Origin: Thermocrispum municipale DSM 44069
Lineage (GTDB): Bacteria; Actinomycetota; Actinomycetes; Mycobacteriales; Pseudonocardiaceae
Assembly: GCF_000427825.1 (NCBI RefSeq)
Contig: NZ_ATYT01000006.1
Location: 1-64,000, forward strand
Length of the DNA stretch: 64,000 nucleotides
Direction: 5' to 3'
The notes below the pieces were generated by a model. It searched no databases. It was given only the letters and a program-made list of their open reading frames with translations, and was not told where the DNA came from. Numbering within the stretch: the stretch's first letter is position 1; each line of letters begins with the position of its first letter. Below, in pieces: positions 1-64,000 of the stretch. The position numbers were made by a program, and so were the translations under genes.

Positions 1-282
1 TTCATCGCCTCTCGCCCCGAGCTGCTCCACATCCGCACCCGGCGTCGCTCACCCGGCCAGAACGGCGTGCGGGAACGGGCATTCGGATCGCTGAAGTACG
101 AGCACCTCTACCGGATGGAGATCGACGACGGGCAGACCCTCGCCGCCGAGGCCGAGCGCTACCGGCACGTGTTCAACCACATCCGCCCCCACGAGGCACT
201 CGGCATGCAACGACCGATCGAGATCCACCAGCAAGATCAACAAGCACAACTTTCATCCAAGAAAACTGAGCCAGATTCTTGA
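1..282 (+). CDS. IS transposase, C-terminal fragment (truncated by the window edge)
   Basis: The frame is open from base 1 to the TGA at 280-282 (93 codons). It reads like the end of an rve/DDE integrase core of the IS3 type: NGVRERAFGSLKYE carries the last acidic residue of the DDE triad, and FNHIRPHEALGMQRP is the usual closing motif of these transposases. The N-terminal part lies outside the window, so I cannot tell whether the element is intact. The bases just after the stop (about 268-291, ending in ACA) could be its right terminal repeat, because recombinase coding sequence resumes immediately afterwards. That boundary is inference; the other end of the element is needed to test it. Confidence 0.75.
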   Translation, partial: FIASRPELLHIRTRRRSPGQNGVRERAFGSLKYEHLYRMEIDDGQTLAAEAERYRHVFNHIRPHEALGMQRPIEIHQQDQQAQLSSKKTEPDS

Positions 283-805
283 CGCGGGACAGCCACGAAA
301 CAGACCATCGAACGTCGCCAACGCAAGCTCCTCGAAGCCCACTACAACGACGCGATCCCCATCGACATGCTCCGAGCCGAACAGAAACGCCTCGACACCG
401 AACTGTCCGCCACCAACCGCAGCCTCAGCAACCTCACCGCCGATATTGCCGAAGCCGACGAACTCATCGCGATCGCCCTCGACATCGCCCAGCACGCCGG
501 AAACACCTATCGGCAAGCCTCCGAACACATCCGCCGCATGTTCAACCAGCTCCTCTTCGACAAGCTCCTCGTCACCACCGACGACAACGGTCAGCACCAC
601 GTCGAGGCAACCTCCCGGGCGCCATTCGACGTCATCTACAGCCCAGACACCCGAGCACTCGTCCACGAGGCACGACACACACAGCACGACGCCACCCCCG
701 ACGGCACGGGGCAAACGAAAAAGCCCGCCGAAACCGACGGGCCCTCCCTGGACATACTGTCCGATCAGTTCATTGCTCATGTCGAGGGTTCGAGTAAGAG
801 CATCA
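283..805 (+). pseudogene. Large serine recombinase/integrase, C-terminal remnant
   Basis: The frame stays open from 283, straight after the transposase stop. The peptide beginning KQTIERRQRKLLEAHYND, followed by AIPIDMLRAEQKRL, is typical of the coiled-coil region that follows the zinc ribbon in large serine recombinases. The segment EHIRRMFNQLLFDKLLV also fits the family end. The resolvase catalytic domain and zinc ribbon are missing. The first in-frame ATG is at 367, but no Shine-Dalgarno sequence precedes it. The frame does not stop before the tRNA-Ala gene and runs through it antisense to 921, so the natural C-terminus is unclear. It is most likely a dead integrase fragment left beside a tRNA attachment site after an IS insertion. 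Confidence 0.7.
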
Positions 806-881
806 TGGTGGAGCTGACGGGACTCGAACCCGTGACCCCCACACTGCCAGTGTGGTGCGCTACCAGCTGCGCCACAGCCCC
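806..881 (-). tRNA. tRNA-Ala (anticodon GGC)
   Basis: Reading the minus strand from 881, the sequence folds as a standard cloverleaf. The acceptor stem GGGGCTG pairs with CAGCTCC and includes the G3:U70 wobble that identifies alanine tRNA. The anticodon arm is CACAC-TGGCAGT-GTG with anticodon GGC, and the T arm carries GGTTCGAGTCC. The discriminator base is A and the CCA end is encoded (806-808). The body without CCA is 809-881. Its 3' end faces the recombinase remnant, the usual geometry for integration into a tRNA 3' end. Confidence 0.96.
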
Positions 882-941
882 TTGCTGGTGGTCATACCGT
901 ACAGCACGCCGCTTTCGGTGATCTCGCCGGGGGCCTCGAAA

Positions 942-1058
942 TGCGCCGAGGTGGCATCCGGGGCGATCGCGACGTGCGCGTGCCGCGCTCCTTTGTGCCG
1001 AGGCGGCATCCGGGGCGGCGATGACGGGCGTGGGGGCTTTGCACCGAGGCGGCGTCCG
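942..1058. repeat. Three imperfect copies of a 19-bp motif
   Basis: Between tRNA-Ala and the marR-like gene the motif TGCGCCGAGGTGGCATCCG occurs at 942-960, again as TGTGCCGAGGCGGCATCCG at 994-1012 and as TGCACCGAGGCGGCGTCCG at 1040-1058. Spacing is 52 and 46 bp. No ORF or hairpin explains it. It resembles the short degenerate repeats seen in other spacers of this window but is not the same family. Confidence 0.6.
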
Positions 1059-1065
1059 ACCGCGA

Positions 1066-1539
1066 TCACGACGGCCGGGGCCAGTGTCGCCCGACGTGCT
1101 GCTCGATGGCGTCGTTGAGCCGGCGCAGCAGCTCGGCGAACGTCGCGCGGTCGGTCTCGCTCCAATCCGCGATGAGCCCGGCAAGCGCGGCGCGGCTGGC
1201 CTCCCGCTCCTCGCGCAGCGTGCGCTCCCCGTGGTCGGTGATCTGGTACTTGCGCGCCAACCCGCCCGCAGGGTCGGGGATCCGGACCGCGTAGTTCTCC
1301 CGCAGCAGAGCCGCGGTCTGCCGGTTGAGCGTCGACGCATCCAGGCCGGTCACCGCCGTCAGCTCCCGGATGCTCGACGGCCCACGCGCCTGCAGGATGC
1401 TCAGCAGGCTGTACGCGCTGTGGTCGAGCACCCCGCCGGTGCGCCGCGTCCGACCGGGCAGGCCGGCCAGATGACGGCCGAAAATCATCGACTCGTACTC
1501 GATCACCGCGATCGCTTTGTCGTCCACGTCACAGAGCAT
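1066..1539 (-). CDS. MarR family transcriptional regulator
   Basis: This 157-aa protein has the MarR winged-helix layout: a helical N-terminus, then SAYSLLSILQARGPSSIREL and VTGLDASTLNRQTAALL as the helix-turn-helix, a wing around RIPDPAGGLARKYQITDHG, and a helical dimerisation C-terminus. It is divergent from the MFS exporter at 1642, and two 13-bp palindromes lie between them, so it probably represses both genes. The ATG at 1539 overlaps a possible -10 (TATGCT, 1540-1535). If that -10 is used, a leaderless start at the GTG codon 1527-1525 is more likely, giving 153 aa. The ligand cannot be read from the sequence. Confidence 0.85.
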   Translation of the reverse strand: MLCDVDDKAIAVIEYESMIFGRHLAGLPGRTRRTGGVLDHSAYSLLSILQARGPSSIRELTAVTGLDASTLNRQTAALLRENYAVRIPDPAGGLARKYQITDHGERTLREEREASRAALAGLIADWSETDRATFAELLRRLNDAIEQHVGRHWPRPS

Positions 1540-1547
1540 AGAGCGAT

Positions 1548-1578
1548 GTGCATCATGCACGAGTTGTGTATCATGCAC
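1548..1578. promoter_or_regulatory. Twin palindromic operator of the MarR/MFS pair
   Basis: GTGCATCATGCAC (1548-1560) is a palindrome with one central base. A near copy, GTGTATCATGCAC, sits at 1566-1578, exactly 18 bp on. The second copy covers a possible MFS -10 (TATCAT, 1569-1574) and the first lies just upstream of the possible marR -10. This is the expected arrangement for a MarR repressor controlling itself and its divergent target. Binding is inferred. Confidence 0.75.
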
Positions 1579-1641
1579 ATGTTTGCGCCAGGCACTGTCG
1601 CCCGTGGCGATCTCACCACTTCCGTCCTTGCGAGGAGCTTC

Positions 1642-3105
1642 GTGTCCGAGCCTGCGTTCGTGCGTGCGCGCAAGTCGGTACGCCCGAATGTGCTCGTCGG
1701 CCTGCTTGCGGTGACGGGCACCGTCGTGGCGATGATGCAGACCCTCGTGGTGCCGCTGGTCGCTTCGCTTCCCAAGATCTTTCACGCACCGGCCAGCGAC
1801 ACGTCCTGGATCATCACCATCACGCTGCTCGTGGGCGCCGTGTCGACCCCCGTCGCGGGCAAGCTCGCCGACATGTACGGCAAGAAGCGGATGCTGCTGG
1901 CGTGCCTGATTCCGCTCATCATGGGCTCGGTGCTGTGCGCACTGGCCACCACCGTGCCGGTGATGGTGGCGGGCCGGGGCTTGCAGGGGATGGCCATGGG
2001 CATCATCCCGCTGGGCATCTCGATGCTGCACGACCTGCTGCCGGAGGACCGTCGCCCCGCCGCGATCTCGCTGATGAGCTCCTCGCTCGGCATCGGCGGC
2101 GCGATCGGCCTGCCGTTCTCCGCGGCGGTCGCCCAGTTCGCCTCGTGGCGGATGCTGCTGTGGCTGATCGTGGCGTTCGCCGCGGTGATGTTCGTGCTCG
2201 TCGCCTGGCTGGTCCCGCCACCGTCCAGGGGAATCGACCGCCGTCGGTTCGACTTCGTCGGAGCGGTCGGCCTCGGCTGCGGCCTCATCGCGCTCCTGCT
2301 GCCGATCTCCCGGGGCGCCGAGTGGGGCTGGACGTCCACGCTGGTGGTCGGCCTGTTCGCCGCCGCGGTGGTCATCCTGCTGGTGTGGGCCTGGTGGGAG
2401 CTGCGCGCCTCCGCGCCGCTGGTGGACCTGCGCGCCACGGGCAAGCCGGTCGTCCTGCTGACCAACCTGACGTCCATCCTGGTCGGCTTCGCCATGTACA
2501 GCCAGATGCTGATCATTCCGCAGCTGCTGCAGATGCCCGCCGCGACCGGCTACGGGCAGGGTTTGAGCATGCTCGCCATGGGCTTGTGGATCGCGCCGGG
2601 CGGGTTGGCCATGTCCATCATGTCGCCCGTCGGCGCGCGCATCACCAAGCGATTCGGCCCGAAGATCACGCTCGCCATCGGCGCCACCGTTCTGGCCGTC
2701 GCCTACGCGACACTGGCGCTCGTCATGAGCTCGTTGGCCGGCCTGGTGATCGGCGCGTTCGTCGCCAGCTGCGGTGTGGGGCTCGCCTACGGCGCCATGC
2801 CCACCCTGATCCTCGGCGCGGTGCCTGCGCACGAGAAGGCGTCGGCGAACGGCCTGAACACTCTCATGCGCTCGATCGGCACGTCGACGTCATCGGCGGT
2901 CATCGGTGTCGTGCTGGCGAACCTCACCATCAGCGTGGGCGGCTACCAGGTGCCGAGCGCAACCGGGTTCCTGGTGAGTTTCCTGATCGGATGCGGTGTC
3001 GCCGCTCTCGCTGCGGTGCTTGCGTTGGTGATCCCGGCACGGAAGCCGACCCGCCGTCGCGTCGAGGGCGCCCTGCCCGAGGAGAGCCAACTCGCGGCGG
3101 CCTGA
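1642..3105 (+). CDS. MFS drug-efflux transporter (DHA2/EmrB-QacA type)
   Basis: This is a 487-aa integral membrane protein with many hydrophobic segments, probably 14 helices. It has the MFS loop motif GKLADMYGKKRMLL after the second helix and the proline/glycine-rich ISMLHDLLPEDRRPAAI region typical of drug:H+ antiporters. I chose GTG 1642 because GAGGAG lies at 1632-1637; an upstream ATG would place most of the operator inside the gene. The divergent MarR gene and twin operator suggest substrate-induced export of a toxic compound or antibiotic. The substrate is unknown. The stop is 2 bp from the convergent DsbA-like gene, with no visible terminator. Confidence 0.87.
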   Translation: MSEPAFVRARKSVRPNVLVGLLAVTGTVVAMMQTLVVPLVASLPKIFHAPASDTSWIITITLLVGAVSTPVAGKLADMYGKKRMLLACLIPLIMGSVLCALATTVPVMVAGRGLQGMAMGIIPLGISMLHDLLPEDRRPAAISLMSSSLGIGGAIGLPFSAAVAQFASWRMLLWLIVAFAAVMFVLVAWLVPPPSRGIDRRRFDFVGAVGLGCGLIALLLPISRGAEWGWTSTLVVGLFAAAVVILLVWAWWELRASAPLVDLRATGKPVVLLTNLTSILVGFAMYSQMLIIPQLLQMPAATGYGQGLSMLAMGLWIAPGGLAMSIMSPVGARITKRFGPKITLAIGATVLAVAYATLALVMSSLAGLVIGAFVASCGVGLAYGAMPTLILGAVPAHEKASANGLNTLMRSIGTSTSSAVIGVVLANLTISVGGYQVPSATGFLVSFLIGCGVAALAAVLALVIPARKPTRRRVEGALPEESQLAAA

Positions 3106-3107
3106 GC

Positions 3108-3893
3108 TCAGCCCAGCCGGTCCAGCCAGCCCGGTTCACTGACGTCGATGCGCCCGTCCGGGCCGATCACGGTCGGGGTGACGAACTCGGGGATTTCCTT
3201 GCGTGCGGTCGCGAACGACTGGTCCAGCTCACGGTGGTAGGTCCGCTTGGCGACGCAGTCGGCGAACTTCCCGCCCAGCCCCAGCTTGCTGCCCAGCTCG
3301 GTCAACTGACCCTTGTCCCAGCCGCGCTTGCCTTCCTCCGGTTGGTTGGCGAACAGGCTGTCGTGGAACGGGGTGAACTTGCCTTCGTCGGCCGCGCACA
3401 GCGCCGCGTTGGCCGCGTCCATCGAGTAGCCGGGCGGATCGGACGCCTCTACGAGCATCGGCACCATGTGCCGGCGGACCCGCAGCTCGCCTGCCTGCAC
3501 CCGATCGGCGATCTTCTTCCCGTCCCGCTCGTGGAACTGGCCGCACGCCGGACAAAGGAAATCGGCATAGATGTCGATGGTGATCGGCGCCTTCGCGTCC
3601 CCGACCACCACCACGGCGCCGTCGCGTGACTCGGGCACCTCGTCGCTGCGGACCACCGGGATCGCGCGGCCCTCGGTGGCGTTCTTGTCCGCGTAGTACC
3701 AGAGCGCAGCGAGAACGATCAGCGCGACGGCCGCCGCAACCGCGGTGATGGTCAAGGCGACTTTGCGAACTCGGGCTCGGTCGGGCTGGGGTGGTGCGCC
3801 GGTGGCGGACTTGCGTGTCCGAGTGGCTTGGGTCGCCCGCTGCGCGGCCAGCTCCCGCCGCCTGCGGCGTTCGGCTCGTTCGGCTCCGCCCAT
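3108..3893 (-). CDS. Membrane-anchored DsbA-like thioredoxin-fold protein
   Basis: This 261-aa protein has an Arg-rich cytoplasmic N-terminus (residues 1-44) and one transmembrane helix (about 45-67). An extracytoplasmic DsbA/thioredoxin_4 domain follows, with the active-site motif CPAC at residues 114-117. FVTPTVIGPDG near the C-terminus supplies the cis-proline loop (TP). The family catalyses thiol-disulphide exchange in secreted proteins in actinobacteria. The start at 3893 is preceded by AGGAG at a normal distance; an upstream ATG at 3983 lacks one and would overlap the divergent gene. No partner (VKOR/DsbB) lies next to it. Its preferred role, oxidase or isomerase, cannot be told from sequence. 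Confidence 0.88.
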   Translation of the reverse strand: MGGAERAERRRRRELAAQRATQATRTRKSATGAPPQPDRARVRKVALTITAVAAAVALIVLAALWYYADKNATEGRAIPVVRSDEVPESRDGAVVVVGDAKAPITIDIYADFLCPACGQFHERDGKKIADRVQAGELRVRRHMVPMLVEASDPPGYSMDAANAALCAADEGKFTPFHDSLFANQPEEGKRGWDKGQLTELGSKLGLGGKFADCVAKRTYHRELDQSFATARKEIPEFVTPTVIGPDGRIDVSEPGWLDRLG

Positions 3894-4025
3894 CGTCTTC
3901 GTTCGCTCCTGTCGATCGTGACCGACGTCGACATTCCTGCCGCCGTGGCACCCGAGATGCTCAGTAACCCGGTCGAGGCTCATCTAGGCTATGGGGCCGC
4001 GCGTGTGGGCTGTGTGGGAGGTGCA

Positions 4026-4856
4026 GTGCGGCGTTCCGGGGCGTTGGCGGCAGTGGCCGTGCTGATCTGCACGGCGCTGTCCGGTTGCACGCCCTCCGCT
4101 GCGGAGGACTCCGTGGTGACCAAGGCGGCGGACACCGGGACGCTGGTCATCGGCACGCGCTTCACCCAGCCAGGCCTGTCCGAACGCACGCTGGACGGCC
4201 GCTTCGTCGGCTTCGACATCGACGTGGGCCGGTTCGTCGCCGCCGAGCTCGGCGTGGACCCGGACGACATCACGTGGCGCGACGTGGTGGCCGCCGAGCG
4301 CGAGGAAGTGCTCACCTCGGGCGCGGTCGACATGGTGATCAGCACGTTCTCCATCACGGCGGAGCGCAAGAAGAACGTGCTGTTCGCCGGGCCGTACTTC
4401 GTCACCGGCCAGTCGCTCATGGTGCGGAAGAAGACCACCGACATCACCGGGCCGAGCTCGCTGGACGGCAAGAAGCTCTGCTCGGTGACCGGCACGACGT
4501 CGGCAGAGGAAGTCAAGGCGCGCTTCGCCAAGCGGGTCACATTGGTCGAGTACCCGCGCGAGCCGGACTGTGTGACCGCGCTGCTCGCCGGCCTGGTCGA
4601 CGCGGTCACCACCGATGAAGCGATCCTGGCCGGCTACGTCGCCGAGCACCCCGAGCTGCTGAAGATCGTCGGCAAGCAGTTCTCCGTCGAGCGCTACGGC
4701 ATCGGCCTGCCGAAGGGCGACGTCGACGGGCGGCGCGCGGTCAACGCCGCGCTGCAGGAGATGATCGACACCGGCGAGTGGCGGGCGTCGGTGCAGAAGC
4801 ACTTCGGCGGCAGCGGCATCCGTGTGTCCAACCCGCCGCCGATCACCGAGCGTTGA
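4026..4856 (+). CDS. Glutamate-type ABC transporter substrate-binding lipoprotein
   Basis: This 276-aa protein starts with a lipoprotein signal peptide: Arg-Arg, a hydrophobic core and the lipobox LSGC, with the lipidated Cys at residue 21. The rest is a family-3 periplasmic binding fold: TLVIGTRFTQPGLSER, DGRFVGFDIDVGRFVAAELG, VDMVISTFSITAERKK and VTGTTSAEEVK. It resembles GluB/GlnH-type amino-acid binding proteins. GTG 4026 was chosen for the GGGAGG at 4016-4021 and the -10-like TAGGCT at 3985-3990, which would give a leader of about 28 nt. No permease or ATPase gene adjoins it, so it is an orphan receptor here; it may serve a distant transporter or a sensor kinase. Its stop abuts that of the convergent gene. 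Confidence 0.87.
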   Translation: MRRSGALAAVAVLICTALSGCTPSAAEDSVVTKAADTGTLVIGTRFTQPGLSERTLDGRFVGFDIDVGRFVAAELGVDPDDITWRDVVAAEREEVLTSGAVDMVISTFSITAERKKNVLFAGPYFVTGQSLMVRKKTTDITGPSSLDGKKLCSVTGTTSAEEVKARFAKRVTLVEYPREPDCVTALLAGLVDAVTTDEAILAGYVAEHPELLKIVGKQFSVERYGIGLPKGDVDGRRAVNAALQEMIDTGEWRASVQKHFGGSGIRVSNPPPITER

Positions 4857-5681
4857 TCAGTCCGCGTTCTCCAGGCGGTTGAGCACGTCCTCCCGGATGC
4901 GCTGCTGGTTCTGCCTGACCACGTCGGTGACGAACTCGTCCACGCGCGGGTCGGCCAACACCTCGAGCACGACGCGCAGCGTCGTCTCGATCATGGCGCG
5001 CGTGATGCGATCGGAGAACGGCAGCATGGCCAGCCGCCCGGTGGTCGGATCCTCGTTGAGCTTCTCGACCACCAGCTGCTCGAGCTCGTCGGAGTTCTCC
5101 CGCAGTGCCGCGGCCAGGCCGAGCGGGATGTTGCCGGTCTCGACCACCTTGACCACTTCGTCGAGCACCATCAGAATCACCGGGCGCTTGATGGCCTCCA
5201 CCACCGGATCGGTGAGTTGATCGACCAACCGGTTGGTGAAGCGCTCGCCGAACACCCGGTAGACGAGCCGCGCGACCCGGACCGCGACGACGATGACCCG
5301 CAGCAGCCGGAAGCTGCGCACCGCCGGGTTGGCGATCGGGATCATCCCGATCACCTCGTACCAGTGGCTGAGCGGATACATCGGCTGCCAGCCGGTTTTG
5401 CGCCAGCGCCAGACGAACTCCACCGCGAAGATCGCGCAAATGGTCGTGTCGACCACGAACACCCAGGTGGCGCCGGCGTTGGTTCGGTCGATCACCGTGA
5501 CGTAGAGCAGCAGGCCGACGGACAGCACGGACAGCACGAGCATCGCGACGTCGACGAAGTCCAGCGGCCGTTCCCACACGGCTTGCGACCGCTTGCGCTT
5601 GTCCGCCGTGCGGGTCCGCCGGATCTTGGCTTCCTGCTCGTCGGCGGCCGTGGCCGCCGGATCGGACTCGGTGGCGGTCAT
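4857..5681 (-). CDS. Voltage-sensor-domain membrane protein without a pore (ion transporter family)
   Basis: This 274-aa protein has a charged N-terminus and then four helices matching a voltage-sensor domain: S1 about 41-63, S2 about 72-92 (FAVEFVWRWRK), S3 about 105-118 (WYEVIGMIPIANP) and S4 about 122-144. S4 has arginines at 122, 125, 128, 135, 138 and 142. The pattern follows the S2-S4 region of K+ channels. The usual S3 Asp appears as Glu, and there is no S5-pore-S6 and no TVGYG-like filter. The last 130 residues are predicted to be soluble and helical. Known pore-less sensors are proton channels or voltage-coupled enzymes; which applies here is unknown. The ATG at 5681 was chosen because the upstream extension is Pro/Arg-rich shadow sequence. 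Confidence 0.75.
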   Translation of the reverse strand: MTATESDPAATAADEQEAKIRRTRTADKRKRSQAVWERPLDFVDVAMLVLSVLSVGLLLYVTVIDRTNAGATWVFVVDTTICAIFAVEFVWRWRKTGWQPMYPLSHWYEVIGMIPIANPAVRSFRLLRVIVVAVRVARLVYRVFGERFTNRLVDQLTDPVVEAIKRPVILMVLDEVVKVVETGNIPLGLAAALRENSDELEQLVVEKLNEDPTTGRLAMLPFSDRITRAMIETTLRVVLEVLADPRVDEFVTDVVRQNQQRIREDVLNRLENAD

Positions 5682-5878
5682 GACGCAACCACTTCCGCCA
5701 GGCCGGTGCGGCGGTGACGCGTCGCGAGTGCACGGAGCGGCCGGTGTGTCATGAGCCACAGCCTATTGCCGCTTCGGTCGATCAGCGCGCAGAACGAACG
5801 GCCGGACGCGAGGTCCGAGGTGGGACTGGCGGGCCGGGCGAGGTGGTACGGACAGGCATGGTTCAGCGCCGGCATGAC

Positions 5879-5921
5879 AACGACCCGCCGCTGGGGGTGG
5901 GGGGAAAAGCGGCGGGTCGTT
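5879..5921 (-). terminator. Strong hairpin downstream of the gene at 5968-6903
   Basis: AACGACCCGCCGCT (5879-5892) and AGCGGCGGGTCGTT (5908-5921) form a perfect 14-bp stem with a 15-nt G-rich loop. It lies about 50 bp beyond the stop of the minus-strand gene. No T-tract follows, as is common for actinobacterial hairpins. Confidence 0.75.
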
Positions 5922-5967
5922 GGGGGTGGTGCGGGATGTTGGTCTGCGGTTGTGCGGGGACGCTCGG

Positions 5968-6903
5968 TCAGTTCACGTCGAGCGTGCCGGACTTCGAGCC
6001 GGTCGTCGGGTCGGGCTCCTCGTCCGGGGCCACGCTGGACGAGCTCTCCGGTGCCGAGGTGGTGCCCAGTACGCCACCCAGCAGGCCGGTCACGCCCTCG
6101 ACCGTCTTGCCGAGGGTGTCGGTGACACCGCCGACGAGGCCGCCGACCGGGTTGCGCGGCTTCGGCTTGCTCTGTGGCGGCTGCTGCGGCTGGGTCTCCT
6201 TCGGCGGGGAGGTCGGCTCCGGGGCCTCCGGCGCCGGCTGCGTGGTGCCGGTGTCCCCGTCCGCCTGGCCGCCGGGCTGCTGACCCTGCGCGGTGTCCGG
6301 CGCCTGATGCGAGCCGGCCGCGCCGGTCTTCGGGGCCGGGGCGCCTCCGCCACCGGGCTGCTGCGTGGCGCTGCCCGGGGTGGCGCCGCCCTGGTGGGAC
6401 TGGTCCACGTCCTGTCGGCCCGCTGCGGGGGCGGGCGTCTTCTCGCTGCTGGCCCGCTTCAACTGCGTGGAGCTGGGGGCGGTGCTGCCGCCATCGGCGG
6501 GCGACGTACCCGCCTGGGTACCGTCACCGCCCGGCGCTGCCGAGTTGGACGTGGGTGCCGAGCCGCTCGGGCTCAGCGCGATCAGACCGGCGATGGTCAG
6601 ACCGGACAAGGCGGCGACGCCGGCCATCGCGGCGACCTTGTGCCCGCGCTTGTTCGCGGGGCGCTCCTCGTCCTCGGGGCTCGGCAGCTCCTGCGGAGCG
6701 GCGGCGAGCGTCTCACCTTCGTCGACCAGTCCGTCGATGCGGACTCCCTCACGGCGCAACAGGTCGGTGACCGGGGTGAGCGCCTGTGGGCGCCGTTCGG
6801 GCGCAGCCCACGGGTAGTCCTCGGTGGGGGTGCGCTCGCGGTCGATCAGTTCGGCGACCGTGACGTAGTCGCGTCGGGGCATATCGGGCGGGGTGTCCGA
6901 CAC
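5968..6903 (-). CDS. Single-pass membrane protein with a long Pro/Gln/Gly-rich outer region; function unknown
   Basis: This 311-aa protein has a cytoplasmic N-terminus of about 88 residues. The N-terminal motif RRDYVTVAELIDRERT and a second stretch TPVTDLLRREG look ordered. One transmembrane helix follows at about 89-110. The outer part is a disordered, low-complexity tail rich in Pro, Gln, Gly, Ser and Thr, and it ends with a hydrophobic Gly-rich repeat region (GGLVGGVTDTLGKTVEGV). The GTG start is preceded by AGAGAGG. Proteins of this layout are common in mycelial actinobacteria, and I do not recognise a function. A possible -10 (TAGTAT) lies on the minus strand at 6983-6978. Confidence 0.75.
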   Translation of the reverse strand: MSDTPPDMPRRDYVTVAELIDRERTPTEDYPWAAPERRPQALTPVTDLLRREGVRIDGLVDEGETLAAAPQELPSPEDEERPANKRGHKVAAMAGVAALSGLTIAGLIALSPSGSAPTSNSAAPGGDGTQAGTSPADGGSTAPSSTQLKRASSEKTPAPAAGRQDVDQSHQGGATPGSATQQPGGGGAPAPKTGAAGSHQAPDTAQGQQPGGQADGDTGTTQPAPEAPEPTSPPKETQPQQPPQSKPKPRNPVGGLVGGVTDTLGKTVEGVTGLLGGVLGTTSAPESSSSVAPDEEPDPTTGSKSGTLDVN

Positions 6904-7216
6904 GGTGAAAACCTCTCTCCGGGCCGTCGGGGGCCGACCCAGTGGCTGTTACCGTTTCGTTGCTTCGTCCGCGGCGATACTACTCGTCTGGGTGAAAGAC
7001 GGAAGAGGTTTGGGGAACAATTCTCTACGCAAGGTCGTCGTAGCTGTCCGTGCACACCCTCATTGAGACGAGTTGATCTCTCTTCGCGCGAGGCCGTACG
7101 CGGACAGTTACCAAAGAATCTTCGCCGCACTTGTTGTTGTGCCGGAGCTTTTCCGGCCAAGCAAGATCATCTTCGGATGACGCCCGGACGCGGTCTCGGG
7201 CCGGAGCGCCGACGGC
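6904..7216. other. Non-coding spacer between two minus-strand genes
   Basis: No convincing ORF is present. The left part holds the Shine-Dalgarno and probable promoter of the gene at 5968-6903 (-10 candidate TAGTAT at 6983-6978, no good -35). The region is AT-richer than its neighbours. I see no clear terminator for the aldehyde dehydrogenase beyond a weak inverted repeat (CGGCTC/GAGCCG, 7213-7234) at its 3' end. Confidence 0.5.
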
Positions 7217-8722
7217 TCAGCGCAGACCGAGCCGCCGGAGCACGTCACGAGCCATCGTGAAACGCATCACTCTCGCCAGCATCTTGCTCTTCACCGGCGA
7301 GTACGGGTACCACGTCGGCTCGGAGCGGGGCGCCACCCGCGCGCTCACGATGGACTGCGGACGGCAGTACTTCCGGATGCCTGCCGCGCCCCCGTTGCGG
7401 AAGCCCACTCCGGACTGTTTCCACCCCGCCTGCGGGACGGGCAGGGCGAACAGGTTGGTGAACATGTCGTTGATGTTCACCGAACCCGCCTCCAGCCGCC
7501 GGGCCACCTGCTCGGCGCGTGCGGTGTTCGTGCTCCAGACTGTCGCCGACAGTCCGTAGCTGGAGTCGTTGGCCAGGCGCACCGCTTCGTCGACGTCGTC
7601 CACCTTCATGATCGGCAGCGTCGGACCGAAGGTCTCTTCGCGCATGCACGTCATGCCGTGGTGCACGTCGACCAGTACCGTCGGCTCGTAGAACGTGCCG
7701 CCTTCCGCGCGCTTGCCGCCGGTGAGCGCTTTGGCGCCGTTGTTCAACGCATCCTCGACATGCCGCTCCACGACGGCCAGTTGGTTCTCGTTGGCCAGCG
7801 ACCCCACGTCGAAGCGGTAGCTCTGGTCATCCCGCCCCTGACGGAGCGTCCGCACCTTGTCGACGACCTTCGCCACGAAGTCGTCGTAGACCGGCGCGAG
7901 GACGTAGACGCGTTCGACCGACGTGCACATCTGGCCCGAGTTGCACATGGCGCCCCACACCGCGGCGTTGGCGGCTCGGTCGACGTCGGCGTCGTCCAGC
8001 ACCAGCATGGCGTCCTTGCCGCCGAGTTCCAGGCTGAACGGGACGAGCCGCTCGGCCGCCCGGGCGCCGATGATCCGTCCGGTCCGGGTCGAGCCGGTGA
8101 ACTGCACGTAGTCGACGTTGTCCACCACGGCCGCGCCCGTCGGCCCGTGCCCGGTCACGCAGGCGAACACCGGCGGGGCGCCGATCTCCGCCCAACCCGC
8201 GACGGCTTGTCTGGTCACCAGCGGGGTGAACTCGGACGGCTTCACCATGACGGCGGCCCCTGCCGCCAGCGCGGGCACGCCGTCCATCAGCGCCAACGCC
8301 AGCGGAAAGTTCCACGGCGTGATGATCCCGACCAGCGGATACGGCCGCAGCAGCACCTGCGACCGCTTGGTCATCGTGATCGCGTTGTGTGGCCGCGGCG
8401 TCTCCTCGGCGAGGAACCGGGCGCCGTTCTTGGTGTAGTAGTTGATCACCTCGACGACGTACGGGACCTCGATGGTCGCCTCGAACCACGGCTTGCCGGT
8501 CTCCGACTGCAGCGTCTTGCCCAGCGCGGTTTCGTTGTCCAGCAGCCAGTCGCGGTAACGCCGCAGCCAGCGGGCCCGACCGGGGAAACCGATCGCTTCC
8601 CACTCGGTTTGCGCTTCGCGCAACTCCTGCGCCGTGGCGGCAACGTCGTGCGGGCCCTGCTCGGGCACCTCCGCGAGGGGCGTGCCGTCGGCGGGCGATC
8701 GAACGGTGAACATCGCGGTCAT
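7217..8722 (-). CDS. Aldehyde dehydrogenase (succinate-semialdehyde dehydrogenase-like)
   Basis: This 501-aa NAD(P)-dependent aldehyde dehydrogenase has all key motifs: IITPWNFPLALALMDG (substrate/cofactor loop), VQFTGSTRTG (Rossmann region), SLELGGKDAMLVL with the general-base Glu, NSGQMCTS with the catalytic Cys, and REETFGPTLPIMKV. The start at 8722 overlaps the stop of the upstream SDR gene (ATGA), so the two are translated together. The pairing with an SDR suggests two successive oxidations, alcohol to aldehyde to acid. The divergent PucR regulator may control them. The sequence is closest in pattern to the GabD2-like branch, but the substrate cannot be assigned. Confidence 0.88.
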   Translation of the reverse strand: MTAMFTVRSPADGTPLAEVPEQGPHDVAATAQELREAQTEWEAIGFPGRARWLRRYRDWLLDNETALGKTLQSETGKPWFEATIEVPYVVEVINYYTKNGARFLAEETPRPHNAITMTKRSQVLLRPYPLVGIITPWNFPLALALMDGVPALAAGAAVMVKPSEFTPLVTRQAVAGWAEIGAPPVFACVTGHGPTGAAVVDNVDYVQFTGSTRTGRIIGARAAERLVPFSLELGGKDAMLVLDDADVDRAANAAVWGAMCNSGQMCTSVERVYVLAPVYDDFVAKVVDKVRTLRQGRDDQSYRFDVGSLANENQLAVVERHVEDALNNGAKALTGGKRAEGGTFYEPTVLVDVHHGMTCMREETFGPTLPIMKVDDVDEAVRLANDSSYGLSATVWSTNTARAEQVARRLEAGSVNINDMFTNLFALPVPQAGWKQSGVGFRNGGAAGIRKYCRPQSIVSARVAPRSEPTWYPYSPVKSKMLARVMRFTMARDVLRRLGLR

Positions 8723-9591
8723 GACGACTGCTCCTGGCCGGCGATGCGCTGGTGGTACCGGGCCCGGGCGACCGGGTCGGACTCGGTGAACATGACGTCG
8801 AGCTTCATCCAGCGGCCCAGCGCGAATTTCGCGCGCGTGGGCAGCAGGGACATCGAGGCCAGCATGACCCCGGCGGATTTCGGCACGACGACCTTCGGGC
8901 GGTCGTGCACCACCGCGTCGACCACGGCCGCGGCGACATCCTCCGGGTTCACGGTGGTGAGGCGCTCCATCGAGCGGGGGACGTTCGCCCCTGCGGACAG
9001 CTCGGTGCGCACCACCGCGGGCAGCACCATCGAGATGCCGACCGGGCCGTCGTGCAGCTCGCCCCACAGCGCTTCGGTGAAGCCGACGACGCCGTGCTTG
9101 GTGGCGCAGTAGGTCGCCAGCCCGGGATAACCGGTCACGCCGGCCAGCGAGGCGATGTTGACCAGGTGCCCGCTGCCGCGCTGCAGAAACCTGGTGACCG
9201 CAAGCTTGCTGCCGGTGATCACACCGCGCAGGTTGATGTCGAGCTGCCGGTCGGTCATCCGCTCGGCTTCGTCGACGTGCAGGCCGGTCGGCATGATCCC
9301 GGCGTTGTTCACCAGCACGTCGACCGGCGCGTCGAACGCGGCGTCCGCTTCGTCGAGGAACCGGGCGAACGAGTCGCGGTCGGTGACGTCCAGCGGCAGC
9401 CCGGTGACCTGTGCGCCCGGCCGGGCACCCAGTTCGACCGCGGTCTTGCTCGCCAGTTCGTCGTCGATGTCACCGATGACGACCGCGGCGCCCTGGTCCA
9501 GGAAGGCCGCTGCGGTGGCCTTGCCGATGCCCCGCGCGCCCCCGGTGATCGCGACTACCTTGCCCGCAAGTGAAACCGTCCTGGAAGCCAT
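8719..9591 (-). CDS. SDR family oxidoreductase
   Basis: This 290-aa classical short-chain dehydrogenase has the cofactor motif TGGARGIGKAT near residue 15, DVLVNNAG in the middle, the catalytic Ser in VNIASLAGVTGYPG, and Tyr-x-x-x-Lys as YCATK. A C-terminal extension of about 50 residues with hydrophobic stretches is longer than in minimal SDRs. The ATG at 9591 is preceded by GGAGAGG. It forms an operon with the aldehyde dehydrogenase through a 4-bp overlap and is divergent from the PucR regulator. It probably oxidises an alcohol to the aldehyde used by the next enzyme; this is inference from the pairing. Confidence 0.88.
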   Translation of the reverse strand: MASRTVSLAGKVVAITGGARGIGKATAAAFLDQGAAVVIGDIDDELASKTAVELGARPGAQVTGLPLDVTDRDSFARFLDEADAAFDAPVDVLVNNAGIMPTGLHVDEAERMTDRQLDINLRGVITGSKLAVTRFLQRGSGHLVNIASLAGVTGYPGLATYCATKHGVVGFTEALWGELHDGPVGISMVLPAVVRTELSAGANVPRSMERLTTVNPEDVAAAVVDAVVHDRPKVVVPKSAGVMLASMSLLPTRAKFALGRWMKLDVMFTESDPVARARYHQRIAGQEQSS

Positions 9592-9735
9592 GGCCTCTCC
9601 TTCGTCCCGACAACCCGCACACCGGTCGAGTATGAGCCGCATCACGCCGACCGAGCTTGAGCTGACCGGCCAGATCGCCTCGGTGGTGTTGTACGTTCTG
9701 GCCCAAACACCCGTCGTCGTGCGAAGGGGATCGGT

Positions 9736-10992
9736 ATGCGCGAACTAGCCCGCCCGGAAGCCGACGTGCAGGCGTGGATCGAGACCTTCGCCGGCGACAT
9801 GCTCAAGGTCGACGAACTCGAGGCGCTGGTCGGGCAGCTCAACCGGGAACTGCTCAACGAAGTGCCGCAGCTGGCCGAAGAGCCGGACGTGCTGCGCGAT
9901 CTGCAGGCGAGCACCGGGGCGTTGATCGCGCACCTGTTGGCCGAGATGGCCAAAGACCCGGCGAGCGAGTTCGAGTTCCCGCCACCCGCGGTGGAATTCG
10001 CGCGCACGCTGGCCCGGCACGGGCACGACGTCGGGCAGTTGATGCGGCTGTACCGGATCGGGCAGCGCGTGTTCTGGCGCAAGGTGATGCACAGCGTCGC
10101 CGACCAGATCGACGACGGCGACCTGCGGATGCGGGTGCTGACGTTCCTGTGGGAGCAGTCCAGCCGGGTGCTCGACCACAACCTCGACGTCCTGGCCGCC
10201 GCGCACGGGGAGGAATCCGAGCGGCGGATGCGCGGCGCACTGGCTCGCCGGACCGAGACGGTGCAGGCCATCCTGCGCGGTGACCAGCTGTCCGCCGACG
10301 AGGCCACGGTTCGGCTCGGCCACAACGTGCGCCGCTGGCAGACCGCCCTGGTGGTGTGGGCGGGCGACGCAGGCGGGATCGACACCAGCGAGCGTCTCGA
10401 GTCGGTCGCCGTCGAAGCGGCCGCCGCGGTGGACGCGCCCCGGCCGCTGACCATTCGCGCCGACGCCCACACCGTGTGGGCATGGTTGGCCACCGGGCCC
10501 GCCCCCACGCTCGCCGCCATCGGGGAGATCGCCGCTCTGCGGGTCGACCGGGGCCTCCGCATCGCGGTCGGCATGCCTGCGCTCGGTGTGCCGGGCCTGC
10601 GGAGCAGTCACCGCGAAGCGCTCCGGGCGCAACGTGTGGTCACCCGCCTCGCGGACCCACCGCAAGTGACGCTCTACACCGACGTCGAGGTGCTGAGCTG
10701 CCTGTCCGAGGACGAAGAAGCCATGCGTGCACTCGTTCGACGGGAGCTGGGCCAGCTCGCCCGGCCCGGCGTGCTGGAGGCACGGCTCCGGCAGACCGCG
10801 CTGGCTTACCTGCGGGTGGGCGGCAGCGCCCGCCGCGCGGCCACCGAGCTCGGGCTGCACAAGAACACCGTGCTGTACCGGTTGCGGCAGATCGAGCAGG
10901 TGCTCGGCAGGTCGCTGACCGAGCGGAGGTTGCCGACCGAACTGGCGCTGATGCTCGCCGAGGCCTACCAAGGCCGCGTCCTCACCGGTTGA
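9736..10992 (+). CDS. PucR family transcriptional regulator
   Basis: This 418-aa protein has a helical N-terminal sensor region (residues about 1-170, RsbT co-antagonist-like in composition), a central GGDEF-like PucR domain with no obvious catalytic motif, and a C-terminal helix-turn-helix around residues 350-400. The motif GGSARRAATELGLHKNTVLYRLRQIE is split here as GGSARRAATELGLHKN and TVLYRLRQIEQVLG. PucR-type proteins usually activate a neighbouring catabolic operon. The 144-bp divergent spacer to the SDR/aldehyde dehydrogenase pair makes these the obvious target. The effector is unknown. GAAGGGG precedes the ATG. Confidence 0.87.
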   Translation: MRELARPEADVQAWIETFAGDMLKVDELEALVGQLNRELLNEVPQLAEEPDVLRDLQASTGALIAHLLAEMAKDPASEFEFPPPAVEFARTLARHGHDVGQLMRLYRIGQRVFWRKVMHSVADQIDDGDLRMRVLTFLWEQSSRVLDHNLDVLAAAHGEESERRMRGALARRTETVQAILRGDQLSADEATVRLGHNVRRWQTALVVWAGDAGGIDTSERLESVAVEAAAAVDAPRPLTIRADAHTVWAWLATGPAPTLAAIGEIAALRVDRGLRIAVGMPALGVPGLRSSHREALRAQRVVTRLADPPQVTLYTDVEVLSCLSEDEEAMRALVRRELGQLARPGVLEARLRQTALAYLRVGGSARRAATELGLHKNTVLYRLRQIEQVLGRSLTERRLPTELALMLAEAYQGRVLTG

Positions 10993-11013
10993 TCAGCCGA
11001 TACCATTCCCCGA

Positions 11014-11613
11014 GTGACCAGGCAGCTCAAGGACCCGGCAGCACGGCAGCGGATCGTCGACGCGGCATGGCGGCTGGTGTCGTCGAACGGTGTGTCGGCG
11101 GCGACGATGCGCGCCATCGCACTGGAGGCCGGCGTGTCGACCGGCGCGGTCACCCATTACTTCGACGACAAGGCCGAAGTGATGACCGCGGTGATCCGGG
11201 CCAACACCAAGCGGATCGCCCGCCGGGTCAACGAGGCCAGGCACGGCAAGCGCGGGCTCGCCGCGGTGGAGGCGGTGGCCGAGACACTGCTGCCGCTGGA
11301 CGACGAGATGCAGGAGTGCTGGATGGTGCTCATCTCGTTCTGGGGCCATCCCGCCGCGGCCCGGTTCCTCAAGGAAGAAGGCTCGTCGCTGGGGTTCGAG
11401 GCGATCCGGCAGGTGATCACCACGCTCCTGGAGCAGGCCGCCGACCAGGGCGAGCTGCCGTCCGACGTGGACGTGAAGCACGAGGCGGAGCGCATCGTGG
11501 CGTTGCTGTGCGGCATCGGCCTCATCGCCGGTGGTTTCGAGGAGTCGCGCGAGTCGAGCCGCAGGCGAGCCCGGCGCATGCTCGACGAGCTGATCGCCGA
11601 CATGCGAGCCTGA
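11014..11613 (+). CDS. TetR family transcriptional regulator
   Basis: This 199-aa protein has an N-terminal TetR helix-turn-helix (RQRIVDAAWRLVSSNGVSAA, then MRAIALEAGVSTGAVTHYF) and a helical ligand/dimer domain of the BetI-like type (TetR_C_6). GTG 11014 lies 7 nt after a -10-like TACCAT (11001-11006), so the mRNA may be leaderless. The next gene, an SDR, begins 1 bp after the stop, so the two form an operon. It may regulate that operon; the ligand is unknown. Confidence 0.87.
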   Translation: MTRQLKDPAARQRIVDAAWRLVSSNGVSAATMRAIALEAGVSTGAVTHYFDDKAEVMTAVIRANTKRIARRVNEARHGKRGLAAVEAVAETLLPLDDEMQECWMVLISFWGHPAAARFLKEEGSSLGFEAIRQVITTLLEQAADQGELPSDVDVKHEAERIVALLCGIGLIAGGFEESRESSRRRARRMLDELIADMRA

Positions 11614-11614
11614 C

Positions 11615-12349
11615 ATGCCTGGCACGGTGGTGATCACTGGAGGCAGTCGCGGAATCGGGGCGGCGACCGCGATGCTGGCCGCCCGACGTGGCTGGCACGT
11701 GGCGTTGAGCTACCGCGAACGACCGGACGCCGCCCGCCAGGTCGTGCAGCGTTGCGAACAGGCCGGCGTGCGGGCGCTGGCGGTCCAGGCGGACGTCGCG
11801 GATGCCGACGACGTCCAGCGTTTGTTCGACACCGTAGGAGACGAACTCGGGGCGCCGAACGCGCTGGTGAACAACGCAGGCATCGTCGGCCCCCGGCAGC
11901 GGCTCGAGGACTTCGCCACCGAGCGCATCGAGCGGGTCGTAGCCGTCAACCTCGTCGGCACGATTCTGTGTACGCGGGCAGCCGTGCGGCGGATGTCCGT
12001 GCGGCACGGCGGGTCGGGCGGCGCGATCGTCAATGTGTCATCCCGCGCCGCCGTGCTGGGTAGTGCCAACGAGTACGTCGACTACGCGGCCGCGAAGGCG
12101 GGTGTCGACACGCTCACGGTCGGCTTGTCGCGTGAGCTCGCCGAGGACGGCATCCGCGTCAATGCGGTCCGGCCAGGCTTGATCGACACCGAGATCCACG
12201 CGCCGGGGCGCCTCGAGCGGCTCAGCCGCACGTCGCCGCTGGGCAGGCCGGGAAAGGCGGAAGAGGTCGCGGCCGCGATCCTGTGGCTGCTGTCCGACGA
12301 GGCCAGCTACACCACGGGCGCGCTGGTCGACGTCGGCGGCGGCTGGTGA
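11615..12349 (+). CDS. SDR family oxidoreductase (glucose dehydrogenase/FabG-like)
   Basis: This 244-aa enzyme has the NADP-binding motif TGGSRGIGAAT near the N-terminus, NALVNNAGI, catalytic Ser in IVNVSSRAAVLGS and Tyr/Lys in YVDYAAAKAG, and the C-terminal signature DEASYTTGALVDVGGGW. The Arg at position 39 or nearby after the second strand suggests NADP(H). It is translated from an ATG 1 bp after the TetR gene. The substrate is not known; regulator plus single SDR is a common detoxification arrangement. Confidence 0.86.
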   Translation: MPGTVVITGGSRGIGAATAMLAARRGWHVALSYRERPDAARQVVQRCEQAGVRALAVQADVADADDVQRLFDTVGDELGAPNALVNNAGIVGPRQRLEDFATERIERVVAVNLVGTILCTRAAVRRMSVRHGGSGGAIVNVSSRAAVLGSANEYVDYAAAKAGVDTLTVGLSRELAEDGIRVNAVRPGLIDTEIHAPGRLERLSRTSPLGRPGKAEEVAAAILWLLSDEASYTTGALVDVGGGW

Positions 12350-12365
12350 GCGGGGCCGCTCGGCA

Positions 12366-12487
12366 CTGAGGCCCCGCGGTGGTTGGTGGGCGGCTCTGAT
12401 CGGCGCAGAGATCGGTGGCCGGTGGCGCTCCGCTGATCGCTGAGGCCCCGCGGTGACCGGCGGGCGCCTGCACTGATCGCTGAGTCC
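12366..12487. repeat. Imperfect repeats upstream of narK
   Basis: CTGAGGCCCCGCGGTG occurs at 12366-12381 and again, identical, at 12440-12455, a 74-bp step. Variants of CTGATCGCTGAG occur at about 12433 and 12474. The unit is GC-rich, non-coding and of unknown role. It marks the border between the TetR/SDR operon and the nitrate module. Confidence 0.6.
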
Positions 12488-12535
12488 ATCGGTCCTGGTG
12501 GTCAAGGACCTTTCTCCCTGCCGCGCACGGGCTAC

Positions 12536-12554
12536 GTACTCCCATCCTGAGTAC
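12536..12554. promoter_or_regulatory. Perfect inverted repeat upstream of narK
   Basis: GTACTC (12536-12541) and GAGTAC (12549-12554) are separated by 7 bp, 27 bp before the chosen narK start. The 19-bp size and position fit a dimeric regulator site controlling the nitrate operon. No FNR-type TTGAT-N4-ATCAA site is visible. The regulator is unknown. Confidence 0.45.
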
Positions 12555-12581
12555 CTCACACGCAGCACGAATGACTCAGCG

Positions 12582-13814
12582 ATGACGCCGACGAATGCCC
12601 TTCCCGACGCGGCGGCGCCCACCACGGACGTGGGCGCGCGGCGACGGCTGGGCATGCTCGCGCTGGCCACTGTGGGCTTCGCGGTGAATTTCTGGGCGTG
12701 GTCGCTGCTGTCCCCGCTGGGGCCGCTGCTCAAGGACATGCTGACCCTCAGCGCGTTCGAGCAGGCCCTGGTCGTCGCCGTACCGGTGATCGTCGGCTCG
12801 CTCGGCCGCATCCCGGTCGGCGCGCTGACCGACCGGTTCGGCGGGCGGGTGATGTTTTGTGCGATGAGCGCGTTGACCGTCCTGCCGGTCCTGTTCATCG
12901 GCCTCGGCGGCTACCGGTCCCTGACCGGACTGCTGGTCGGTGGCTTCTTCCTCGGCATCGGTGGAGCCGTGTTCGCGGTCGGCATCCCGTTCGTATCGGC
13001 CTGGTTCCCGCCGTCCCGGCGCGGCCTCGCGCTCGGCGTGTACGGAGCAGGCATGGGCGGGACGGCGGTCGGCGCGCTGACCACCGTGCATCTGGTCGAA
13101 GGCTGGGGGATGGCCACGCCGTTCCTGCTCACCGCAGGCATGCTGGCGCTGTTTGCCCTGCTCGCAGCCCTGTTCTTGCGAGACGCACCGGGTCGCTCGA
13201 TTCCGCGCGAACCGTTCCTGCGGTGGCTGTCCGGCACGCTCCGGCTGACTGTGACATGGCAAGCCTCGGTTCTCTACGCGGTCCTCTTCGGCGGCTACGT
13301 CGCGTTCTCCGTCTACCTGCCCGCCTACCTCGGCACCGCCTACGACCTGCCCCAGGCGGACGCGTCGGGCCGGATGGCCGGGTTCGTCGTTCTCGCCGTC
13401 GTGATGCGGCCGATCGGCGGCTGGTTGTCGGACGCCTTCGGTCCCGTCCGTGTCCTCGTCGCCGCGCTGCTGGTGGTCGCCGCAGGAGCCGTCGCGCAGT
13501 CGTTCACGCCCCCACTGATGCCGCTGGGGACGATCGCCTTCCTCGGCATGGCTGCCGCGTTGGGGACCGGGTCCGGTGCGGTGTTCGCGCTGGTCGCGTT
13601 GCTGGCGCCGGCGAACAGGGTCGGTTCGGTCACGGGCGTCGTCGGGGCAGCGGGCGGACTCGGTGGGTTCGTGCCTCCGCTGCTCATGGGCGGCCTCTAC
13701 GGCGCTTTCGGTTCGTACGCGCTAGGGCTGGCGGCACTGGCCGTCGTCGCTCTTGGACTGTTACTACTGACGATCACTGCCGTGCGTCGCGCGGTGCAGG
13801 CACGTCAACGATGA
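12582..13814 (+). CDS. narK: Nitrate/nitrite transporter NarK
   Basis: This 410-aa, 12-helix MFS protein is of the NNP family. GRIPVGALTDRFGGR is the loop 2-3 signature, and two glycine-rich stretches (GLGGFVPPLLMG and GIGGAVFAVGIPF) match the nitrate signatures. It imports nitrate and/or exchanges it for nitrite across the plasma membrane. It is followed 16 bp on by narG, so nitrate uptake and respiration are one unit. I chose ATG 12582. An in-frame GTG at 12498 would add 28 residues without a membrane-protein-like sequence and would place the inverted repeat inside the gene. No clear Shine-Dalgarno precedes either. Confidence 0.9.
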   Translation: MTPTNALPDAAAPTTDVGARRRLGMLALATVGFAVNFWAWSLLSPLGPLLKDMLTLSAFEQALVVAVPVIVGSLGRIPVGALTDRFGGRVMFCAMSALTVLPVLFIGLGGYRSLTGLLVGGFFLGIGGAVFAVGIPFVSAWFPPSRRGLALGVYGAGMGGTAVGALTTVHLVEGWGMATPFLLTAGMLALFALLAALFLRDAPGRSIPREPFLRWLSGTLRLTVTWQASVLYAVLFGGYVAFSVYLPAYLGTAYDLPQADASGRMAGFVVLAVVMRPIGGWLSDAFGPVRVLVAALLVVAAGAVAQSFTPPLMPLGTIAFLGMAAALGTGSGAVFALVALLAPANRVGSVTGVVGAAGGLGGFVPPLLMGGLYGAFGSYALGLAALAVVALGLLLLTITAVRRAVQARQR

Positions 13815-13830
13815 CGGAGGGAGCCGGTCG

Positions 13831-16800
13831 ATGACCATGGAGTCCGACCTGACCGATGCGCTGATCCGCACCCGCAGGTTCTTCACTCGCGCGAAGGTCT
13901 CCGACGACTTGCGGGTGGTGGAGAAGACGGGTGGGCGGCAGGCCGATGCCTTCTACCGCGACCGATGGAGCCACGACAAGGTCGTCCGTTCCACGCACGG
14001 CGTCAACTGCACCGGCTCGTGCTCGTGGAAGGTCTACGTCAAGGACGGGATCATCACCTGGGAGTCGCAGCAGACGGACTATCCGTCGGTCGGTCCGGAT
14101 CGGCCGGAGTACGAGCCGCGCGGGTGTCCACGGGGAGCGGCGTTCTCCTGGTACACCTACTCGCCGACGCGGGTCAGGTACCCGTACGTTCGCGGTGTCC
14201 TGCTCGAGATGTATCGCGAGGCGAAGGCCCGCACCGGCGACCCTGTTCTGGCCTGGGCCGACATCGTTTCCGACCCGCGGCGTGCGCGGCAGTACAAATC
14301 CGCACGCGGCAGGGGTGGTCTGGTCCGCGCGTCCTGGGACGAGGCGTGCGAACTCATCGCCGCAGCTCACGTGCACACGATCAAGACGTTCGGCCCGGAC
14401 CGGGTGGCTGGTTTCTCCCCGATCCCGGCGATGTCGATCGTGTCGCACGCATCCGGCGCGCGGTTCGTGTCGCTGCTCGGCGGCGTGATGCTGTCCTTCT
14501 ACGACTGGTACGCCGACCTGCCGGTGGCCTCGCCCCAGGTGTTCGGTGACCAGACGGACGTGCCGGAGTCGGGGGACTGGTGGGACGCCGGATACCTGAT
14601 CATGTGGGGCTCGAACGTCCCGGTGACCCGAACCCCGGACGCGCACTGGATGACCGAGGCGCGGTACCGCGGGCAGAAGGTGGTCGTCGTCTCGCCGGAC
14701 TACGCCGACAACACCAAGTTCGCCGACGAATGGTTGCCCGCCAAGCCGGGCACCGACGGCGCGCTCGCGATGGCCATGGGCCACGTCGTCCTGCGTGAAT
14801 TCTTCGTCGACCGGCAGGTCCCGTACTTCGCCGAGTACGTCAAGCAGTTCACCGACCTGCCGTTCCTGATCAGGCTGGACCACGACGGCGACGGTTACCG
14901 GCCGGGCAAGTTCCTCACCGCCGCCGACCTCGGCGAGGAGTCCGAGCACGCGGAGTTCAAAACGGTCGTCTGCGATGCGGACGGTGAACCACGAGTCCCG
15001 AACGGTTCGCTCGGGTTCCGGTACGGAGAGCAGGGCGCGGGACGCTGGAACCTCGAGCTGGATGACATCGACCCACAGCTGAGCCTGTACGGCAGCGAGC
15101 CGGTCGAGGTGCAGCTACGGCGCTTCGACACCGACGGCGAACTGCAGCGCGGCGTCCCGGCCCGGCGGATAGGCAAGTACCTGGTCACCACGGTGTTCGA
15201 CCTGCTGCTGGCGCAGTACGGTGTGCATCGCGCGGGCCTGCCGGGGAAGTGGCCGACCGGATACGACGACCCTGAGCCGTACACGCCGGCCTGGCAGGAA
15301 CCGATCACCGGAGTGCCCGCGCGAGCCGCTGCCCGCGTCGCGCGCGAGTTCGCGACCAACGCCGAGCAGTCCCGCGGGCGCTCGATGATCCTGATGGGGG
15401 CGGGCACCAACCACTGGTTCCACTCCGACACGATCTACCGCGCGTTCCTCGCGCTGACCACGCTCACCGGTTGCCAAGGCGTCAACGGCGGCGGCTGGGC
15501 ACACTACGTCGGCCAGGAGAAGTGCCGCCCGCTCACCGGATGGTCGCAACTGGCCTTCGGGCTGGACTGGGTACGGCCGCCGCGGCAGATGATCCAGACC
15601 GCGTACTGGTACCTGCACACCGACCAGTTCCGCTACGACCAGGTGCCCGCCGGGGCCCTCGCCGGGCTGCGAGCCGACAGTCCGCTGGCGAACAAGACCA
15701 CGGCGGACCTCATCGCCCAAGCCGCCCGGCTCGGCTGGATGCCGTCGTATCCGACGTTCGACCGCAACCCGCTCGATCTCGCCGACGAAGCGGAGGCGTC
15801 CGGTCTGCCGGTCGCGGACTACGTCGTCGGCGAGCTGCGGGCCGATCGGTTGCGCTTCGCCTGCGAGGACCCCGACGCGCCGGAGAACTTCCCCCGCGTG
15901 CTGTCGGTATGGCGCGCCAACCTGCTCGGCTCGTCGGCGAAAGGCAGCGAGTACTTCCTCAAGCACTTGCTCGGTACCGATTCGTCGCTGCGGGCCGGGG
16001 AAGCGCCGGAGAGCGTGCGGCCCCGGGACGTGACGTGGCGGGACGAAGCGCCGATCGGCAAGCTCGACCTCCTGCTCACGCTCGACTTCCGGATGACGTC
16101 CACGACGATGTTGTCCGACGTCGTGCTCCCCGCGGCCACCTGGTACGAGAAGCACGACCTGAACACCACGGACATGCACCCGTTCGTTCATTCGTTCAAC
16201 CCCGCGATCGCGCCGCCCTGGCAGACCCGCACCGACTGGGCCGCGTTCGGCGCCATCGCGCGAGCATTCAGCAAGCTCGCGAAGCGCCACCTCGGCGTCC
16301 GCCGGGATGTCGTCGCCACCCCGCTGCTGCACGACACCCCGGACGAGCTGGCCACCCCGCGCGGCGTCGTCCGCGACTGGCGAGCCGGGGAGTGCGAGCC
16401 GATCCCCGGAGTGACGATGCCCAGGCTGACCGTGGTCGAGCGCGACTACGGCGCCATCGGCGACAAATGGGCGGCACTCGGCCCGCTGGCCGACACCGCG
16501 GGCGCCACCACCAAAGGTGTCACGTTCGACCTCACCCGCGAAGTCGACTACCTGCGCCGTAAGAACGGCGCCGTCCGCGGCGGCCCAGCGGACGGACGGC
16601 CTTCGCTGGCGCGCGAGCTGCACGCATGCGAGGCGGTCCTGGCGTTGTCCGGCACGACCAACGGACGCCTGGCGACGCAGGGCTTCCACACGCTCGAGCA
16701 GCGCACCGGCACCCAGCTGGCCGACCTGGCCGCCGAACACGAAGGCAAGCGGATCACCTTCGCCGACACTCAGGCCGCCCCGACCCCGGTCATCACCTCG

Positions 16801-17475
16801 CCGGAGTGGTCCGGTTCGGAGAGCGGCGGCCGCCGGTACTCGCCGTTCACGATCAACACCGAGCGCCGCAAGCCGTGGCACACGCTCACCGGCAGGCAGC
16901 ACTTCTATCTCGACCACGACTGGATCGCCGAACTCGGCGAGCAGCTGCCGGTGTTCCGACCACCGTTGGACATGACCGCGCTGTTCACCGAACCGCCCAT
17001 CGGCGACGTCTCCGAGCTCGGCCTCGCGGTGCGCTACCTGACACCCCACTCGAAGTGGTCGATCCACTCCGAGTATCAGGACAACCTGTTCATGCTCAGC
17101 CTGTCCCGCGGTGGGCCGACCATCTGGCTGTCCACTGTGGACGCGGCCAAGATCGGCGTGGCGGACAACGACTGGATCGAGGCGGTCAACCGCAACGGCG
17201 TGGTGGTCGCCCGCGCCGTCGTCTCCCACCGCATGCCGGAGGGCACGGTGTTCATGTATCACGCCCAGGACCGGCTCATCGACGTGCCGCGCAGCGAGAC
17301 ATCGGGCAAGCGCGGTGGCATCCACAACGCGCTGACCAGGTTGCTGATCAAACCGTCGCACCTGATCGGCGGCTACGCGCAGCTGTCGTTCGCGTTCAAC
17401 TACCTCGGACCGACCGGCAACCAACGCGACGAGGTCACCATCATTCGTCGCCGCGCCCAGGAGGTGCAGTACTGA
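13831..17475 (+). CDS. narG: Respiratory nitrate reductase, alpha subunit
   Basis: This 1214-aa molybdopterin subunit is close to the E. coli length (1247). The FS0 [4Fe-4S] ligands are His56, Cys60, Cys64 and Cys99, with the same 35-residue gap as in E. coli. The Mo-ligating Asp lies in SFYDWYADLP (about 225-229), followed by TDVPESGDWW. The rest of the bis-MGD fold continues to HLIGGYAQLSFAFNYLGPTGNQRDE. It reduces nitrate to nitrite at the cytoplasmic face of the membrane, taking electrons from NarH. There is no signal peptide, as expected for the Nar type. A GGAGGGAG-like site precedes the ATG, and the stop overlaps the narH start by one base. Confidence 0.97.
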   Translation: MTMESDLTDALIRTRRFFTRAKVSDDLRVVEKTGGRQADAFYRDRWSHDKVVRSTHGVNCTGSCSWKVYVKDGIITWESQQTDYPSVGPDRPEYEPRGCPRGAAFSWYTYSPTRVRYPYVRGVLLEMYREAKARTGDPVLAWADIVSDPRRARQYKSARGRGGLVRASWDEACELIAAAHVHTIKTFGPDRVAGFSPIPAMSIVSHASGARFVSLLGGVMLSFYDWYADLPVASPQVFGDQTDVPESGDWWDAGYLIMWGSNVPVTRTPDAHWMTEARYRGQKVVVVSPDYADNTKFADEWLPAKPGTDGALAMAMGHVVLREFFVDRQVPYFAEYVKQFTDLPFLIRLDHDGDGYRPGKFLTAADLGEESEHAEFKTVVCDADGEPRVPNGSLGFRYGEQGAGRWNLELDDIDPQLSLYGSEPVEVQLRRFDTDGELQRGVPARRIGKYLVTTVFDLLLAQYGVHRAGLPGKWPTGYDDPEPYTPAWQEPITGVPARAAARVAREFATNAEQSRGRSMILMGAGTNHWFHSDTIYRAFLALTTLTGCQGVNGGGWAHYVGQEKCRPLTGWSQLAFGLDWVRPPRQMIQTAYWYLHTDQFRYDQVPAGALAGLRADSPLANKTTADLIAQAARLGWMPSYPTFDRNPLDLADEAEASGLPVADYVVGELRADRLRFACEDPDAPENFPRVLSVWRANLLGSSAKGSEYFLKHLLGTDSSLRAGEAPESVRPRDVTWRDEAPIGKLDLLLTLDFRMTSTTMLSDVVLPAATWYEKHDLNTTDMHPFVHSFNPAIAPPWQTRTDWAAFGAIARAFSKLAKRHLGVRRDVVATPLLHDTPDELATPRGVVRDWRAGECEPIPGVTMPRLTVVERDYGAIGDKWAALGPLADTAGATTKGVTFDLTREVDYLRRKNGAVRGGPADGRPSLARELHACEAVLALSGTTNGRLATQGFHTLEQRTGTQLADLAAEHEGKRITFADTQAAPTPVITSPEWSGSESGGRRYSPFTINTERRKPWHTLTGRQHFYLDHDWIAELGEQLPVFRPPLDMTALFTEPPIGDVSELGLAVRYLTPHSKWSIHSEYQDNLFMLSLSRGGPTIWLSTVDAAKIGVADNDWIEAVNRNGVVVARAVVSHRMPEGTVFMYHAQDRLIDVPRSETSGKRGGIHNALTRLLIKPSHLIGGYAQLSFAFNYLGPTGNQRDEVTIIRRRAQEVQY

Positions 17476-19136
17476 TGCGGGTAATGGCGCAGATGGCCAT
17501 GGTGATGAACCTGGACAAGTGCATCGGGTGTCACACCTGCAGCGTGACCTGCAAACAGGCCTGGACGAACCGCTCCGGGGTCGAATACGTCTGGTTCAAC
17601 AACGTCGAGACCCGGCCGGGGCAAGGCTATCCGCGCCGCTACGAGGACCAGGAACGCTGGCGCGGCGGCTGGGAGCTGACCAAGCGCGGCAAGCTGCGGC
17701 TCAAAGGCGGCGGCCGGGTCCGCAAGCTGCTCACCATCTTCGCCAATCCGAAGCTGCCCGGCATCGACGAGTACTACGAGCCGTGGACCTACGACTACGA
17801 GAGCCTGACCAACGCGCCGCTGCAGGAACACAGCCCGGTCGCCCGGCCGAAATCGCTGATCCGCAAGGGCAAGGACACCAAGATCACCTGGTCGGCCAAC
17901 TGGGACGACGACCTGGGCGGCTCGGCCGAACACGGCGAGCAGGACCCGATCGTGCAGAAGATCGGCGACAAGGTTCGCTTCGAGTTCGAGCGGACGTTCA
18001 TGTTCTATCTGCCGCGCATCTGCGAGCACTGCCTCAACCCGTCGTGCGCGGCGTCCTGCCCCTCTGGCGCGATCTACAAGCGCAGCGAGGACGGCATCGT
18101 GCTGGTCGACCAGGACCGTTGTCGCGGGTGGCGGATGTGCGTGTCCGGGTGCCCGTACAAGAAGGTCTACTTCAACCACCGCACCGGCAAGGCGGAGAAG
18201 TGCACGTTCTGTTTTCCGCGTGTCGAGGTCGGGCTGCCCACCGTGTGCGCGGAGACGTGCGTCGGGCGGCTGCGCTACATCGGCCTGGTCCTCTACGACG
18301 TGGATCGGGTTTCGGAAGCGGCGGCGACGCCGGACGAACAGGATCTGTACGACGCCCAGCGCGCGGTCTTCCTGGACCCGCACGACCCCGAAGTGGTGCG
18401 GGCAGCCGAGCGTGACGGCATCCCGTTCGACTGGATCGAGGCCGCGCAGCGCTCGCCCATCTACCCGCTGATCAACACCTACCGGGTCGCGCTGCCGCTG
18501 CATCCGGAATACCGCACGCTGCCGATGGTCTGGTACGTGCCACCGCTGTCCCCGGTGGTCGACGTCGTCCGGGACACCGGCCACGACGGCGAGGACCACG
18601 GCAACTTGTTCGCCGCCATCGAGGCGCTGCGCATTCCGGTCGAGTACCTCGCCGAACTGTTCACCGCAGGCGACGTGGCACCGGTCAACGGCGTCCTTCG
18701 GCGGCTGGCGGCGATGCGGTCGTACATGCGCGACATCAACCTCGGCCGCGAGCCCCGTGCCGAGATCCCGGCCACAGTGGGGATGACCGAAGAACAGATG
18801 TACGACATGTACCGGCTGCTCGCCCTGGCCAAGTACGACGAGCGGTACGTCATCCCACCCGCGCACGCCGAACAGGCGCACGGACTCGAGGAGCTGGCCA
18901 CCGAATGCAGCCTGGACTACGAAGGCGGGCCGGGCATGATCGGTTCCGGTCCGTTCGGCGAATCGTCCGGCGGGCCGTCGCCCATCGCGGTGGAGAACTT
19001 CCGCATGCTCCGCGACCGGCAGCACGCCGACACGCCTGCCGCGCCGGTCGACAAGGGCAGCCGCGTCAACCTGTTGAACTGGGACGGCAAGGGGATGCCC
19101 GACGGGCTGTTCCCCCCGCGAAGGGACCGGTCATGA
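17475..19136 (+). CDS. narH: Respiratory nitrate reductase, beta subunit
   Basis: This 553-aa ferredoxin-like electron-transfer subunit opens with CIGCHTCSVTCK. It continues with CEHCLNPSCAASCPSGAIYK and then CRGWRMCVSGCPYKK, where Trp replaces a Cys so that the cluster is [3Fe-4S], the hallmark of NarH. CTFCFPRVEVGLPTVCAETC completes the four clusters. It passes electrons from the NarI haems to NarG. The start ATG shares its A with the narG stop (TGATG), and the end overlaps narJ (ATGA), so subunit synthesis is coupled. Confidence 0.97.
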   Translation: MRVMAQMAMVMNLDKCIGCHTCSVTCKQAWTNRSGVEYVWFNNVETRPGQGYPRRYEDQERWRGGWELTKRGKLRLKGGGRVRKLLTIFANPKLPGIDEYYEPWTYDYESLTNAPLQEHSPVARPKSLIRKGKDTKITWSANWDDDLGGSAEHGEQDPIVQKIGDKVRFEFERTFMFYLPRICEHCLNPSCAASCPSGAIYKRSEDGIVLVDQDRCRGWRMCVSGCPYKKVYFNHRTGKAEKCTFCFPRVEVGLPTVCAETCVGRLRYIGLVLYDVDRVSEAAATPDEQDLYDAQRAVFLDPHDPEVVRAAERDGIPFDWIEAAQRSPIYPLINTYRVALPLHPEYRTLPMVWYVPPLSPVVDVVRDTGHDGEDHGNLFAAIEALRIPVEYLAELFTAGDVAPVNGVLRRLAAMRSYMRDINLGREPRAEIPATVGMTEEQMYDMYRLLALAKYDERYVIPPAHAEQAHGLEELATECSLDYEGGPGMIGSGPFGESSGGPSPIAVENFRMLRDRQHADTPAAPVDKGSRVNLLNWDGKGMPDGLFPPRRDRS

Positions 19137-19756
19137 TGACCTCGGCCGAGGAACGGACACGGGCGTGGCAGATCCAGTCCTTGCTCCTCAGTTATCCGGA
19201 TCAGCATTTGCTGAACCGTCGGCCGCTGTTGCATGCGGCCGTCGCTACGTTGCCGAAACGCATCGCCGGCCCGCTGGAGCGCTTCCTCGACAGCCTGGAC
19301 CGGACACCGTTGCCGAAGCTCGCGGCCGACTATGTCGCCACGTTCGACCATCACAAGCGCTTCAGTCTGTTCCTGACGTACTTCACCTACGGCGACACCC
19401 GCAAGCGTGGGATGGCGCTGCTGCGGTTCAAGCACGCTTACACCGCCGCCGGCCTGGACCTCGCCGGTGATGAGCTGCCCGATCATCTCGCCGTCGTGCT
19501 GGAATTCGCCTCCTGCGCCCCGGAGGCCGGTCGGCGCCTGCTCGTCGAACACCGAGCCGGGCTCGAGCTGCTCCGGCTCGGCTTGCACGAGGCTCGATCG
19601 CCGTGGGCAGACGTCATCGACTCCGTGACGGCCACACTGCCCGCGTTGACCAGGCGGGACCGGACAGCTGTCGCCCGCTTGGCGGCGACCGGTCCGGAGC
19701 AGGAGCAGGTCGGCCTCGATCCGTACGGGCGCGCGATCGCAAGGGGGAGCGCATGA
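19133..19756 (+). CDS. narJ: Nitrate reductase molybdenum cofactor assembly chaperone
   Basis: This 207-aa all-helical chaperone of the NarJ/TorD family has LLLSYPDQHLL at the N-terminus and the family motif DYVATFDHHKRFSLFLTYF, followed by GDTRKRGMALLRF. NarJ binds apo-NarG and is needed for FS0 and Mo-bisMGD insertion and membrane docking, and it is not part of the final enzyme. The gene overlaps narH (ATGA) and narI (ATGA). Two consecutive ATGs (19133, 19136) could be the start. Confidence 0.95.
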   Translation: MMTSAEERTRAWQIQSLLLSYPDQHLLNRRPLLHAAVATLPKRIAGPLERFLDSLDRTPLPKLAADYVATFDHHKRFSLFLTYFTYGDTRKRGMALLRFKHAYTAAGLDLAGDELPDHLAVVLEFASCAPEAGRRLLVEHRAGLELLRLGLHEARSPWADVIDSVTATLPALTRRDRTAVARLAATGPEQEQVGLDPYGRAIARGSA

Positions 19757-20481
19757 CACTCAGCCCCGTGGACGTGATCTTGTGGGTGGCTCTGCCGTAC
19801 GTGTCCATCGCGATCTTCATCGGCGGCCACATCTGGCGCTACCGCTACGACAAGTTCGGCTGGACCACCCGCTCGTCGCAGCTGTACGAGAAGCGGCTGC
19901 TCAGGCTGGGCAGCCCGCTGTTCCATTTCGGGATTCTGTTCGTGGCCATCGGCCACGTCGTCGGCGTGTTGGTGCCCGCATCGTGGGTGGCAGCCCTCGG
20001 CATCGGCGAAGATCTCTACCATGTTCTGGCGGTCGCGGTCGGCGCCATCGCCGGGTTCTGCACGCTGACCGGTGCGGCCATTCTGATCTATCGGCGGCGC
20101 ACCGTCGGGCCGGTGTTCTCGGCCACCACGGTCAACGACAAGATCATGTATCTGCTGCTGACGGCGACCATCGTGCTCGGCCTCGGCACGACGGTGCTGG
20201 GCAACCTCACCGGCACCCCGCACGACTACCGGGCAACCGTCTCGCCGTGGTTCCGGTCGATCTTCGCGCTCCAGCCGGACACCGAGCTCATCCTGGCCGC
20301 ACCGCTCGGGTTCCAGTTGCACGTGCTGGCGGCATGGGTGCTGTTCGCTTTCTGGCCGTTCAGCCGCCTGGTGCACGTGTTCTCGTTCCCGGTCGGCTAC
20401 CTGGCGCGACCGTACATCGTCTATCGCAGCCGTGACCCCGAACCGCGTAAGCCGCGGCGAGGCTGGGAACGCATCGGTTGA
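19753..20481 (+). CDS. narI: Respiratory nitrate reductase, gamma subunit (cytochrome b)
   Basis: This 242-aa membrane protein has five predicted helices, close to the 225 residues of E. coli NarI. Haem-ligand histidines are visible in SPLFHFGILFVAIGHVVG and in FQLHVLAAWVLFAFWPFSRLVHVFS. It oxidises menaquinol and sends electrons through its two b haems to NarH. AGGGGGAGC precedes the ATG, which overlaps the narJ stop. It is the last gene of the module; repeats follow. Confidence 0.96.
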   Translation: MTLSPVDVILWVALPYVSIAIFIGGHIWRYRYDKFGWTTRSSQLYEKRLLRLGSPLFHFGILFVAIGHVVGVLVPASWVAALGIGEDLYHVLAVAVGAIAGFCTLTGAAILIYRRRTVGPVFSATTVNDKIMYLLLTATIVLGLGTTVLGNLTGTPHDYRATVSPWFRSIFALQPDTELILAAPLGFQLHVLAAWVLFAFWPFSRLVHVFSFPVGYLARPYIVYRSRDPEPRKPRRGWERIG

Positions 20482-20576
20482 CCTGGGACACGGCAGGGCA
20501 GGGGCGTGACTCGGCCGTGCGGAACGGTGGGCAGCCGTAGGGCGGTGTGGGCCGTGATCGGCTCGCGTGAAGTCCG

Positions 20577-20764
20577 GCTGCGCCGTGGCCCGGTCGTCCG
20601 GAACGGCCGTGGGGTGCCGTGACGCGGCGATCAGGCCAGGAGCTGCGCCGTGGCCCGGTCGTCCGGAACGGCCGTGGGGTGCCGTGACGCGGCGATCAGG
20701 CCAGGAGCTGCGCCGTGACCTGGTCGTCCGGAACGGCCGTGGGTCGCCGTGATCCGCTGATCAG
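20577..20764. repeat. 65-bp tandem repeat between narI and the DUF305 gene
   Basis: Two identical adjacent 65-bp copies (20577-20641 and 20642-20706) begin GCTGCGCCGTGGCCCGG. A third, diverged copy (20707-20764) runs into the stop codon of the convergent DUF305 gene. A weaker related stretch precedes them at about 20511-20576. The period is not a multiple of three, so it is not coding. Each unit contains TCCGGA and other short palindromes that could stall or terminate converging transcription. There are no spacers, so this is not a CRISPR array. Confidence 0.85.
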
Positions 20765-21567
20765 AACGGCAGCGGCTTGGCGCCGAGCTTGTCGAGCATC
20801 GCCCGCATGACCTTGATCTCCGACCCCTGCGAGTCGATCATGCTCTGCGCCAGCGCCTGCACGGCGGGGATGCGGGCGTTCTCGGCCGCGTACTCGGCCA
20901 TCTCCGTGCCGCCCTGGTGGTGTCGCAGCATCAGCTGCAAGAAGTAGATGTCGAACTCGCGCCCGCTGAGCTTGCGCAACTTGCGCATCTCGGCCTCGGT
21001 GGCCATGCCCGGCATCGGCACCTCGTCCGATTGCGCGTGGTGCTGCGACGAGCCGTGGCCGTGGCCGCCCTGCATCCAGGTCATCAGCTCACCAGGAGCC
21101 TGCGCCGGCGCGTCCCACAGGGTCAGCCAGCCCTGCATGCGGCCGATCTGCCCGTTCTGCGTGCTGGAGATGTCGTAGCCGAGCACCCGGACGTCGCGGG
21201 AGTGGCCGCGCAGCCGTGCGATGTCGCCCATCTCGACGGCCTGCCGGTGGTGGATCGACATGTCCTGGCAGAACCCGATGTCGACCGCGCTCGGCTTGAG
21301 GTCCTCGTCCACCGGGGCGCTGCCCGACCGCCCGATCAGCAAACCGACCGTGGCGCCGACCAGCAGCAACGTCAACGCGGCCGCGGAGAACACCAGGGTG
21401 CGAACCCACGCCGGGGTCGGCCGGGACTCCGCCGGCTCGTCGTCCAGCTCATCGGCTTGCGGGACATCGGCATCCCGCGCGTCGGCCGAATCCTGCTCGT
21501 CGTCCAGCTCGCGCCGGCCTTCCTGCTCGTCGTGCTCGTCGCTGGTCTCGCGCACCTGAACCGTCAC
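20761..21567 (-). CDS. DUF305 domain membrane protein
   Basis: This 268-aa protein has an acidic cytoplasmic N-terminus (residues 1-50), one transmembrane helix at about 54-79, and an outer DUF305 domain made of two halves. Each half has the family's His-His motif, CQDMSIHHRQAVEMGDIA and LMLRHHQGGTEMAEYA, plus a Met/His-rich loop (GGHGHGSSQHHAQSDEVPMPGMA). Such residues suggest metal binding, perhaps copper. The function of DUF305 is not established. GTG 21567 overlaps the stop of the DUF3105 gene and is preceded by GAGGAG. The stop codon lies inside the 65-bp repeat. Confidence 0.85.
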   Translation of the reverse strand: MTVQVRETSDEHDEQEGRRELDDEQDSADARDADVPQADELDDEPAESRPTPAWVRTLVFSAAALTLLLVGATVGLLIGRSGSAPVDEDLKPSAVDIGFCQDMSIHHRQAVEMGDIARLRGHSRDVRVLGYDISSTQNGQIGRMQGWLTLWDAPAQAPGELMTWMQGGHGHGSSQHHAQSDEVPMPGMATEAEMRKLRKLSGREFDIYFLQLMLRHHQGGTEMAEYAAENARIPAVQALAQSMIDSQGSEIKVMRAMLDKLGAKPLPF

Positions 21568-22394
21568 TGCTCCTCGCCGCCGGCGCCCGGCTGGCCACCG
21601 GCCTCCGGCATCTGACCTTGCTGACCTTCGAAGGTCATCGGGGCTGCGTCCTTGCCCGGCTTGCTCGGGTCGAACTTCGGCGGGTTGTCCGGGTCGAAGC
21701 CCGGCGCGGGATCGCACGAGCCGTTCGGCTCCGGCGTCAGGTACTGGTTCTGCCGCAGCGCCGCGATGAAGTTGTCGATCCGCTGGTCGTCGGCGTCGGA
21801 CACCTTCAACTGGTGCCCCCACGACTGCAGCGAGATCGGCGAGTCCATGTTCGGGTACGGGGACATGAGCATGTACGGCTTGTTCTTCACCCGCAGCTCG
21901 AGCTGCTGGCGCGTTTCGTCGTCGACCTTCTTCGGGTCGTAGGTGATCCAGATCGCGCCGTGCTCGAGCGCGTGCACCATGTGCTCGGTACGCACCGGCT
22001 CGGGGTAGATGTTGCCGTTGCACGTCGCCCAGACGATGTCGTGCGGGCCCCCGAACGGCGGCGTCTGGTCGTAGGCCACACGCTTCGGGGAGTTGACGTG
22101 ACCGCGGTGCTTGTACTCCTTGATCACCACGCCGTCGATCTTTTTCGACGGGTCCTGGTTCTGCCTGCTCGGCGTGAACTGTTCGGCCGCGGTCTCCTCG
22201 CGGCTTTCCTGTTCCCGCTGGGGCGCGGACTTCACCAGGTAGTACCCGAACACCGCGGCGGCCAGCGCCAGCACCACCACGACGCCGATGATGGTGCCCC
22301 ACGGCACCTCCCGGCGTTTCACGACGCCGGCGCGAGCGGCCCTGAGCGCGGTGGTGCCCTTGTTGCGCTTGTTCTTGTTCGTGCCGCTGGCCAT
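21564..22394 (-). CDS. DUF3105 domain membrane protein
   Basis: This 276-aa protein has a basic N-terminus (SGTNKNKRNKGTT), a transmembrane helix at about 37-58, and an outer DUF3105 domain. The latter contains HVNSPKRVAYDQTPPFGGPH and, further on, HMVHALEHGAIWITYDP and MLMSPYPNMDSPISL. The C-terminal 40 residues are Pro/Gly-rich. Conserved His and Met in this family hint at metal handling, but no biochemical role is known to me. It is the first gene of a two-gene operon with the DUF305 protein (4-bp overlap). The very long upstream extension of this frame is antisense to argS and is rejected. Confidence 0.85.
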   Translation of the reverse strand: MASGTNKNKRNKGTTALRAARAGVVKRREVPWGTIIGVVVVLALAAAVFGYYLVKSAPQREQESREETAAEQFTPSRQNQDPSKKIDGVVIKEYKHRGHVNSPKRVAYDQTPPFGGPHDIVWATCNGNIYPEPVRTEHMVHALEHGAIWITYDPKKVDDETRQQLELRVKNKPYMLMSPYPNMDSPISLQSWGHQLKVSDADDQRIDNFIAALRQNQYLTPEPNGSCDPAPGFDPDNPPKFDPSKPGKDAAPMTFEGQQGQMPEAGGQPGAGGEEQ

Positions 22395-22529
22395 AGGTGG
22401 TGCGTCCCCGTTCGCTCTTCTGCTGTCGTGACGTGCGTGCACGCGCCAGGGTAGCCCGCTGGTGTTCACCCGCTGTGAGGTGGCCGACCAGGCGCGGATC
22501 GGCCCGCGCCCGCCACATACACTCCACGA

Positions 22530-24194
22530 GTGACTCCCGCAGTGCTTGCCGACCTGGTTCGTTCGACCGCGACCGCGGTGTTGACCGAGCGTGGGGCAGA
22601 CCCCGCGGTGCTGCCCGAGAAGGTCACCGTGGAGCGCCCACGCAACCCCGAGCACGGCGACTACGCGACCAACGTGGCCCTGCAGGTCGCGAAGAAGGCG
22701 GGTATGGCACCGCGCGACCTGGCGCAAGCCATCGCCGACCGGCTGGCCCAGGCCGACTCGGTGGCGTCGGCCGAGGTCGCGGGGCCGGGATTTCTCAACG
22801 TGCGGCTGGCCGCCGACGCGCAGGCGGAGCTCGTCAAGCAGGTGCTGACCGCGGGCGAACGCTACGGGCACGGCGACGCCTACGCGGGCGTGGAGATCAA
22901 CCTGGAGTTCGTCTCGGCCAACCCGACGGGCCCGCTGCACCTCGGCGGCACCCGCTGGGCGGCGGTCGGTGACGTGCTCGGCCGGGTGCTGGCCGCGCAG
23001 GGCGCCAAGGTCACCCGCGAGTACTACTTCAACGACGCGGGCGCGCAGATCGACCGGTTCGTCGCCTCGCTGGTGGCTGCCGCCAAGGGCGAACCCGCAC
23101 CGGAGGACGGCTACGCGGGCGCCTACATCTCCGAGATCGCCGCCGAGGTCGTCCGTCAGCAGCCGGACGTGCTGAGCCTGCCGGAATCCGAGCGCGACGA
23201 GACGTTCCGCAAGCTCGGCGTGCAGCTGATGTTCGACGAGATCAAGCGGAGCCTGCACGAGTTCGGCACCCACTTCGACGTGTTCTTCCACGAGGACTCG
23301 CTGCACCGCTCCGGCGCGGTCACCGACGTGGTGGAGCGGCTGAAGTCGTCGAACCTGCTCTACGCCAAGGACAACGCCTGGTGGATCCGCTCGAGCGAGT
23401 TCGGTGACGACAAGGACCGGGTGGTGATCAAGAGCGACGGCGCGCCCGCCTACATCGCCGCGGACATCGCCTACCTGCAGGACAAACTGTCCCGCGGGTT
23501 CGACCTGTGCATCTACATGCTCGGTGCCGACCACCACGGCTACATCGGGCGGCTCAAGGCGGCGGCGTCCGCGCTCGGCAAGGACCCCGAGGTCGTCGAG
23601 GTGATGATCGGCCAGCTGGTCAACCTGGTCTCGGGCGGCGAGCCGGTGCGGATGAGCAAGCGTGCGGGCACCGTGGTGACGATGGACGACCTGGTCGACG
23701 CGGTCGGTGTCGACGCGGCCCGCTACGAACTGACCCGCTACTCGGTCGACTCCAACATCGACGTGGACCTCGACCTGCTGCGCAAACACAGCAACGAGAA
23801 CCCGGTCTACTACGTGCAGTACGCCCATGCCCGGCTGGCCTCGCTGCTGCGTAACGCCGCCGATCTCGGTATCGAGCTCACCGACGACGCCGGTGACGTC
23901 GAGTTGGGTTTGCTGGATCACCCGCGGGAGGGTGACCTCATCCGCACCATCGGGGAGTTTCCTACCGTGGTGAGACGGGCTGCCGAGTTGCGCGAACCGC
24001 ACCGGATCGCCCGCTACCTGGAACAGCTGGCCAGCGCCTACCACAAGTTCTACGACGCATGCCGGGTGCTGCCCCAGGGTGACGAGTCGGCGACCCCGCT
24101 GACCCACGCCAGGCTCGCCCTGTGTGCTGCCGCGCGCCAGGTGCTGGCCAACGGCCTCGGACTGCTCGGCGTCAGCGCCCCGGAACGGATGTAA
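22530..24194 (+). CDS. argS: Arginyl-tRNA synthetase
   Basis: This 554-aa class I synthetase charges tRNA-Arg. The N-terminal Add-1 domain is followed by the HIGH-type motif [10 protein letters not shown] near residue 131 and the KMSKS-type motif RMSKRAGT near residue 373, which keeps the lysine often lost in ArgRS. The C-terminal anticodon-binding DALR domain ends [15 protein letters not shown] 22530 follows a -10-like TACACT (22518-22523) by 6 nt, suggesting a leaderless mRNA. It heads the lysine/threonine operon; lysA starts 7 bp after its stop. Confidence 0.97.
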
Positions 24195-24201
24195 GGAAGT
24201 C

Positions 24202-25641
24202 ATGGCTCACCCCGCAGGACCTCGGTACGCCGAGGTGTATCGGCACGCCGACACGGCGGGCGTACGCCCTGCCACCACCAGCGAGCTGGACCGGCTCTAC
24301 CCCAAGGTCTGGCCGCGCAACACCTATCGCGCCCCGGACGGTGTGGTGCGGATCGCCGGTGTCGACGTGCGTGACCTCGCCGAACAGTACGGAACCCCGC
24401 TGTTCGTCATCGACGAAGCCGATTTCAAGTCCCGCTGCGCCGAGTACGCCGAGGCGTTCGAGGACCCGACGCTGGTGCACTACGCGGCCAAGGCGTTCTT
24501 GTGCGTCGAGGTGGCCAAGTGGGTGGCCGAGCGCGGCTTGTCGCTGGACGTGTGCAGCGGCGGTGAACTGGCGATCGCGCTGCGCGCGGGCTTTCCACCG
24601 GAGCGCATCGCCATGCACGGCAACAACAAGTCGGTCGCCGAGCTGACCGCCGCGGTCGAGGCCGGGGTCGGCACGATCGTGCTGGACTCGTTCCACGAGA
24701 TCGCCCGGCTGCAGGCCGTCGCGTCCGAGGCGGGCGTGGTGCAGGACGTGCTGGTGCGCACCACGGTCGGCGTCGAAGCGCACACCCACGAGTTCATCGC
24801 CACCGCGCACGAGGACCAGAAGTTCGGCTTCTCGTTGCAGGCCGGTGACGCGGCCGAGGCGGTCCGCCGGGTGTTGGCCGCCGACGCGTTGCGGTTGCGT
24901 GGCCTGCACAGCCACATCGGCTCGCAGATCTTCGACACCGACGGTTTCGAGGTCGCCGCGCGGCGCGTCGTCGGGCTCATCGCCGACCTGCGCAAGGAGC
25001 ACGGCGACGACATCCTCGAGCAGCTGGACGTGATCGACCTCGGCGGTGGCTTCGGGGTGGCCTACACCGACCGGGACAACCCGCCGCCTGCCGCCCAGAT
25101 GGTCACGCAGCTGCGCAACATCGTGCGGCGCGAGTGCGAGTACGCCGGGCTGCCGGTGCCGCGCATCGCCTGTGAACCAGGTCGGGCCATCGCCGCGCCG
25201 GGCACCGTCACGCTGTACGAGGTCGGCACCATCAAGGACGTCGTCATCGGCGACAACGAGAGCCGCCGCTACGTCAGCATCGACGGCGGCATGAGCGACA
25301 ACATCCGCACCGCGCTCTACGACGCGGTCTACGACTGCCGACTGGTGTCGCGGTCCAGCGGGGAAGGTGTCGACGGAGAGGCCGAGGCCGTGCTGTGCCG
25401 GGTGGTCGGCAAGCACTGCGAGTCCGGCGACATCGTGGTGCGGGACTGCTGGCTGCCGGACAATTTGGCGCCCGGTGACCTGCTTGCGGTCGCCGCGACC
25501 GGGGCATACAGCTACTCGATGGCCAGCAACTACAACCGGCTGCCGCGGCCGGCCGTGGTCGCGGTGCGCAACGGCACGTCGCGTCTGCTGCTGCGCCGGG
25601 AAACGGTTGACGACATGCTTCGCCTGGAGGCCCAGCCATGA
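24202..25641 (+). CDS. lysA: Diaminopimelate decarboxylase
   Basis: This 479-aa PLP enzyme of fold type III converts meso-diaminopimelate to lysine. The PLP lysine is in [10 protein letters not shown] (about residue 96). [10 protein letters not shown], the Gly-rich phosphate loop [20 protein letters not shown] and [10 protein letters not shown] are all present. ATG 24202 is preceded by AAGGAAG. The protein is about 30-40 residues longer at the N-terminus than many LysA, as in other actinobacteria. It overlaps hom by 4 bp. argS-lysA adjacency is conserved in actinobacteria, where the pair is known to respond to lysine/arginine supply. Confidence 0.97.
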
Positions 25642-26942
25642 GTGCGAACAAGCCGATCAAGGTCGCGCTGCTCGGGTGCGGCACGGTCGGCGGGGAAGTG
25701 GCCAGGTTGCTGACCGAGCAGTCCGGGGAACTGGCCGCCAGGGTCGGTGCGCCGATCGAACTGGCGGGCATCGCGGTGCGCAGGCCGGACAAGCACCCGG
25801 AACTGCCCGCCGAACTGCTGACCGACGACGCGCAGGCGCTGGTGGATTCCGATGTCGACGTCGTGGTCGAGCTGATCGGCGGCATCGAGCCGGTGCGCAC
25901 GTGGCTGCTGTCCGCCCTCCGCCAGGGCAAGTCGGTGGTGACCGCGAACAAGGCACTGCTCGCCGAGAGCTCGGCGGAGCTGTCCGAAGCGGCCGACGCC
26001 ACCGGGGCCGACCTGTACTTCGAGGCCGCCGTGGCCGGGGCGATCCCGCTGCTGCGGCCGTTGCGCGAGTCGCTGGCCGGTGACCGCATCACCAAGGTGA
26101 TGGGCATCGTCAACGGCACCACGAACTTCATCCTGTCGGCCATGGACACCTCGGGCGCCAGCTACGCCGAGACGCTGGCCGAGGCCTCCCGCCTCGGGTA
26201 CGCCGAAGCCGACCCGACCGCCGACGTCGACGGCTACGACGCCGCGGCGAAGGCGGCCATCCTGGCGTCGCTGGCGTTCCACACCCGCGTCACCGCGGCC
26301 GACGTGCACCGGGAAGGCATTGCCGACATCAGCTCGACGGACATCGCGGCGGCGCGGGCGCTGGGGCGCACGGTGAAGCTGCTGGCCATCTGCGAGCGGG
26401 TGGTCGACCCGGTCGACGGGTCGGAGTCGGTGTCGGCGCGCGTCTACCCGGCGATGATCCCGCGGACTCACCAGCTCGCGGGGGTCGGTGACGCCTTCAA
26501 CGCGGTGTACGTGGAGGCCGACGCGGCAGGCGAGTTGATGTTCTTCGGGCAGGGAGCAGGCGGTGCCCCGACGGCGTCCGCCGTGCTCGGCGATCTGGTC
26601 GCGGTGGCCCGTAACCGGGTGATGGGCGGTCGCGGGCCGCGTGAGTCGGCGCACGCTGCGCTGCCCGTGCGGCCCATGGCCGAGACGCCGACCCGGTACC
26701 ACATCAGCCTCGACGTGCAGGACAAGCCGGGTGTGCTGGCGCAGGTGGCGCATGTGTTCGCCGAACACGACGTCAGCATCGCCGCGGTACGGCAGCGCGA
26801 CGCCGACGACACCGCGAGTCTGGTCATCGTCACGCACGCGGCCGCGGACTCCGCGCTGCAGGGCACCGTGCGGGACATCGAGCGGCTGCCCGTGGTGCAC
26901 GAAGTGATCAGCGTGATGCGGGTGGAAGGTGAGGACGCATGA
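25638..26942 (+). CDS. hom: Homoserine dehydrogenase
   Basis: This 434-aa enzyme reduces aspartate semialdehyde to homoserine, the branch point to threonine and methionine. The N-terminal NAD(P)-binding motif is [15 protein letters not shown], and the catalytic region has [16 protein letters not shown] and [22 protein letters not shown]-terminal ACT domain (about 350-425, [20 protein letters not shown]) allows feedback inhibition by threonine, as in Corynebacterium. It overlaps lysA and thrC by 4 bp each. Confidence 0.97.
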
Positions 26943-28009
26943 GCGCGCTCGGCATCATCGACGCCTACCGGGACCGGATCACCATCCCGGACGGCGCCGA
27001 GGTCATCACCCTCGGCGAGGGGAACACACCGCTGGTACCCGCGCCGCACATCTCCGAGCTGTCCGGGTGCGAGGTCTACCTGAAGGTCGAAGGCCTGAAC
27101 CCGACCGGCTCGTTCAAGGACCGCGGCATGACCGTGGCGATCACGCACGCGCTGGCCGGCGGGGTCCAGGCCGTGCTGTGTGCCTCGACCGGCAACACGT
27201 CGGCCTCGGCCGCTGCCTACGCGGCTCGGGCGGGTCTGACCTGCGCGGTGCTCGTGCCGCAGGGCAAGATCGCCATGGGCAAGCTGGCGCAGGCGGTGCT
27301 GCACGGCGCGAAGATCCTGCAGATCGACGGCAACTTCGACGACTGCCTGGAGCTGGCGTCGAAAACGACCGCCGAGCACCCGATCATGCTGGTGAACTCG
27401 GTCAACCCGGTCCGGCTGGTCGGGCAGAAGACCGCCGCCTGGGAGATCTGCGACGTGCTGGGCCGGGCCCCGGACGTGCACTGCCTCCCGGTCGGCAACG
27501 CGGGCAACATCACCGCTTACTGGGCCGGCTACACCGAGTACGCCAAGGACGGCGTGGTCGACAGCACGCCGCGGATGTTCGGTTTCCAGGCGGCCGGAGC
27601 ATCCCCGCTGGTGCGCGGGGAGCCGGTGGCGAACCCGGACACCGTCGCGACCGCGATCCGGGTCGGCAGCCCGGCGTCCTGGACCGGGGCCGTGGCCGCG
27701 CGCGACGAGTCCGGCGGGCTGTTCGAAGCAGTCACCGACGACCACATTCTGGAGGCCTACCGGCTACTGGCCGCCCGCGAAGGCGTGTTCGTCGAGCCGG
27801 CGTCGGCGACCGGTGTGGCCGGACTGCTGAAGGTCGCCGAGGACGGGCGCCTGCCGCGTGGCTCGCTGGTGGTCTGCACGGTCACCGGGCACGGCCTGAA
27901 GGACCCGGACACCGCACTCACCGGATGGGCGGACAGCAGTTCCGCGGGCCGGATCGAGGCGCTGCCGGTGGACGCCGACGCCGTCGCGAAAGCCTTGGAT
28001 CTGTCGTGA
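26939..28009 (+). CDS. thrC: Threonine synthase
   Basis: This 356-aa PLP enzyme (fold type II) converts O-phosphohomoserine to threonine. The PLP lysine is in [11 protein letters not shown] (about residue 60) and the phosphate-binding loop is [17 protein letters not shown]. The length is that of the short actinobacterial class rather than the 430-500-aa type. It overlaps hom (ATGA) and thrB (GTGA), so hom-thrC-thrB is one tightly coupled unit. Confidence 0.97.
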
Positions 28010-28890
28010 GCGCGGTGCGAGTTCGCGTTCCGGCATCCACCGCGAACCTCGGCTCGGGATTCGACACGGTCGGGATGGCGCTGGCGCTCTACGACGTGGT
28101 CGAGGCGGAGATCGTCGACGACGGCCTGGACGTCGACATCGTCGACACCGGGGCGGGCGGTACGGACCAGCTTCCGCGGGACGAGAACCATCTCGTGGTG
28201 CGGGCCGTGCGGCACACCTCGGACCAGCTCGGGCTCAAGATCCCCGGCCTGCGCTTGACCTGCGCGAACGCCATCCCGCACGCCCGCGGTCTGGGCTCGT
28301 CGGCGGCCGCGGTGGTGGCGGGTGCGGCCGCCGCGTACGGGTTGGCGGGCCGACCGCTGGACCGGGACGCTGTGCTGCAACTGGCCGCCGGGTTCGAGGG
28401 GCACGCGGACAACGCCGGCGCCAGCCTGCTCGGTGGTGTCGTGATCACGTGGTTGGACGGCGAGACCTGGCAGGCGGCGCGGTTGGAGCCGCATCCCGGG
28501 GTGCGGCCGGTGCTTGCCGTCGCGGACGAGCAGTCGTCGACCGCGGCGACCCGTGACCTGCTTCCGGAGACCGTGCCGCACGCGGATGCGGCCCACGCCG
28601 CGGCGCGCGCGGCGCTCGGGGTGCACGCACTCACCGCCGATCCGAGCCTGCTGCTTCCCGGTACCGAGGACCGGTTGCACCAGCCGTACCGGGCGTCGGC
28701 CTATCCGAGGACGGATGCCCTGGTCAAGCAGCTGCGTCAGCGGGGGGTCGCCGCGACCGTGTCCGGCGCTGGGCCGTCCGTACTGGCGCTGACCAGCGAC
28801 GGCAGGCTCCCCGACGACGTGGACACCGAGGGCTTCCGGGTCAAGGAGCTGGCCGTCGACCTCGGGGGAGTCACCGTCGCGACCGCGTAA
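28006..28890 (+). CDS. thrB: Homoserine kinase
   Basis: This 294-aa GHMP kinase phosphorylates homoserine for Thr[20 protein letters not shown] is the N-terminal signature, [18 protein letters not shown] is the ATP-binding Gly/Ser loop (about 87-103), and [16 protein letters not shown] is the C-terminal GHMP motif. GTG 28006 overlaps the thrC stop. It is the last gene of the amino-acid operon; rho follows after 448 bp with its own promoter. Confidence 0.96.
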
Positions 28891-28969
28891 CGGATCGCGG
28901 AACCGCACGAAAACAGGAGAAACTCGGAAAACTTCCCGCGGCCTGGGAACAACTCACCGGGGGTGGTTG

Positions 28970-29237
28970 TTGCACCGGGTGATTGGGCAGTCTAGGCTCA
29001 GAGGCGTTCGATCACCGTGCGGGCTCATGCCGCACCAGGTGTAGACCTCTGGTTATCTGCCGGAGCGCATCATCTGTTCCATCCGCGTCCGTTTCATTTC
29101 GGGCTCGGTGACAGTTCTCGGTGCGGATGTCGTCACGCGGTGGCCGTTCTCGGCTTGTCCCTTCTGGGACGGGCACATTCAGTGCGTGCGCCGCCGCAGC
29201 GATACCCATCTCTGCCGGCCGTTCGCACGGGGGGTGC
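28970..29237 (+). promoter_or_regulatory. rho promoter and long leader
   Basis: TTGCAC (28970-28975) and TAGGCT (28993-28998) are spaced by 17 bp, a good vegetative promoter. Transcription would start near 29005, leaving a leader of about 335 nt before the rho GTG. The leader is rich in C and U stretches (for example around 29150-29165), which would suit Rho loading and autogenous attenuation, a known control of rho in other bacteria. The 28891-28969 stretch after thrB shows nothing I can name. Confidence 0.6.
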
Positions 29238-29342
29238 ATGGGCTTGCCCCGTGAATTACAGACCGCTTTCGGCGCCTTCGGCGCGGGTGGCGTTTGCATC
29301 GGTGTCCACCACGCGGGCATCGGTCAGGAAGGACATGCGTGA
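29238..29342 (+). CDS. Possible leader ORF overlapping the rho start (34 aa)
   Basis: ATG 29238 follows a GGGGGGTG stretch, and the frame ends in TGA 29340-29342, which overlaps the rho start GTG 29339-29341 in the pattern GTGA. This is the overlap used for translational coupling throughout this genome. The peptide begins MGLPRELQTAFGAF and is Gly/Ala-rich. A longer form from GTG 29121 (73 aa) is possible. No homologue is known to me; it may be a regulatory uORF in the rho leader rather than a functional protein. Confidence 0.35.
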   Translation: MGLPRELQTAFGAFGAGGVCIGVHHAGIGQEGHA

Positions 29343-31318
29343 GCAACACCGATCTTCTCAGCGGTGACGCGGAGAATCAGACTTCATCTTCTTCGGGGAG
29401 CGACAACGTGACGGTCGAGACCGCACCGCAGACCAGTGGCGAGGCGCCCGCGGCGCCCAAGAAGCGTTCCGGCGGGCTGTCCAGCATGGTGATCGCCGAA
29501 CTGCGACAGCTCGCCGGAGAGCTGGGCATCACCGGAATCTCGGGCATGCGGAAAGGGGAGCTGATCGCCGCGATTCGTGAGCGGCAGGGCACCCCGGCGC
29601 GCGCCCGCAAGGCCAAGCAGCAGGACGAGACGCTGCCGTTGGACGGCGTCGAGGCCAAGTCGAACACCGCGAAGGCCGACGCCGAGCAGGCACCCAAGCA
29701 GCAGGGCGGCAAGGACAGCGGCAAGGACGGCGCGACCGACACCGCCGCGCCCGCCCAGGAGGCGGGCCAGCAGCAGGCCAAGGAATCCGGCCAGCAGTCC
29801 CGGCGCCGTCGCTCCCGCCAGCAGTCGGACCAGGGCCAGCAGGAGGCCCAGCAGCCCGCGGCGGCCCAGCAGCAGTCCTCCGGTGGCGACAAGGCCGCCG
29901 AGCAGGGCACCGGCGAGCGCCAGGAGCAGGGCGGCAAGGGTCGCGAGCAGCAGAACGAGCAGTCCGGCAACGGCCAGGGTCAGCGGGACGACCGCGACCA
30001 GTCCAACCGCCAGGGCGACCAGAGCAACCAGGGCAACCGCCAGAACGACCAGGGCAACCGGCAGGACGACGACCGGGGCGGCAGGCGCGGCAGGCGCTCG
30101 CGGGACCGCAGGCGCCGGGGCCGCAACAACGACGGCGGTGGCGGCGGCGAGACCGAGATCCGCGAGGACGACGTCCTGCTGCCCGTCGCGGGCATCCTGG
30201 ACGTGCTGGACAACTACGCGTTCGTGCGCACGTCCGGCTACCTGGCGGGCCCGAACGACGTGTACGTCTCGCTGTCGCTGGTGCGCAAGTACGGCCTGCG
30301 CCGCGGTGACGCGATCACCGGTGTGGTGCGGCAGCCGCGCGAAGGCGAGCAGCAGCGGCAGAAGTTCAATCCGCTGGTGCGCGTCGACACCATCAACGGC
30401 CTGGAGCCGGACAAGGCCAAGAACCGGCCGGAGTTCCACAAGCTGACGCCGCTGTACCCGAACGAGCGGCTGCGCCTGGAGACCGAGCCGCACAAGCTGA
30501 CCACCAGGGTGATCGACCTGATCATGCCGGTCGGCAAGGGCCAGCGTGCGCTGATCGTGTCCCCGCCCAAGGCGGGTAAGACCACGATCCTGCAGGACAT
30601 CGCCAACGCCATCACCACCAACAACCCGGAGTGCTGGCTGATGGTGGTGCTGGTGGACGAGCGGCCGGAAGAGGTCACCGACATGCAGCGGAACGTCAAG
30701 GGCGAGGTCATCGCCTCGACGTTCGACCGTCCGCCGTCGGACCACACCACGGTCGCCGAGCTGTCCATCGAGCGCGCGAAGCGGCTCACCGAGCTGGGCC
30801 ACGACGTGGTCGTGCTGCTCGACTCGATCACCCGGCTCGGCCGCGCCTACAACCTGGCGGCGCCGGCCAGCGGCCGGATCCTGTCCGGTGGTGTCGACTC
30901 GACCGCGCTGTACCCGCCGAAGCGGTTCCTCGGCGCGGCCCGCAACATCGAGAACGGCGGCTCGCTGACCATCTTCGCCACCGCGATGGTGGAGACCGGC
31001 TCGACCATGGACACCGTCATCTTCGAGGAGTTCAAGGGCACCGGTAACGCCGAGCTGAAGCTGGACCGCAAGATCGCCGAGCGGCGTGTCTTCCCGGCGG
31101 TGGACGTCAACCCGTCCGGTACCCGTAAGGAAGAGCTGCTGTTGTCGCCGGACGAGCTGGCGGTCACCGTCAAGCTGCACCGGGTGCTGCACGCGCTCGA
31201 CTCGCAGCAGGCCATCGACCTGCTGCTGAGCAGGCTGCGCAAGACCAAGAACAACTACGAGTTCCTGATGCAGGTGGCCAAGACCGCGCCGGATCAGAAC
31301 GGCGTCAACGGCGACTAG
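29339..31318 (+). CDS. rho: Transcription termination factor Rho with a large disordered insertion
   Basis: This 659-aa hexameric RNA helicase ends transcription at C-rich RNA. The N-terminal Rho_N helical part (about 45-85, [20 protein letters not shown]) is followed by an actinobacterial insertion of about 180 residues (roughly 90-270). The insertion is very rich in Gln, Asn, Gly, Asp and Arg and is likely disordered and RNA-binding. The cold-shock-like RNA domain resumes at [15 protein letters not shown], and the RecA-like motor has the Walker [11 protein letters not shown] (about residue 409) and the Q/R loops to [12 protein letters not shown]. The GTG is preceded by AGGAAGG. Compared with the 419-aa E. 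coli Rho the core is complete. Confidence 0.97.
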
Positions 31319-31335
31319 CACAGACGGGAATTTCG

Positions 31336-31372
31336 GACGGGCAGGCCGCGTTGATGACGTTGCCTGCCCGTC
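31336..31372 (+). terminator. Hairpin after rho
   Basis: GACGGGCAGG (31336-31345) and CCTGCCCGTC (31363-31372) form a perfect 10-bp stem with a 17-nt loop, 17 bp after the rho stop. No T-tract follows. It probably separates rho from rpmE. A further 7-bp long-range pairing (GGCCCCG 31398-31404 with CGGGGCC 31431-31437) sits in the rpmE leader just before its Shine-Dalgarno. Confidence 0.65.
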
Positions 31373-31454
31373 TGGCAGAATCGACGAGCACGAGTCCGGC
31401 CCCGCTTCACCTCATGCGGTTTCGAGGACCCGGGGCCATTTCAGAGAGGACACC

Positions 31455-31667
31455 ATGAAGACCGGTATTCACCCCGAGTACGTGCCGACCCAGGTGGTCT
31501 GCAGCTGCGGCAACAGCTTCGTGACCCGCAGCACCAAGAAGTCGGGCCACATTCACGTCGAGGTCTGCTCCAACTGCCACCCGTTCTACACGGGCAAGCA
31601 GAAGATTCTGGACACCGGCGGCCGGGTGGCCCGGTTCGAGGCCCGTTACGGCAAGCGCAAGAAGTAA
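31455..31667 (+). CDS. rpmE: 50S ribosomal protein L31 (zinc-binding form)
   Basis: This 70-aa protein begins [20 protein letters not shown]. It has four zinc ligands, Cys16, Cys18, Cys37 and Cys40 (CSCG and [13 protein letters not shown]). This makes it the C+ (zinc-containing) paralogue, which zinc-starved cells replace by a Cys-less form encoded elsewhere. AGAGAGGA precedes the ATG. It is followed by prfA after a single base. Confidence 0.97.
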
Positions 31668-31668
31668 T

Positions 31669-32754
31669 TTGGACGCCTCGTCCCTGCAAGGCTTGCTCGA
31701 CGAGTACGCCGAGCTGGAACGGCAACTCGCCGACCCAGGCGTGCACGCCGATGCCGAGCGTGCCCGCAAACTGGGTCGGCGTTATGCCGAATTGACCCCG
31801 GTCGTCAAGACCTACAACGAGCTGGCCTCGGCCCAGGACGACCTGGCCGCCGCTCGCGAGCTGGCCGCCGAGGACAAGGGGTTCGCCGACGAGGCCGCCC
31901 AGCTGGAGAAGCGCATCGAGCAGCTGGAGTCCCGGCTCACCGAGCTGTTGCTGCCGCGTGACCCGTACGACGCGTCGGACGTGGTCATGGAGGTCAAGTC
32001 CGGTGAGGGTGGCGAGGAATCCGCGCTGTTCGCCGGCGATCTGCTGCGGATGTATCTGCGTTACGCCGAGCGGCAGGGCTGGAAGGCCACAATCCTCAAC
32101 GCCACCGACACCGGCCTGGGCGGCTACAAGGACGTCACGCTGTCCATCAAGGGCAAGGGTGACGGTCCGGACGGGGTGTGGGCTCGACTGAAGTACGAAG
32201 GCGGTGTGCACCGCGTGCAGCGCGTGCCCGCCACCGAGTCGCAAGGTCGTATCCACACCTCGGCCGCGGGCGTTCTGGTGTATCCCGAGCCGGAAGAGGT
32301 CGAGGTCGAGATCGACCCGAACGACTTGAAGATCGACGTGTTCCGGTCGTCGGGGCCTGGCGGCCAGAGCGTGAACACCACCGACTCCGCCGTCCGCGTC
32401 ACGCACCTGCCCACGGGCATCGTGGTGACCTGCCAGAACGAGAAGTCGCAGATTCAGAACCGGGCGCGGGCCATCCAGGTGCTGCAGGCCCGCCTGCAGG
32501 CGATGGCCGAGGAGGAAGCCGCGGCGAAGGCGGCCGACGCCCGCCGCTCGCAGGTGCGCACGGTCGACCGGTCCGAGCGCGTGCGGACGTACAACTTCCC
32601 GGAGAACCGGATCTCCGATCACCGGGTGAACTACAAGGCCTACAACCTCGACCAGGTGCTCGACGGGGATCTGAACGGCGTGCTGGACGCGCTGGCCGCG
32701 GCCGACCGGGCCGAGCGGCTGGCCGAACACTCCAAGGCGCAATCGACGCAGTAA
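31669..32754 (+). CDS. prfA: Peptide chain release factor 1
   Basis: This 361-aa protein releases peptides at UAA and UAG. The tripeptide anticodon is PAT in [15 protein letters not shown], and the catalytic GGQ is in [17 protein letters not shown] (about residue 230). The gene seems to begin with TTG 31669, one base after the rpmE stop. The resulting N-terminus [19 protein letters not shown] is the conserved family start, and no ATG or GTG fits. Rare start plus tight spacing implies that its expression depends on coupling to rpmE. Confidence 0.95.
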
Positions 32755-32938
32755 CGCGCAGCGATGCAAGTCGGCGCGGTTGTGGCGTCGCGGCAGAGCC
32801 AGGTGCAGCGACATCCTTTGGCAGCGGTCCGTCGCCTCTTTGGCGGCGGTCGCCCCAGGCGTTCTCCATCAGCACGCAGTCCGGGGCCTGCGGCGGTTCC
32901 TGTCCGGGTTCTGTCCCGCTGCCGGTTACGCTGGCGGA

Positions 32939-33811
32939 GTGAGACGGCAACCGTTGCGGCTGGCCATCCTGGAGGCCACCCGAATCTTCGAGGAGGCGGG
33001 CGTGCCGTCCCCGCGTGTCGACGCCGAACTCCTCGCGGCGCACGTCCTCGGCGTCGACCGAGGCAGCCTGCCGCTCATTCCGCTGGTCGACCCGCCGGTC
33101 ATCGAAGCGCTGCGCGAGCTGGTGCAGCAACGCGCCAAGCGCGTCCCGCTCCAGCACCTCACCGGCGTGGCCACGATGGGCCGCATCGACGTGGCGGTCG
33201 GTCCGGGGGTGTTCGTCCCGCGCCCGGAGACCGAGCTGATGCTGCAGTGGGGCCTCGACCTGCTGGAAGGTCGCACCGGCCCGGTGGTGATGGACCTGTG
33301 CACGGGATCCGGCGCGCTCGCGCTCGCGCTGCAGCACGAGCGGCCCGACGCCCAGGTCTACGCGGTCGACAACGATCCCCAGGCGCTGGCGTGGGCGCGG
33401 CACAACGCGGATCGCCGCGTCGAAGCCGGCGACACCCCGATCAAGCTCTACTCCGGCGACGTCACCGACCCCCGGCTGTTCAGCGAGCTGGACGGCGTGG
33501 TGGACCTGGTGCTGTGCAACCCGCCGTACGTCCCGCCGAACGCCGACCTGCCGCCCGAGGTGCTCGACCACGATCCGCCGCAGGCGGTGTTCGCCGAGGA
33601 CGGCGGCCTGGCCGTCATCCGGCACGTGGTCTCGGCCGCGGCGCGGCTGTTGGTGCCCGGCGGTGGTGTCGCCATCGAGCACGACGACAGCCACGCGTCA
33701 GCGGTCCCGGCGTTGCTCAAGACCCGTACGGTGCTCGGGGACGTGCGCGACCACCACGACCTTGCCGGGCGTCCTCGCTTCGCCACGGCCATCCGCGGCG
33801 CCGCCGACTGA
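32939..33811 (+). CDS. prmC: Release factor glutamine methyltransferase
   Basis: This 290-aa SAM-dependent enzyme methylates the GGQ glutamine of release factors. The N-terminal helical recognition domain is followed by VFVPRPETELM, the SAM-binding motif VMDLCTGSGALALAL and the catalytic NPPYVPP (about residue 195). GTG 32939 was chosen from the conserved start region (RQPLRLAILEAT). There are 184 bp between prfA and prmC with no recognisable gene. prfA-prmC adjacency is standard. Confidence 0.95.
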   Translation: MRRQPLRLAILEATRIFEEAGVPSPRVDAELLAAHVLGVDRGSLPLIPLVDPPVIEALRELVQQRAKRVPLQHLTGVATMGRIDVAVGPGVFVPRPETELMLQWGLDLLEGRTGPVVMDLCTGSGALALALQHERPDAQVYAVDNDPQALAWARHNADRRVEAGDTPIKLYSGDVTDPRLFSELDGVVDLVLCNPPYVPPNADLPPEVLDHDPPQAVFAEDGGLAVIRHVVSAAARLLVPGGGVAIEHDDSHASAVPALLKTRTVLGDVRDHHDLAGRPRFATAIRGAAD

Positions 33812-33815
33812 CGTC

Positions 33816-33910
33816 GAGCGGCCTATGGCGCTTGGGAATCAACTTCGAGCGACCTGTGACGCCTGGGACCTACCTCAAGCGGATCGGCGGTACCTGCCTC
33901 AGGCGGCCTG
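33816..33910. repeat. Degenerate short repeats at the 3' end of the flavoprotein gene
   Basis: TCGAGCGGCCTATGGCG, TCGAGCGACCTGTGACG, TCAAGCGGATCGGCGGTACCTGCC and TCAGGCGGCCTGCGGTACCTGCG follow one another from about 33816 to 33919 at 24-33 bp steps. The last copies include the stop codon and final codons of the minus-strand gene. The repeat is non-coding over most of its length and of unknown role. Confidence 0.5.
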
Positions 33911-34975
33911 CGGTACCTGCGACCGGAGGAGATCCCGCACCCCGGTAGCGGCGACCCGTCCGGCGCGAGCCGCACCGATGGTGCTGGCCGACGGGCCGTA
34001 ACCGACGAAGAACAGCCGCGGTTCGCGCACCGCGCGCGCATTCTCCACCGCGATACCACCCGCGGGTTCCCGCAGCCGCAGCGGCGCAAGGTGGTCCACG
34101 GCGGGGCGGAACCCGGTGGCCCACAGGATCACGTCGGCCCGGATGAACCGGCCGTCGTCCCAGGCCACCCCGTCCGGCGTGATGCGATCGAACATCGGCA
34201 GCCGCTCGAGCACGCCGCGTTCCTTGGCGTCCTTCACCTCGGGCGTCATGCCCAGCCCGGTGTAGCTGACGACGCTGCGCGGCGGACCACCGCGAGCGGT
34301 GTTGGCGGCTACCGCCGCCTCGACCTTGCGGCCCCAGTTCTCGTCGAACTTGCCGATGTCGCGCCACTCCGGCGGTCGACGCGTCACCCAGGTCGTGCTC
34401 GTGACCTGGGAGATCTCCGCAAGTTGCTGGGTCGCCGACGCCCCACCGCCGACGACCACGACGTGCTTGCCGGCGAACGCCTCCTTGCCCGGATAAGCCG
34501 AGCTGTGCAGCTGCCGGCCACGGAACGTCTCCCGGCCCGGGTAGTACGGCAGGAACGGCTTGTCCCACGTCCCGGTCGCATTCACCACGGCGCGAGCTCG
34601 CCAGGTCCCCGCGGACGACTCCACCACGAGCCGCTCACCGTCGTCCCGGACGGCGCTCACGTGGACCGGCCGGCGCACGTTCAGATCGAACGTTCGCTCG
34701 TAGCGGGCGAAGTACTCGGACACGACCTCGGACGCGGGGCGCGAGGCGTCCTGCACCTCCAGCGGCATCCCGGGCAGATCGTGCACGCGGTGCGCGGTCG
34801 ACAACGTCAGCGAGGGCCAGCGGAACTGCCAGGCGCCACCGGGCGCGGGGGAGTGGTCCAGCACCACGTAGGAGATGCCGAACTTGCGCAGGAAGTACGC
34901 GGTCGACAGACCGGCCTGGCCGCCGCCGATCATCACGGCGTCGATGGTCGTCGCGCTGTCGGTGCCCTCGTTCAC
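33899..34975 (-). CDS. Flavin-containing NAD(P)H-dependent oxidoreductase (monooxygenase-like)
   Basis: This 358-aa flavoprotein has two dinucleotide-binding motifs: AVMIGGGQAGLSTAYFL near the N-terminus for FAD and VVVVGGGASATQQLAEI near residue 165 for NADPH. VILWATGFRPAVDHL and the FAD-binding end FFVGYGPSASTIGAARAG complete the pattern of group B flavin monooxygenases and related oxidoreductases. The strict FxGxxxHxxxF/Y monooxygenase motif appears as FRGRQLHSSAYPG, a good match. The GTG 34975 start excludes an unlikely Ala-rich extension that would overlap sua5. The gene interrupts the otherwise conserved prmC-sua5 order, so it is an insertion relative to mycobacteria. The substrate is unknown. 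Confidence 0.82.
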   Translation of the reverse strand: MNEGTDSATTIDAVMIGGGQAGLSTAYFLRKFGISYVVLDHSPAPGGAWQFRWPSLTLSTAHRVHDLPGMPLEVQDASRPASEVVSEYFARYERTFDLNVRRPVHVSAVRDDGERLVVESSAGTWRARAVVNATGTWDKPFLPYYPGRETFRGRQLHSSAYPGKEAFAGKHVVVVGGGASATQQLAEISQVTSTTWVTRRPPEWRDIGKFDENWGRKVEAAVAANTARGGPPRSVVSYTGLGMTPEVKDAKERGVLERLPMFDRITPDGVAWDDGRFIRADVILWATGFRPAVDHLAPLRLREPAGGIAVENARAVREPRLFFVGYGPSASTIGAARAGRVAATGVRDLLRSQVPQAA

Positions 34976-35045
34976 ATCTAATACAACGCCGAACACCCCC
35001 AGGCCCTTCCGTGAGCTGGATCGCGCTCGGTCTAGGCTCACCGGA

Positions 35046-35696
35046 GTGAGCCAGGTGTACGACTGCGCGTTGCGCCAGGAGCGCGCCGATGGCCTTGCGG
35101 CGGCCGCCGCTGCCGTGCGCTCCGCGCGACTGGTGGTGTTGCCGACCGACACGGTCTACGGAATCGGCTGCGATGCGTTCGACGGGGCTGCGGTGCGTTC
35201 GTTGCTGGCGGCCAAGCGGCGCGGCCCGGACATGCCGGTCGGTGTGCTCGTCGGATCCTGGTCGACCATCGAGGGCCTGGTGCTCAGCGTGCCGAAGCAG
35301 GCCTACACGCTGATCGAAGCGTTCTGGCCGGGTGACCTGTCGTTGGTGCTCGAGCACGCGCCGAGCCTGTCCTGGGACCTGGGCAACACCCGCGGCACGG
35401 TGATGCTGCGGATGCCGCTGCACCCGGTCGCCCTCGAACTGTTGCGCGAGGTCGGCCCGATGGCGGTCAGCAGCGCCAACCGTTCCGGGGAACGCCCGGC
35501 CACCACGGCCGCGGAAGCCGTCGAGCAGTTCGGTGACGACGTCGCGGTGTATCTCGATGGCGGGCCGTCCGGCGAAGCCGTGCCGTCCACGATCGTCGAC
35601 TTGACCGGCGACGAGCCCGTCGTGCTGCGGACCGGTTCGGTCAGCGTGGCGGCGGTGTCCGAGGCGCTCGGCACCCAGGTGCAGGTCGCAGGCTGA
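35046..35696 (+). CDS. L-threonylcarbamoyladenylate synthase (Sua5/YrdC)
   Basis: This 216-aa protein makes threonylcarbamoyl-AMP from threonine, bicarbonate and ATP for the t6A modification of ANN-decoding tRNAs. Visible motifs are VVLPTDTVYGIGCDA, AAKRRGPDMPVGVLV, FWPGDLSLVLEHAP, VMLRMPLHP and MAVSSANRSGERPATT. The GTG at 35046 lies 8 bp after a -10-like TAGGCT (35033-35038), so the transcript is probably leaderless. The C-terminus ends with the short YrdC form, without the extra Sua5 domain. wecA follows 4 bp later. Confidence 0.93.
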   Translation: MSQVYDCALRQERADGLAAAAAAVRSARLVVLPTDTVYGIGCDAFDGAAVRSLLAAKRRGPDMPVGVLVGSWSTIEGLVLSVPKQAYTLIEAFWPGDLSLVLEHAPSLSWDLGNTRGTVMLRMPLHPVALELLREVGPMAVSSANRSGERPATTAAEAVEQFGDDVAVYLDGGPSGEAVPSTIVDLTGDEPVVLRTGSVSVAAVSEALGTQVQVAG

Positions 35697-35700
35697 ACGT

Positions 35701-36882
35701 ATGGCCACGGTCACCGTCCCCATCCGCGAGTACGTGCTCGTGGCGTTGATCACAGCCGCGATCACGTTCCTGCTCACCGGCCTCGCCCGGGCGTTCGCCA
35801 TGAAGGTCGGGGCGATGGCCTACCCGCGGGCGCGCGACGTGCACGCCAAGCCGATGCCGTACATGGGTGGCCTGGCCATGTACGCGGGTGTCGTCGGCGG
35901 CATGTTCCTGGCCCATCAGCTGCCGGTGCTGCGCGCGTCGTTCGAGTACTCGCTCGACCCGATCGGCGTGCTGGTCGGCGGCGGGTTGATCGTGCTGATC
36001 GGCGCGCTGGACGACCGCTTCGACCTGGACGCGTGGACCAAGCTCGCCGGGCAGGTCACGTGCGCGGGCCTGCTGGTGCTGTTCGGCGTGCAGTGGAACA
36101 CGTTCTGGGTGCCGTGGGGCGGCACCGCCGACGACTTCGGCAGCTACCTGATCCTGGACGAGAACCAAGGCAGCCTGCTCGTCGTGCTGCTGGTCGTCAC
36201 CATGGTCAACGCGATGAACTTCGTCGACGGCCTGGACGGCCTCGCGGCGGGCCTCGGCATGATCACCGCGGCGGCCATCTGCGTGTTCTCCCTCGGCCTG
36301 CTCGCCCAGCCGGAAAGCAACATCGACAGCTACCCGCCAGCGCTGATCGCCGCGACGCTGGCGGGGGCCTGCCTCGGCTTCCTGCCGCACAACTTCCAGC
36401 CCGCTCGGCTGTTCATGGGCGACTCCGGGTCGATGCTCATCGGGCTGATGCTGGCCGCCGCCAGCACGTCGGCGTCCGGCAGGTTGTCCCCGGAGCAGTA
36501 CAACGGCACCGACGTCATCGCGCTGCTGTCACCGGTCATCGTCGTGCTGGCCGTGCTGTTCATCCCGCTGCTGGACCTCGGCATGGCGGTGATCCGCCGC
36601 ACCCGGCAGGGCCTGAGCCCGATGCACGCCGACAAGATGCACCTGCACCACCGTCTGCTGCAGCTCGGCCACTCGCAACGCCGGGCGGTGCTGCTGATCT
36701 ACATGTGGGCTGCGCTGCTGGCTTTCGGCGCGGTGGCGCTGACGCTGTTCGACGCCGTCGTCGTCGCCTGGGTGTTCGCCGGAGGTCTGCTGGTGGCGGC
36801 CCTGATTTCCCTGGTGCCTAGACTGAGAGACGGTCGATCCGCCAAGGCGGCGGCTTCGCGCCGAACGAGCCAGGGGCAGTGA
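35701..36882 (+). CDS. wecA: Polyprenyl-phosphate GlcNAc-1-phosphate transferase (WecA/Rfe type)
   Basis: This 393-aa protein, with about 11 helices, belongs to the PNPT family. GALDDRFDLDAW carries the Asp-Asp pair. NAMNFVDGLDGLAAG and ARLFMGDSGSMLIG are the metal/nucleotide loops, and HADKMHLHHRLLQLG is the WecA-type cytoplasmic loop that separates it from MraY. In mycobacteria the equivalent starts the arabinogalactan linkage unit on decaprenyl phosphate. In this organism the product is likewise probably a cell-wall glycopolymer linkage. It is followed by atpI after 6 bp, as in M. tuberculosis. Confidence 0.93.
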   Translation: MATVTVPIREYVLVALITAAITFLLTGLARAFAMKVGAMAYPRARDVHAKPMPYMGGLAMYAGVVGGMFLAHQLPVLRASFEYSLDPIGVLVGGGLIVLIGALDDRFDLDAWTKLAGQVTCAGLLVLFGVQWNTFWVPWGGTADDFGSYLILDENQGSLLVVLLVVTMVNAMNFVDGLDGLAAGLGMITAAAICVFSLGLLAQPESNIDSYPPALIAATLAGACLGFLPHNFQPARLFMGDSGSMLIGLMLAAASTSASGRLSPEQYNGTDVIALLSPVIVVLAVLFIPLLDLGMAVIRRTRQGLSPMHADKMHLHHRLLQLGHSQRRAVLLIYMWAALLAFGAVALTLFDAVVVAWVFAGGLLVAALISLVPRLRDGRSAKAAASRRTSQGQ

Positions 36883-36888
36883 TCGAGA

Positions 36889-37329
36889 GTGACTGAAGAA
36901 AGCAAGCAGTACGCCGAGACGCAGAGCGAGGCCGTCCGCGCCTATGCCACCGCCGTCGTGCGTACCGCCCTCGTGCCCTGCCTCGCGATCGGCGCCCTCG
37001 CCCTGGTGTTGGGGACGGTCTTCGCCGGTTTGCCGGGCCTGGCCGGGTCCGCGGTCGGCGCGGTGCTGGCAATCGGTTCGTCGCTGGCCACCGTCGGCTT
37101 GATTCGCGCCGTCGCCGATCAGCCGGCGCGCTCGATCATGTCCGCCCTGCTGGGCAGTTTCATGTGCAAGGTCTTCGTGCTCTTGCTGGTCGGCCTGGCC
37201 TTGCGGGACGCTTCCTGGCTGGAGCCGTACGCCCTCGGTTTGACCGTGGCGGCCTTGGTCGTGGCCTGGGCCGGGCTCGAGGTGCTCGCTTGGCGTAAGA
37301 CTCAGATCCTGGCGGTCTTGACCAGCTGA
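36889..37329 (+). CDS. atpI: ATP synthase protein I-like membrane protein
   Basis: This 146-aa protein has four predicted helices and a hydrophilic N-terminus of about 22 residues. Its place directly before atpB and its size match the AtpI-like protein of actinobacteria, thought to help c-ring assembly or ion supply. Sequence conservation in this family is low, so the call rests mainly on position. GTG 36889 overlaps nothing. A spacer of 218 bp follows, with a -10-like TAGGCT at 37397-37402 that may start the main atp transcript. Confidence 0.8.
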   Translation: MTEESKQYAETQSEAVRAYATAVVRTALVPCLAIGALALVLGTVFAGLPGLAGSAVGAVLAIGSSLATVGLIRAVADQPARSIMSALLGSFMCKVFVLLLVGLALRDASWLEPYALGLTVAALVVAWAGLEVLAWRKTQILAVLTS

Positions 37330-37547
37330 GATAGTGACTCTCGGTGCGCGAAGCCGAGAAGGAGTACGCCCGTACGGCGGCGGCAACCCCCCCTGATAGG
37401 CTCACCGCGTTGGTGACGCTTGGGGGCCGGGCCACATCAAGTCTGGCCGGTCGTCGGCGTCGCTCAGCTATCAAGTAAGTTCACGAACGTTCATGACGAT
37501 TCCCCTGTCGCCCGAGCGGCGGTCAGGAGAACCGGAAGGAGCCCGGG

Positions 37548-38324
37548 TTGGGCGCGCTGGTACTGGCAGAGCCGTTCTCGCCACCATCTGCCGAGTCGTT
37601 CAATCTGCCGCCCATATTTGGCGGCGTGACCAAGCCGATGGTGCTGGTCGTGCTGTCGACGGTGATCATCTCGGCGTACCTGTTGCTGGCCACGCGGCGC
37701 CTGTCGGTGGTGCCGTCGAAGGGCCAGTTCGCCGCGGAATCGCTCTACAACGTGGGCCGCAACACCCTCGCACGCGAGCAGATCGGGTCCCAGGACTTCA
37801 TGCGGTTCGTGCCGCTGATCTTCAGCCTGTTCATCTTCGTCCTGGTGAACAACATCTACGGCATCATCCCGATCCTGCAGTTCCCGACCATGTCGCACAT
37901 CGGCTTCGCGCTGGCGCTGTCGGTGTTGGTGGTCTACCCGACGTACCACTATGCGGGCATTCGCAAGTTCGGCCTCGGCGGCTATCTGAAGAACCAGCTG
38001 TTCCCGCCCGGAGCGCCGGGGCCGGTCTACATCCTGTTGGCCCCGATCGAGTTCTTCACGAAGTTCATCGTCAACCCGCTCACGCTGGCCATCCGTGTTT
38101 TTGCCGCGATGTTCGCCGGGCACCTGCTCATCATGCTCTTCGCCCTCGCCGGCACGCACCTGCTGCTCGAAGGCGAGGGCGTGGTGAAGGCGATCTCCGC
38201 CTTCTCCCTCGGGGGAGCCGTCCTGGTGACGTTCCTGGAAGCGCTGATCCAGACCATCCAGGCCTACATCTTCGCCCTGCTGTCCGCGAGCTACATCGGC
38301 ACGGCATTGGCGGATGCGCACTAA
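37548..38324 (+). CDS. atpB: ATP synthase Fo subunit a
   Basis: This 258-aa membrane subunit forms the proton half-channels against the c-ring. The essential arginine is in NPLTLAIRVFAAMFAGH. LEALIQTIQAYIFALLSASYIG is the conserved last helix, with Gln and Glu facing the channel. TTG 37548 is the likely start: it is preceded by AAGGAG at 7 bp, and the frame upstream has no better codon. The gene is the first of the eight structural atp genes. Confidence 0.95.
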   Translation: MGALVLAEPFSPPSAESFNLPPIFGGVTKPMVLVVLSTVIISAYLLLATRRLSVVPSKGQFAAESLYNVGRNTLAREQIGSQDFMRFVPLIFSLFIFVLVNNIYGIIPILQFPTMSHIGFALALSVLVVYPTYHYAGIRKFGLGGYLKNQLFPPGAPGPVYILLAPIEFFTKFIVNPLTLAIRVFAAMFAGHLLIMLFALAGTHLLLEGEGVVKAISAFSLGGAVLVTFLEALIQTIQAYIFALLSASYIGTALADAH

Positions 38325-38412
38325 CCGACCGTGGCTCGAATGAGCCAGCAGTGACACCAGTGACACCACTGACAACAGCTAGACCCGAAAAAGTTGGGAA
38401 AGGGAATACATC

Positions 38413-38658
38413 GTGAGTTCCGTCGTTCTTGCTCAGCAGGCCGCCGAGACGTCCATCAACTCCGGCCTTGCCGTGATCGGCTACGGCCTTGGCGCCATCG
38501 GAGCCGGGATCGGCGTCGGGATGATCTTCTCCTCGGTCATCAACGGCACCGCCCGTCAGCCGGAGGCCGGTGGCCGCCTGCTTGGCACCGCGTTCACCAC
38601 CTTCGCACTGGTCGAGGTGCTCGCGCTGCTGGGCTTCGTCCTGTTCTTCCTGGTCTGA
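38413..38658 (+). CDS. atpE: ATP synthase Fo subunit c
   Basis: This 81-aa hairpin of two helices has the Gly-rich first helix [17 protein letters not shown], the polar loop ARQPEA, and the proton-binding Glu68 in [13 protein letters not shown]. This is the subunit targeted by diarylquinolines in mycobacteria. GTG start; GGGAAAGGGA precedes it. Confidence 0.96.
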
Positions 38659-38692
38659 GTAGGCCGAAGATCCACGCCACTGAGGAGGCGAC

Positions 38693-39229
38693 ATGACAAC
38701 GGCGAGCTACATCGCGGCGGAGTACAACCCGGTGCTCCCGCCGGTTGAAGAGATTATCGTCGGCTTCGTCGCGTTCTTGCTGCTGCTGTTCGTCATCTGG
38801 AAATTCGTCACGCCGCGCTTCGAGAAGATGTACGCCGAACGCACTGCGCAGATCGAAGGCGGCATCGAGAAGGCGGAGAAGGCCCAGGCGGAGGCTGAGC
38901 GGGCGCTCAACCAGTACAACGCTCAACTGGCCGAGGCCCGTGCCGAAGCGGCGAAGATCCGGGACGACGCCCGGCTGGAAGCCGAGCGGATCAAGGCCGA
39001 GCTGGAAGCGGAGGCCAGGGAGAGCGCGGCGCGCATCGTGGCCCAGGGCGAGACGGCGTTGCAGGCCCAGCGGGCTCAAATCGTCGCGGAGCTGCGGGCC
39101 GAGGTCGGCCGCAACGCGATCGAGTTGGCCAACCGCATCGTCGGCGAGTCGCTCGAGGACGAAGCACGGCGCCGGCGCACCGTGGACCGCTTCCTCGCAG
39201 ATCTCGACGCGGCTCAGGCCAGGAACTAG
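38693..39229 (+). CDS. atpF: ATP synthase Fo subunit b
   Basis: This 178-aa stator subunit has one N-terminal transmembrane helix (about 22-42, IIVGFVAFLLLLFVIWKFV). A long charged coiled coil then reaches the delta subunit, ending DRFLADLDAAQARN. GAGGAG precedes the ATG. It is full length, as in Streptomyces; the mycobacterial b-delta fusion is not present here. Confidence 0.95.
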   Translation: MTTASYIAAEYNPVLPPVEEIIVGFVAFLLLLFVIWKFVTPRFEKMYAERTAQIEGGIEKAEKAQAEAERALNQYNAQLAEARAEAAKIRDDARLEAERIKAELEAEARESAARIVAQGETALQAQRAQIVAELRAEVGRNAIELANRIVGESLEDEARRRRTVDRFLADLDAAQARN

Positions 39230-39247
39230 ACGAGGGACCCAGCAAAA

Positions 39248-40090
39248 GTGACAGCCGTGAACGCAGCACCCCCCATGCGGGCAGCCAGCAGGCAGGCATT
39301 GGCGGAGGCCGAGCAGACCCTGGAGTCGTTGCTCGGCGCGGCGGAGGCCGACCCGACAGCGGTCGGCTCCGAGTTGGACGCCTTTGCCCGGCTGCTGTCG
39401 TCCGAGGTCTCGTTGCGCCGAGCGCTCGCCGACGCCTCGTCGTCGGCTCAGGCCCGGTCAGGTCTGGTGGGCGGGCTGCTTGAGGGCGAGGTGAGCGCGC
39501 CGAGCCTGCAGGCGCTGCAGGCCGTGGTGTCCCAGCGTTGGTCCTCGCCCCGCGAACTGGTTGACGGGGTGCGGGTGCTGGCGGCGACGGCGTTGCTGAT
39601 TGGGGCCGAGCGCGCAGGCGAACTCGCCACGGTCGAGTCGGAGCTGTTCGCCATCGGACGGCTGCTGGACAACCAGCCGGAGCTGGAAACGGCGCTGGGC
39701 AATCGCGCCAGCACGCCCGCCGAGCGGCAGGAGCTGATGCGCGCTGTGCTCGGCGACCGGGTGAACGAGGTGGCCCGGTTGCTGGCGGAGCAAGCCGTGG
39801 CCGAGCCCCGCCGAGGTGGGGCCCAGCGTTCCCTGGACGCGCTGGTGGAGCTCGCCGCCGCGCGACGGGAGCGTTCGGTCGCGCACGTGGCGACTGCTGT
39901 CCCGCTCACCGAGGAGCAGCAGGCCCAGTTGGCGAGGAAACTCGACAACATCTACGGCAGGCCGATCGCCCTGCACATCGAGGTGGACCCCGGGGTGCTC
40001 GGCGGAGTCGTGATCCGGGTTGGTGACGAGGTCATCGACGGCAGCGCGGCGGGCCAGATCCGCGCACTGCGCGCGCAGCTGGGTCACTAG
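39248..40090 (+). CDS. atpH: ATP synthase F1 subunit delta
   Basis: This 280-aa delta subunit links the b stalk to the top of the alpha/beta hexamer. It is about 100 residues longer than E. coli delta (177), which is usual in actinobacteria, where extra helices lie in the N-terminal half. The C-terminal signature is DPGVLGGVVIRVGDEVIDGS. It has a GTG start at 39248, with another GTG three codons on. Confidence 0.94.
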   Translation: MTAVNAAPPMRAASRQALAEAEQTLESLLGAAEADPTAVGSELDAFARLLSSEVSLRRALADASSSAQARSGLVGGLLEGEVSAPSLQALQAVVSQRWSSPRELVDGVRVLAATALLIGAERAGELATVESELFAIGRLLDNQPELETALGNRASTPAERQELMRAVLGDRVNEVARLLAEQAVAEPRRGGAQRSLDALVELAAARRERSVAHVATAVPLTEEQQAQLARKLDNIYGRPIALHIEVDPGVLGGVVIRVGDEVIDGSAAGQIRALRAQLGH

Positions 40091-40147
40091 CCCGGCGCAT
40101 AGTTACTTGCATACAGCCACAGACAAGAAGTGAGAGCGGGAACTTTC

Positions 40148-41785
40148 ATGGCGGAGCTGACGATCTCCTCGGACGAGATCCGCAGTGCGATCGAGAACTA
40201 CGTCTCGAGTTACTCCCCGGACACCAGCCGGGAAGAGGTCGGGGTCGTCGTCGACGCGGGTGACGGCATCGCGCACGTCGAGGGCCTGCCTTCGGCGATG
40301 GCCAACGAGCTGCTGGAGTTCCCCGGCGGCGTGCTGGGTGTCGCTCTGAACCTGGACCCTCGCGAGCTGGGTGTCGCCATCCTCGGTGACTTCGAGTCGG
40401 TCGAGGAAGGCCAGGAGGTCAAGCGCACCGGGCAGATTCTGTCGGTGCCGGTGGGGGATGCGTTCCTCGGCCGTGTGATCAACCCGCTCGGCGAGCCGAT
40501 CGACGGTCTCGGCGAGATCGAGGCCACCGGCCGTCGCGCCCTCGAGCTGCAGGCGGCCTCGGTGGTGGAGCGGCAGCCGGTGTCCGAGCCGCTGCAGACC
40601 GGTATCACCGCGATCGACGCGATGACCCCGATCGGCCGCGGTCAGCGCCAGCTGATCATCGGTGACCGCAAGACCGGTAAGACGTCGGTCTGCGTCGACA
40701 CGATCATCAACCAGAAGGCCAACTGGGAGACCGGCGACCCGAAGAAGCAGGTCCGCTGCATCTACGTCGCCGTCGGCCAGAAGGGCTCGACGATCGCGGG
40801 CGTGAAGAAGACGCTGGAGGACCACGGTGCGATGGAGTACACCACCATCGTGGCCGCCCCGGCGTCCGACTCGGCGGGCTTCAAGTGGCTGGCCCCGTAC
40901 TCCGGCTCGGCGCTCGGCCAGCACTGGATGTACGAGGGCAAGCACGTCCTGATCATCTTCGACGACCTGACCAAGCAGGCCGAGGCCTACCGCGCCATCT
41001 CGCTGCTGCTGCGTCGTCCGCCGGGCCGCGAGGCGTTCCCCGGTGACGTCTTCTACTTGCACTCGCGTCTGCTGGAGCGCTGCGCGAAGCTGTCCGACGA
41101 GCTGGGTGGCGGCTCGCTGACCGGTCTGCCGATCATCGAGACCAAGGCCAACGACGTGTCGGCCTACATCCCGACGAACGTCATCTCGATCACCGACGGC
41201 CAGTGCTTCTTCCAGTCGGACCTGTTCAACTCGGGTCAGCGGCCGGCCATCGACGTCGGTATCTCGGTGTCCCGAGTCGGTGGTGACGCGCAGGTCAAGG
41301 CGATGAAGGACGTGGCGGGTTCGCTGCGTATCGACCTGTCGCAGTACCGCGAGCTGGAGGCGTTCGCGGCATTCGCCTCCGACCTGGACGACGCGTCGAA
41401 GCGCCAGCTGGAGCGTGGTGCCCGGCTGTACGAGGTGCTCAAGCAGCGCGAGTACTCGCCGATCCCGGTCGAGGAGCAGGTGGTGACCGTGTACCTGGGC
41501 ACCAACGGGCACTTCGACGACGTGCCGGTGGAGGACGTCCGTCGCTTCAACGCCGAGCTGGTCGAGCACGTGCGACACAAGCACGACGGCATCCTGGCGG
41601 AGATCCGCGACACCGGTAAGTGGACCGACGAGAACGCCGCGCGCCTGGTCGAGGTCACCAAGGAGTTCAAGAAGGGCTTCGTGACCTCGGAAGGCACTCC
41701 GTTGGTGGAGGCCGAGGCCGAGGCGATGGACGAGGACAAGGTCGGGCAGGAGACCGTGAAGGTCGCCAAGCCCGCGCCGAAGTGA
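40148..41785 (+). CDS. atpA: ATP synthase F1 subunit alpha
   Basis: This 545-aa non-catalytic nucleotide-binding subunit has the Walker A motif GDRKTGKT near residue 175, and the family signature follows in the C-terminal half ([17 protein letters not shown]). The C-terminus is about 30 residues longer than in E. coli (513 aa). It ends with an acidic then basic tail comparable in place to the mycobacterial extension that suppresses ATP hydrolysis; whether it acts so here is inference. GAGAGCGGGA precedes the ATG. Confidence 0.97.
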
Positions 41786-41841
41786 TGGAAGACGGTGGCA
41801 TGCGTGGCATCGACGGTGCGGCGCAGAGGACGGTGAGCTAG

Positions 41842-44233
<2,392 letters not shown>

Positions 44234-44303
44234 GGCTCGAGGTGACCGAAGGCCGCACCAAGTACACTCGGCCGACCTGGCCGGTGAGTCACGAGGAGTT
44301 GCA

Positions 44304-44672
44304 GTGGCGGAGATGACCGTCGAGCTGGTCGCCGTCGAGCGGCGGCTGTGGTCGGGCAAGGGGACGTTCGTCGTCGCCCAGACCACGGAGGGCGAGATCG
44401 GCATCATGCCCGGCCACGAGCCGATGCTCGGTCAGCTGGTCGAAGGCGGCGTAGTGTCGATCACCAGCACGGACGGCGAGCACGTCGGCGCGGCGGTGCA
44501 CGGCGGTTTCTTGTCCGTGACGGCCGACTCGGTACGAGTGCTGGCGGAATCGGCCGAACTCGGTGACGAGATCGACGTCGACCAGGCGCGGCAGCAGCTG
44601 AGCTCCGCCGAGGACGAGACCGAGCGGGCCAGAGCGCAAGCCCGATTGCGCGCCGCTGGGCACAAGGCCTGA
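44304..44672 (+). CDS. atpC: ATP synthase F1 subunit epsilon
   Basis: This 122-aa subunit has the N-terminal beta-sandwich ([34 protein letters not shown]) and a short C-terminal helical part of about 35 residues. The latter is shorter than in E. coli (138 aa), as in mycobacteria, where epsilon is a weaker brake. It lies 70 bp after atpD; GAGGAG precedes the ATG. Confidence 0.95.
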
Positions 44673-44696
44673 GGTGACAGCAGGGCGGGGACGGTC

Positions 44697-45137
44697 GTGA
44701 GCATCTCAACGGTGGTCATCGGTCTCCTCGCCCTGGTGGGTGTCGTCCTGGTGTGGGGCGCGTGGCGCTGGCACAAGATCCGCACGAGCGGTGGCATCAC
44801 CGTGGCGTTGCGCTGGCGGATGCGCCACGACGGCGACATCGCAGGCTGGCACCTGGGCATCGGCCGGTACCGCGGTGAGCAGTTCCTGTGGTTTCGCGTA
44901 ATGAGCTTGCGCAACGGGCCGGACCGGGTGCTCAGCCGGGAGGATCTGCACATCACGGAGCGACGGAAGCCGTCGAAGGAGGAGTCGTACACCCTCCCCG
45001 CCGCGGCGACCGTGTTGCGCTGCAAGTCGACCGAGGGCATGGAGATCGAGATCGCCATGGGCCCTGGGGCGCTCACCGGCTTCCTGTCGTGGCTGGAGTC
45101 GGCGCCACCGGGGCACCAGGTTCCGTGGGCTTCCTGA
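44697..45137 (+). CDS. DUF2550 family membrane protein
   Basis: This 146-aa protein has one N-terminal transmembrane helix (about 4-24) and a small globular domain with WRMRHDGDIAGWHLGIGRY and GEQFLWFRVMSL. It matches the conserved gene that follows atpC in mycobacteria (the Rv1312 position). No function is established; the constant linkage to atp genes suggests a membrane-energy or cell-envelope role, which is inference only. GTG start, 24 bp after atpC. Confidence 0.85.
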   Translation: MSISTVVIGLLALVGVVLVWGAWRWHKIRTSGGITVALRWRMRHDGDIAGWHLGIGRYRGEQFLWFRVMSLRNGPDRVLSREDLHITERRKPSKEESYTLPAAATVLRCKSTEGMEIEIAMGPGALTGFLSWLESAPPGHQVPWAS

Positions 45138-45148
45138 GCAGATGAGAC

Positions 45149-45183
45149 GGTCCCGGGCTCGCGACGTTCGTGGGCCCGGGACC
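45149..45183. terminator. Bidirectional hairpin after the atp operon
   Basis: GGTCCCGGGC (45149-45158) and GCCCGGGACC (45174-45183) make a perfect 10-bp GC stem with a 15-nt loop in the spacer between convergent genes. It should serve both the atp/DUF2550 transcript and, in reverse, the adenosyltransferase gene. Confidence 0.75.
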
Positions 45184-45249
45184 GCGCGTTCGTGGTGGTC
45201 GGCTGCCGTGGTCCTGCGCCCCGAGCCTGCCGGTTCACCGCATCCGCTG

Positions 45250-45825
45250 CTAGCTCTCCTCGCCGCCCGGTTTCCACAGCACGTCGCCGTCCGGGTTGGC
45301 CACCCTGGCCAGGATGAACAGCAGATCGGACAGCCGGTTCAAGTACCTGATCGCGAGCTGATTCGTGGTGTCCTGCTCGGCTTCCCACAGCAGCCACGCG
45401 GACCGCTCCGCCCGCCGCGCCGTGGTGCGCGCCTGGTGCAGCAGCGCGGCCCCGGGCGTCCCGCCGGGAAGGATGAACGACCTCAGCTTCTCCAGCCGCT
45501 CGTTGAACTCGTCGCACCAGCCCTCGAGCCGCTCGATGTAGCTCTCGGTGATCCGCAACGGCGGGTACTTCGGGTTCTCCGTCACCGGCGTGCTCAGGTC
45601 CGCGCCGACGTCGAACAGGTCGTTCTGGACCTTCTTGAGCACCGACGCGATGTCGTCGGGCAGCTGGCCGAGCGCCAGCGCGACACCGATGACCGAGTTG
45701 GTCTCGTCGACATCGGCGTAGGCACCGATGCGGGGAGAGGCCTTCGGTACGCGCGTGCCGTCGCCGAGCGCCGTGGTCCCTGAGTCGCCGACGCGGGTGT
45801 ACACCCGGTTGATCCGCACTGCCAT
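45250..45825 (-). CDS. Cob(I)alamin adenosyltransferase, PduO type
   Basis: This 191-aa helical-bundle enzyme moves the adenosyl group of ATP to cob(I)alamin to make coenzyme B12. The N-terminal ATP loop is YTRVGDSGTTALGDGTRV, followed by DVDETNSVIGVAL. The signature RRAERSAWLLWEAEQ and the C-terminal RYLNRLSDLLFILAR are all intact. The same gene holds this place in M. tuberculosis. It would supply the adenosylcobalamin needed by the MeaA-type mutase at 49139. Confidence 0.94.
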   Translation of the reverse strand: MAVRINRVYTRVGDSGTTALGDGTRVPKASPRIGAYADVDETNSVIGVALALGQLPDDIASVLKKVQNDLFDVGADLSTPVTENPKYPPLRITESYIERLEGWCDEFNERLEKLRSFILPGGTPGAALLHQARTTARRAERSAWLLWEAEQDTTNQLAIRYLNRLSDLLFILARVANPDGDVLWKPGGEES

Positions 45826-45976
45826 GTCTCGACCTTAGCCGGACGTGCTGTGGCGAGCGCTGTGCTCGTCATCACTGCTGGTTACGCCCTATTGGGAAAA
45901 TTTCGCCCTTGCTTCGGTCACGGTGTGTGGAATGGTCACCAGCGTCGAGGGCACCAAGGACGAAGGGGGCTTGCTC

Positions 45977-46915
45977 ATGTCTGCCCGCCGCACCATCGGT
46001 GTGACGTGTGCCGCCCTGGTGGCGGCTGTCGCCGTGATCGCCGGGCTGGTTTCCGCGGCCTGGCTGCCCTCCGCGGACGCCGCGGAGTGGCCTTTGGTCA
46101 AGGAGGGACACCGTGGGCCCGACGTCACCACGGTGCAGTACCTGGTGACGGCGCACGGACACCCGACCGATCCCGACGGCCAGTTCGGCCCGAACACCGC
46201 GGCAGCCGTGACGGCGTTCCAGCAGGCCAAGGGGCTCGGCGCGGACGGCATGGTCGGCAACGAGACCTGGCCGGCGCTGGTGATCGACCTCGCCGAAGGT
46301 GCCGACGCTCCGGATGCGGTCAACGCGGCGAAGGTGCAGCTCAACAAACACGGAGGCCGGCTCGCTCTCGACGGCGTCTTCGACGCCGCGATGGCCGACG
46401 CGGTGCGAACCTTCCAGTCCGAACACGGCATGGAAGCCACTGGCGTGATCGATGCAGGGACCTGGCATGCGTTGGTGTCCAGCGCGGTGGGTGACTACTC
46501 GTTGCCGATTGCCCGCGAGACGCTGCCGCGCGACGAGTACGACGACCCGCACCACGACTATCCGGCCGTCGACCTGCCGGTGGGCGAGGGAACACCGGTG
46601 CTGGCGATCAACGGTGGCGAAGCGACCCCGGTCAACGACTCCAGCTGCGGATACGGCGTGGTCATCCAGGCCGACGACGGTGACCGTTACAGCTACTGCC
46701 ACTTCCGCAGCCCCGCACTCGTGAGCGGTCCGGTCGCCACCGGGCAGCACATCGGCGACTCCGGCAACACGGGCAACTCCACCGGACCGCACCTGCACGT
46801 CGGGATCCGTCGCGACGGTGTCTCGGTGTGCCCGCAGCCGCTCCTGCTGGCAATCTACGACGGGGTCGCACCGCCACCGATCGCCGAGCTGCCGACCAGT
46901 GGGTGTTTCTACTGA
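45977..46915 (+). CDS. Secreted M23 peptidase with two peptidoglycan-binding domains
   Basis: This 312-aa protein has a signal peptide (about 1-35, with Arg-Arg and a hydrophobic core ending near SADAAE). Two PG_binding_1 modules follow, about 42-102 with [14 protein letters not shown] and [16 protein letters not shown], and about 115-165 with [18 protein letters not shown]-terminal LytM/M23 domain has the zinc ligands in [12 protein letters not shown] and the HxH motif in GPHLHVGI. Two Cys in the catalytic domain may form a disulphide. It probably cuts peptidoglycan cross-bridges outside the cell. murA follows 49 bp later; the peptidase is an insertion relative to the mycobacterial order. 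Confidence 0.9.
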
Positions 46916-46964
46916 GGCGTCCCCCATTGCGCGGCCGCCGGAGCGCGCGGGGCATGATGGCCTC

Positions 46965-48236
46965 GTGAGTGAGCATTTCGACGTCTATGGCGGCGCACGC
47001 CTCGAGGGTGAGGTGGAGGTCGTCGGTGCGAAGAACAGCGTGCTGAAGCTGATGGCCGCCGCGTTGCTGGCCGAAGGCACCACGACCATCACCAACTGTC
47101 CCGAGATCCTGGACGTCCCGTTGATGGCGGACGTGCTGCGCAGTGTCGGCTGCGAAGTCGAGCTGAGCGGGGACACCGCCCGCATCACCACGCCCGCGGA
47201 GTTGTCGCACCGGGCGGACACGCCCGCGATGGGCAAGCTGCGCGCGTCGGTGTGTGTGCTCGGGCCGCTGGTCGGAAGGCTCAAGCGGGCGGTCGTTGCG
47301 CTGCCCGGCGGGGACGCGATCGGTTCCCGGCCGCTGGACATGCACCAGAACGGTCTGCGCAAGCTCGGCGCCACCACCGAGATCGCGCACGGCTGTGTGG
47401 TGGCCGAGGCGGAGGGTTTGCACGGCGCGCAGATCTGGCTGGACTTCCCGAGCGTGGGCGCCACCGAGAACATCTTGATGGCCGCGGTCCTGGCCAAAGG
47501 GACGACGGTGATCGACAACGCGGCGCGCGAGCCGGAGATCGTCGACCTGTGCCAGATGCTGCAGCAGATGGGCGCGCAGATCGAAGGCGCGGGCACCTCC
47601 ATCCTCACCGTCCACGGTGTCGACTCGCTGCAACCGACCACGCACCGCGTGGTCGGTGACCGGATCGTCGGTGCGACGTGGGGTTTCGCTGCTGCGATCA
47701 CCCGGGGAGACGTCACCGTGCGGGGTGTCGATCCGCACCATCTCGACCTGGTGCTGGAGAAGCTGCGGCTGGCCGGCGCGGATGTCACGCCGCTCGACGA
47801 CGGTTTCCGGGTCGTGCAGCACGACCGGCCGAAGGCGGTCGACTTCGTGACCTTGCCGTACCCGGGGTTCGCCACCGACCTGCAACCGTTCGCCGTGGCG
47901 CTGTCGGCGATCTCCGAAGGCACGTCGATGATCACCGAGAACGTCTACGAGGCGCGGTTCAGGTTCATCGACGAGATGAAGCGGCTGGGTGCGGACGCCC
48001 GCACGGACGGCCACCACGCCGTCGTTCGGGGCGTCGAGCGGCTCTCCAGCGCGCCGGTGTGGGCGTCGGACATCCGAGCCGGGGCGGGCCTGGTGCTGGC
48101 CGGGCTGGTAGCCGACGGGGTCACCGAGGTCTGGGACGTCTTCCACATCGACCGCGGCTACCCGCACTTCGTGGAGAACCTCAACCGGCTGGGGGCTCGG
48201 GTCGAGCGGGTGCCGACCGCGCCCGAGCGTCGGTAG
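46965..48236 (+). CDS. murA: UDP-N-acetylglucosamine 1-carboxyvinyltransferase (Asp-type MurA)
   Basis: This 423-aa enzyme catalyses the first committed step of peptidoglycan synthesis, transfer of enolpyruvate from PEP to UDP-GlcNAc. [17 protein letters not shown] carries the conserved Lys-Asn. The active-site loop reads [15 protein letters not shown], with Asp117 in place of the fosfomycin-target Cys115 of E. coli, as in mycobacteria. [15 protein letters not shown] and [12 protein letters not shown] follow. GTG 46965 is 7 bp after a -10-like CATGAT. Its stop is directly adjacent to that of the convergent LysE gene. Confidence 0.96.
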
Positions 48237-48857
48237 CTATTCGGTGGCCAGGGCGACACCGAAACCGATCAGGGCGGTGCCGGTGACGGCGTCGATGGCG
48301 CGCCGGACGCGCGTACGGGAGATCCAACTGCGGACCTTGTGCACGCCGATCAGCACGGCGAGCTGCCACGTGACGCCCGCCGCCACCACGGTGTAGGCGA
48401 GTACCAGGGCGTCCAGGGTGGTCGCGGTGGCCGGGTCGAGGAACTGCGGCAGCACCGACAGGAAGAAGACCAGCACCTTCGGGTTGGTGATGTTGGTCAG
48501 GAAGCCTTCGGTCCACCGCCGCCACAAACGCGCACTCTTCTGCTGAACGTCGACGGTGGCGTAGTCGCCGCGCTTGGCCGCGCGGAAGGCCTGGAAGCCG
48601 AGGTAGCACAGGTAGACGACCCCGGACCAGCGGATGACCTCGAACACCACGTGGTACCGGACCACGAACGCGCCGAGACCGAGGCCGACGGCGGTGCCCT
48701 GGATGAGGCATCCGGTGGTGATGCCGAAGATCGTGGCCAGCCCGGCCCGGAAGCCGCCTGCCAGCCCGTTCTTCAGCACGACCAGCGTGTCCGGCCCCGG
48801 TGCCAACGCGATGAGCAGCGCGAACACCAGGAAAGTGGTGTAGTCGCTCCAGGTCAT
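48237..48857 (-). CDS. LysE/RhtB family amino-acid exporter
   Basis: This 206-aa, six-helix membrane protein has the family signature FALLIALAPGPDTLVVLKNG at the N-terminus, GCLIQGTAVGLGLG in helix 2 and GFLTNITNPKVLVFFLSVLPQF in the middle. The family exports amino acids or related metabolites by proton antiport. The substrate cannot be read from sequence, and no regulator lies beside it. Confidence 0.9.
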   Translation of the reverse strand: MTWSDYTTFLVFALLIALAPGPDTLVVLKNGLAGGFRAGLATIFGITTGCLIQGTAVGLGLGAFVVRYHVVFEVIRWSGVVYLCYLGFQAFRAAKRGDYATVDVQQKSARLWRRWTEGFLTNITNPKVLVFFLSVLPQFLDPATATTLDALVLAYTVVAAGVTWQLAVLIGVHKVRSWISRTRVRRAIDAVTGTALIGFGVALATE

Positions 48858-48935
48858 GAATCCACGTTAACCGGGCGACCACCGGTGAAGCTGGAGATTT
48901 TCGGCCGTCTACGTCACACCGCCTGCCGCGGACGA

Positions 48936-49124
48936 CTACGGATTTCGCCACGAGTGGTCCCATGGGCTGTAGGGCTTGGCCAGGTGCGCGTCGGTCGTCT
49001 CGCGCTGTCGTTGCCAGAAGTAGGCGACTGCGCCGATCTCGGCAGCGTGGGTGTTTCCACCCCTGGAGAGTGACCAGCACAACTGCGGGGAATGGTTACT
49101 GCTGAGTACGCTGAGCGGAACCAC
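48936..49124 (-). CDS. Doubtful small ORF upstream of the mutase gene
   Basis: This is a 62-codon frame from a GTG at 49124. The second half, AEIGAVAYFWQRQRETTDAH then LAKPYSPWDHSWRNP, is rich in aromatic residues and does not look like a shadow of a GC-biased gene. No Shine-Dalgarno is clear, and the frame overlaps the promoter region of the mutase. It could be a decayed or tiny unannotated gene. I do not recognise it. Confidence 0.25.
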   Translation of the reverse strand: MVPLSVLSSNHSPQLCWSLSRGGNTHAAEIGAVAYFWQRQRETTDAHLAKPYSPWDHSWRNP

Positions 49125-49138
49125 CGGGAGGTCTGACG

Positions 49139-51157
49139 ATGCCGTTTCCTGCCGACCGTGAGCGTGACCGTCCCTGGGTCATGCGGACTTACGCTGGTCA
49201 TTCGTCGGCGGCCGCGTCCAACGCGCTGTACCGCAAGAACCTGGAGAAGGGCCAGACCGGTCTGTCGGTGGCCTTCGACCTGCCGACCCAGACCGGCTAC
49301 GACCCCGATCATCCGCTCGCGCGCGGCGAGGTCGGCAAGGTCGGCGTGCCGATCGCGCACATCGGCGACATGCGCCAGCTGTTCGACGGCATCCCGCTTG
49401 CCGAGGCCAACACGTCGATGACGATCAACGCCCCGGCCATGTGGCTGCTGGCGTTGTACGTGACCGTGGCCAAGGAGCAGGCCGCCGAGTCCGGCCAGGA
49501 CCCCGACGAGGTGCTGGCGAAGCTGGCCGGGACCACGCAGAACGACATCATCAAGGAATACCTGTCCCGCGGGACCTACATCTTCCCGCCCGGCCCGAGC
49601 CTGCGGCTGATCACCGACGTGATCACGTGGACGGTGCACAACATCCCGAAGTGGAACCCGATCAACATCTGCAGCTATCACCTGCAGGAGGCCGGGGCGA
49701 CCCCGACGCAGGAGGTCGCGTACGCGTTGTGCACGGCCATCGCGGTGCTGGACGCGGTGCGTGACTCGGGGCAGGTGAGCGAAGCGGACATGACGCGCGT
49801 GGTCTCGCGCATCTCGTTCTTCGTCAACGCCGGTGTCCGGTTCATCGAGGAGATGTGCAAGATGCGGGCGTTCGTCCAGCTCTGGGACGAGCTGACCCGC
49901 GAGCGCTACGGCATCACCGACCCCAAGGCGCGCCGGTTCCGTTACGGCGTGCAGGTCAACTCGCTCGGGCTGACCGAGGTGCAGCCGGAGAACAACGTGC
50001 AGCGCATCGTGCTGGAGATGCTCGCGGTGACGCTGTCCCGGGACGCACGCGCCCGCGCGGTGCAGCTGCCCGCCTGGAACGAGGCGCTCGGTCTGCCCCG
50101 GCCGTGGGATCAGCAGTGGGCGCTGCGGATGCAGCAGGTGCTGGCCTACGAGACGGACCTGCTCGAGTACGAGGACATCTTCGACGGCTCCAAGGTCATC
50201 CAGGCCCGCGTCGACGAGATCGTCGAAGGCGCCCGCGAGGAGATCAAGCGGGTGCAGGAGATGGGCGGCGCGGTCGCGGCCGTGGAGAACGGCTACATGA
50301 AGGGCGAGCTGGTCGCCTCGCTCGGCGAGTACCGCCGCCGGATGGAGTCCGGCGACCAAGTGCTGGTCGGGGTGAACAAGTTCAACACCACCGAGCCGTC
50401 GCCGCTGCAGGCGGAAGGCGCACAGGCGATCGAGACGGTCGACCCGGCGGTGGAGAAGCAGGCCATCGCCGCCGTGCAGCAGTGGCGGGCGGAACGGGAC
50501 AACGCGGCCGCAGAAGCGGCGCTGGACAAGCTGAAGGCGACGGCTCGGACGTCGGAGAACCTGTTCGAGGCGACGTTGGAGTGCGCCGCTGCGGGCGTGA
50601 CGACAGGGGAGTGGGCCGGAGCCCTGCGGGAGATCTTCGGCGAGTACCGGGCGCCGACCGGTGTCTCGGCCACCAGCGCGGCAGGCGGCGGTGATCTGGC
50701 CGAGCTGGCGGCAGTGCGGGAACGCGTGCGCACGACCGGCGAAGAGCTCGGCGAGCGGCTGCGCATCTTGGTGGGCAAGCCAGGGCTGGACGGGCACTCC
50801 AACGGTGCCGAGCAGGTCGCCGTGCGCGCTCGCGACGCCGGTTTCGAGGTGATCTACCAGGGCATCCGCCTGACACCGGAACAGATCGTCGCGGCCGCCG
50901 TGCAGGAAGGCGTGCACGTGGTCGGGCTCTCGGTGCTGTCCGGCTCGCACCTGGAGGTTGTCCCGGAGGTCATCGACGGCCTGCGAGCCGCTGGAGCGGA
51001 CGACATCCCGGTGGTCGTGGGTGGCATCATCCCGGCCGACGACGCGGCGCTGTTGCGCGAGCGGGGTGTTGCTCGGGTCTTCACGCCGAAGGACTACGAG
51101 CTCACCGGGATCATGGACGAGATCGTGACGGTCATCCGCCAGGCGCGCGGCCTCTGA
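49139..51157 (+). CDS. meaA: Adenosylcobalamin-dependent mutase, MeaA/ethylmalonyl-CoA mutase type
   Basis: This 672-aa single-chain enzyme has an acyl-CoA mutase TIM barrel (about 1-500; MRTYAGHSSAAASN, GLSVAFDLPTQTGYDPDHP, GDMRQLFDGIPL, NTSMTINAPAMWLLALY). The C-terminal B12 domain has DGHSNG with the cobalt-ligand His553 and LSVLSGSH. The fused two-domain form and these N-terminal signatures fit MeaA, which interconverts ethylmalonyl- and methylsuccinyl-CoA, better than methylmalonyl-CoA mutase, which is a longer or two-subunit enzyme here. In MeaA organisms it works with crotonyl-CoA carboxylase/reductase, which is not in this window. AGGTCTGACG precedes the ATG. Confidence 0.85.
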   Translation: MPFPADRERDRPWVMRTYAGHSSAAASNALYRKNLEKGQTGLSVAFDLPTQTGYDPDHPLARGEVGKVGVPIAHIGDMRQLFDGIPLAEANTSMTINAPAMWLLALYVTVAKEQAAESGQDPDEVLAKLAGTTQNDIIKEYLSRGTYIFPPGPSLRLITDVITWTVHNIPKWNPINICSYHLQEAGATPTQEVAYALCTAIAVLDAVRDSGQVSEADMTRVVSRISFFVNAGVRFIEEMCKMRAFVQLWDELTRERYGITDPKARRFRYGVQVNSLGLTEVQPENNVQRIVLEMLAVTLSRDARARAVQLPAWNEALGLPRPWDQQWALRMQQVLAYETDLLEYEDIFDGSKVIQARVDEIVEGAREEIKRVQEMGGAVAAVENGYMKGELVASLGEYRRRMESGDQVLVGVNKFNTTEPSPLQAEGAQAIETVDPAVEKQAIAAVQQWRAERDNAAAEAALDKLKATARTSENLFEATLECAAAGVTTGEWAGALREIFGEYRAPTGVSATSAAGGGDLAELAAVRERVRTTGEELGERLRILVGKPGLDGHSNGAEQVAVRARDAGFEVIYQGIRLTPEQIVAAAVQEGVHVVGLSVLSGSHLEVVPEVIDGLRAAGADDIPVVVGGIIPADDAALLRERGVARVFTPKDYELTGIMDEIVTVIRQARGL

Positions 51158-51184
51158 AATTCCCGGCAGCACCATTTCGGCCGG

Positions 51185-51239
51185 CATTTCGGTGCCGCGA
51201 CGCGCATTGTGCGGCAATGCGTTCGCGGGTGCCGAAATG
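51185..51239 (+). terminator. Long hairpin after the mutase gene
   Basis: CATTTCGG (51185-51192) pairs with CCGAAATG (51232-51239). Inside it CGCG pairs with CGCG, and CGCATTG (51203-51209) pairs with CAATGCG (51215-51221) around a 5-nt loop. The result is a 55-nt, nearly continuous stem starting 27 bp after the stop. A second CATTTCGGC at 51173-51181 could compete for the 3' arm (GCCGAAATG, 51231-51239). Confidence 0.7.
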
Positions 51240-51540
51240 TTCGATTTGCGCGCTTGGTCGCCGTCGCGGCGACTCACCGCTCCCTGGCGTGGAACAACCC
51301 TCCCGAAGGCCTGACGAGCGCTTATCGGCGCGCGTCGGGCGACGGAATCCTGGGGTTTCCGGTGGGAAAGCACCCGCCGGACGCGGCGAGCTGTTCGGCG
51401 TTTCTCCCCGAGATCACTACTCCGAAAGGCGACTGCTGCGCAATCGTAACTTAGCGGAGGGTTACCACTCTTTCCGCAGGTCGGGGCGCTGTTAGCCCCT
51501 GTGAGTGAATTGCCGCTCTTTACCAATTGTCGAGGATTGG
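51240..51540. other. Non-coding spacer before the ehu operon
   Basis: I see no convincing gene. Short frames exist (for example 51209-51454 plus) but have no start signals and no protein-like composition. The one clear element is GTAAC (51446-51450) and GTTAC (51461-51465), an inverted repeat with 10 bp between, which could be a regulator site for the transporter operon. GlnR boxes contain GTAAC halves but usually as direct repeats with a 6-bp gap, so a GlnR assignment is not supported. Confidence 0.4.
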
Positions 51541-51570
51541 TTGAGCCGAGCACGGGGCTCGCCCTAGGTT
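51541..51570 (+). promoter_or_regulatory. Candidate promoter of ehuBCDA
   Basis: TTGAGC (51541-51546) and TAGGTT (51565-51570) are 18 bp apart, a reasonable vegetative promoter. Transcription would begin near 51577, giving a leader of about 54 nt with the Shine-Dalgarno GAGGGAG at 51617-51623 before the ATG. Confidence 0.5.
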
Positions 51571-51630
51571 GAGAGCGCGCGGGTGTGCGGCAAACCACCC
51601 GCTACGGCGTTGTGACGAGGGAGCGACACG

Positions 51631-52554
51631 ATGAGCGGTGGCTGGACGAGACGGGACTTCTTCCGACGGACGGGGGCAATGGGTGTGGTCGCCCTCGGAG
51701 GGCCCGCCGTACTGTCCGCCTGTGGCGTCGGGGGCGGCGGCGGAGACAAGCCTGAGGGGGTTGGTGCCGCAGCGGTGACCTTCGAGGAAGCGAAGAAGAC
51801 CAAGAACATCAAGGTCGGCTTCGCCAACGAGGCGCCGTGGGCCTTCATGGACGAGAAGGGCGAGCTCACCGGCTACGCCCCGGCCGTGGCCCGTGAGGTG
51901 CTGAAGAAGCTCGGCATCGACCACGTCGAGGGCGAGGTCACCGAGTTCGACAGCTTGATCGACAACGCGCGGGCCAAAAAGTACGCGTTCGTGGCCGCGG
52001 GCATGTCCATCAAGCCGGACCGGTGCAAGAACTCCGACTTCGCCGTGCCGGACTACCAGGTCGGGTCCGCGTTCCTGGTGCCGAAGGGCAATCCGAAGAA
52101 CATCACGCGGTTCGAGGACATCAAGGGCGCGAAGGTCAAGATCGCCACGCTCGGCGGTGCGGTGGAGAACCAGTTCGCCAAGGACGCCGGCGTGCCGAGC
52201 AGCCAGATCGAGCCGATGCCCAAGCAGGACGACATCCTGCGGGCCGTGCAGGCGGGTGACGTCTACGGCGCCGCGATCCTGGACGTCACCGCGGCGTGGC
52301 TGGTCAAGAACAACCCGGACGCCGGACTCGAGGTGACCGAGTCGTTCCAGGCAGGCGACAAGCCCGAGGTGGGCACGTTCAACTTCCGCCTGGACGACGA
52401 CGAGTTCCGCGAGGCGTTCAACAAGGAACTGATCGAGCTGCACAAGTCCGGCCGCTGGCTGGAACTGGTGGAGCCGTTCGGTTTGACCGAGGCCAACGAC
52501 ACCTACCCCGATCTGGCCACTGAGGAGAAGGTCGACGAGTACTGCGGCAAGTAA
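51631..52554 (+). CDS. ehuB: Ectoine/hydroxyectoine-type ABC transporter, substrate-binding lipoprotein
   Basis: This 307-aa family-3 binding protein has a twin-arginine signal (WTRRDFFRRTG) that ends in the lipobox LSAC, with lipidated Cys31, so it is probably exported folded by Tat. The mature domain has IKVGFANEAPWAFMDEKGEL, YAPAVAREVLKKLGIDHVEG, FVAAGMSIKPDRCKNSDFAV and AFLVPKGNPKNITRFEDI, a pattern I associate with EhuB. A related polar amino-acid ligand is possible. It heads an operon with two permeases and an ATPase. Confidence 0.8.
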   Translation: MSGGWTRRDFFRRTGAMGVVALGGPAVLSACGVGGGGGDKPEGVGAAAVTFEEAKKTKNIKVGFANEAPWAFMDEKGELTGYAPAVAREVLKKLGIDHVEGEVTEFDSLIDNARAKKYAFVAAGMSIKPDRCKNSDFAVPDYQVGSAFLVPKGNPKNITRFEDIKGAKVKIATLGGAVENQFAKDAGVPSSQIEPMPKQDDILRAVQAGDVYGAAILDVTAAWLVKNNPDAGLEVTESFQAGDKPEVGTFNFRLDDDEFREAFNKELIELHKSGRWLELVEPFGLTEANDTYPDLATEEKVDEYCGK

Positions 52555-52572
52555 GTAGATCGGATACTCCCG

Positions 52573-53295
52573 GTGGAGAACTTCTCGATCTATCTGGAAC
52601 GTGTCCTCGAAGGACTTCCGGCGACTTTGTGGGCAACGGGTGGCGGTATCGCGCTGACCATCGTGTTGTCGTTCCTCGCGGGAATCGCGCTGCTCTCGCC
52701 GTCGCGCACGGTGCGCGGGCTGGTGCGTATTTACGTGGAGGGATTCCGGGGCAGCTCGGAAGTCGTCCAGTTGTTCTTCTTCGCCGTCGCGTTGGCCATT
52801 TTCTTCGGCCTGCCGTGGAATCAGACCGCGGAGGGCTTGTTGCTGATCGGCATCATCGTCCTCGGTCTGAACCACGGCGCCTACGGTGCGGAGATCGTGC
52901 GCGGTGCCGTGCAGTCGGTGCCGAAGGCGCAGCGGGAAGGCGCCATCGCGCTGAACTTCACGCCGGTGCAGCGCATGTGGCGGATCATCCTGCCGCAGGC
53001 GGTGGTGGAGATGCTGCCGCCGTTCAACAACCTGTTCATCCAGTTGTTGAAGGGCACGGCGCTGCTGAGCTTCATCACTGTGCCGGAGATGTTCCAGAAG
53101 GCTGACGAGCTGCGCGCGGTGCCGTCGTTCGCCAACGACCTGTGGATCATCTATCTGATCCTGCTGGTGATCTACATGCTGCTGGCCGTGGTGATCACAC
53201 TCGTGATGCGCTGGCTGGAGTCGCTGGCCGCGCGGCGCGTCGGGCGTTCGGTGCCGAGCAGGGAGAAGGCACTGGCCAGAGGGGCGGCGGCCTGA
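52573..53295 (+). CDS. ehuC: Ectoine/hydroxyectoine-type ABC transporter permease
   Basis: This 240-aa permease of the HisM/amino-acid type has five or six helices. It shows EGFRGSSEVVQLFFFAVAL, where the family usually has RGTP, and the coupling motif GAIALNFTPVQRMWRIILPQA. GTG 52573, 18 bp after ehuB. It ends in TGATG, sharing a base with ehuD. Confidence 0.82.
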   Translation: MENFSIYLERVLEGLPATLWATGGGIALTIVLSFLAGIALLSPSRTVRGLVRIYVEGFRGSSEVVQLFFFAVALAIFFGLPWNQTAEGLLLIGIIVLGLNHGAYGAEIVRGAVQSVPKAQREGAIALNFTPVQRMWRIILPQAVVEMLPPFNNLFIQLLKGTALLSFITVPEMFQKADELRAVPSFANDLWIIYLILLVIYMLLAVVITLVMRWLESLAARRVGRSVPSREKALARGAAA

Positions 53296-53972
53296 TGAGC
53301 AAGTGGGATTGGGAGCGTTTCTGGGACGCCTGGCCGTACGTGCTGGACGGGCTGTGGGTCACCATCCAGTTCACGCTGCTCGGCTCGATCGTCGCCTACA
53401 TCCTGGGCTTGATCTTCGCGATCATCCGCCAGCTGCGCATTCCGGTCGTCGACCAGGTGCTGTGGGCGTTCATCGAGTTCGTGCGCAGCACCCCGCTGCT
53501 GGTGCAGGTGTTCTTCCTGTACTGGGTGATCCGTCCGGAAGTGATGCAGGGCATCGAAGCGGACACGCAGAAGATCATCGTCGGTACGTTCGCGCTCGGC
53601 GTGCACTACGCGTGCTACACGTCCGAGGTCTACCGGGCAGGCATCGAGGCGGTGCCGAGAGGCCAATGGGAAGCCGCCACCGCGCTGAGTCTGCCGCGGC
53701 GGCGAGTCTGGACCGGGGTGATCCTGCCGCAGGCCGTGCCGCGGGTGCTTCCGGCGCTGGGCAATTACACGATTGCCATGTTCAAGGAAGTGCCGTTGCT
53801 GTCGGCCATCTCGGTATTCGACATCGTCTACCAGGTGAAGACCGAGTACGCGGCGAGTCAAGGTGGCGCAGGTCCCGAAGCGTGGGCGGCTGCGGGCTTG
53901 ACGTTCTTGGCCCTCAGTTATCCCTGTGCAATTCTGGTTCGAAGGTTGGAGCGTCGTGTCGGAACCGTCTGA
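53295..53972 (+). CDS. ehuD: Ectoine/hydroxyectoine-type ABC transporter permease
   Basis: This 225-aa second permease of the pair has EFVRSTPLLVQVFFLYWV and the EAA-type coupling loop AGIEAVPRGQWEAATALSLP, then RVILPQ-like VILPQAVPRVLPALGNY. GLHY-type GVHYACYTSEVYRAG is a feature of EhuD. Its end overlaps the ehuA start by 17 bp. Confidence 0.83.
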   Translation: MSKWDWERFWDAWPYVLDGLWVTIQFTLLGSIVAYILGLIFAIIRQLRIPVVDQVLWAFIEFVRSTPLLVQVFFLYWVIRPEVMQGIEADTQKIIVGTFALGVHYACYTSEVYRAGIEAVPRGQWEAATALSLPRRRVWTGVILPQAVPRVLPALGNYTIAMFKEVPLLSAISVFDIVYQVKTEYAASQGGAGPEAWAAAGLTFLALSYPCAILVRRLERRVGTV

Positions 53973-54750
53973 GACCAACAACGAGATGATCCGGTTCGAG
54001 AACGTGGTCAAACGCTTCGGCTCGAACACGGTTCTCGAGGATCTGAACTTCACGGTGGCGCCGGGTGAATTCGTCACGCTGATCGGGCCGAGCGGTTCCG
54101 GTAAGACGACCATCCTGCGGCTGGTGATGACGTTGGAGAAGGTGTCGGAAGGCACCATCTACGTCGACGGCAAGCCGCTGTCGCACATGCCCAAGGGTGG
54201 CAAGCTCGTCCCGGCGGACGAGAAGTACCTGCGCGAGGCCCGCAAGTCGATCGGCATGGTGTTCCAGCAGTTCAACCTGTTCCCGAACATGAACGTGCTG
54301 CGCAACGTCACCGAGGGGCCGATCCGCAGCCTGGGACAGTCGCGGGACGAGGCCGAGAAGAAGGCGAAAGACCTGCTGGAGCTGGTCGGCCTGACGGACA
54401 AGATCGACGCGCGGCCGACCCAGCTGTCCGGTGGTCAGCAGCAGCGGGTGGCCATCGCCCGTGCGCTGGCGATGGAGCCGAAGGTGCTGTTGCTGGACGA
54501 GGTCACCTCGGCGCTCGACCCCGAGCTGGTCACCGGTGTGCTGCACCTGCTCAAGGACATCGCCAACTCGACGGACATCACGTTCCTGTGCGTGACGCAC
54601 GAGATGCAGTTCGCGCGGGACGTGTCCGACCGGGTGATGATGTTCGACGGCGGGCAGATCGTGGAGGACGGGCACCCGGAGAAGATCTTCACCGACCCGG
54701 ACCACGACCGGACGCGGGAGTTCCTGCAGGCGGTGCTCGACCGGGCCTGA
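53956..54750 (+). CDS. ehuA: Ectoine/hydroxyectoine-type ABC transporter ATPase
   Basis: This 264-aa ATPase has Walker A GPSGSGKTT, Q-loop MVFQQFNLFPNMNVL, signature LSGGQQQRVAIARAL, Walker B VLLLDEVTSALDP and switch His in CVTHEMQFAR. An extra loop after the first sheets (KPLSHMPKGGKLVPADEKYL) is typical of EhuA. GTG 53956 is preceded by GGTTGGAG; ATG 53986 is a shorter alternative. A terminator follows. No ectoine-degradation genes (doe/eut) follow, so uptake here may serve osmoprotection. Confidence 0.85.
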   Translation: MSEPSETNNEMIRFENVVKRFGSNTVLEDLNFTVAPGEFVTLIGPSGSGKTTILRLVMTLEKVSEGTIYVDGKPLSHMPKGGKLVPADEKYLREARKSIGMVFQQFNLFPNMNVLRNVTEGPIRSLGQSRDEAEKKAKDLLELVGLTDKIDARPTQLSGGQQQRVAIARALAMEPKVLLLDEVTSALDPELVTGVLHLLKDIANSTDITFLCVTHEMQFARDVSDRVMMFDGGQIVEDGHPEKIFTDPDHDRTREFLQAVLDRA

Positions 54751-54762
54751 GACAAGACGAGG

Positions 54763-54795
54763 GGAGCGGCGGTGCCCTCGAGGTGCCGCCGCTCC
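54763..54795 (+). terminator. Hairpin after ehuA
   Basis: GGAGCGGCGG (54763-54772) pairs perfectly with CCGCCGCTCC (54786-54795) around a 13-nt loop, 12 bp after the ehuA stop. The stem can extend outward through GAG/CTC. No T-tract follows. Confidence 0.75.
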
Positions 54796-54810
54796 TCGCG
54801 TTCTGTGTGC

Positions 54811-54933
54811 TCGGCGATCCGGCGCGCGTGCCCGCGACTCGGTGTGCGCGTGCTGGTGGCTCGGCGTGCGCGTGCTGGGCGGATCCGGCGTGCTCGGCGA
54901 TCCGGCGTACGCGTGCTGGGCGACTCGGCGCGG
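54811..54933. repeat. Short degenerate repeats left of the hotdog-like gene
   Basis: Variants of CTCGGCGATCCGGCG (54810-54824 and 54893-54907) and of GACTCGGTGTGCGCGTGCTGG (54836-54856; copies near 54861 and 54920) follow each other at 22-31 bp steps. The spacer is non-coding. The sub-motif CGACTCGGTG-x-GCGC-x-TGC recurs on the other side of the next gene. Confidence 0.5.
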
Positions 54934-54965
54934 GCATTCCGTGCGGTCCCGGCCGGCGCCGCGAG

Positions 54966-55709
54966 CTACCTGGCGACGCGGAACTGTTCGAACTGCTCCT
55001 CGGTGAGCCGGACCCAGGTGGCCTCGGCGTGCGCGAGGACCTCGCCGTCGTCGGACCAGATCGCCGAACCGGAGTGCCGCTTGCGGCCGTCCGCCGAACG
55101 GAGCCATCCCGCGGCGACCAGGCGTTCCCCGGCCGTGGGCAAGCGCCGGATCCGTGCGGTCAGCTGTCCCAGCACGTGCGGAGCGGTCTCGTAGGTCGGG
55201 TCGTGGTACCAGCACAGACCGCTCGGACAGTCGAGCGCGGCCCAGACGTAACGCGGGTCGAGCGTGCCCGCCGGCCCGGCCAGCGACTCTTGCGGTTGCC
55301 ACGGCCACGCCACGAGCAGATCGCGTGACGTCCTGCCGGGGAACAACCGCAGTCCTTCGCCTTCGGCCCTGGCCGGGCCGCACGTGAAGCAGCTGGGGAA
55401 CGGGTGCTGGTCCTGGTACGCCTTGACGTCGAACTCCGCCGCGGCCTGCTCCGCTTCTTCGTACGTGACCGGCTCCGGCAGATCCTCGGCGGGCTCGCCC
55501 GGCCGGGCCTGGGCGACCACCGTGTCGCCGTCCAGCAGCTCGGCACCCTCGTCGGTGGCCACCAGGCGGAGCGTCCGGTCCAGTGGTGGCGGCCGCAGCA
55601 GGCGAACCTGCGCCGGACCATCGATCGCGGTGGCGGCGACACCGCAGGTGTAGCCACCGTTGCCCGAGGCTTGCGGCCCGTGGAAGCGCCGCTCGATCCG
55701 AACCTGCAT
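54966..55709 (-). CDS. Hotdog-fold (thioesterase-like) protein
   Basis: This 247-aa protein has two halves that look like a double hotdog. The N-terminal half contains RRFHGPQASGNGGYTCGVAA and a strand-rich stretch to AQARPGEPA. The central FPSCFTCGPARAEGEGLRLF has a Cys-x-x-Cys motif. The C-terminal half has YVWAALDCPSGLCWYHD and AEATWVRL. These features resemble a conserved actinobacterial family of unknown, possibly thioesterase-like, function. The ATG at 55709 was chosen; upstream codons are shadow-like and run into a repeat. No operon partner. Confidence 0.65.
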   Translation of the reverse strand: MQVRIERRFHGPQASGNGGYTCGVAATAIDGPAQVRLLRPPPLDRTLRLVATDEGAELLDGDTVVAQARPGEPAEDLPEPVTYEEAEQAAAEFDVKAYQDQHPFPSCFTCGPARAEGEGLRLFPGRTSRDLLVAWPWQPQESLAGPAGTLDPRYVWAALDCPSGLCWYHDPTYETAPHVLGQLTARIRRLPTAGERLVAAGWLRSADGRKRHSGSAIWSDDGEVLAHAEATWVRLTEEQFEQFRVAR

Positions 55710-55795
55710 GATGCCGGATCCTACCGGGGTTCGGGTATTGCCGGGCGTGAGTTGGCCCGCGCAGCCACGACAGCACTGGGTTGTCCGCGGCTCGG

Positions 55796-55841
55796 CCTGC
55801 CCTCGACTCGGTGGGCGCCTGCCCTCGACTCGGCGAACGCT
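55796..55841. repeat. Short direct repeats right of the hotdog-like gene
   Basis: CCTGCCCTCGACTCGG occurs at 55796-55811 and again at 55819-55834, with a partial third unit after. CGACTCGGTGGGCGCCTGC (55804-55822) differs at two of 19 positions from CGACTCGGTGTGCGCGTGC at 54835-54853, so related repeats flank the gene. Confidence 0.55.
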
Positions 55842-55954
55842 GGGGCCCTCACCTCGCCGCGCCCTTCGAGGATCCGGTCCGCTGTCGAGCGATCGATCGT
55901 CCGGGCTGTCGGTTGATCGATCGGGCAACCGCACGGCACCGAACGCATGCCGGG

Positions 55955-56128
55955 CTACCGCGCGATCGCTTTCCCCTCGCTGAGGTACCGCTCACCCGCA
56001 CGGATCTCCTGCAGCGCGGCAACCAGCGCACTGAGTACGCGCAAGTCCTCCGCGTGGTGTCGCTCGATCACGTGCGTCAGCATCTCGGCCGCCAATGCCA
56101 GCTCGCGGCGATCGTCGTCGGTGACCAT
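55955..56128 (-). CDS. Small charged helical protein, unknown
   Basis: This 57-aa ORF begins MVTDDDRRELALAAEMLTHV and ends RAGERYLSEGKAIAR. It is predicted to be mostly amphipathic helix. The ATG is preceded by GGAAGGGA at about 7 bp, which supports translation. It is divergent from the enoyl-CoA hydratase. I do not recognise the family. Confidence 0.5.
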   Translation of the reverse strand: MVTDDDRRELALAAEMLTHVIERHHAEDLRVLSALVAALQEIRAGERYLSEGKAIAR

Positions 56129-56293
56129 CGCGCATCCCTTCCGCCGCCGACTGCTCGGCTCCTGCGGGTCGTCTTCTCGATGAGCGGGCGAACCGGTTCG
56201 TCTCGCCTCGATGGTAAGCCGCGACCCCGACATCGCGGCGGCGACGCGCTCAAGGGCGTGGCGGTGACTCGATCAGCCACTAACGTAATGGTC

Positions 56294-57067
56294 ATGGCTG
56301 GTTACGAGCACCTGACCGTGGACAGATCCGACGCCACGGTGACCATCACCATGCGGCGTCCGGCCAAGCGCAACGCGCTGTCGACGCAGCACCTCGAGGA
56401 GTTGTTGCGCGCGTTCACCGAGACTGCGCAGACGGATGCCACCGGGGTCGTCCTGGCCGCCGAAGGCCCGGTCTTCTCCGCGGGGCACGACTTCGCCGAG
56501 GTGGCGTCGCTGGACACCGACGGGGTGCGCGGGCTGCTCGAGCTGTGCACCCGGCTGATGACCACGTTGCACACCGTGCCGCAGGTGGTGATCGCCCGTG
56601 TGCACGGCCTGGCGACGGCGGCGGGTTGTCAGCTGGTCGCGTCGTGCGATCTGGCAGTCGCGGCGGAGTCCGCGGGATTCGCGCTGCCCGGCGGCAAGGG
56701 TGGCTGGTTCTGCCACACGCCCGCGGTCCCGGTGGCTCGGTCGATCGGCCGCAAACGGTTGATGGAGATGGCGCTGACCGGGGACCCCGTCGACGCCCGG
56801 ACGGCCGAGCAGTGGGGTCTGGTCAACCGGGTCGTTCCGGACGACGAACTGGATGCCGCGGTCGCCGAGCTGCTGGCCAGGGCGACGCGGGGCAGCCGGG
56901 CGAGCAAGGCGCTCGGCAAGCGCACCTTGTACGAGCAGCTCGACCGGCCGGAGGACGAGGCCTACGAGCTGGCCGTGCGCGTGATGGCGGAGTCGGCCGG
57001 GCTGCCCGGCGCGAAAGAAGGAATGGCGGCGTTCCTGGCCAAACGGCCCCCGCGGTGGCCAGACTGA
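56294..57067 (+). CDS. Enoyl-CoA hydratase/isomerase family protein
   Basis: This 257-aa crotonase-fold protein has the N-terminal MRRPAKRNALS, the oxyanion-hole segment FSAGHDFAEVASLD and HGLATAAGCQLVASCDLAVA, where the second Gly contributes the other oxyanion amide. The catalytic Glu pair of classical hydratases is not clearly present in the second motif (AAGCQLV rather than AFGGGCEL), so it may have another crotonase activity. ATG 56294 lies 8 bp after TAACGT (56281-56286), so it may be leaderless; ATG 56288 is also in frame. Confidence 0.85.
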   Translation: MAGYEHLTVDRSDATVTITMRRPAKRNALSTQHLEELLRAFTETAQTDATGVVLAAEGPVFSAGHDFAEVASLDTDGVRGLLELCTRLMTTLHTVPQVVIARVHGLATAAGCQLVASCDLAVAAESAGFALPGGKGGWFCHTPAVPVARSIGRKRLMEMALTGDPVDARTAEQWGLVNRVVPDDELDAAVAELLARATRGSRASKALGKRTLYEQLDRPEDEAYELAVRVMAESAGLPGAKEGMAAFLAKRPPRWPD

Positions 57068-57119
57068 GCGCCTCGCCACCATCGATCGGCGTTCCGACAG
57101 GCACCGACAAGGAGGTCGC

Positions 57120-58154
57120 ATGCTGCCGCGCGGACGCTCCGATGTCGCCGCCACGTTGCGTCGCGCGCACAAGCTGTCGCGAGCGCTGCGTGGCGGCCTG
57201 ACCGGAGAAGGCGCCTTCACCGCGGCCCGGCATGCCCGGAAGCTGCTCAATGCGCGCGCCGTCGGGTTGTCCGGGCTGGACGGGGTGATCGCGTGGTCGG
57301 GTTCTCCGCGGCACGCCGAGCAGGCGCAGGCGATGGTCAACGACGTGCTGCACGACGAAAGCCATGGCGGGCACGCCGAGCTGACCGCGTTGCCGCTGGA
57401 CGTCGCCGACGAGATCGCGGGCGCGATCGTGGTCGAGGGCGATGCCGGCAACGCGGACGTGCACGAGGTCGCGGTGCTCATTTCGGAAGCGCTCGAGCGG
57501 GCCAAGCTGGAGGCCACCGCCGAGCAGGCGCTGCAGTCCGAGTTGCGCGCGTTGCGGGCGGAGATCTCGCCGCATTTCGTCTATAACGCGTTGACGGTGA
57601 TCGCATCACTCGTGCGTAGCGATCCGGACCGCTCCCGCGAGCTGATGCTGGACTTCGCCGACTACATCCGCTACAGCCTGGCCAGGCACGGCGAGTACAC
57701 GACGGTGGCGGACGAGTTCCACGCCATCGAGACCTACCTGGCGCTGCAGCGCGCGGTGCTCGGGGACCGGCTTCGGGTACAGGTGCGGGTGGCCCCGGAC
57801 GTGCTGGCCGTCCCGCTACCGTGCTTGGTGCTCCAGCCGTTGGTGGAGAACGCCATCAGGCACGGCATCGAGCCGAGCGGTGAGCCCGGCACGGTGCAGG
57901 TGCACGGCGAGGCGGAGGGCAACGACTGTGTCATCAGCGTGGAGGACGACGGCGTGGGTATGGAGCCGGAGAAGGCCGAACGGATACTCGCGGGCAAAGG
58001 ATCGCCGGACAGCGTGGGCCTGTCCAACGTCGATCGCCGGCTGCGGACCGTCTACGGCCCGTGGTACGGACTGGTCGTGGAGACCGCGCCGGGCGCAGGC
58101 TCGCGGGTGATCGTGCGCGTCCCGCTGTTCCAACCGGGTGTGTTGCCGTCATGA
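57120..58154 (+). CDS. LytS/YpdA-type sensor histidine kinase (soluble)
   Basis: This 344-aa kinase has an N-terminal GAF-like region (about 20-130) without transmembrane helices, then the HisKA_7-type phosphoacceptor segment LRALRAEISPHFVYNALTVI with His near residue 152. The ATPase domain follows, with VLQPLVENAIRHGIEP (N box), VEDDGVGM (G1) and GSPDSVGLSNVDRRL (G2). Classical LytS/BtsS/YpdA sensors have membrane helices; here the sensor is cytoplasmic. It overlaps the regulator by 4 bp. A downstream pair of carboxylate-type symporters suggests that it senses a metabolite such as acetate or pyruvate. Confidence 0.88.
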   Translation: MLPRGRSDVAATLRRAHKLSRALRGGLTGEGAFTAARHARKLLNARAVGLSGLDGVIAWSGSPRHAEQAQAMVNDVLHDESHGGHAELTALPLDVADEIAGAIVVEGDAGNADVHEVAVLISEALERAKLEATAEQALQSELRALRAEISPHFVYNALTVIASLVRSDPDRSRELMLDFADYIRYSLARHGEYTTVADEFHAIETYLALQRAVLGDRLRVQVRVAPDVLAVPLPCLVLQPLVENAIRHGIEPSGEPGTVQVHGEAEGNDCVISVEDDGVGMEPEKAERILAGKGSPDSVGLSNVDRRLRTVYGPWYGLVVETAPGAGSRVIVRVPLFQPGVLPS

Positions 58155-58933
58155 AGTCCCTCAGCAAACCGCTGAAGGTGCTGGCGGTCGACGACGTGCC
58201 CGCCGCGCTGGCCGACATCGAGCAGTTGCTGCGCGATGCGCCGGAGGTCGGCGAGGTCAAGGGCGCGGGCGACCCGATCGCCGCGCTGAAGATGATCCAG
58301 AGCGAACAGTTCGACGCGGTCTTTTTGGACATCTCGATGCCCGGGCTGGACGGGCTCGAGCTGGCGTCGCTGTTGGCCAAGCTCAACGAACCGCCGGTGA
58401 TCGTGTTCGTCACCGCCTACGACGGGCACGCGGTGACCGCCTACGGCATCGGCGCGGTGGACTACCTGCTCAAACCCGTGCGCGCCGAGCGGCTGTCCGC
58501 GGCACTGGCCAAGGTCGTCAAGATGTTGCCGTCGTCGGCCGAAGGGCCGGTCACCCAACCGGATGCGATGGCCGCGCTGCCCGTCGAGAGCGGCGGACGG
58601 ACGCGCTACGTCCGCCGTAGTGATGTCGCTTTCGTGGAGGCGCACGGCGATCATGTCCGGCTGCACACGGCGGCCGGGGTGCACGCGGTGCGGATGCCGA
58701 TCTCGCGGCTGGAGCAGTACTGGGAGGGCACCGGGTTCGTGCGTACCCACCGCAGCTTCCTGGTGTCGCTGAAGGCCATCAAGGAGTTGCGCAGCGACTC
58801 GGTGGGCGGGCTGCTGGCTCACACCGAGGTCGGTGACGTGCCGGTCAGCCGACGGCACGCCAGGGACCTGCGGGAGCGTCTGTTGCAGGCGGCGCGGGCG
58901 GCGGAGCTGGACCAACCACGCGGACGGGACTGA
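58151..58933 (+). CDS. LytTR-family response regulator
   Basis: This 260-aa protein has a receiver domain (about 10-125) with VLAVDDVPAALADIEQLL, the phospho-acceptor Asp60 in FDAVFLDISMPGLDG, and VTAYDGHAVTAYGIG followed by LKPV. The C-terminal LytTR DNA-binding domain has VAFVEAHGDHVRLHTAAG and GTGFVRTHRSFLVSLKAIKEL, then VPVSRRHARDLRERLL. LytTR proteins bind paired short direct repeats upstream of targets. The likely targets are the symporter genes that follow. Confidence 0.92.
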   Translation: MKSLSKPLKVLAVDDVPAALADIEQLLRDAPEVGEVKGAGDPIAALKMIQSEQFDAVFLDISMPGLDGLELASLLAKLNEPPVIVFVTAYDGHAVTAYGIGAVDYLLKPVRAERLSAALAKVVKMLPSSAEGPVTQPDAMAALPVESGGRTRYVRRSDVAFVEAHGDHVRLHTAAGVHAVRMPISRLEQYWEGTGFVRTHRSFLVSLKAIKELRSDSVGGLLAHTEVGDVPVSRRHARDLRERLLQAARAAELDQPRGRD

Positions 58934-58937
58934 CGCC

Positions 58938-59279
58938 ATGGCCAAACGTGTTGCGGTGATGAGCCCGCAAACCCGGCTGGCCCACTCGCGGCGCAGGCTG
59001 CGCGGTCGCTGGCGGATGCCACGGCTGGACCCGGACGACGCCGAGCGCGCGCAACGCAACTACCGCATGCAGCGGCGGCGCGGGATCGCCTCTTTGGTGT
59101 TGATCTTCGCGATGCTGCTCGGGCTTCCGCTGCTGCTGAGGGTCGCGCCGTGGCTGACCGAGCTGCGGGTGTGGGCCATCCCGGTGTCCTGGCTGGTGCT
59201 CGCGGTGCTGCCGTATCCGCTGATGAGCTGGCTGGCCGCGTGGCAGCTGCGCCGGGCCGAACGGATCGAGGACCGCTGA
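58938..59279 (+). CDS. Small two-helix membrane protein next to an SSS symporter
   Basis: This 113-aa protein has a very basic N-terminus (about 1-48, many Arg) and two transmembrane helices (about 49-69 and 78-100) joined by a short loop. It ends in AWQLRRAERIEDR. Its stop overlaps the symporter start by one base (TGATG), the same placement as the DUF485 protein before the second symporter and as DUF4212 before VC_2705-type symporters. It is probably an accessory subunit. The family is not recognised with confidence. Confidence 0.75.
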   Translation: MAKRVAVMSPQTRLAHSRRRLRGRWRMPRLDPDDAERAQRNYRMQRRRGIASLVLIFAMLLGLPLLLRVAPWLTELRVWAIPVSWLVLAVLPYPLMSWLAAWQLRRAERIEDR

Positions 59280-60982
59280 TGGTGCCCGCGCTGGCGGTTG
59301 CCGCCGTCATCGGCGTGACGCTGTTCATCGGCCTGCGTGGTGTTGCGGCGATGCGCACCACCTCGGACTTCCTGGTCGCCTCGCGCCGGGTGACGCCGCT
59401 GCTCAACGCGTGCGCGGTGTCCGGGGAGTACCTGTCGGCGGCATCGTTCCTCGGGGTTGCCGGCCTGGTGTTGAAGAACGGGATGGGTGCGCTGTGGTAC
59501 CCGGTCGGGTTCGCCGCGGGCTACATCCTGATGCTGGTGCTGGTCGCGGCCCCGATGCGTCGATCAGGTGCGTTGACCGTGCCCGACTTCGCCGAGGCCA
59601 GGTTGGCGTCGCCGCCGCTGCGCAAGCTTGCCGCGGTCGTGGTGCTGGTGATCGGTGCGCTCTATCTGGTCCCGCAGTTCCGCACCGCGGGCCTGGTGCT
59701 GTCGGTCGTCAGTGCCACGCCCTACTGGCTCGGCGTCGCGCTGGCGGGCGGCGCCGTGGCGGCCACCCTGGCGCTCGGCGGCATGCGTGCGGCCACCTAC
59801 GTGCAGGCGTTCCAGTTCGTCCTGAAGCTGCTGCTGTTCATCATCCCGGCCATCTGGTTGCTGGCCAGTGTCAGCGACGACGTGCGCGACAAGGCCCTCA
59901 ACCCGGAGGAGTTCACTCACTTCGAGCGCGACACCACGGTGACCTTCCGGGTGGACGCCACGCTGGAACCAGGCGGGTTCGTCCCGGCGGGAAGCCGGAT
60001 GGAATTCCCGGCGGGCTCACAGGTCCCGCAGGTCGTGGGCGCGACTCCACCAGGTGGTGATGCGTGGCAGCTGCCGCTGCTGGACCTGAACGGCGCGGGT
60101 TATCCGCTGCTCGGCACGCTGGCGGTGCTGATCGCCACGTCGCTGGGCACCATGGGCCTGCCGCACGTGATCATGCGTTTCCACACCAGCCCGGACGGCC
60201 GCGCGGCCCGCCGGACGGCCGCGATCACCGTCGGCCTGCTCGGGATCTTCTATTTGTTCCCGGGCATCTACGGCGTCCTGGGCCGGGTGCTGGTGCCGCA
60301 TCTGTACCTGTCCGGTGCCGCCGATACCGCGGTGGTGGCGATGCCGCTGCAAGTCGATGACGGGTGGCGCGGCACGCTGTTCACCACACTGCTCACCGCG
60401 GGAGCCTTCGCTGCCTTCCTGGCCACCTCACTCGGCCTGCTGCTGGCCGTGTCCGGCGCCATCGCGCACGACTTGTCGCCGGGCGGCCTCGGCCGGCTGC
60501 GGATCACCGTGCTCGCGGCCGCCGCCGCGGTCGTGGTGCTCGCACTGTTCGCCGCGCCACTGGACGCCGGATTGCTGGTCACTTGGGGCTTCACCGTGGC
60601 GGCGTCGACGTTCTCGCCACTGCTCGTGCTGGGCATCTGGTGGCCGAAGCTCACCGCGGCGGGCGCGATCTGGGGTGTCTCGGTCGGCCTGTTGTCGTCC
60701 ACCGCGGCCATCGCCGTCACCCTGTTCGGGCCGCCGTTGTCGGGTGTGCTGGCGATCTTGACCACCCAGCCGGCGCCGTGGACGGTGCCGCTGGCCGCCA
60801 TCACCATGGTCGTCGTGTCGCTGCGGGGCCGTCCGCCCGCGTGGGCGATGACCGCGATGCTGCGTTTGCACCTGGACGAAGCGCGCGAACCGATGTTCCA
60901 ACCGCGCCGCGGTGACCGTTCGGCTTGGTACGCCCGCCGCTTGTCGACCGTTCGTCGTAGGCTGCGACGGCCTGGCCGGTGA
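59279..60982 (+). CDS. Sodium/solute symporter (SSS family), first copy
   Basis: This 567-aa membrane protein has about 13 helices. AMRTTSDFLVASRRVTPLLN and CAVSGEYLSAASFLGVAGLV are the SSS N-terminal signatures, and SLGTMGLPHVIMRFHT is the conserved middle motif of acetate-type symporters. An unusual outer loop of about 70 residues (roughly 200-275; TFRVDATLEPGGFVPAGS) lies between helices and is absent from the second copy, where the equivalent loop is shorter. It is probably a carboxylate:Na+ symporter of the ActP/VC_2705 group. Coupled to the small membrane protein upstream. Confidence 0.88.
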   Translation: MVPALAVAAVIGVTLFIGLRGVAAMRTTSDFLVASRRVTPLLNACAVSGEYLSAASFLGVAGLVLKNGMGALWYPVGFAAGYILMLVLVAAPMRRSGALTVPDFAEARLASPPLRKLAAVVVLVIGALYLVPQFRTAGLVLSVVSATPYWLGVALAGGAVAATLALGGMRAATYVQAFQFVLKLLLFIIPAIWLLASVSDDVRDKALNPEEFTHFERDTTVTFRVDATLEPGGFVPAGSRMEFPAGSQVPQVVGATPPGGDAWQLPLLDLNGAGYPLLGTLAVLIATSLGTMGLPHVIMRFHTSPDGRAARRTAAITVGLLGIFYLFPGIYGVLGRVLVPHLYLSGAADTAVVAMPLQVDDGWRGTLFTTLLTAGAFAAFLATSLGLLLAVSGAIAHDLSPGGLGRLRITVLAAAAAVVVLALFAAPLDAGLLVTWGFTVAASTFSPLLVLGIWWPKLTAAGAIWGVSVGLLSSTAAIAVTLFGPPLSGVLAILTTQPAPWTVPLAAITMVVVSLRGRPPAWAMTAMLRLHLDEAREPMFQPRRGDRSAWYARRLSTVRRRLRRPGR

Positions 60983-61045
60983 TCATTCCACCAGAACCGT
61001 CGGCCTCCTTACCGTGTCCTGCGACACATTTCACGGAGGTCGACG

Positions 61046-61380
61046 ATGACAACCACCGAACGGCAACTCGAGCCCCATGAGTGGGAACGAGTGCACCAAA
61101 GTGCGGAATTCGCCACGCTGCGACGCAAACTGCGATCGTTCGTCTTTCCCATGACCGGCCTGTTCCTGGCCTGGTATCTGCTCTACGTGCTGCTGGCGGA
61201 CTACGCACCGGAGTTCATGTCGACCGAGGTGTTCGGCCACGTCAACGTCGGCTTGCTGTTCGGCCTCGGCCAGTTCGTCTCCACGTTCGTCATCACCGCG
61301 CTGTACGTGCGGCACGCGAACAGGCACCTGGACCCGGTGGCCGACAAGCTGCGCGGTGAGCTCGAGGAGGTGGCCTCGCG

Positions 61381-61384
<4 letters not shown>
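61046..61384 (+). CDS. DUF485 membrane protein (YjcH type)
   Basis: This 112-aa protein has two helices (about 33-54 and 67-90). The DUF485 pattern is FATLRRKLRSFVFPMTGLFL, WYLLYVLLADYAPEFM and NVGLLFGLGQFVSTFVITAL. Its gene overlaps the symporter start by 4 bp. In E. coli the YjcH-ActP pair is co-transcribed for acetate uptake. TTTCACGGAGGTC precedes the ATG, giving a strong Shine-Dalgarno. Confidence 0.93.
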
Positions 61385-63033
<1,649 letters not shown>

Positions 63034-63051
63034 CGGCTCGGTGTCTTGCCG

Positions 63052-63093
63052 ACGGTGCGGCGTCAGCGGTTTCGACCGCCGGCGCCGCACCGT
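63052..63093. terminator. Hairpin between convergent actP and NUDIX genes
   Basis: ACGGTGCGGCG (63052-63062) and CGCCGCACCGT (63083-63093) form a perfect 11-bp stem. Within the loop GCGGT and ACCGC form an inner stem around TTCG, giving a stacked hairpin. It can end transcription from both sides. Confidence 0.8.
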
Positions 63094-63094
63094 G

Positions 63095-63637
63095 TCATTG
63101 TCCTTGTCTGCGTTCGTGCAGTAGCAGCAGTGCGTAGCCGGCGATGCTCTGCGCATCGGTCACCCCGCCGTCACGGATCATCGCCTCGAACTCGGCGCGG
63201 CTGAACCAGGCGGCGCGCATGTCCTGTTCCTCGTGTTCCCGCTCCGGCTCGCCGACCGTGAGCTCGGTGGCCAGGAACACCCGGCCACGCTGACTGGACA
63301 TGCCCGGCGCGACATCCAGCATCCCCAGTTCCTCCATCCGTCCGGCCCGCAACCCGGTCTCCTCCCGCAGCTCCCGGGCGGCCAGCTCGCCCGCGGGCAG
63401 TTCCGCCCGATCCGGCGCGGTGCCTTGCGGGAACTCCCACCGGCGCAGCCCGAGCGGGTAGCGGTACTGCTCGACCAAATGCAGCCGTCCGCGCTCGTCG
63501 AGCGGAATGATCAGCGCGAAGTCAGGCTTGTCCACGACGCCGTAGATGCCACGCGAGCCGTCCGGTCGCCGGATCGCGTCCTCCCGGACGGTCATCCAGC
63601 TGTTCGCGTAGACCTCCCGTGAGCCAAGTGTCTGCAT
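63095..63637 (-). CDS. NUDIX hydrolase (ADP-ribose pyrophosphatase-like)
   Basis: This 180-aa NUDIX protein has VEQYRYPLGLRRWEFPQG then the NUDIX box end ELAARELREETGL. The REx2EE core is intact, but the distances from the first Gly and Glu are one residue longer each than the strict consensus. GMSSQRGRVFLATELT and EHEEQDMRAAWF fit the ADP-ribose/nucleotide-sugar group. It probably removes toxic nucleotide diphosphate derivatives. Its start is 17 bp from that of the divergent nucS. Confidence 0.88.
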   Translation of the reverse strand: MQTLGSREVYANSWMTVREDAIRRPDGSRGIYGVVDKPDFALIIPLDERGRLHLVEQYRYPLGLRRWEFPQGTAPDRAELPAGELAARELREETGLRAGRMEELGMLDVAPGMSSQRGRVFLATELTVGEPEREHEEQDMRAAWFSRAEFEAMIRDGGVTDAQSIAGYALLLLHERRQGQ

Positions 63638-63654
63638 GCGGTTAGCCTCGCACG

Positions 63655-64000
63655 GTGCGTCTTGTCATCGCCCGCTGCCAGGTCGACTACAACGGACGGC
63701 TGACCGCGCACCTGCCGATGGCTACCCGGCTGGTGCTGATCAAGGCCGACGGTTCGGTGTCCATTCACTCCGACGACCGCGCCTACAAGCCGTTGAACTG
63801 GATGAGCCCGCCGTGCTGGCTCACCGAGGACGGCGACACCTGGACGGTGCGCAACAAGAACGGTGAGCAACTGATCATCACCGTGGACGAAGTGCTGCAC
63901 GACTCGGCGCACGAGCTGGGCGCGGAACCGGGTCTGGTCAAGGACGGCGTGGAGGCCCACCTGCAGGAGCTGCTCGCCGAGCACATCACCACGCTCGGCG
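63655..64000 (+). CDS. nucS: Endonuclease NucS (partial, runs off the window)
   Basis: The first 115 codons are present. [40 protein letters not shown] and [20 protein letters not shown], then [20 protein letters not shown], match the actinobacterial NucS/EndoMS N-terminal domain. NucS cuts mismatched DNA and replaces MutS/MutL in most actinobacteria. The catalytic PD-(D/E)xK domain lies beyond the edge. GTG 63655 follows a -10-like TAGCCT (63643-63648) by 6 bp, so a leaderless mRNA is likely. Confidence 0.96.

Follow-up and report, generated by a model that had tools for sequence, protein, structure and literature searches.

The window analysed here, the first 64,000 nucleotides of contig NZ_ATYT01000006.1 of Thermocrispum municipale DSM 44069, encodes on its minus strand a 274-residue protein with an S1-S4 region and a helical C-terminal domain (Table 1). 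The ORF begins with ATG at 5681, and its TGA stop directly adjoins the end of a convergent ORF; the gene convergent with it in the window codes for the SBP_bac_3 solute-binding protein. Upstream lies a perfect inverted repeat that possibly acts as a transcription barrier. A terminator scan that required a T run found no terminator. Given the repeat on one side and the convergent ORF on the other, co-transcription of the gene with its neighbours is doubtful.

Table 1. Features of the sensor locus, in window coordinates
Feature	Positions	Strand	Basis
Thioredoxin_4 protein and SBP_bac_3 solute-binding protein, adjoining the sensor gene	3111-4856	- (Thioredoxin_4), + (SBP_bac_3)	
Pore-less voltage-sensor-domain protein P0001, 274 aa	4857..5681, including stop codon	-	ORF and translation; full-length homologues in two phyla
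S1, residues 42-63	5493..5558	-	AlphaFold2 helix
S2, residues 68-95 (D78, F85, E88, R92)	5397..5480	-	AlphaFold2 helix; all four invariant, 39/39
S3, residues 102-114 (E109)	5340..5378	-	AlphaFold2 helices 102-105 and 107-111, end at 114 placed by eye; E109 39/39
S4, residues 119-144 (R122, R125, R128, R135, R138, R142)	5250..5327	-	AlphaFold2 helix
C-terminal all-helical domain, residues 146-274	4860..5246	-	AlphaFold2
Perfect 15-bp inverted repeat, between the sensor gene and the next upstream minus-strand ORF	5878..5922	.	

To characterize the gene context, 18 other loci were compared, with T. agreste counted twice and three loci coming from other families. Relatives of the SBP_bac_3 neighbour are found in eight of the 18, relatives of the Thioredoxin_4 neighbour in eight, and both in six. 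In the list of gene clusters with at least five loci (45 entries at most), a generic dehydrogenase cluster of 11 loci spans both actinobacterial and gammaproteobacterial loci; the sole others listed that do so are frames of the sensor gene itself. The neighbour genes in the examined loci offered no functional hint.

Sequence and predicted fold of S1-S4

An earlier note, made from the sequence alone, had read the protein as four membrane helices with a six-arginine S4. Both features are borne out by the translation and by four AlphaFold2 helices. We aligned the window protein with 38 others that share 35-56% identity with it. Across these 39 members the four S2 residues in Table 1, the S3 glutamate and R122, R125, R128 and R135 of S4 are invariant, and the S4 RxxRxxR pattern and a charge-transfer centre (F85, E88, E109) occur in every member. 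These residues are the counterparts of those that form the charge-transfer centre and supply the gating arginines in Kv and Nav sensors. The S2/S3 sequence of the window protein reads DTTICAIFAVEFVWRWRK...HWYEVIGMIP. At the next two channel spacings of its S4, 131 and 134, there is valine, so the gating charge may be small. Ten members (L032, L037-L039, L042-L045, L049, L050), all gammaproteobacterial apart from one unassigned bin, carry three inserted residues in S4 with an additional in-register arginine, the equivalent of one more helical step.

The window protein alone falls below the Pfam threshold for Ion_trans (E 0.11, 12.1 bits against a cut-off of 25, residues 43-142), and the sensor claim therefore rests on the family. 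Ion_trans is matched at E 0.001 or better by 17 of the 39 members (best 8.9e-9) and at E 1 or better by 37. Over the sensor part, the family profile matches bacterial channels up to E 2.7e-16, in the TVGYGD-bearing L096. Searching the PDB with the profile gave the isolated KvAP sensor as top match, with KvAP chains at E 7.9e-4 to 3.6e-3. This search alone is marginal because a KCNQ4 fragment, which we take not to be a sensor, scores 0.003 alongside them. Positions 13-113 (of 254) of the profile phrog_7872 match residues 41-142 of the window protein at E 1.1e-7; many of its other matches lie over 137-220, which we read as its pore half, and some over nearly the whole profile. By sequence-profile homology the family carries a predicted voltage-sensor domain, and the S1-S4 domain of the protein is related to those of bacterial six-helix channels.

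Other searches with the window protein alone gave only hits that were set aside: a stray Kei1 match in Pfam (E 0.012), a uridine transporter as the only NCBIfam hit, far below that family's cut-off, and in a PDB phmmer search a KCNQ4 fragment (0.023) and a COP9 subunit (0.19). PADLOC returned no match for it.

The AlphaFold2 model (m6d034c2bff53), built from the 39-row alignment, has a mean pLDDT of 84.3 and a pTM of 0.52; at that pTM the relative placement of the sensor and C-terminal domains is unreliable. Besides the helices of S1-S4 there is an N-terminal one at 8-32, and the C-terminal part is modelled as helices 146-182, 185-195, 197-210, 212-219, 223-243 and 245-272. In VIA-align, S1-S4 superposes on the sensors of KvAP (Z 10.9, 116 residues, 4.2 A), Nav1.7 (Z 10.8), Ci-VSP (Z 10.4, 103 residues, 2.7 A) and NavAb/BacNav (5vb2_B, Z 9.3, 105 residues, 3.4 A), all below the Z of about 13 under which a score is possibly generic for helical bundles. 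All 50 matches listed are sensors or S1-S4-containing channels, TRP channels included. With the full model Foldseek found nothing at E < 0.001, the best match being NavAb at 6.3e-3. The earlier note had proposed such a comparison with voltage-sensor folds; since the four helices superpose on the KvAP and Ci-VSP sensors, packing of another kind is not seen, and S1-S4 is modelled as a four-helix sensor fold.

Absence of a pore and the C-terminal domain

To determine whether a pore follows S4, we took the Kyte-Doolittle hydropathy maximum after S4 (19-residue averaging). It lies at 0.75-1.78 in the 39 members, 1.23 in the window protein and above 1.6 in only one; the median for S1 in the family is 2.45. 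As controls we used 34 channels found by the same family profile in other genomes; a simple pattern assigns a K-filter or near-filter motif to 21 of them. Their maxima, 2.04-3.08, are all above those of the 39 family members. By hydropathy and by the AlphaFold2 helices, the S5-filter-S6 pore module of a voltage-gated channel with six transmembrane helices (6TM) is lacking, and the C-terminal 129 residues are modelled as helices only, without membrane-grade hydropathy. The soluble helical domain that the earlier note had placed after S4 agrees with this, and the outcome that it named as speaking against its reading, two C-terminal membrane helices with a re-entrant filter, was not seen.

Between S4 and the first C-terminal helix stands G145, a glycine in 38 of 39 members. 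Modelled alone, the C-terminal domain reaches a pLDDT of 82.9, and its helices are amphipathic, with hydrophobic moments of 0.57 (146-163), 0.54 (223-243) and 0.60 (245-266). Amphipathic helices of this kind would suit a protein without voltage function whose sensor-like fold serves as a structural anchor in the membrane or as a scaffold for lipids. TRP channels have sensor-like domains without voltage function, and the fold matches above include TRP chains. An anchor or scaffold would not, however, need its charge-transfer-centre residues and four S4 arginines to be the same in every one of 39 members drawn from two phyla, and we consider such a role unlikely.

A sensor fold followed by a further domain is also the architecture of Ci-VSP, the voltage-sensing phosphatase. 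The bacterial protein differs in that its C-terminal model is all-helical and not a phosphatase. The sole cysteine of the window protein is C82 in S2, so a CX5R motif is impossible in the C-terminal part, as the earlier note had observed. No phosphatase family is among the Pfam matches listed (those of the window protein and, for the C-terminal domains, 25 of 41 families).

The C-terminal domain was searched for in 60 genomes of relatives, with at most 67 candidates scored per genome, giving 16 intact loci and the T. agreste remnant described below. Apart from that remnant, it occurs without the sensor in none of the 60, and in the genomes searched the domain is inseparable from the sensor. 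Fold and profile searches gave no convincing relative in the PDB: Foldseek with the domain alone has no match with E < 1 (best 1.4), VIA-align reaches at best Z 7.1 at an rmsd of 12.5 A, and the sequence-profile search has nothing below E 0.69; failure to match a fold does not prove the fold new. The earlier note had also suggested a profile search for this domain. The window domain has no Pfam match, and AsnC_trans_reg_3 is matched by 17 of the 39 C-terminal domains at E 1 or better (best 2.8e-5) and by one of the 39 full proteins at 0.001 or better. We set this family aside because its alpha+beta barrel disagrees with an all-helical model. A duplication within the domain had looked plausible but was likewise dropped; hhalign gave it 57% probability over 31 columns.

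Distribution, selection and a second subfamily

To determine how common the gene is, we surveyed several genome collections. A search with the protein gave a match in 17 of 60 genomes, the organism's own and its relatives, counting a broken T. agreste copy. A pattern scan of a species-genome collection gave 29 loci, from the actinobacterial genera Nocardia, Nocardioides, Antrihabitans and Thermocrispum, from the gammaproteobacterial Solimonas, Nevskia, Sinimarinibacterium, Panacagrimonas, Fontimonas and others, and from one unassigned bin. The pore-less sensor family is thus conserved and present in both Actinomycetota and Gammaproteobacteria. A phage origin was considered and set aside, since at E 0.01 none of 50,697 phage records matched. 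In the larger searches that follow, the best 6 or 12 candidates were scored per genome, and the counts are lower bounds. Within the window's own taxonomic family (200 genomes), at least 80 match the family profile: 70 have a single near-full-length copy, four have a broken or cut one, and six match over the sensor part only, which we read from their coverage as ordinary channels. Across the phylum (396 genomes) at least 26 match: three, among them the window genome, near full length and the other 23 over the sensor part alone.

The whole-gene dN/dS is 0.10-0.30 in all seven close pairs compared, three of which share one sequence. It is lower in the C-terminal part (0.01-0.26) than in the sensor part (0.11-0.31) in each of the seven, with the cut point set by pattern. 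The sensor gene is under purifying selection. The T. agreste orthologue (L092, G001:C1:516296-516881, and L048) is a broken copy: its frame shifts near S1, and an internal stretch that starts just after S4 and reaches into the C-terminal domain is deleted. The window protein itself departs from near-invariant positions at Y141 (D in 36 of 39), I169 (T in 38), I185 (Y in 37) and G188 (N in 36). Because of these departures and the broken T. agreste copy, the gene seems under weaker constraint in Thermocrispum than elsewhere in the family.

In 398 Pseudomonadota genomes at least 56 match the profile. Two are of the window type (A) and near full length, one of them in the genome on which the search was centred; the remaining matches are channel sensors or proteins of another type, B. 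All 17 B loci taken, which were chosen by coverage and frame length, encode 334-368 residues, and further copies are found in the plasmid collection in Acinetobacter (6 records) and Halomonas (1). The B tail is not membrane-grade either, with a maximum of 1.23 in 19 proteins (the 17, one from Acinetobacter and one from Halomonas). In single profile-profile comparisons of A and B, the sensors match at 2.2e-16 and the C-terminal domains at 2.3e-7 (93.5% probability, 99 columns).

The tree built from 92 sensor domains separates the 34 channels from A (92/91), from B (99/98) and from A+B (89/88), each of which forms one group. Rebuilding it without the long-branched Acinetobacter B row gave 96/92, 100/99 and 89/82, respectively. 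We favour a single pore loss at the origin of A and B, and only favour it, because the sensor alignment is short (114-117 columns), the support for A+B lies under a strict threshold and all rows come from one query profile.

The Acinetobacter B protein is annotated as 'preprotein translocase subunit SecA' (L114:4935-5981; CP040048.1 404189-405235). The same label lies beneath the B match in CP035931.1, making two Acinetobacter records labelled in this way. The L114 gene sits between an acyltransferase gene and minCDE. A link of B to cell division was discarded, with minC/minD matches in none of the 18 other B loci.

The window genome has two tandem Ion_trans channels (L001/L002, G000:C13:154692-156194), encoded by open frames of 290 and 293 aa; they contain the stretch TGESWPD, which is similar to the filter of a bacterial Na channel. 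The family profile also found, in the set L054-L074, several Actinomycetota six-helix proteins (e.g. L055, L056, L058) in whose pore regions the pattern detects no canonical K filter; L055, for instance, has TTVSSELYPVTVGGR.

The tandem channels, and the homology of the sensor to those of bacterial channels, are in keeping with a regulatory role, in which the protein would associate as a subunit with pore-bearing channels and adjust how they respond to voltage. Against this, three of the eight gene-bearing genomes examined (one isolate, Fontimonas thermophila, and two bins) yield at E 0.001 no Ion_trans_2 match and, with the possible exception of the protein itself, no Ion_trans match, so the protein is not an obligate channel subunit. 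Nor is any conserved neighbour cluster among those listed recognised as a channel gene, the annotation not being systematic. We regard a subunit role as improbable, and as the sole role of the protein it is unlikely.

Known pore-less sensors and a proposed mechanism

Hv1 (VSOP) has a similar architecture, a pore-less S1-S4 with three RxxRxxR arginines and then a helical C-terminal part (PMC10377628). The earlier note had suggested a voltage-coupled or proton-conducting protein. Voltage coupling agrees with the invariance of the charge-transfer centre and of the S4 arginines; proton conduction is disfavoured. A voltage-gated channel conducting protons, or another small ion, through the sensor itself as Hv1 does would here lack the usual Hv signature. 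The bacterial S4 has a neutral residue three positions after the third arginine, as the S4 of Hv1 does. None of the 39 members, though, has D or E at S1 positions 45-60, and all 39 have S54 at what we take to be the position of the Hv1 selectivity aspartate. The tryptophan of RxWRxxR is absent from all 39, position 124 being F in 32 and L in 7. The S1 acid (D112 in Hv1) and this tryptophan are the identification marks of Hv proteins in PMC10377628. According to the same paper, a minimal filter requirement is a pore-facing carboxyl group in a narrow region, and neutralising Asp112 leads to anion permeability. Acids are present in S2 and S3 of the bacterial family, so the missing S1 acid is no proof against conduction. 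We nevertheless think proton conduction improbable; the C-terminal domain of about 130 residues is a further difference from Hv1.

TMEM266 (C15orf27) shares with the family an S1-S4 sensor, RXXRXXR, the S2 phenylalanine and glutamate, the S3 acid, the lack of a pore and a helical extension of S4. The features by which PMC6392501 characterizes it (pore-less sensor, RXXRXXR, charge-transfer centre) are all found in the bacterial family. It is restricted to vertebrates and closest to Hv1 according to PMC6392501, and non-conducting according to the 2023 review (PMC10377628). The present family, by contrast, is bacterial, its best PDB profile match is the archaeal Kv channel KvAP, and its C-terminal domain is folded in the model and conserved, whereas that of TMEM266 is largely disordered. 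KvAP and bacterial 6TM K channels (Ion_trans) have a homologous sensor profile and a like fold, but the family has a helical non-membrane domain in place of their S5, filter and S6. Similarly, the sensor superposes on that of BacNav (NavAb), and the pore module is absent.

Stand-alone voltage sensors are known from eukaryotes; what is new is a bacterial family with an unrecognised output domain. According to the 2023 review (PMC10377628), voltage sensors of prokaryotes are always accompanied by a pore; a conserved pore-less family in two phyla contradicts this. We found no report of a bacterial pore-less voltage sensor in the open-licence literature; subscription papers or preprints may hold one.

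The pore-less voltage-sensor domain proposed in the earlier note is upheld, at the level of sequence and model, by family conservation with its conserved electrostatics, by the profile and fold comparisons that establish sensor homology and predicted fold, and by the hydropathy control for the pore. We think it probable, if by no means certain, that the protein is a stand-alone bacterial voltage sensor, comparable to TMEM266 of vertebrates, in which S4 would drive a presumably cytoplasmic helical domain in place of a pore. On depolarisation, S4 would be freed to move through the F85/E88/E109 charge-transfer centre, with R122, R125 and R128 (RxxRxxR) as gating arginines and R135 below them. The amphipathic helix 146-163, which stands at the place of the channel S4-S5 linker, would relay this movement to the C-terminal domain. 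That domain might then switch oligomeric state, or bind differently to a partner or the membrane surface, giving an output by protein or membrane contact. With no recognised fold or motif in the domain, this output step, whether an oligomer switch, partner binding or membrane contact, is unsupported and a guess.

A broader reading would make A and B a widespread, dedicated bacterial class of non-channel proteins that reads the membrane potential directly through a Kv-type sensor and, in a new helical domain, converts it to a conformational signal. This class would have arisen by a single pore loss, split into the short A and the long B, and serve both Actinomycetota and Gammaproteobacteria; for this whole reading we hold the case for and against to be evenly balanced. 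The pore-less family would show that stand-alone voltage sensors are not solely a eukaryotic invention, and it supplies small sensors for biophysics and for voltage indicators. Whether the bacterial membrane potential is a direct protein signal or an energy store only would now be testable.
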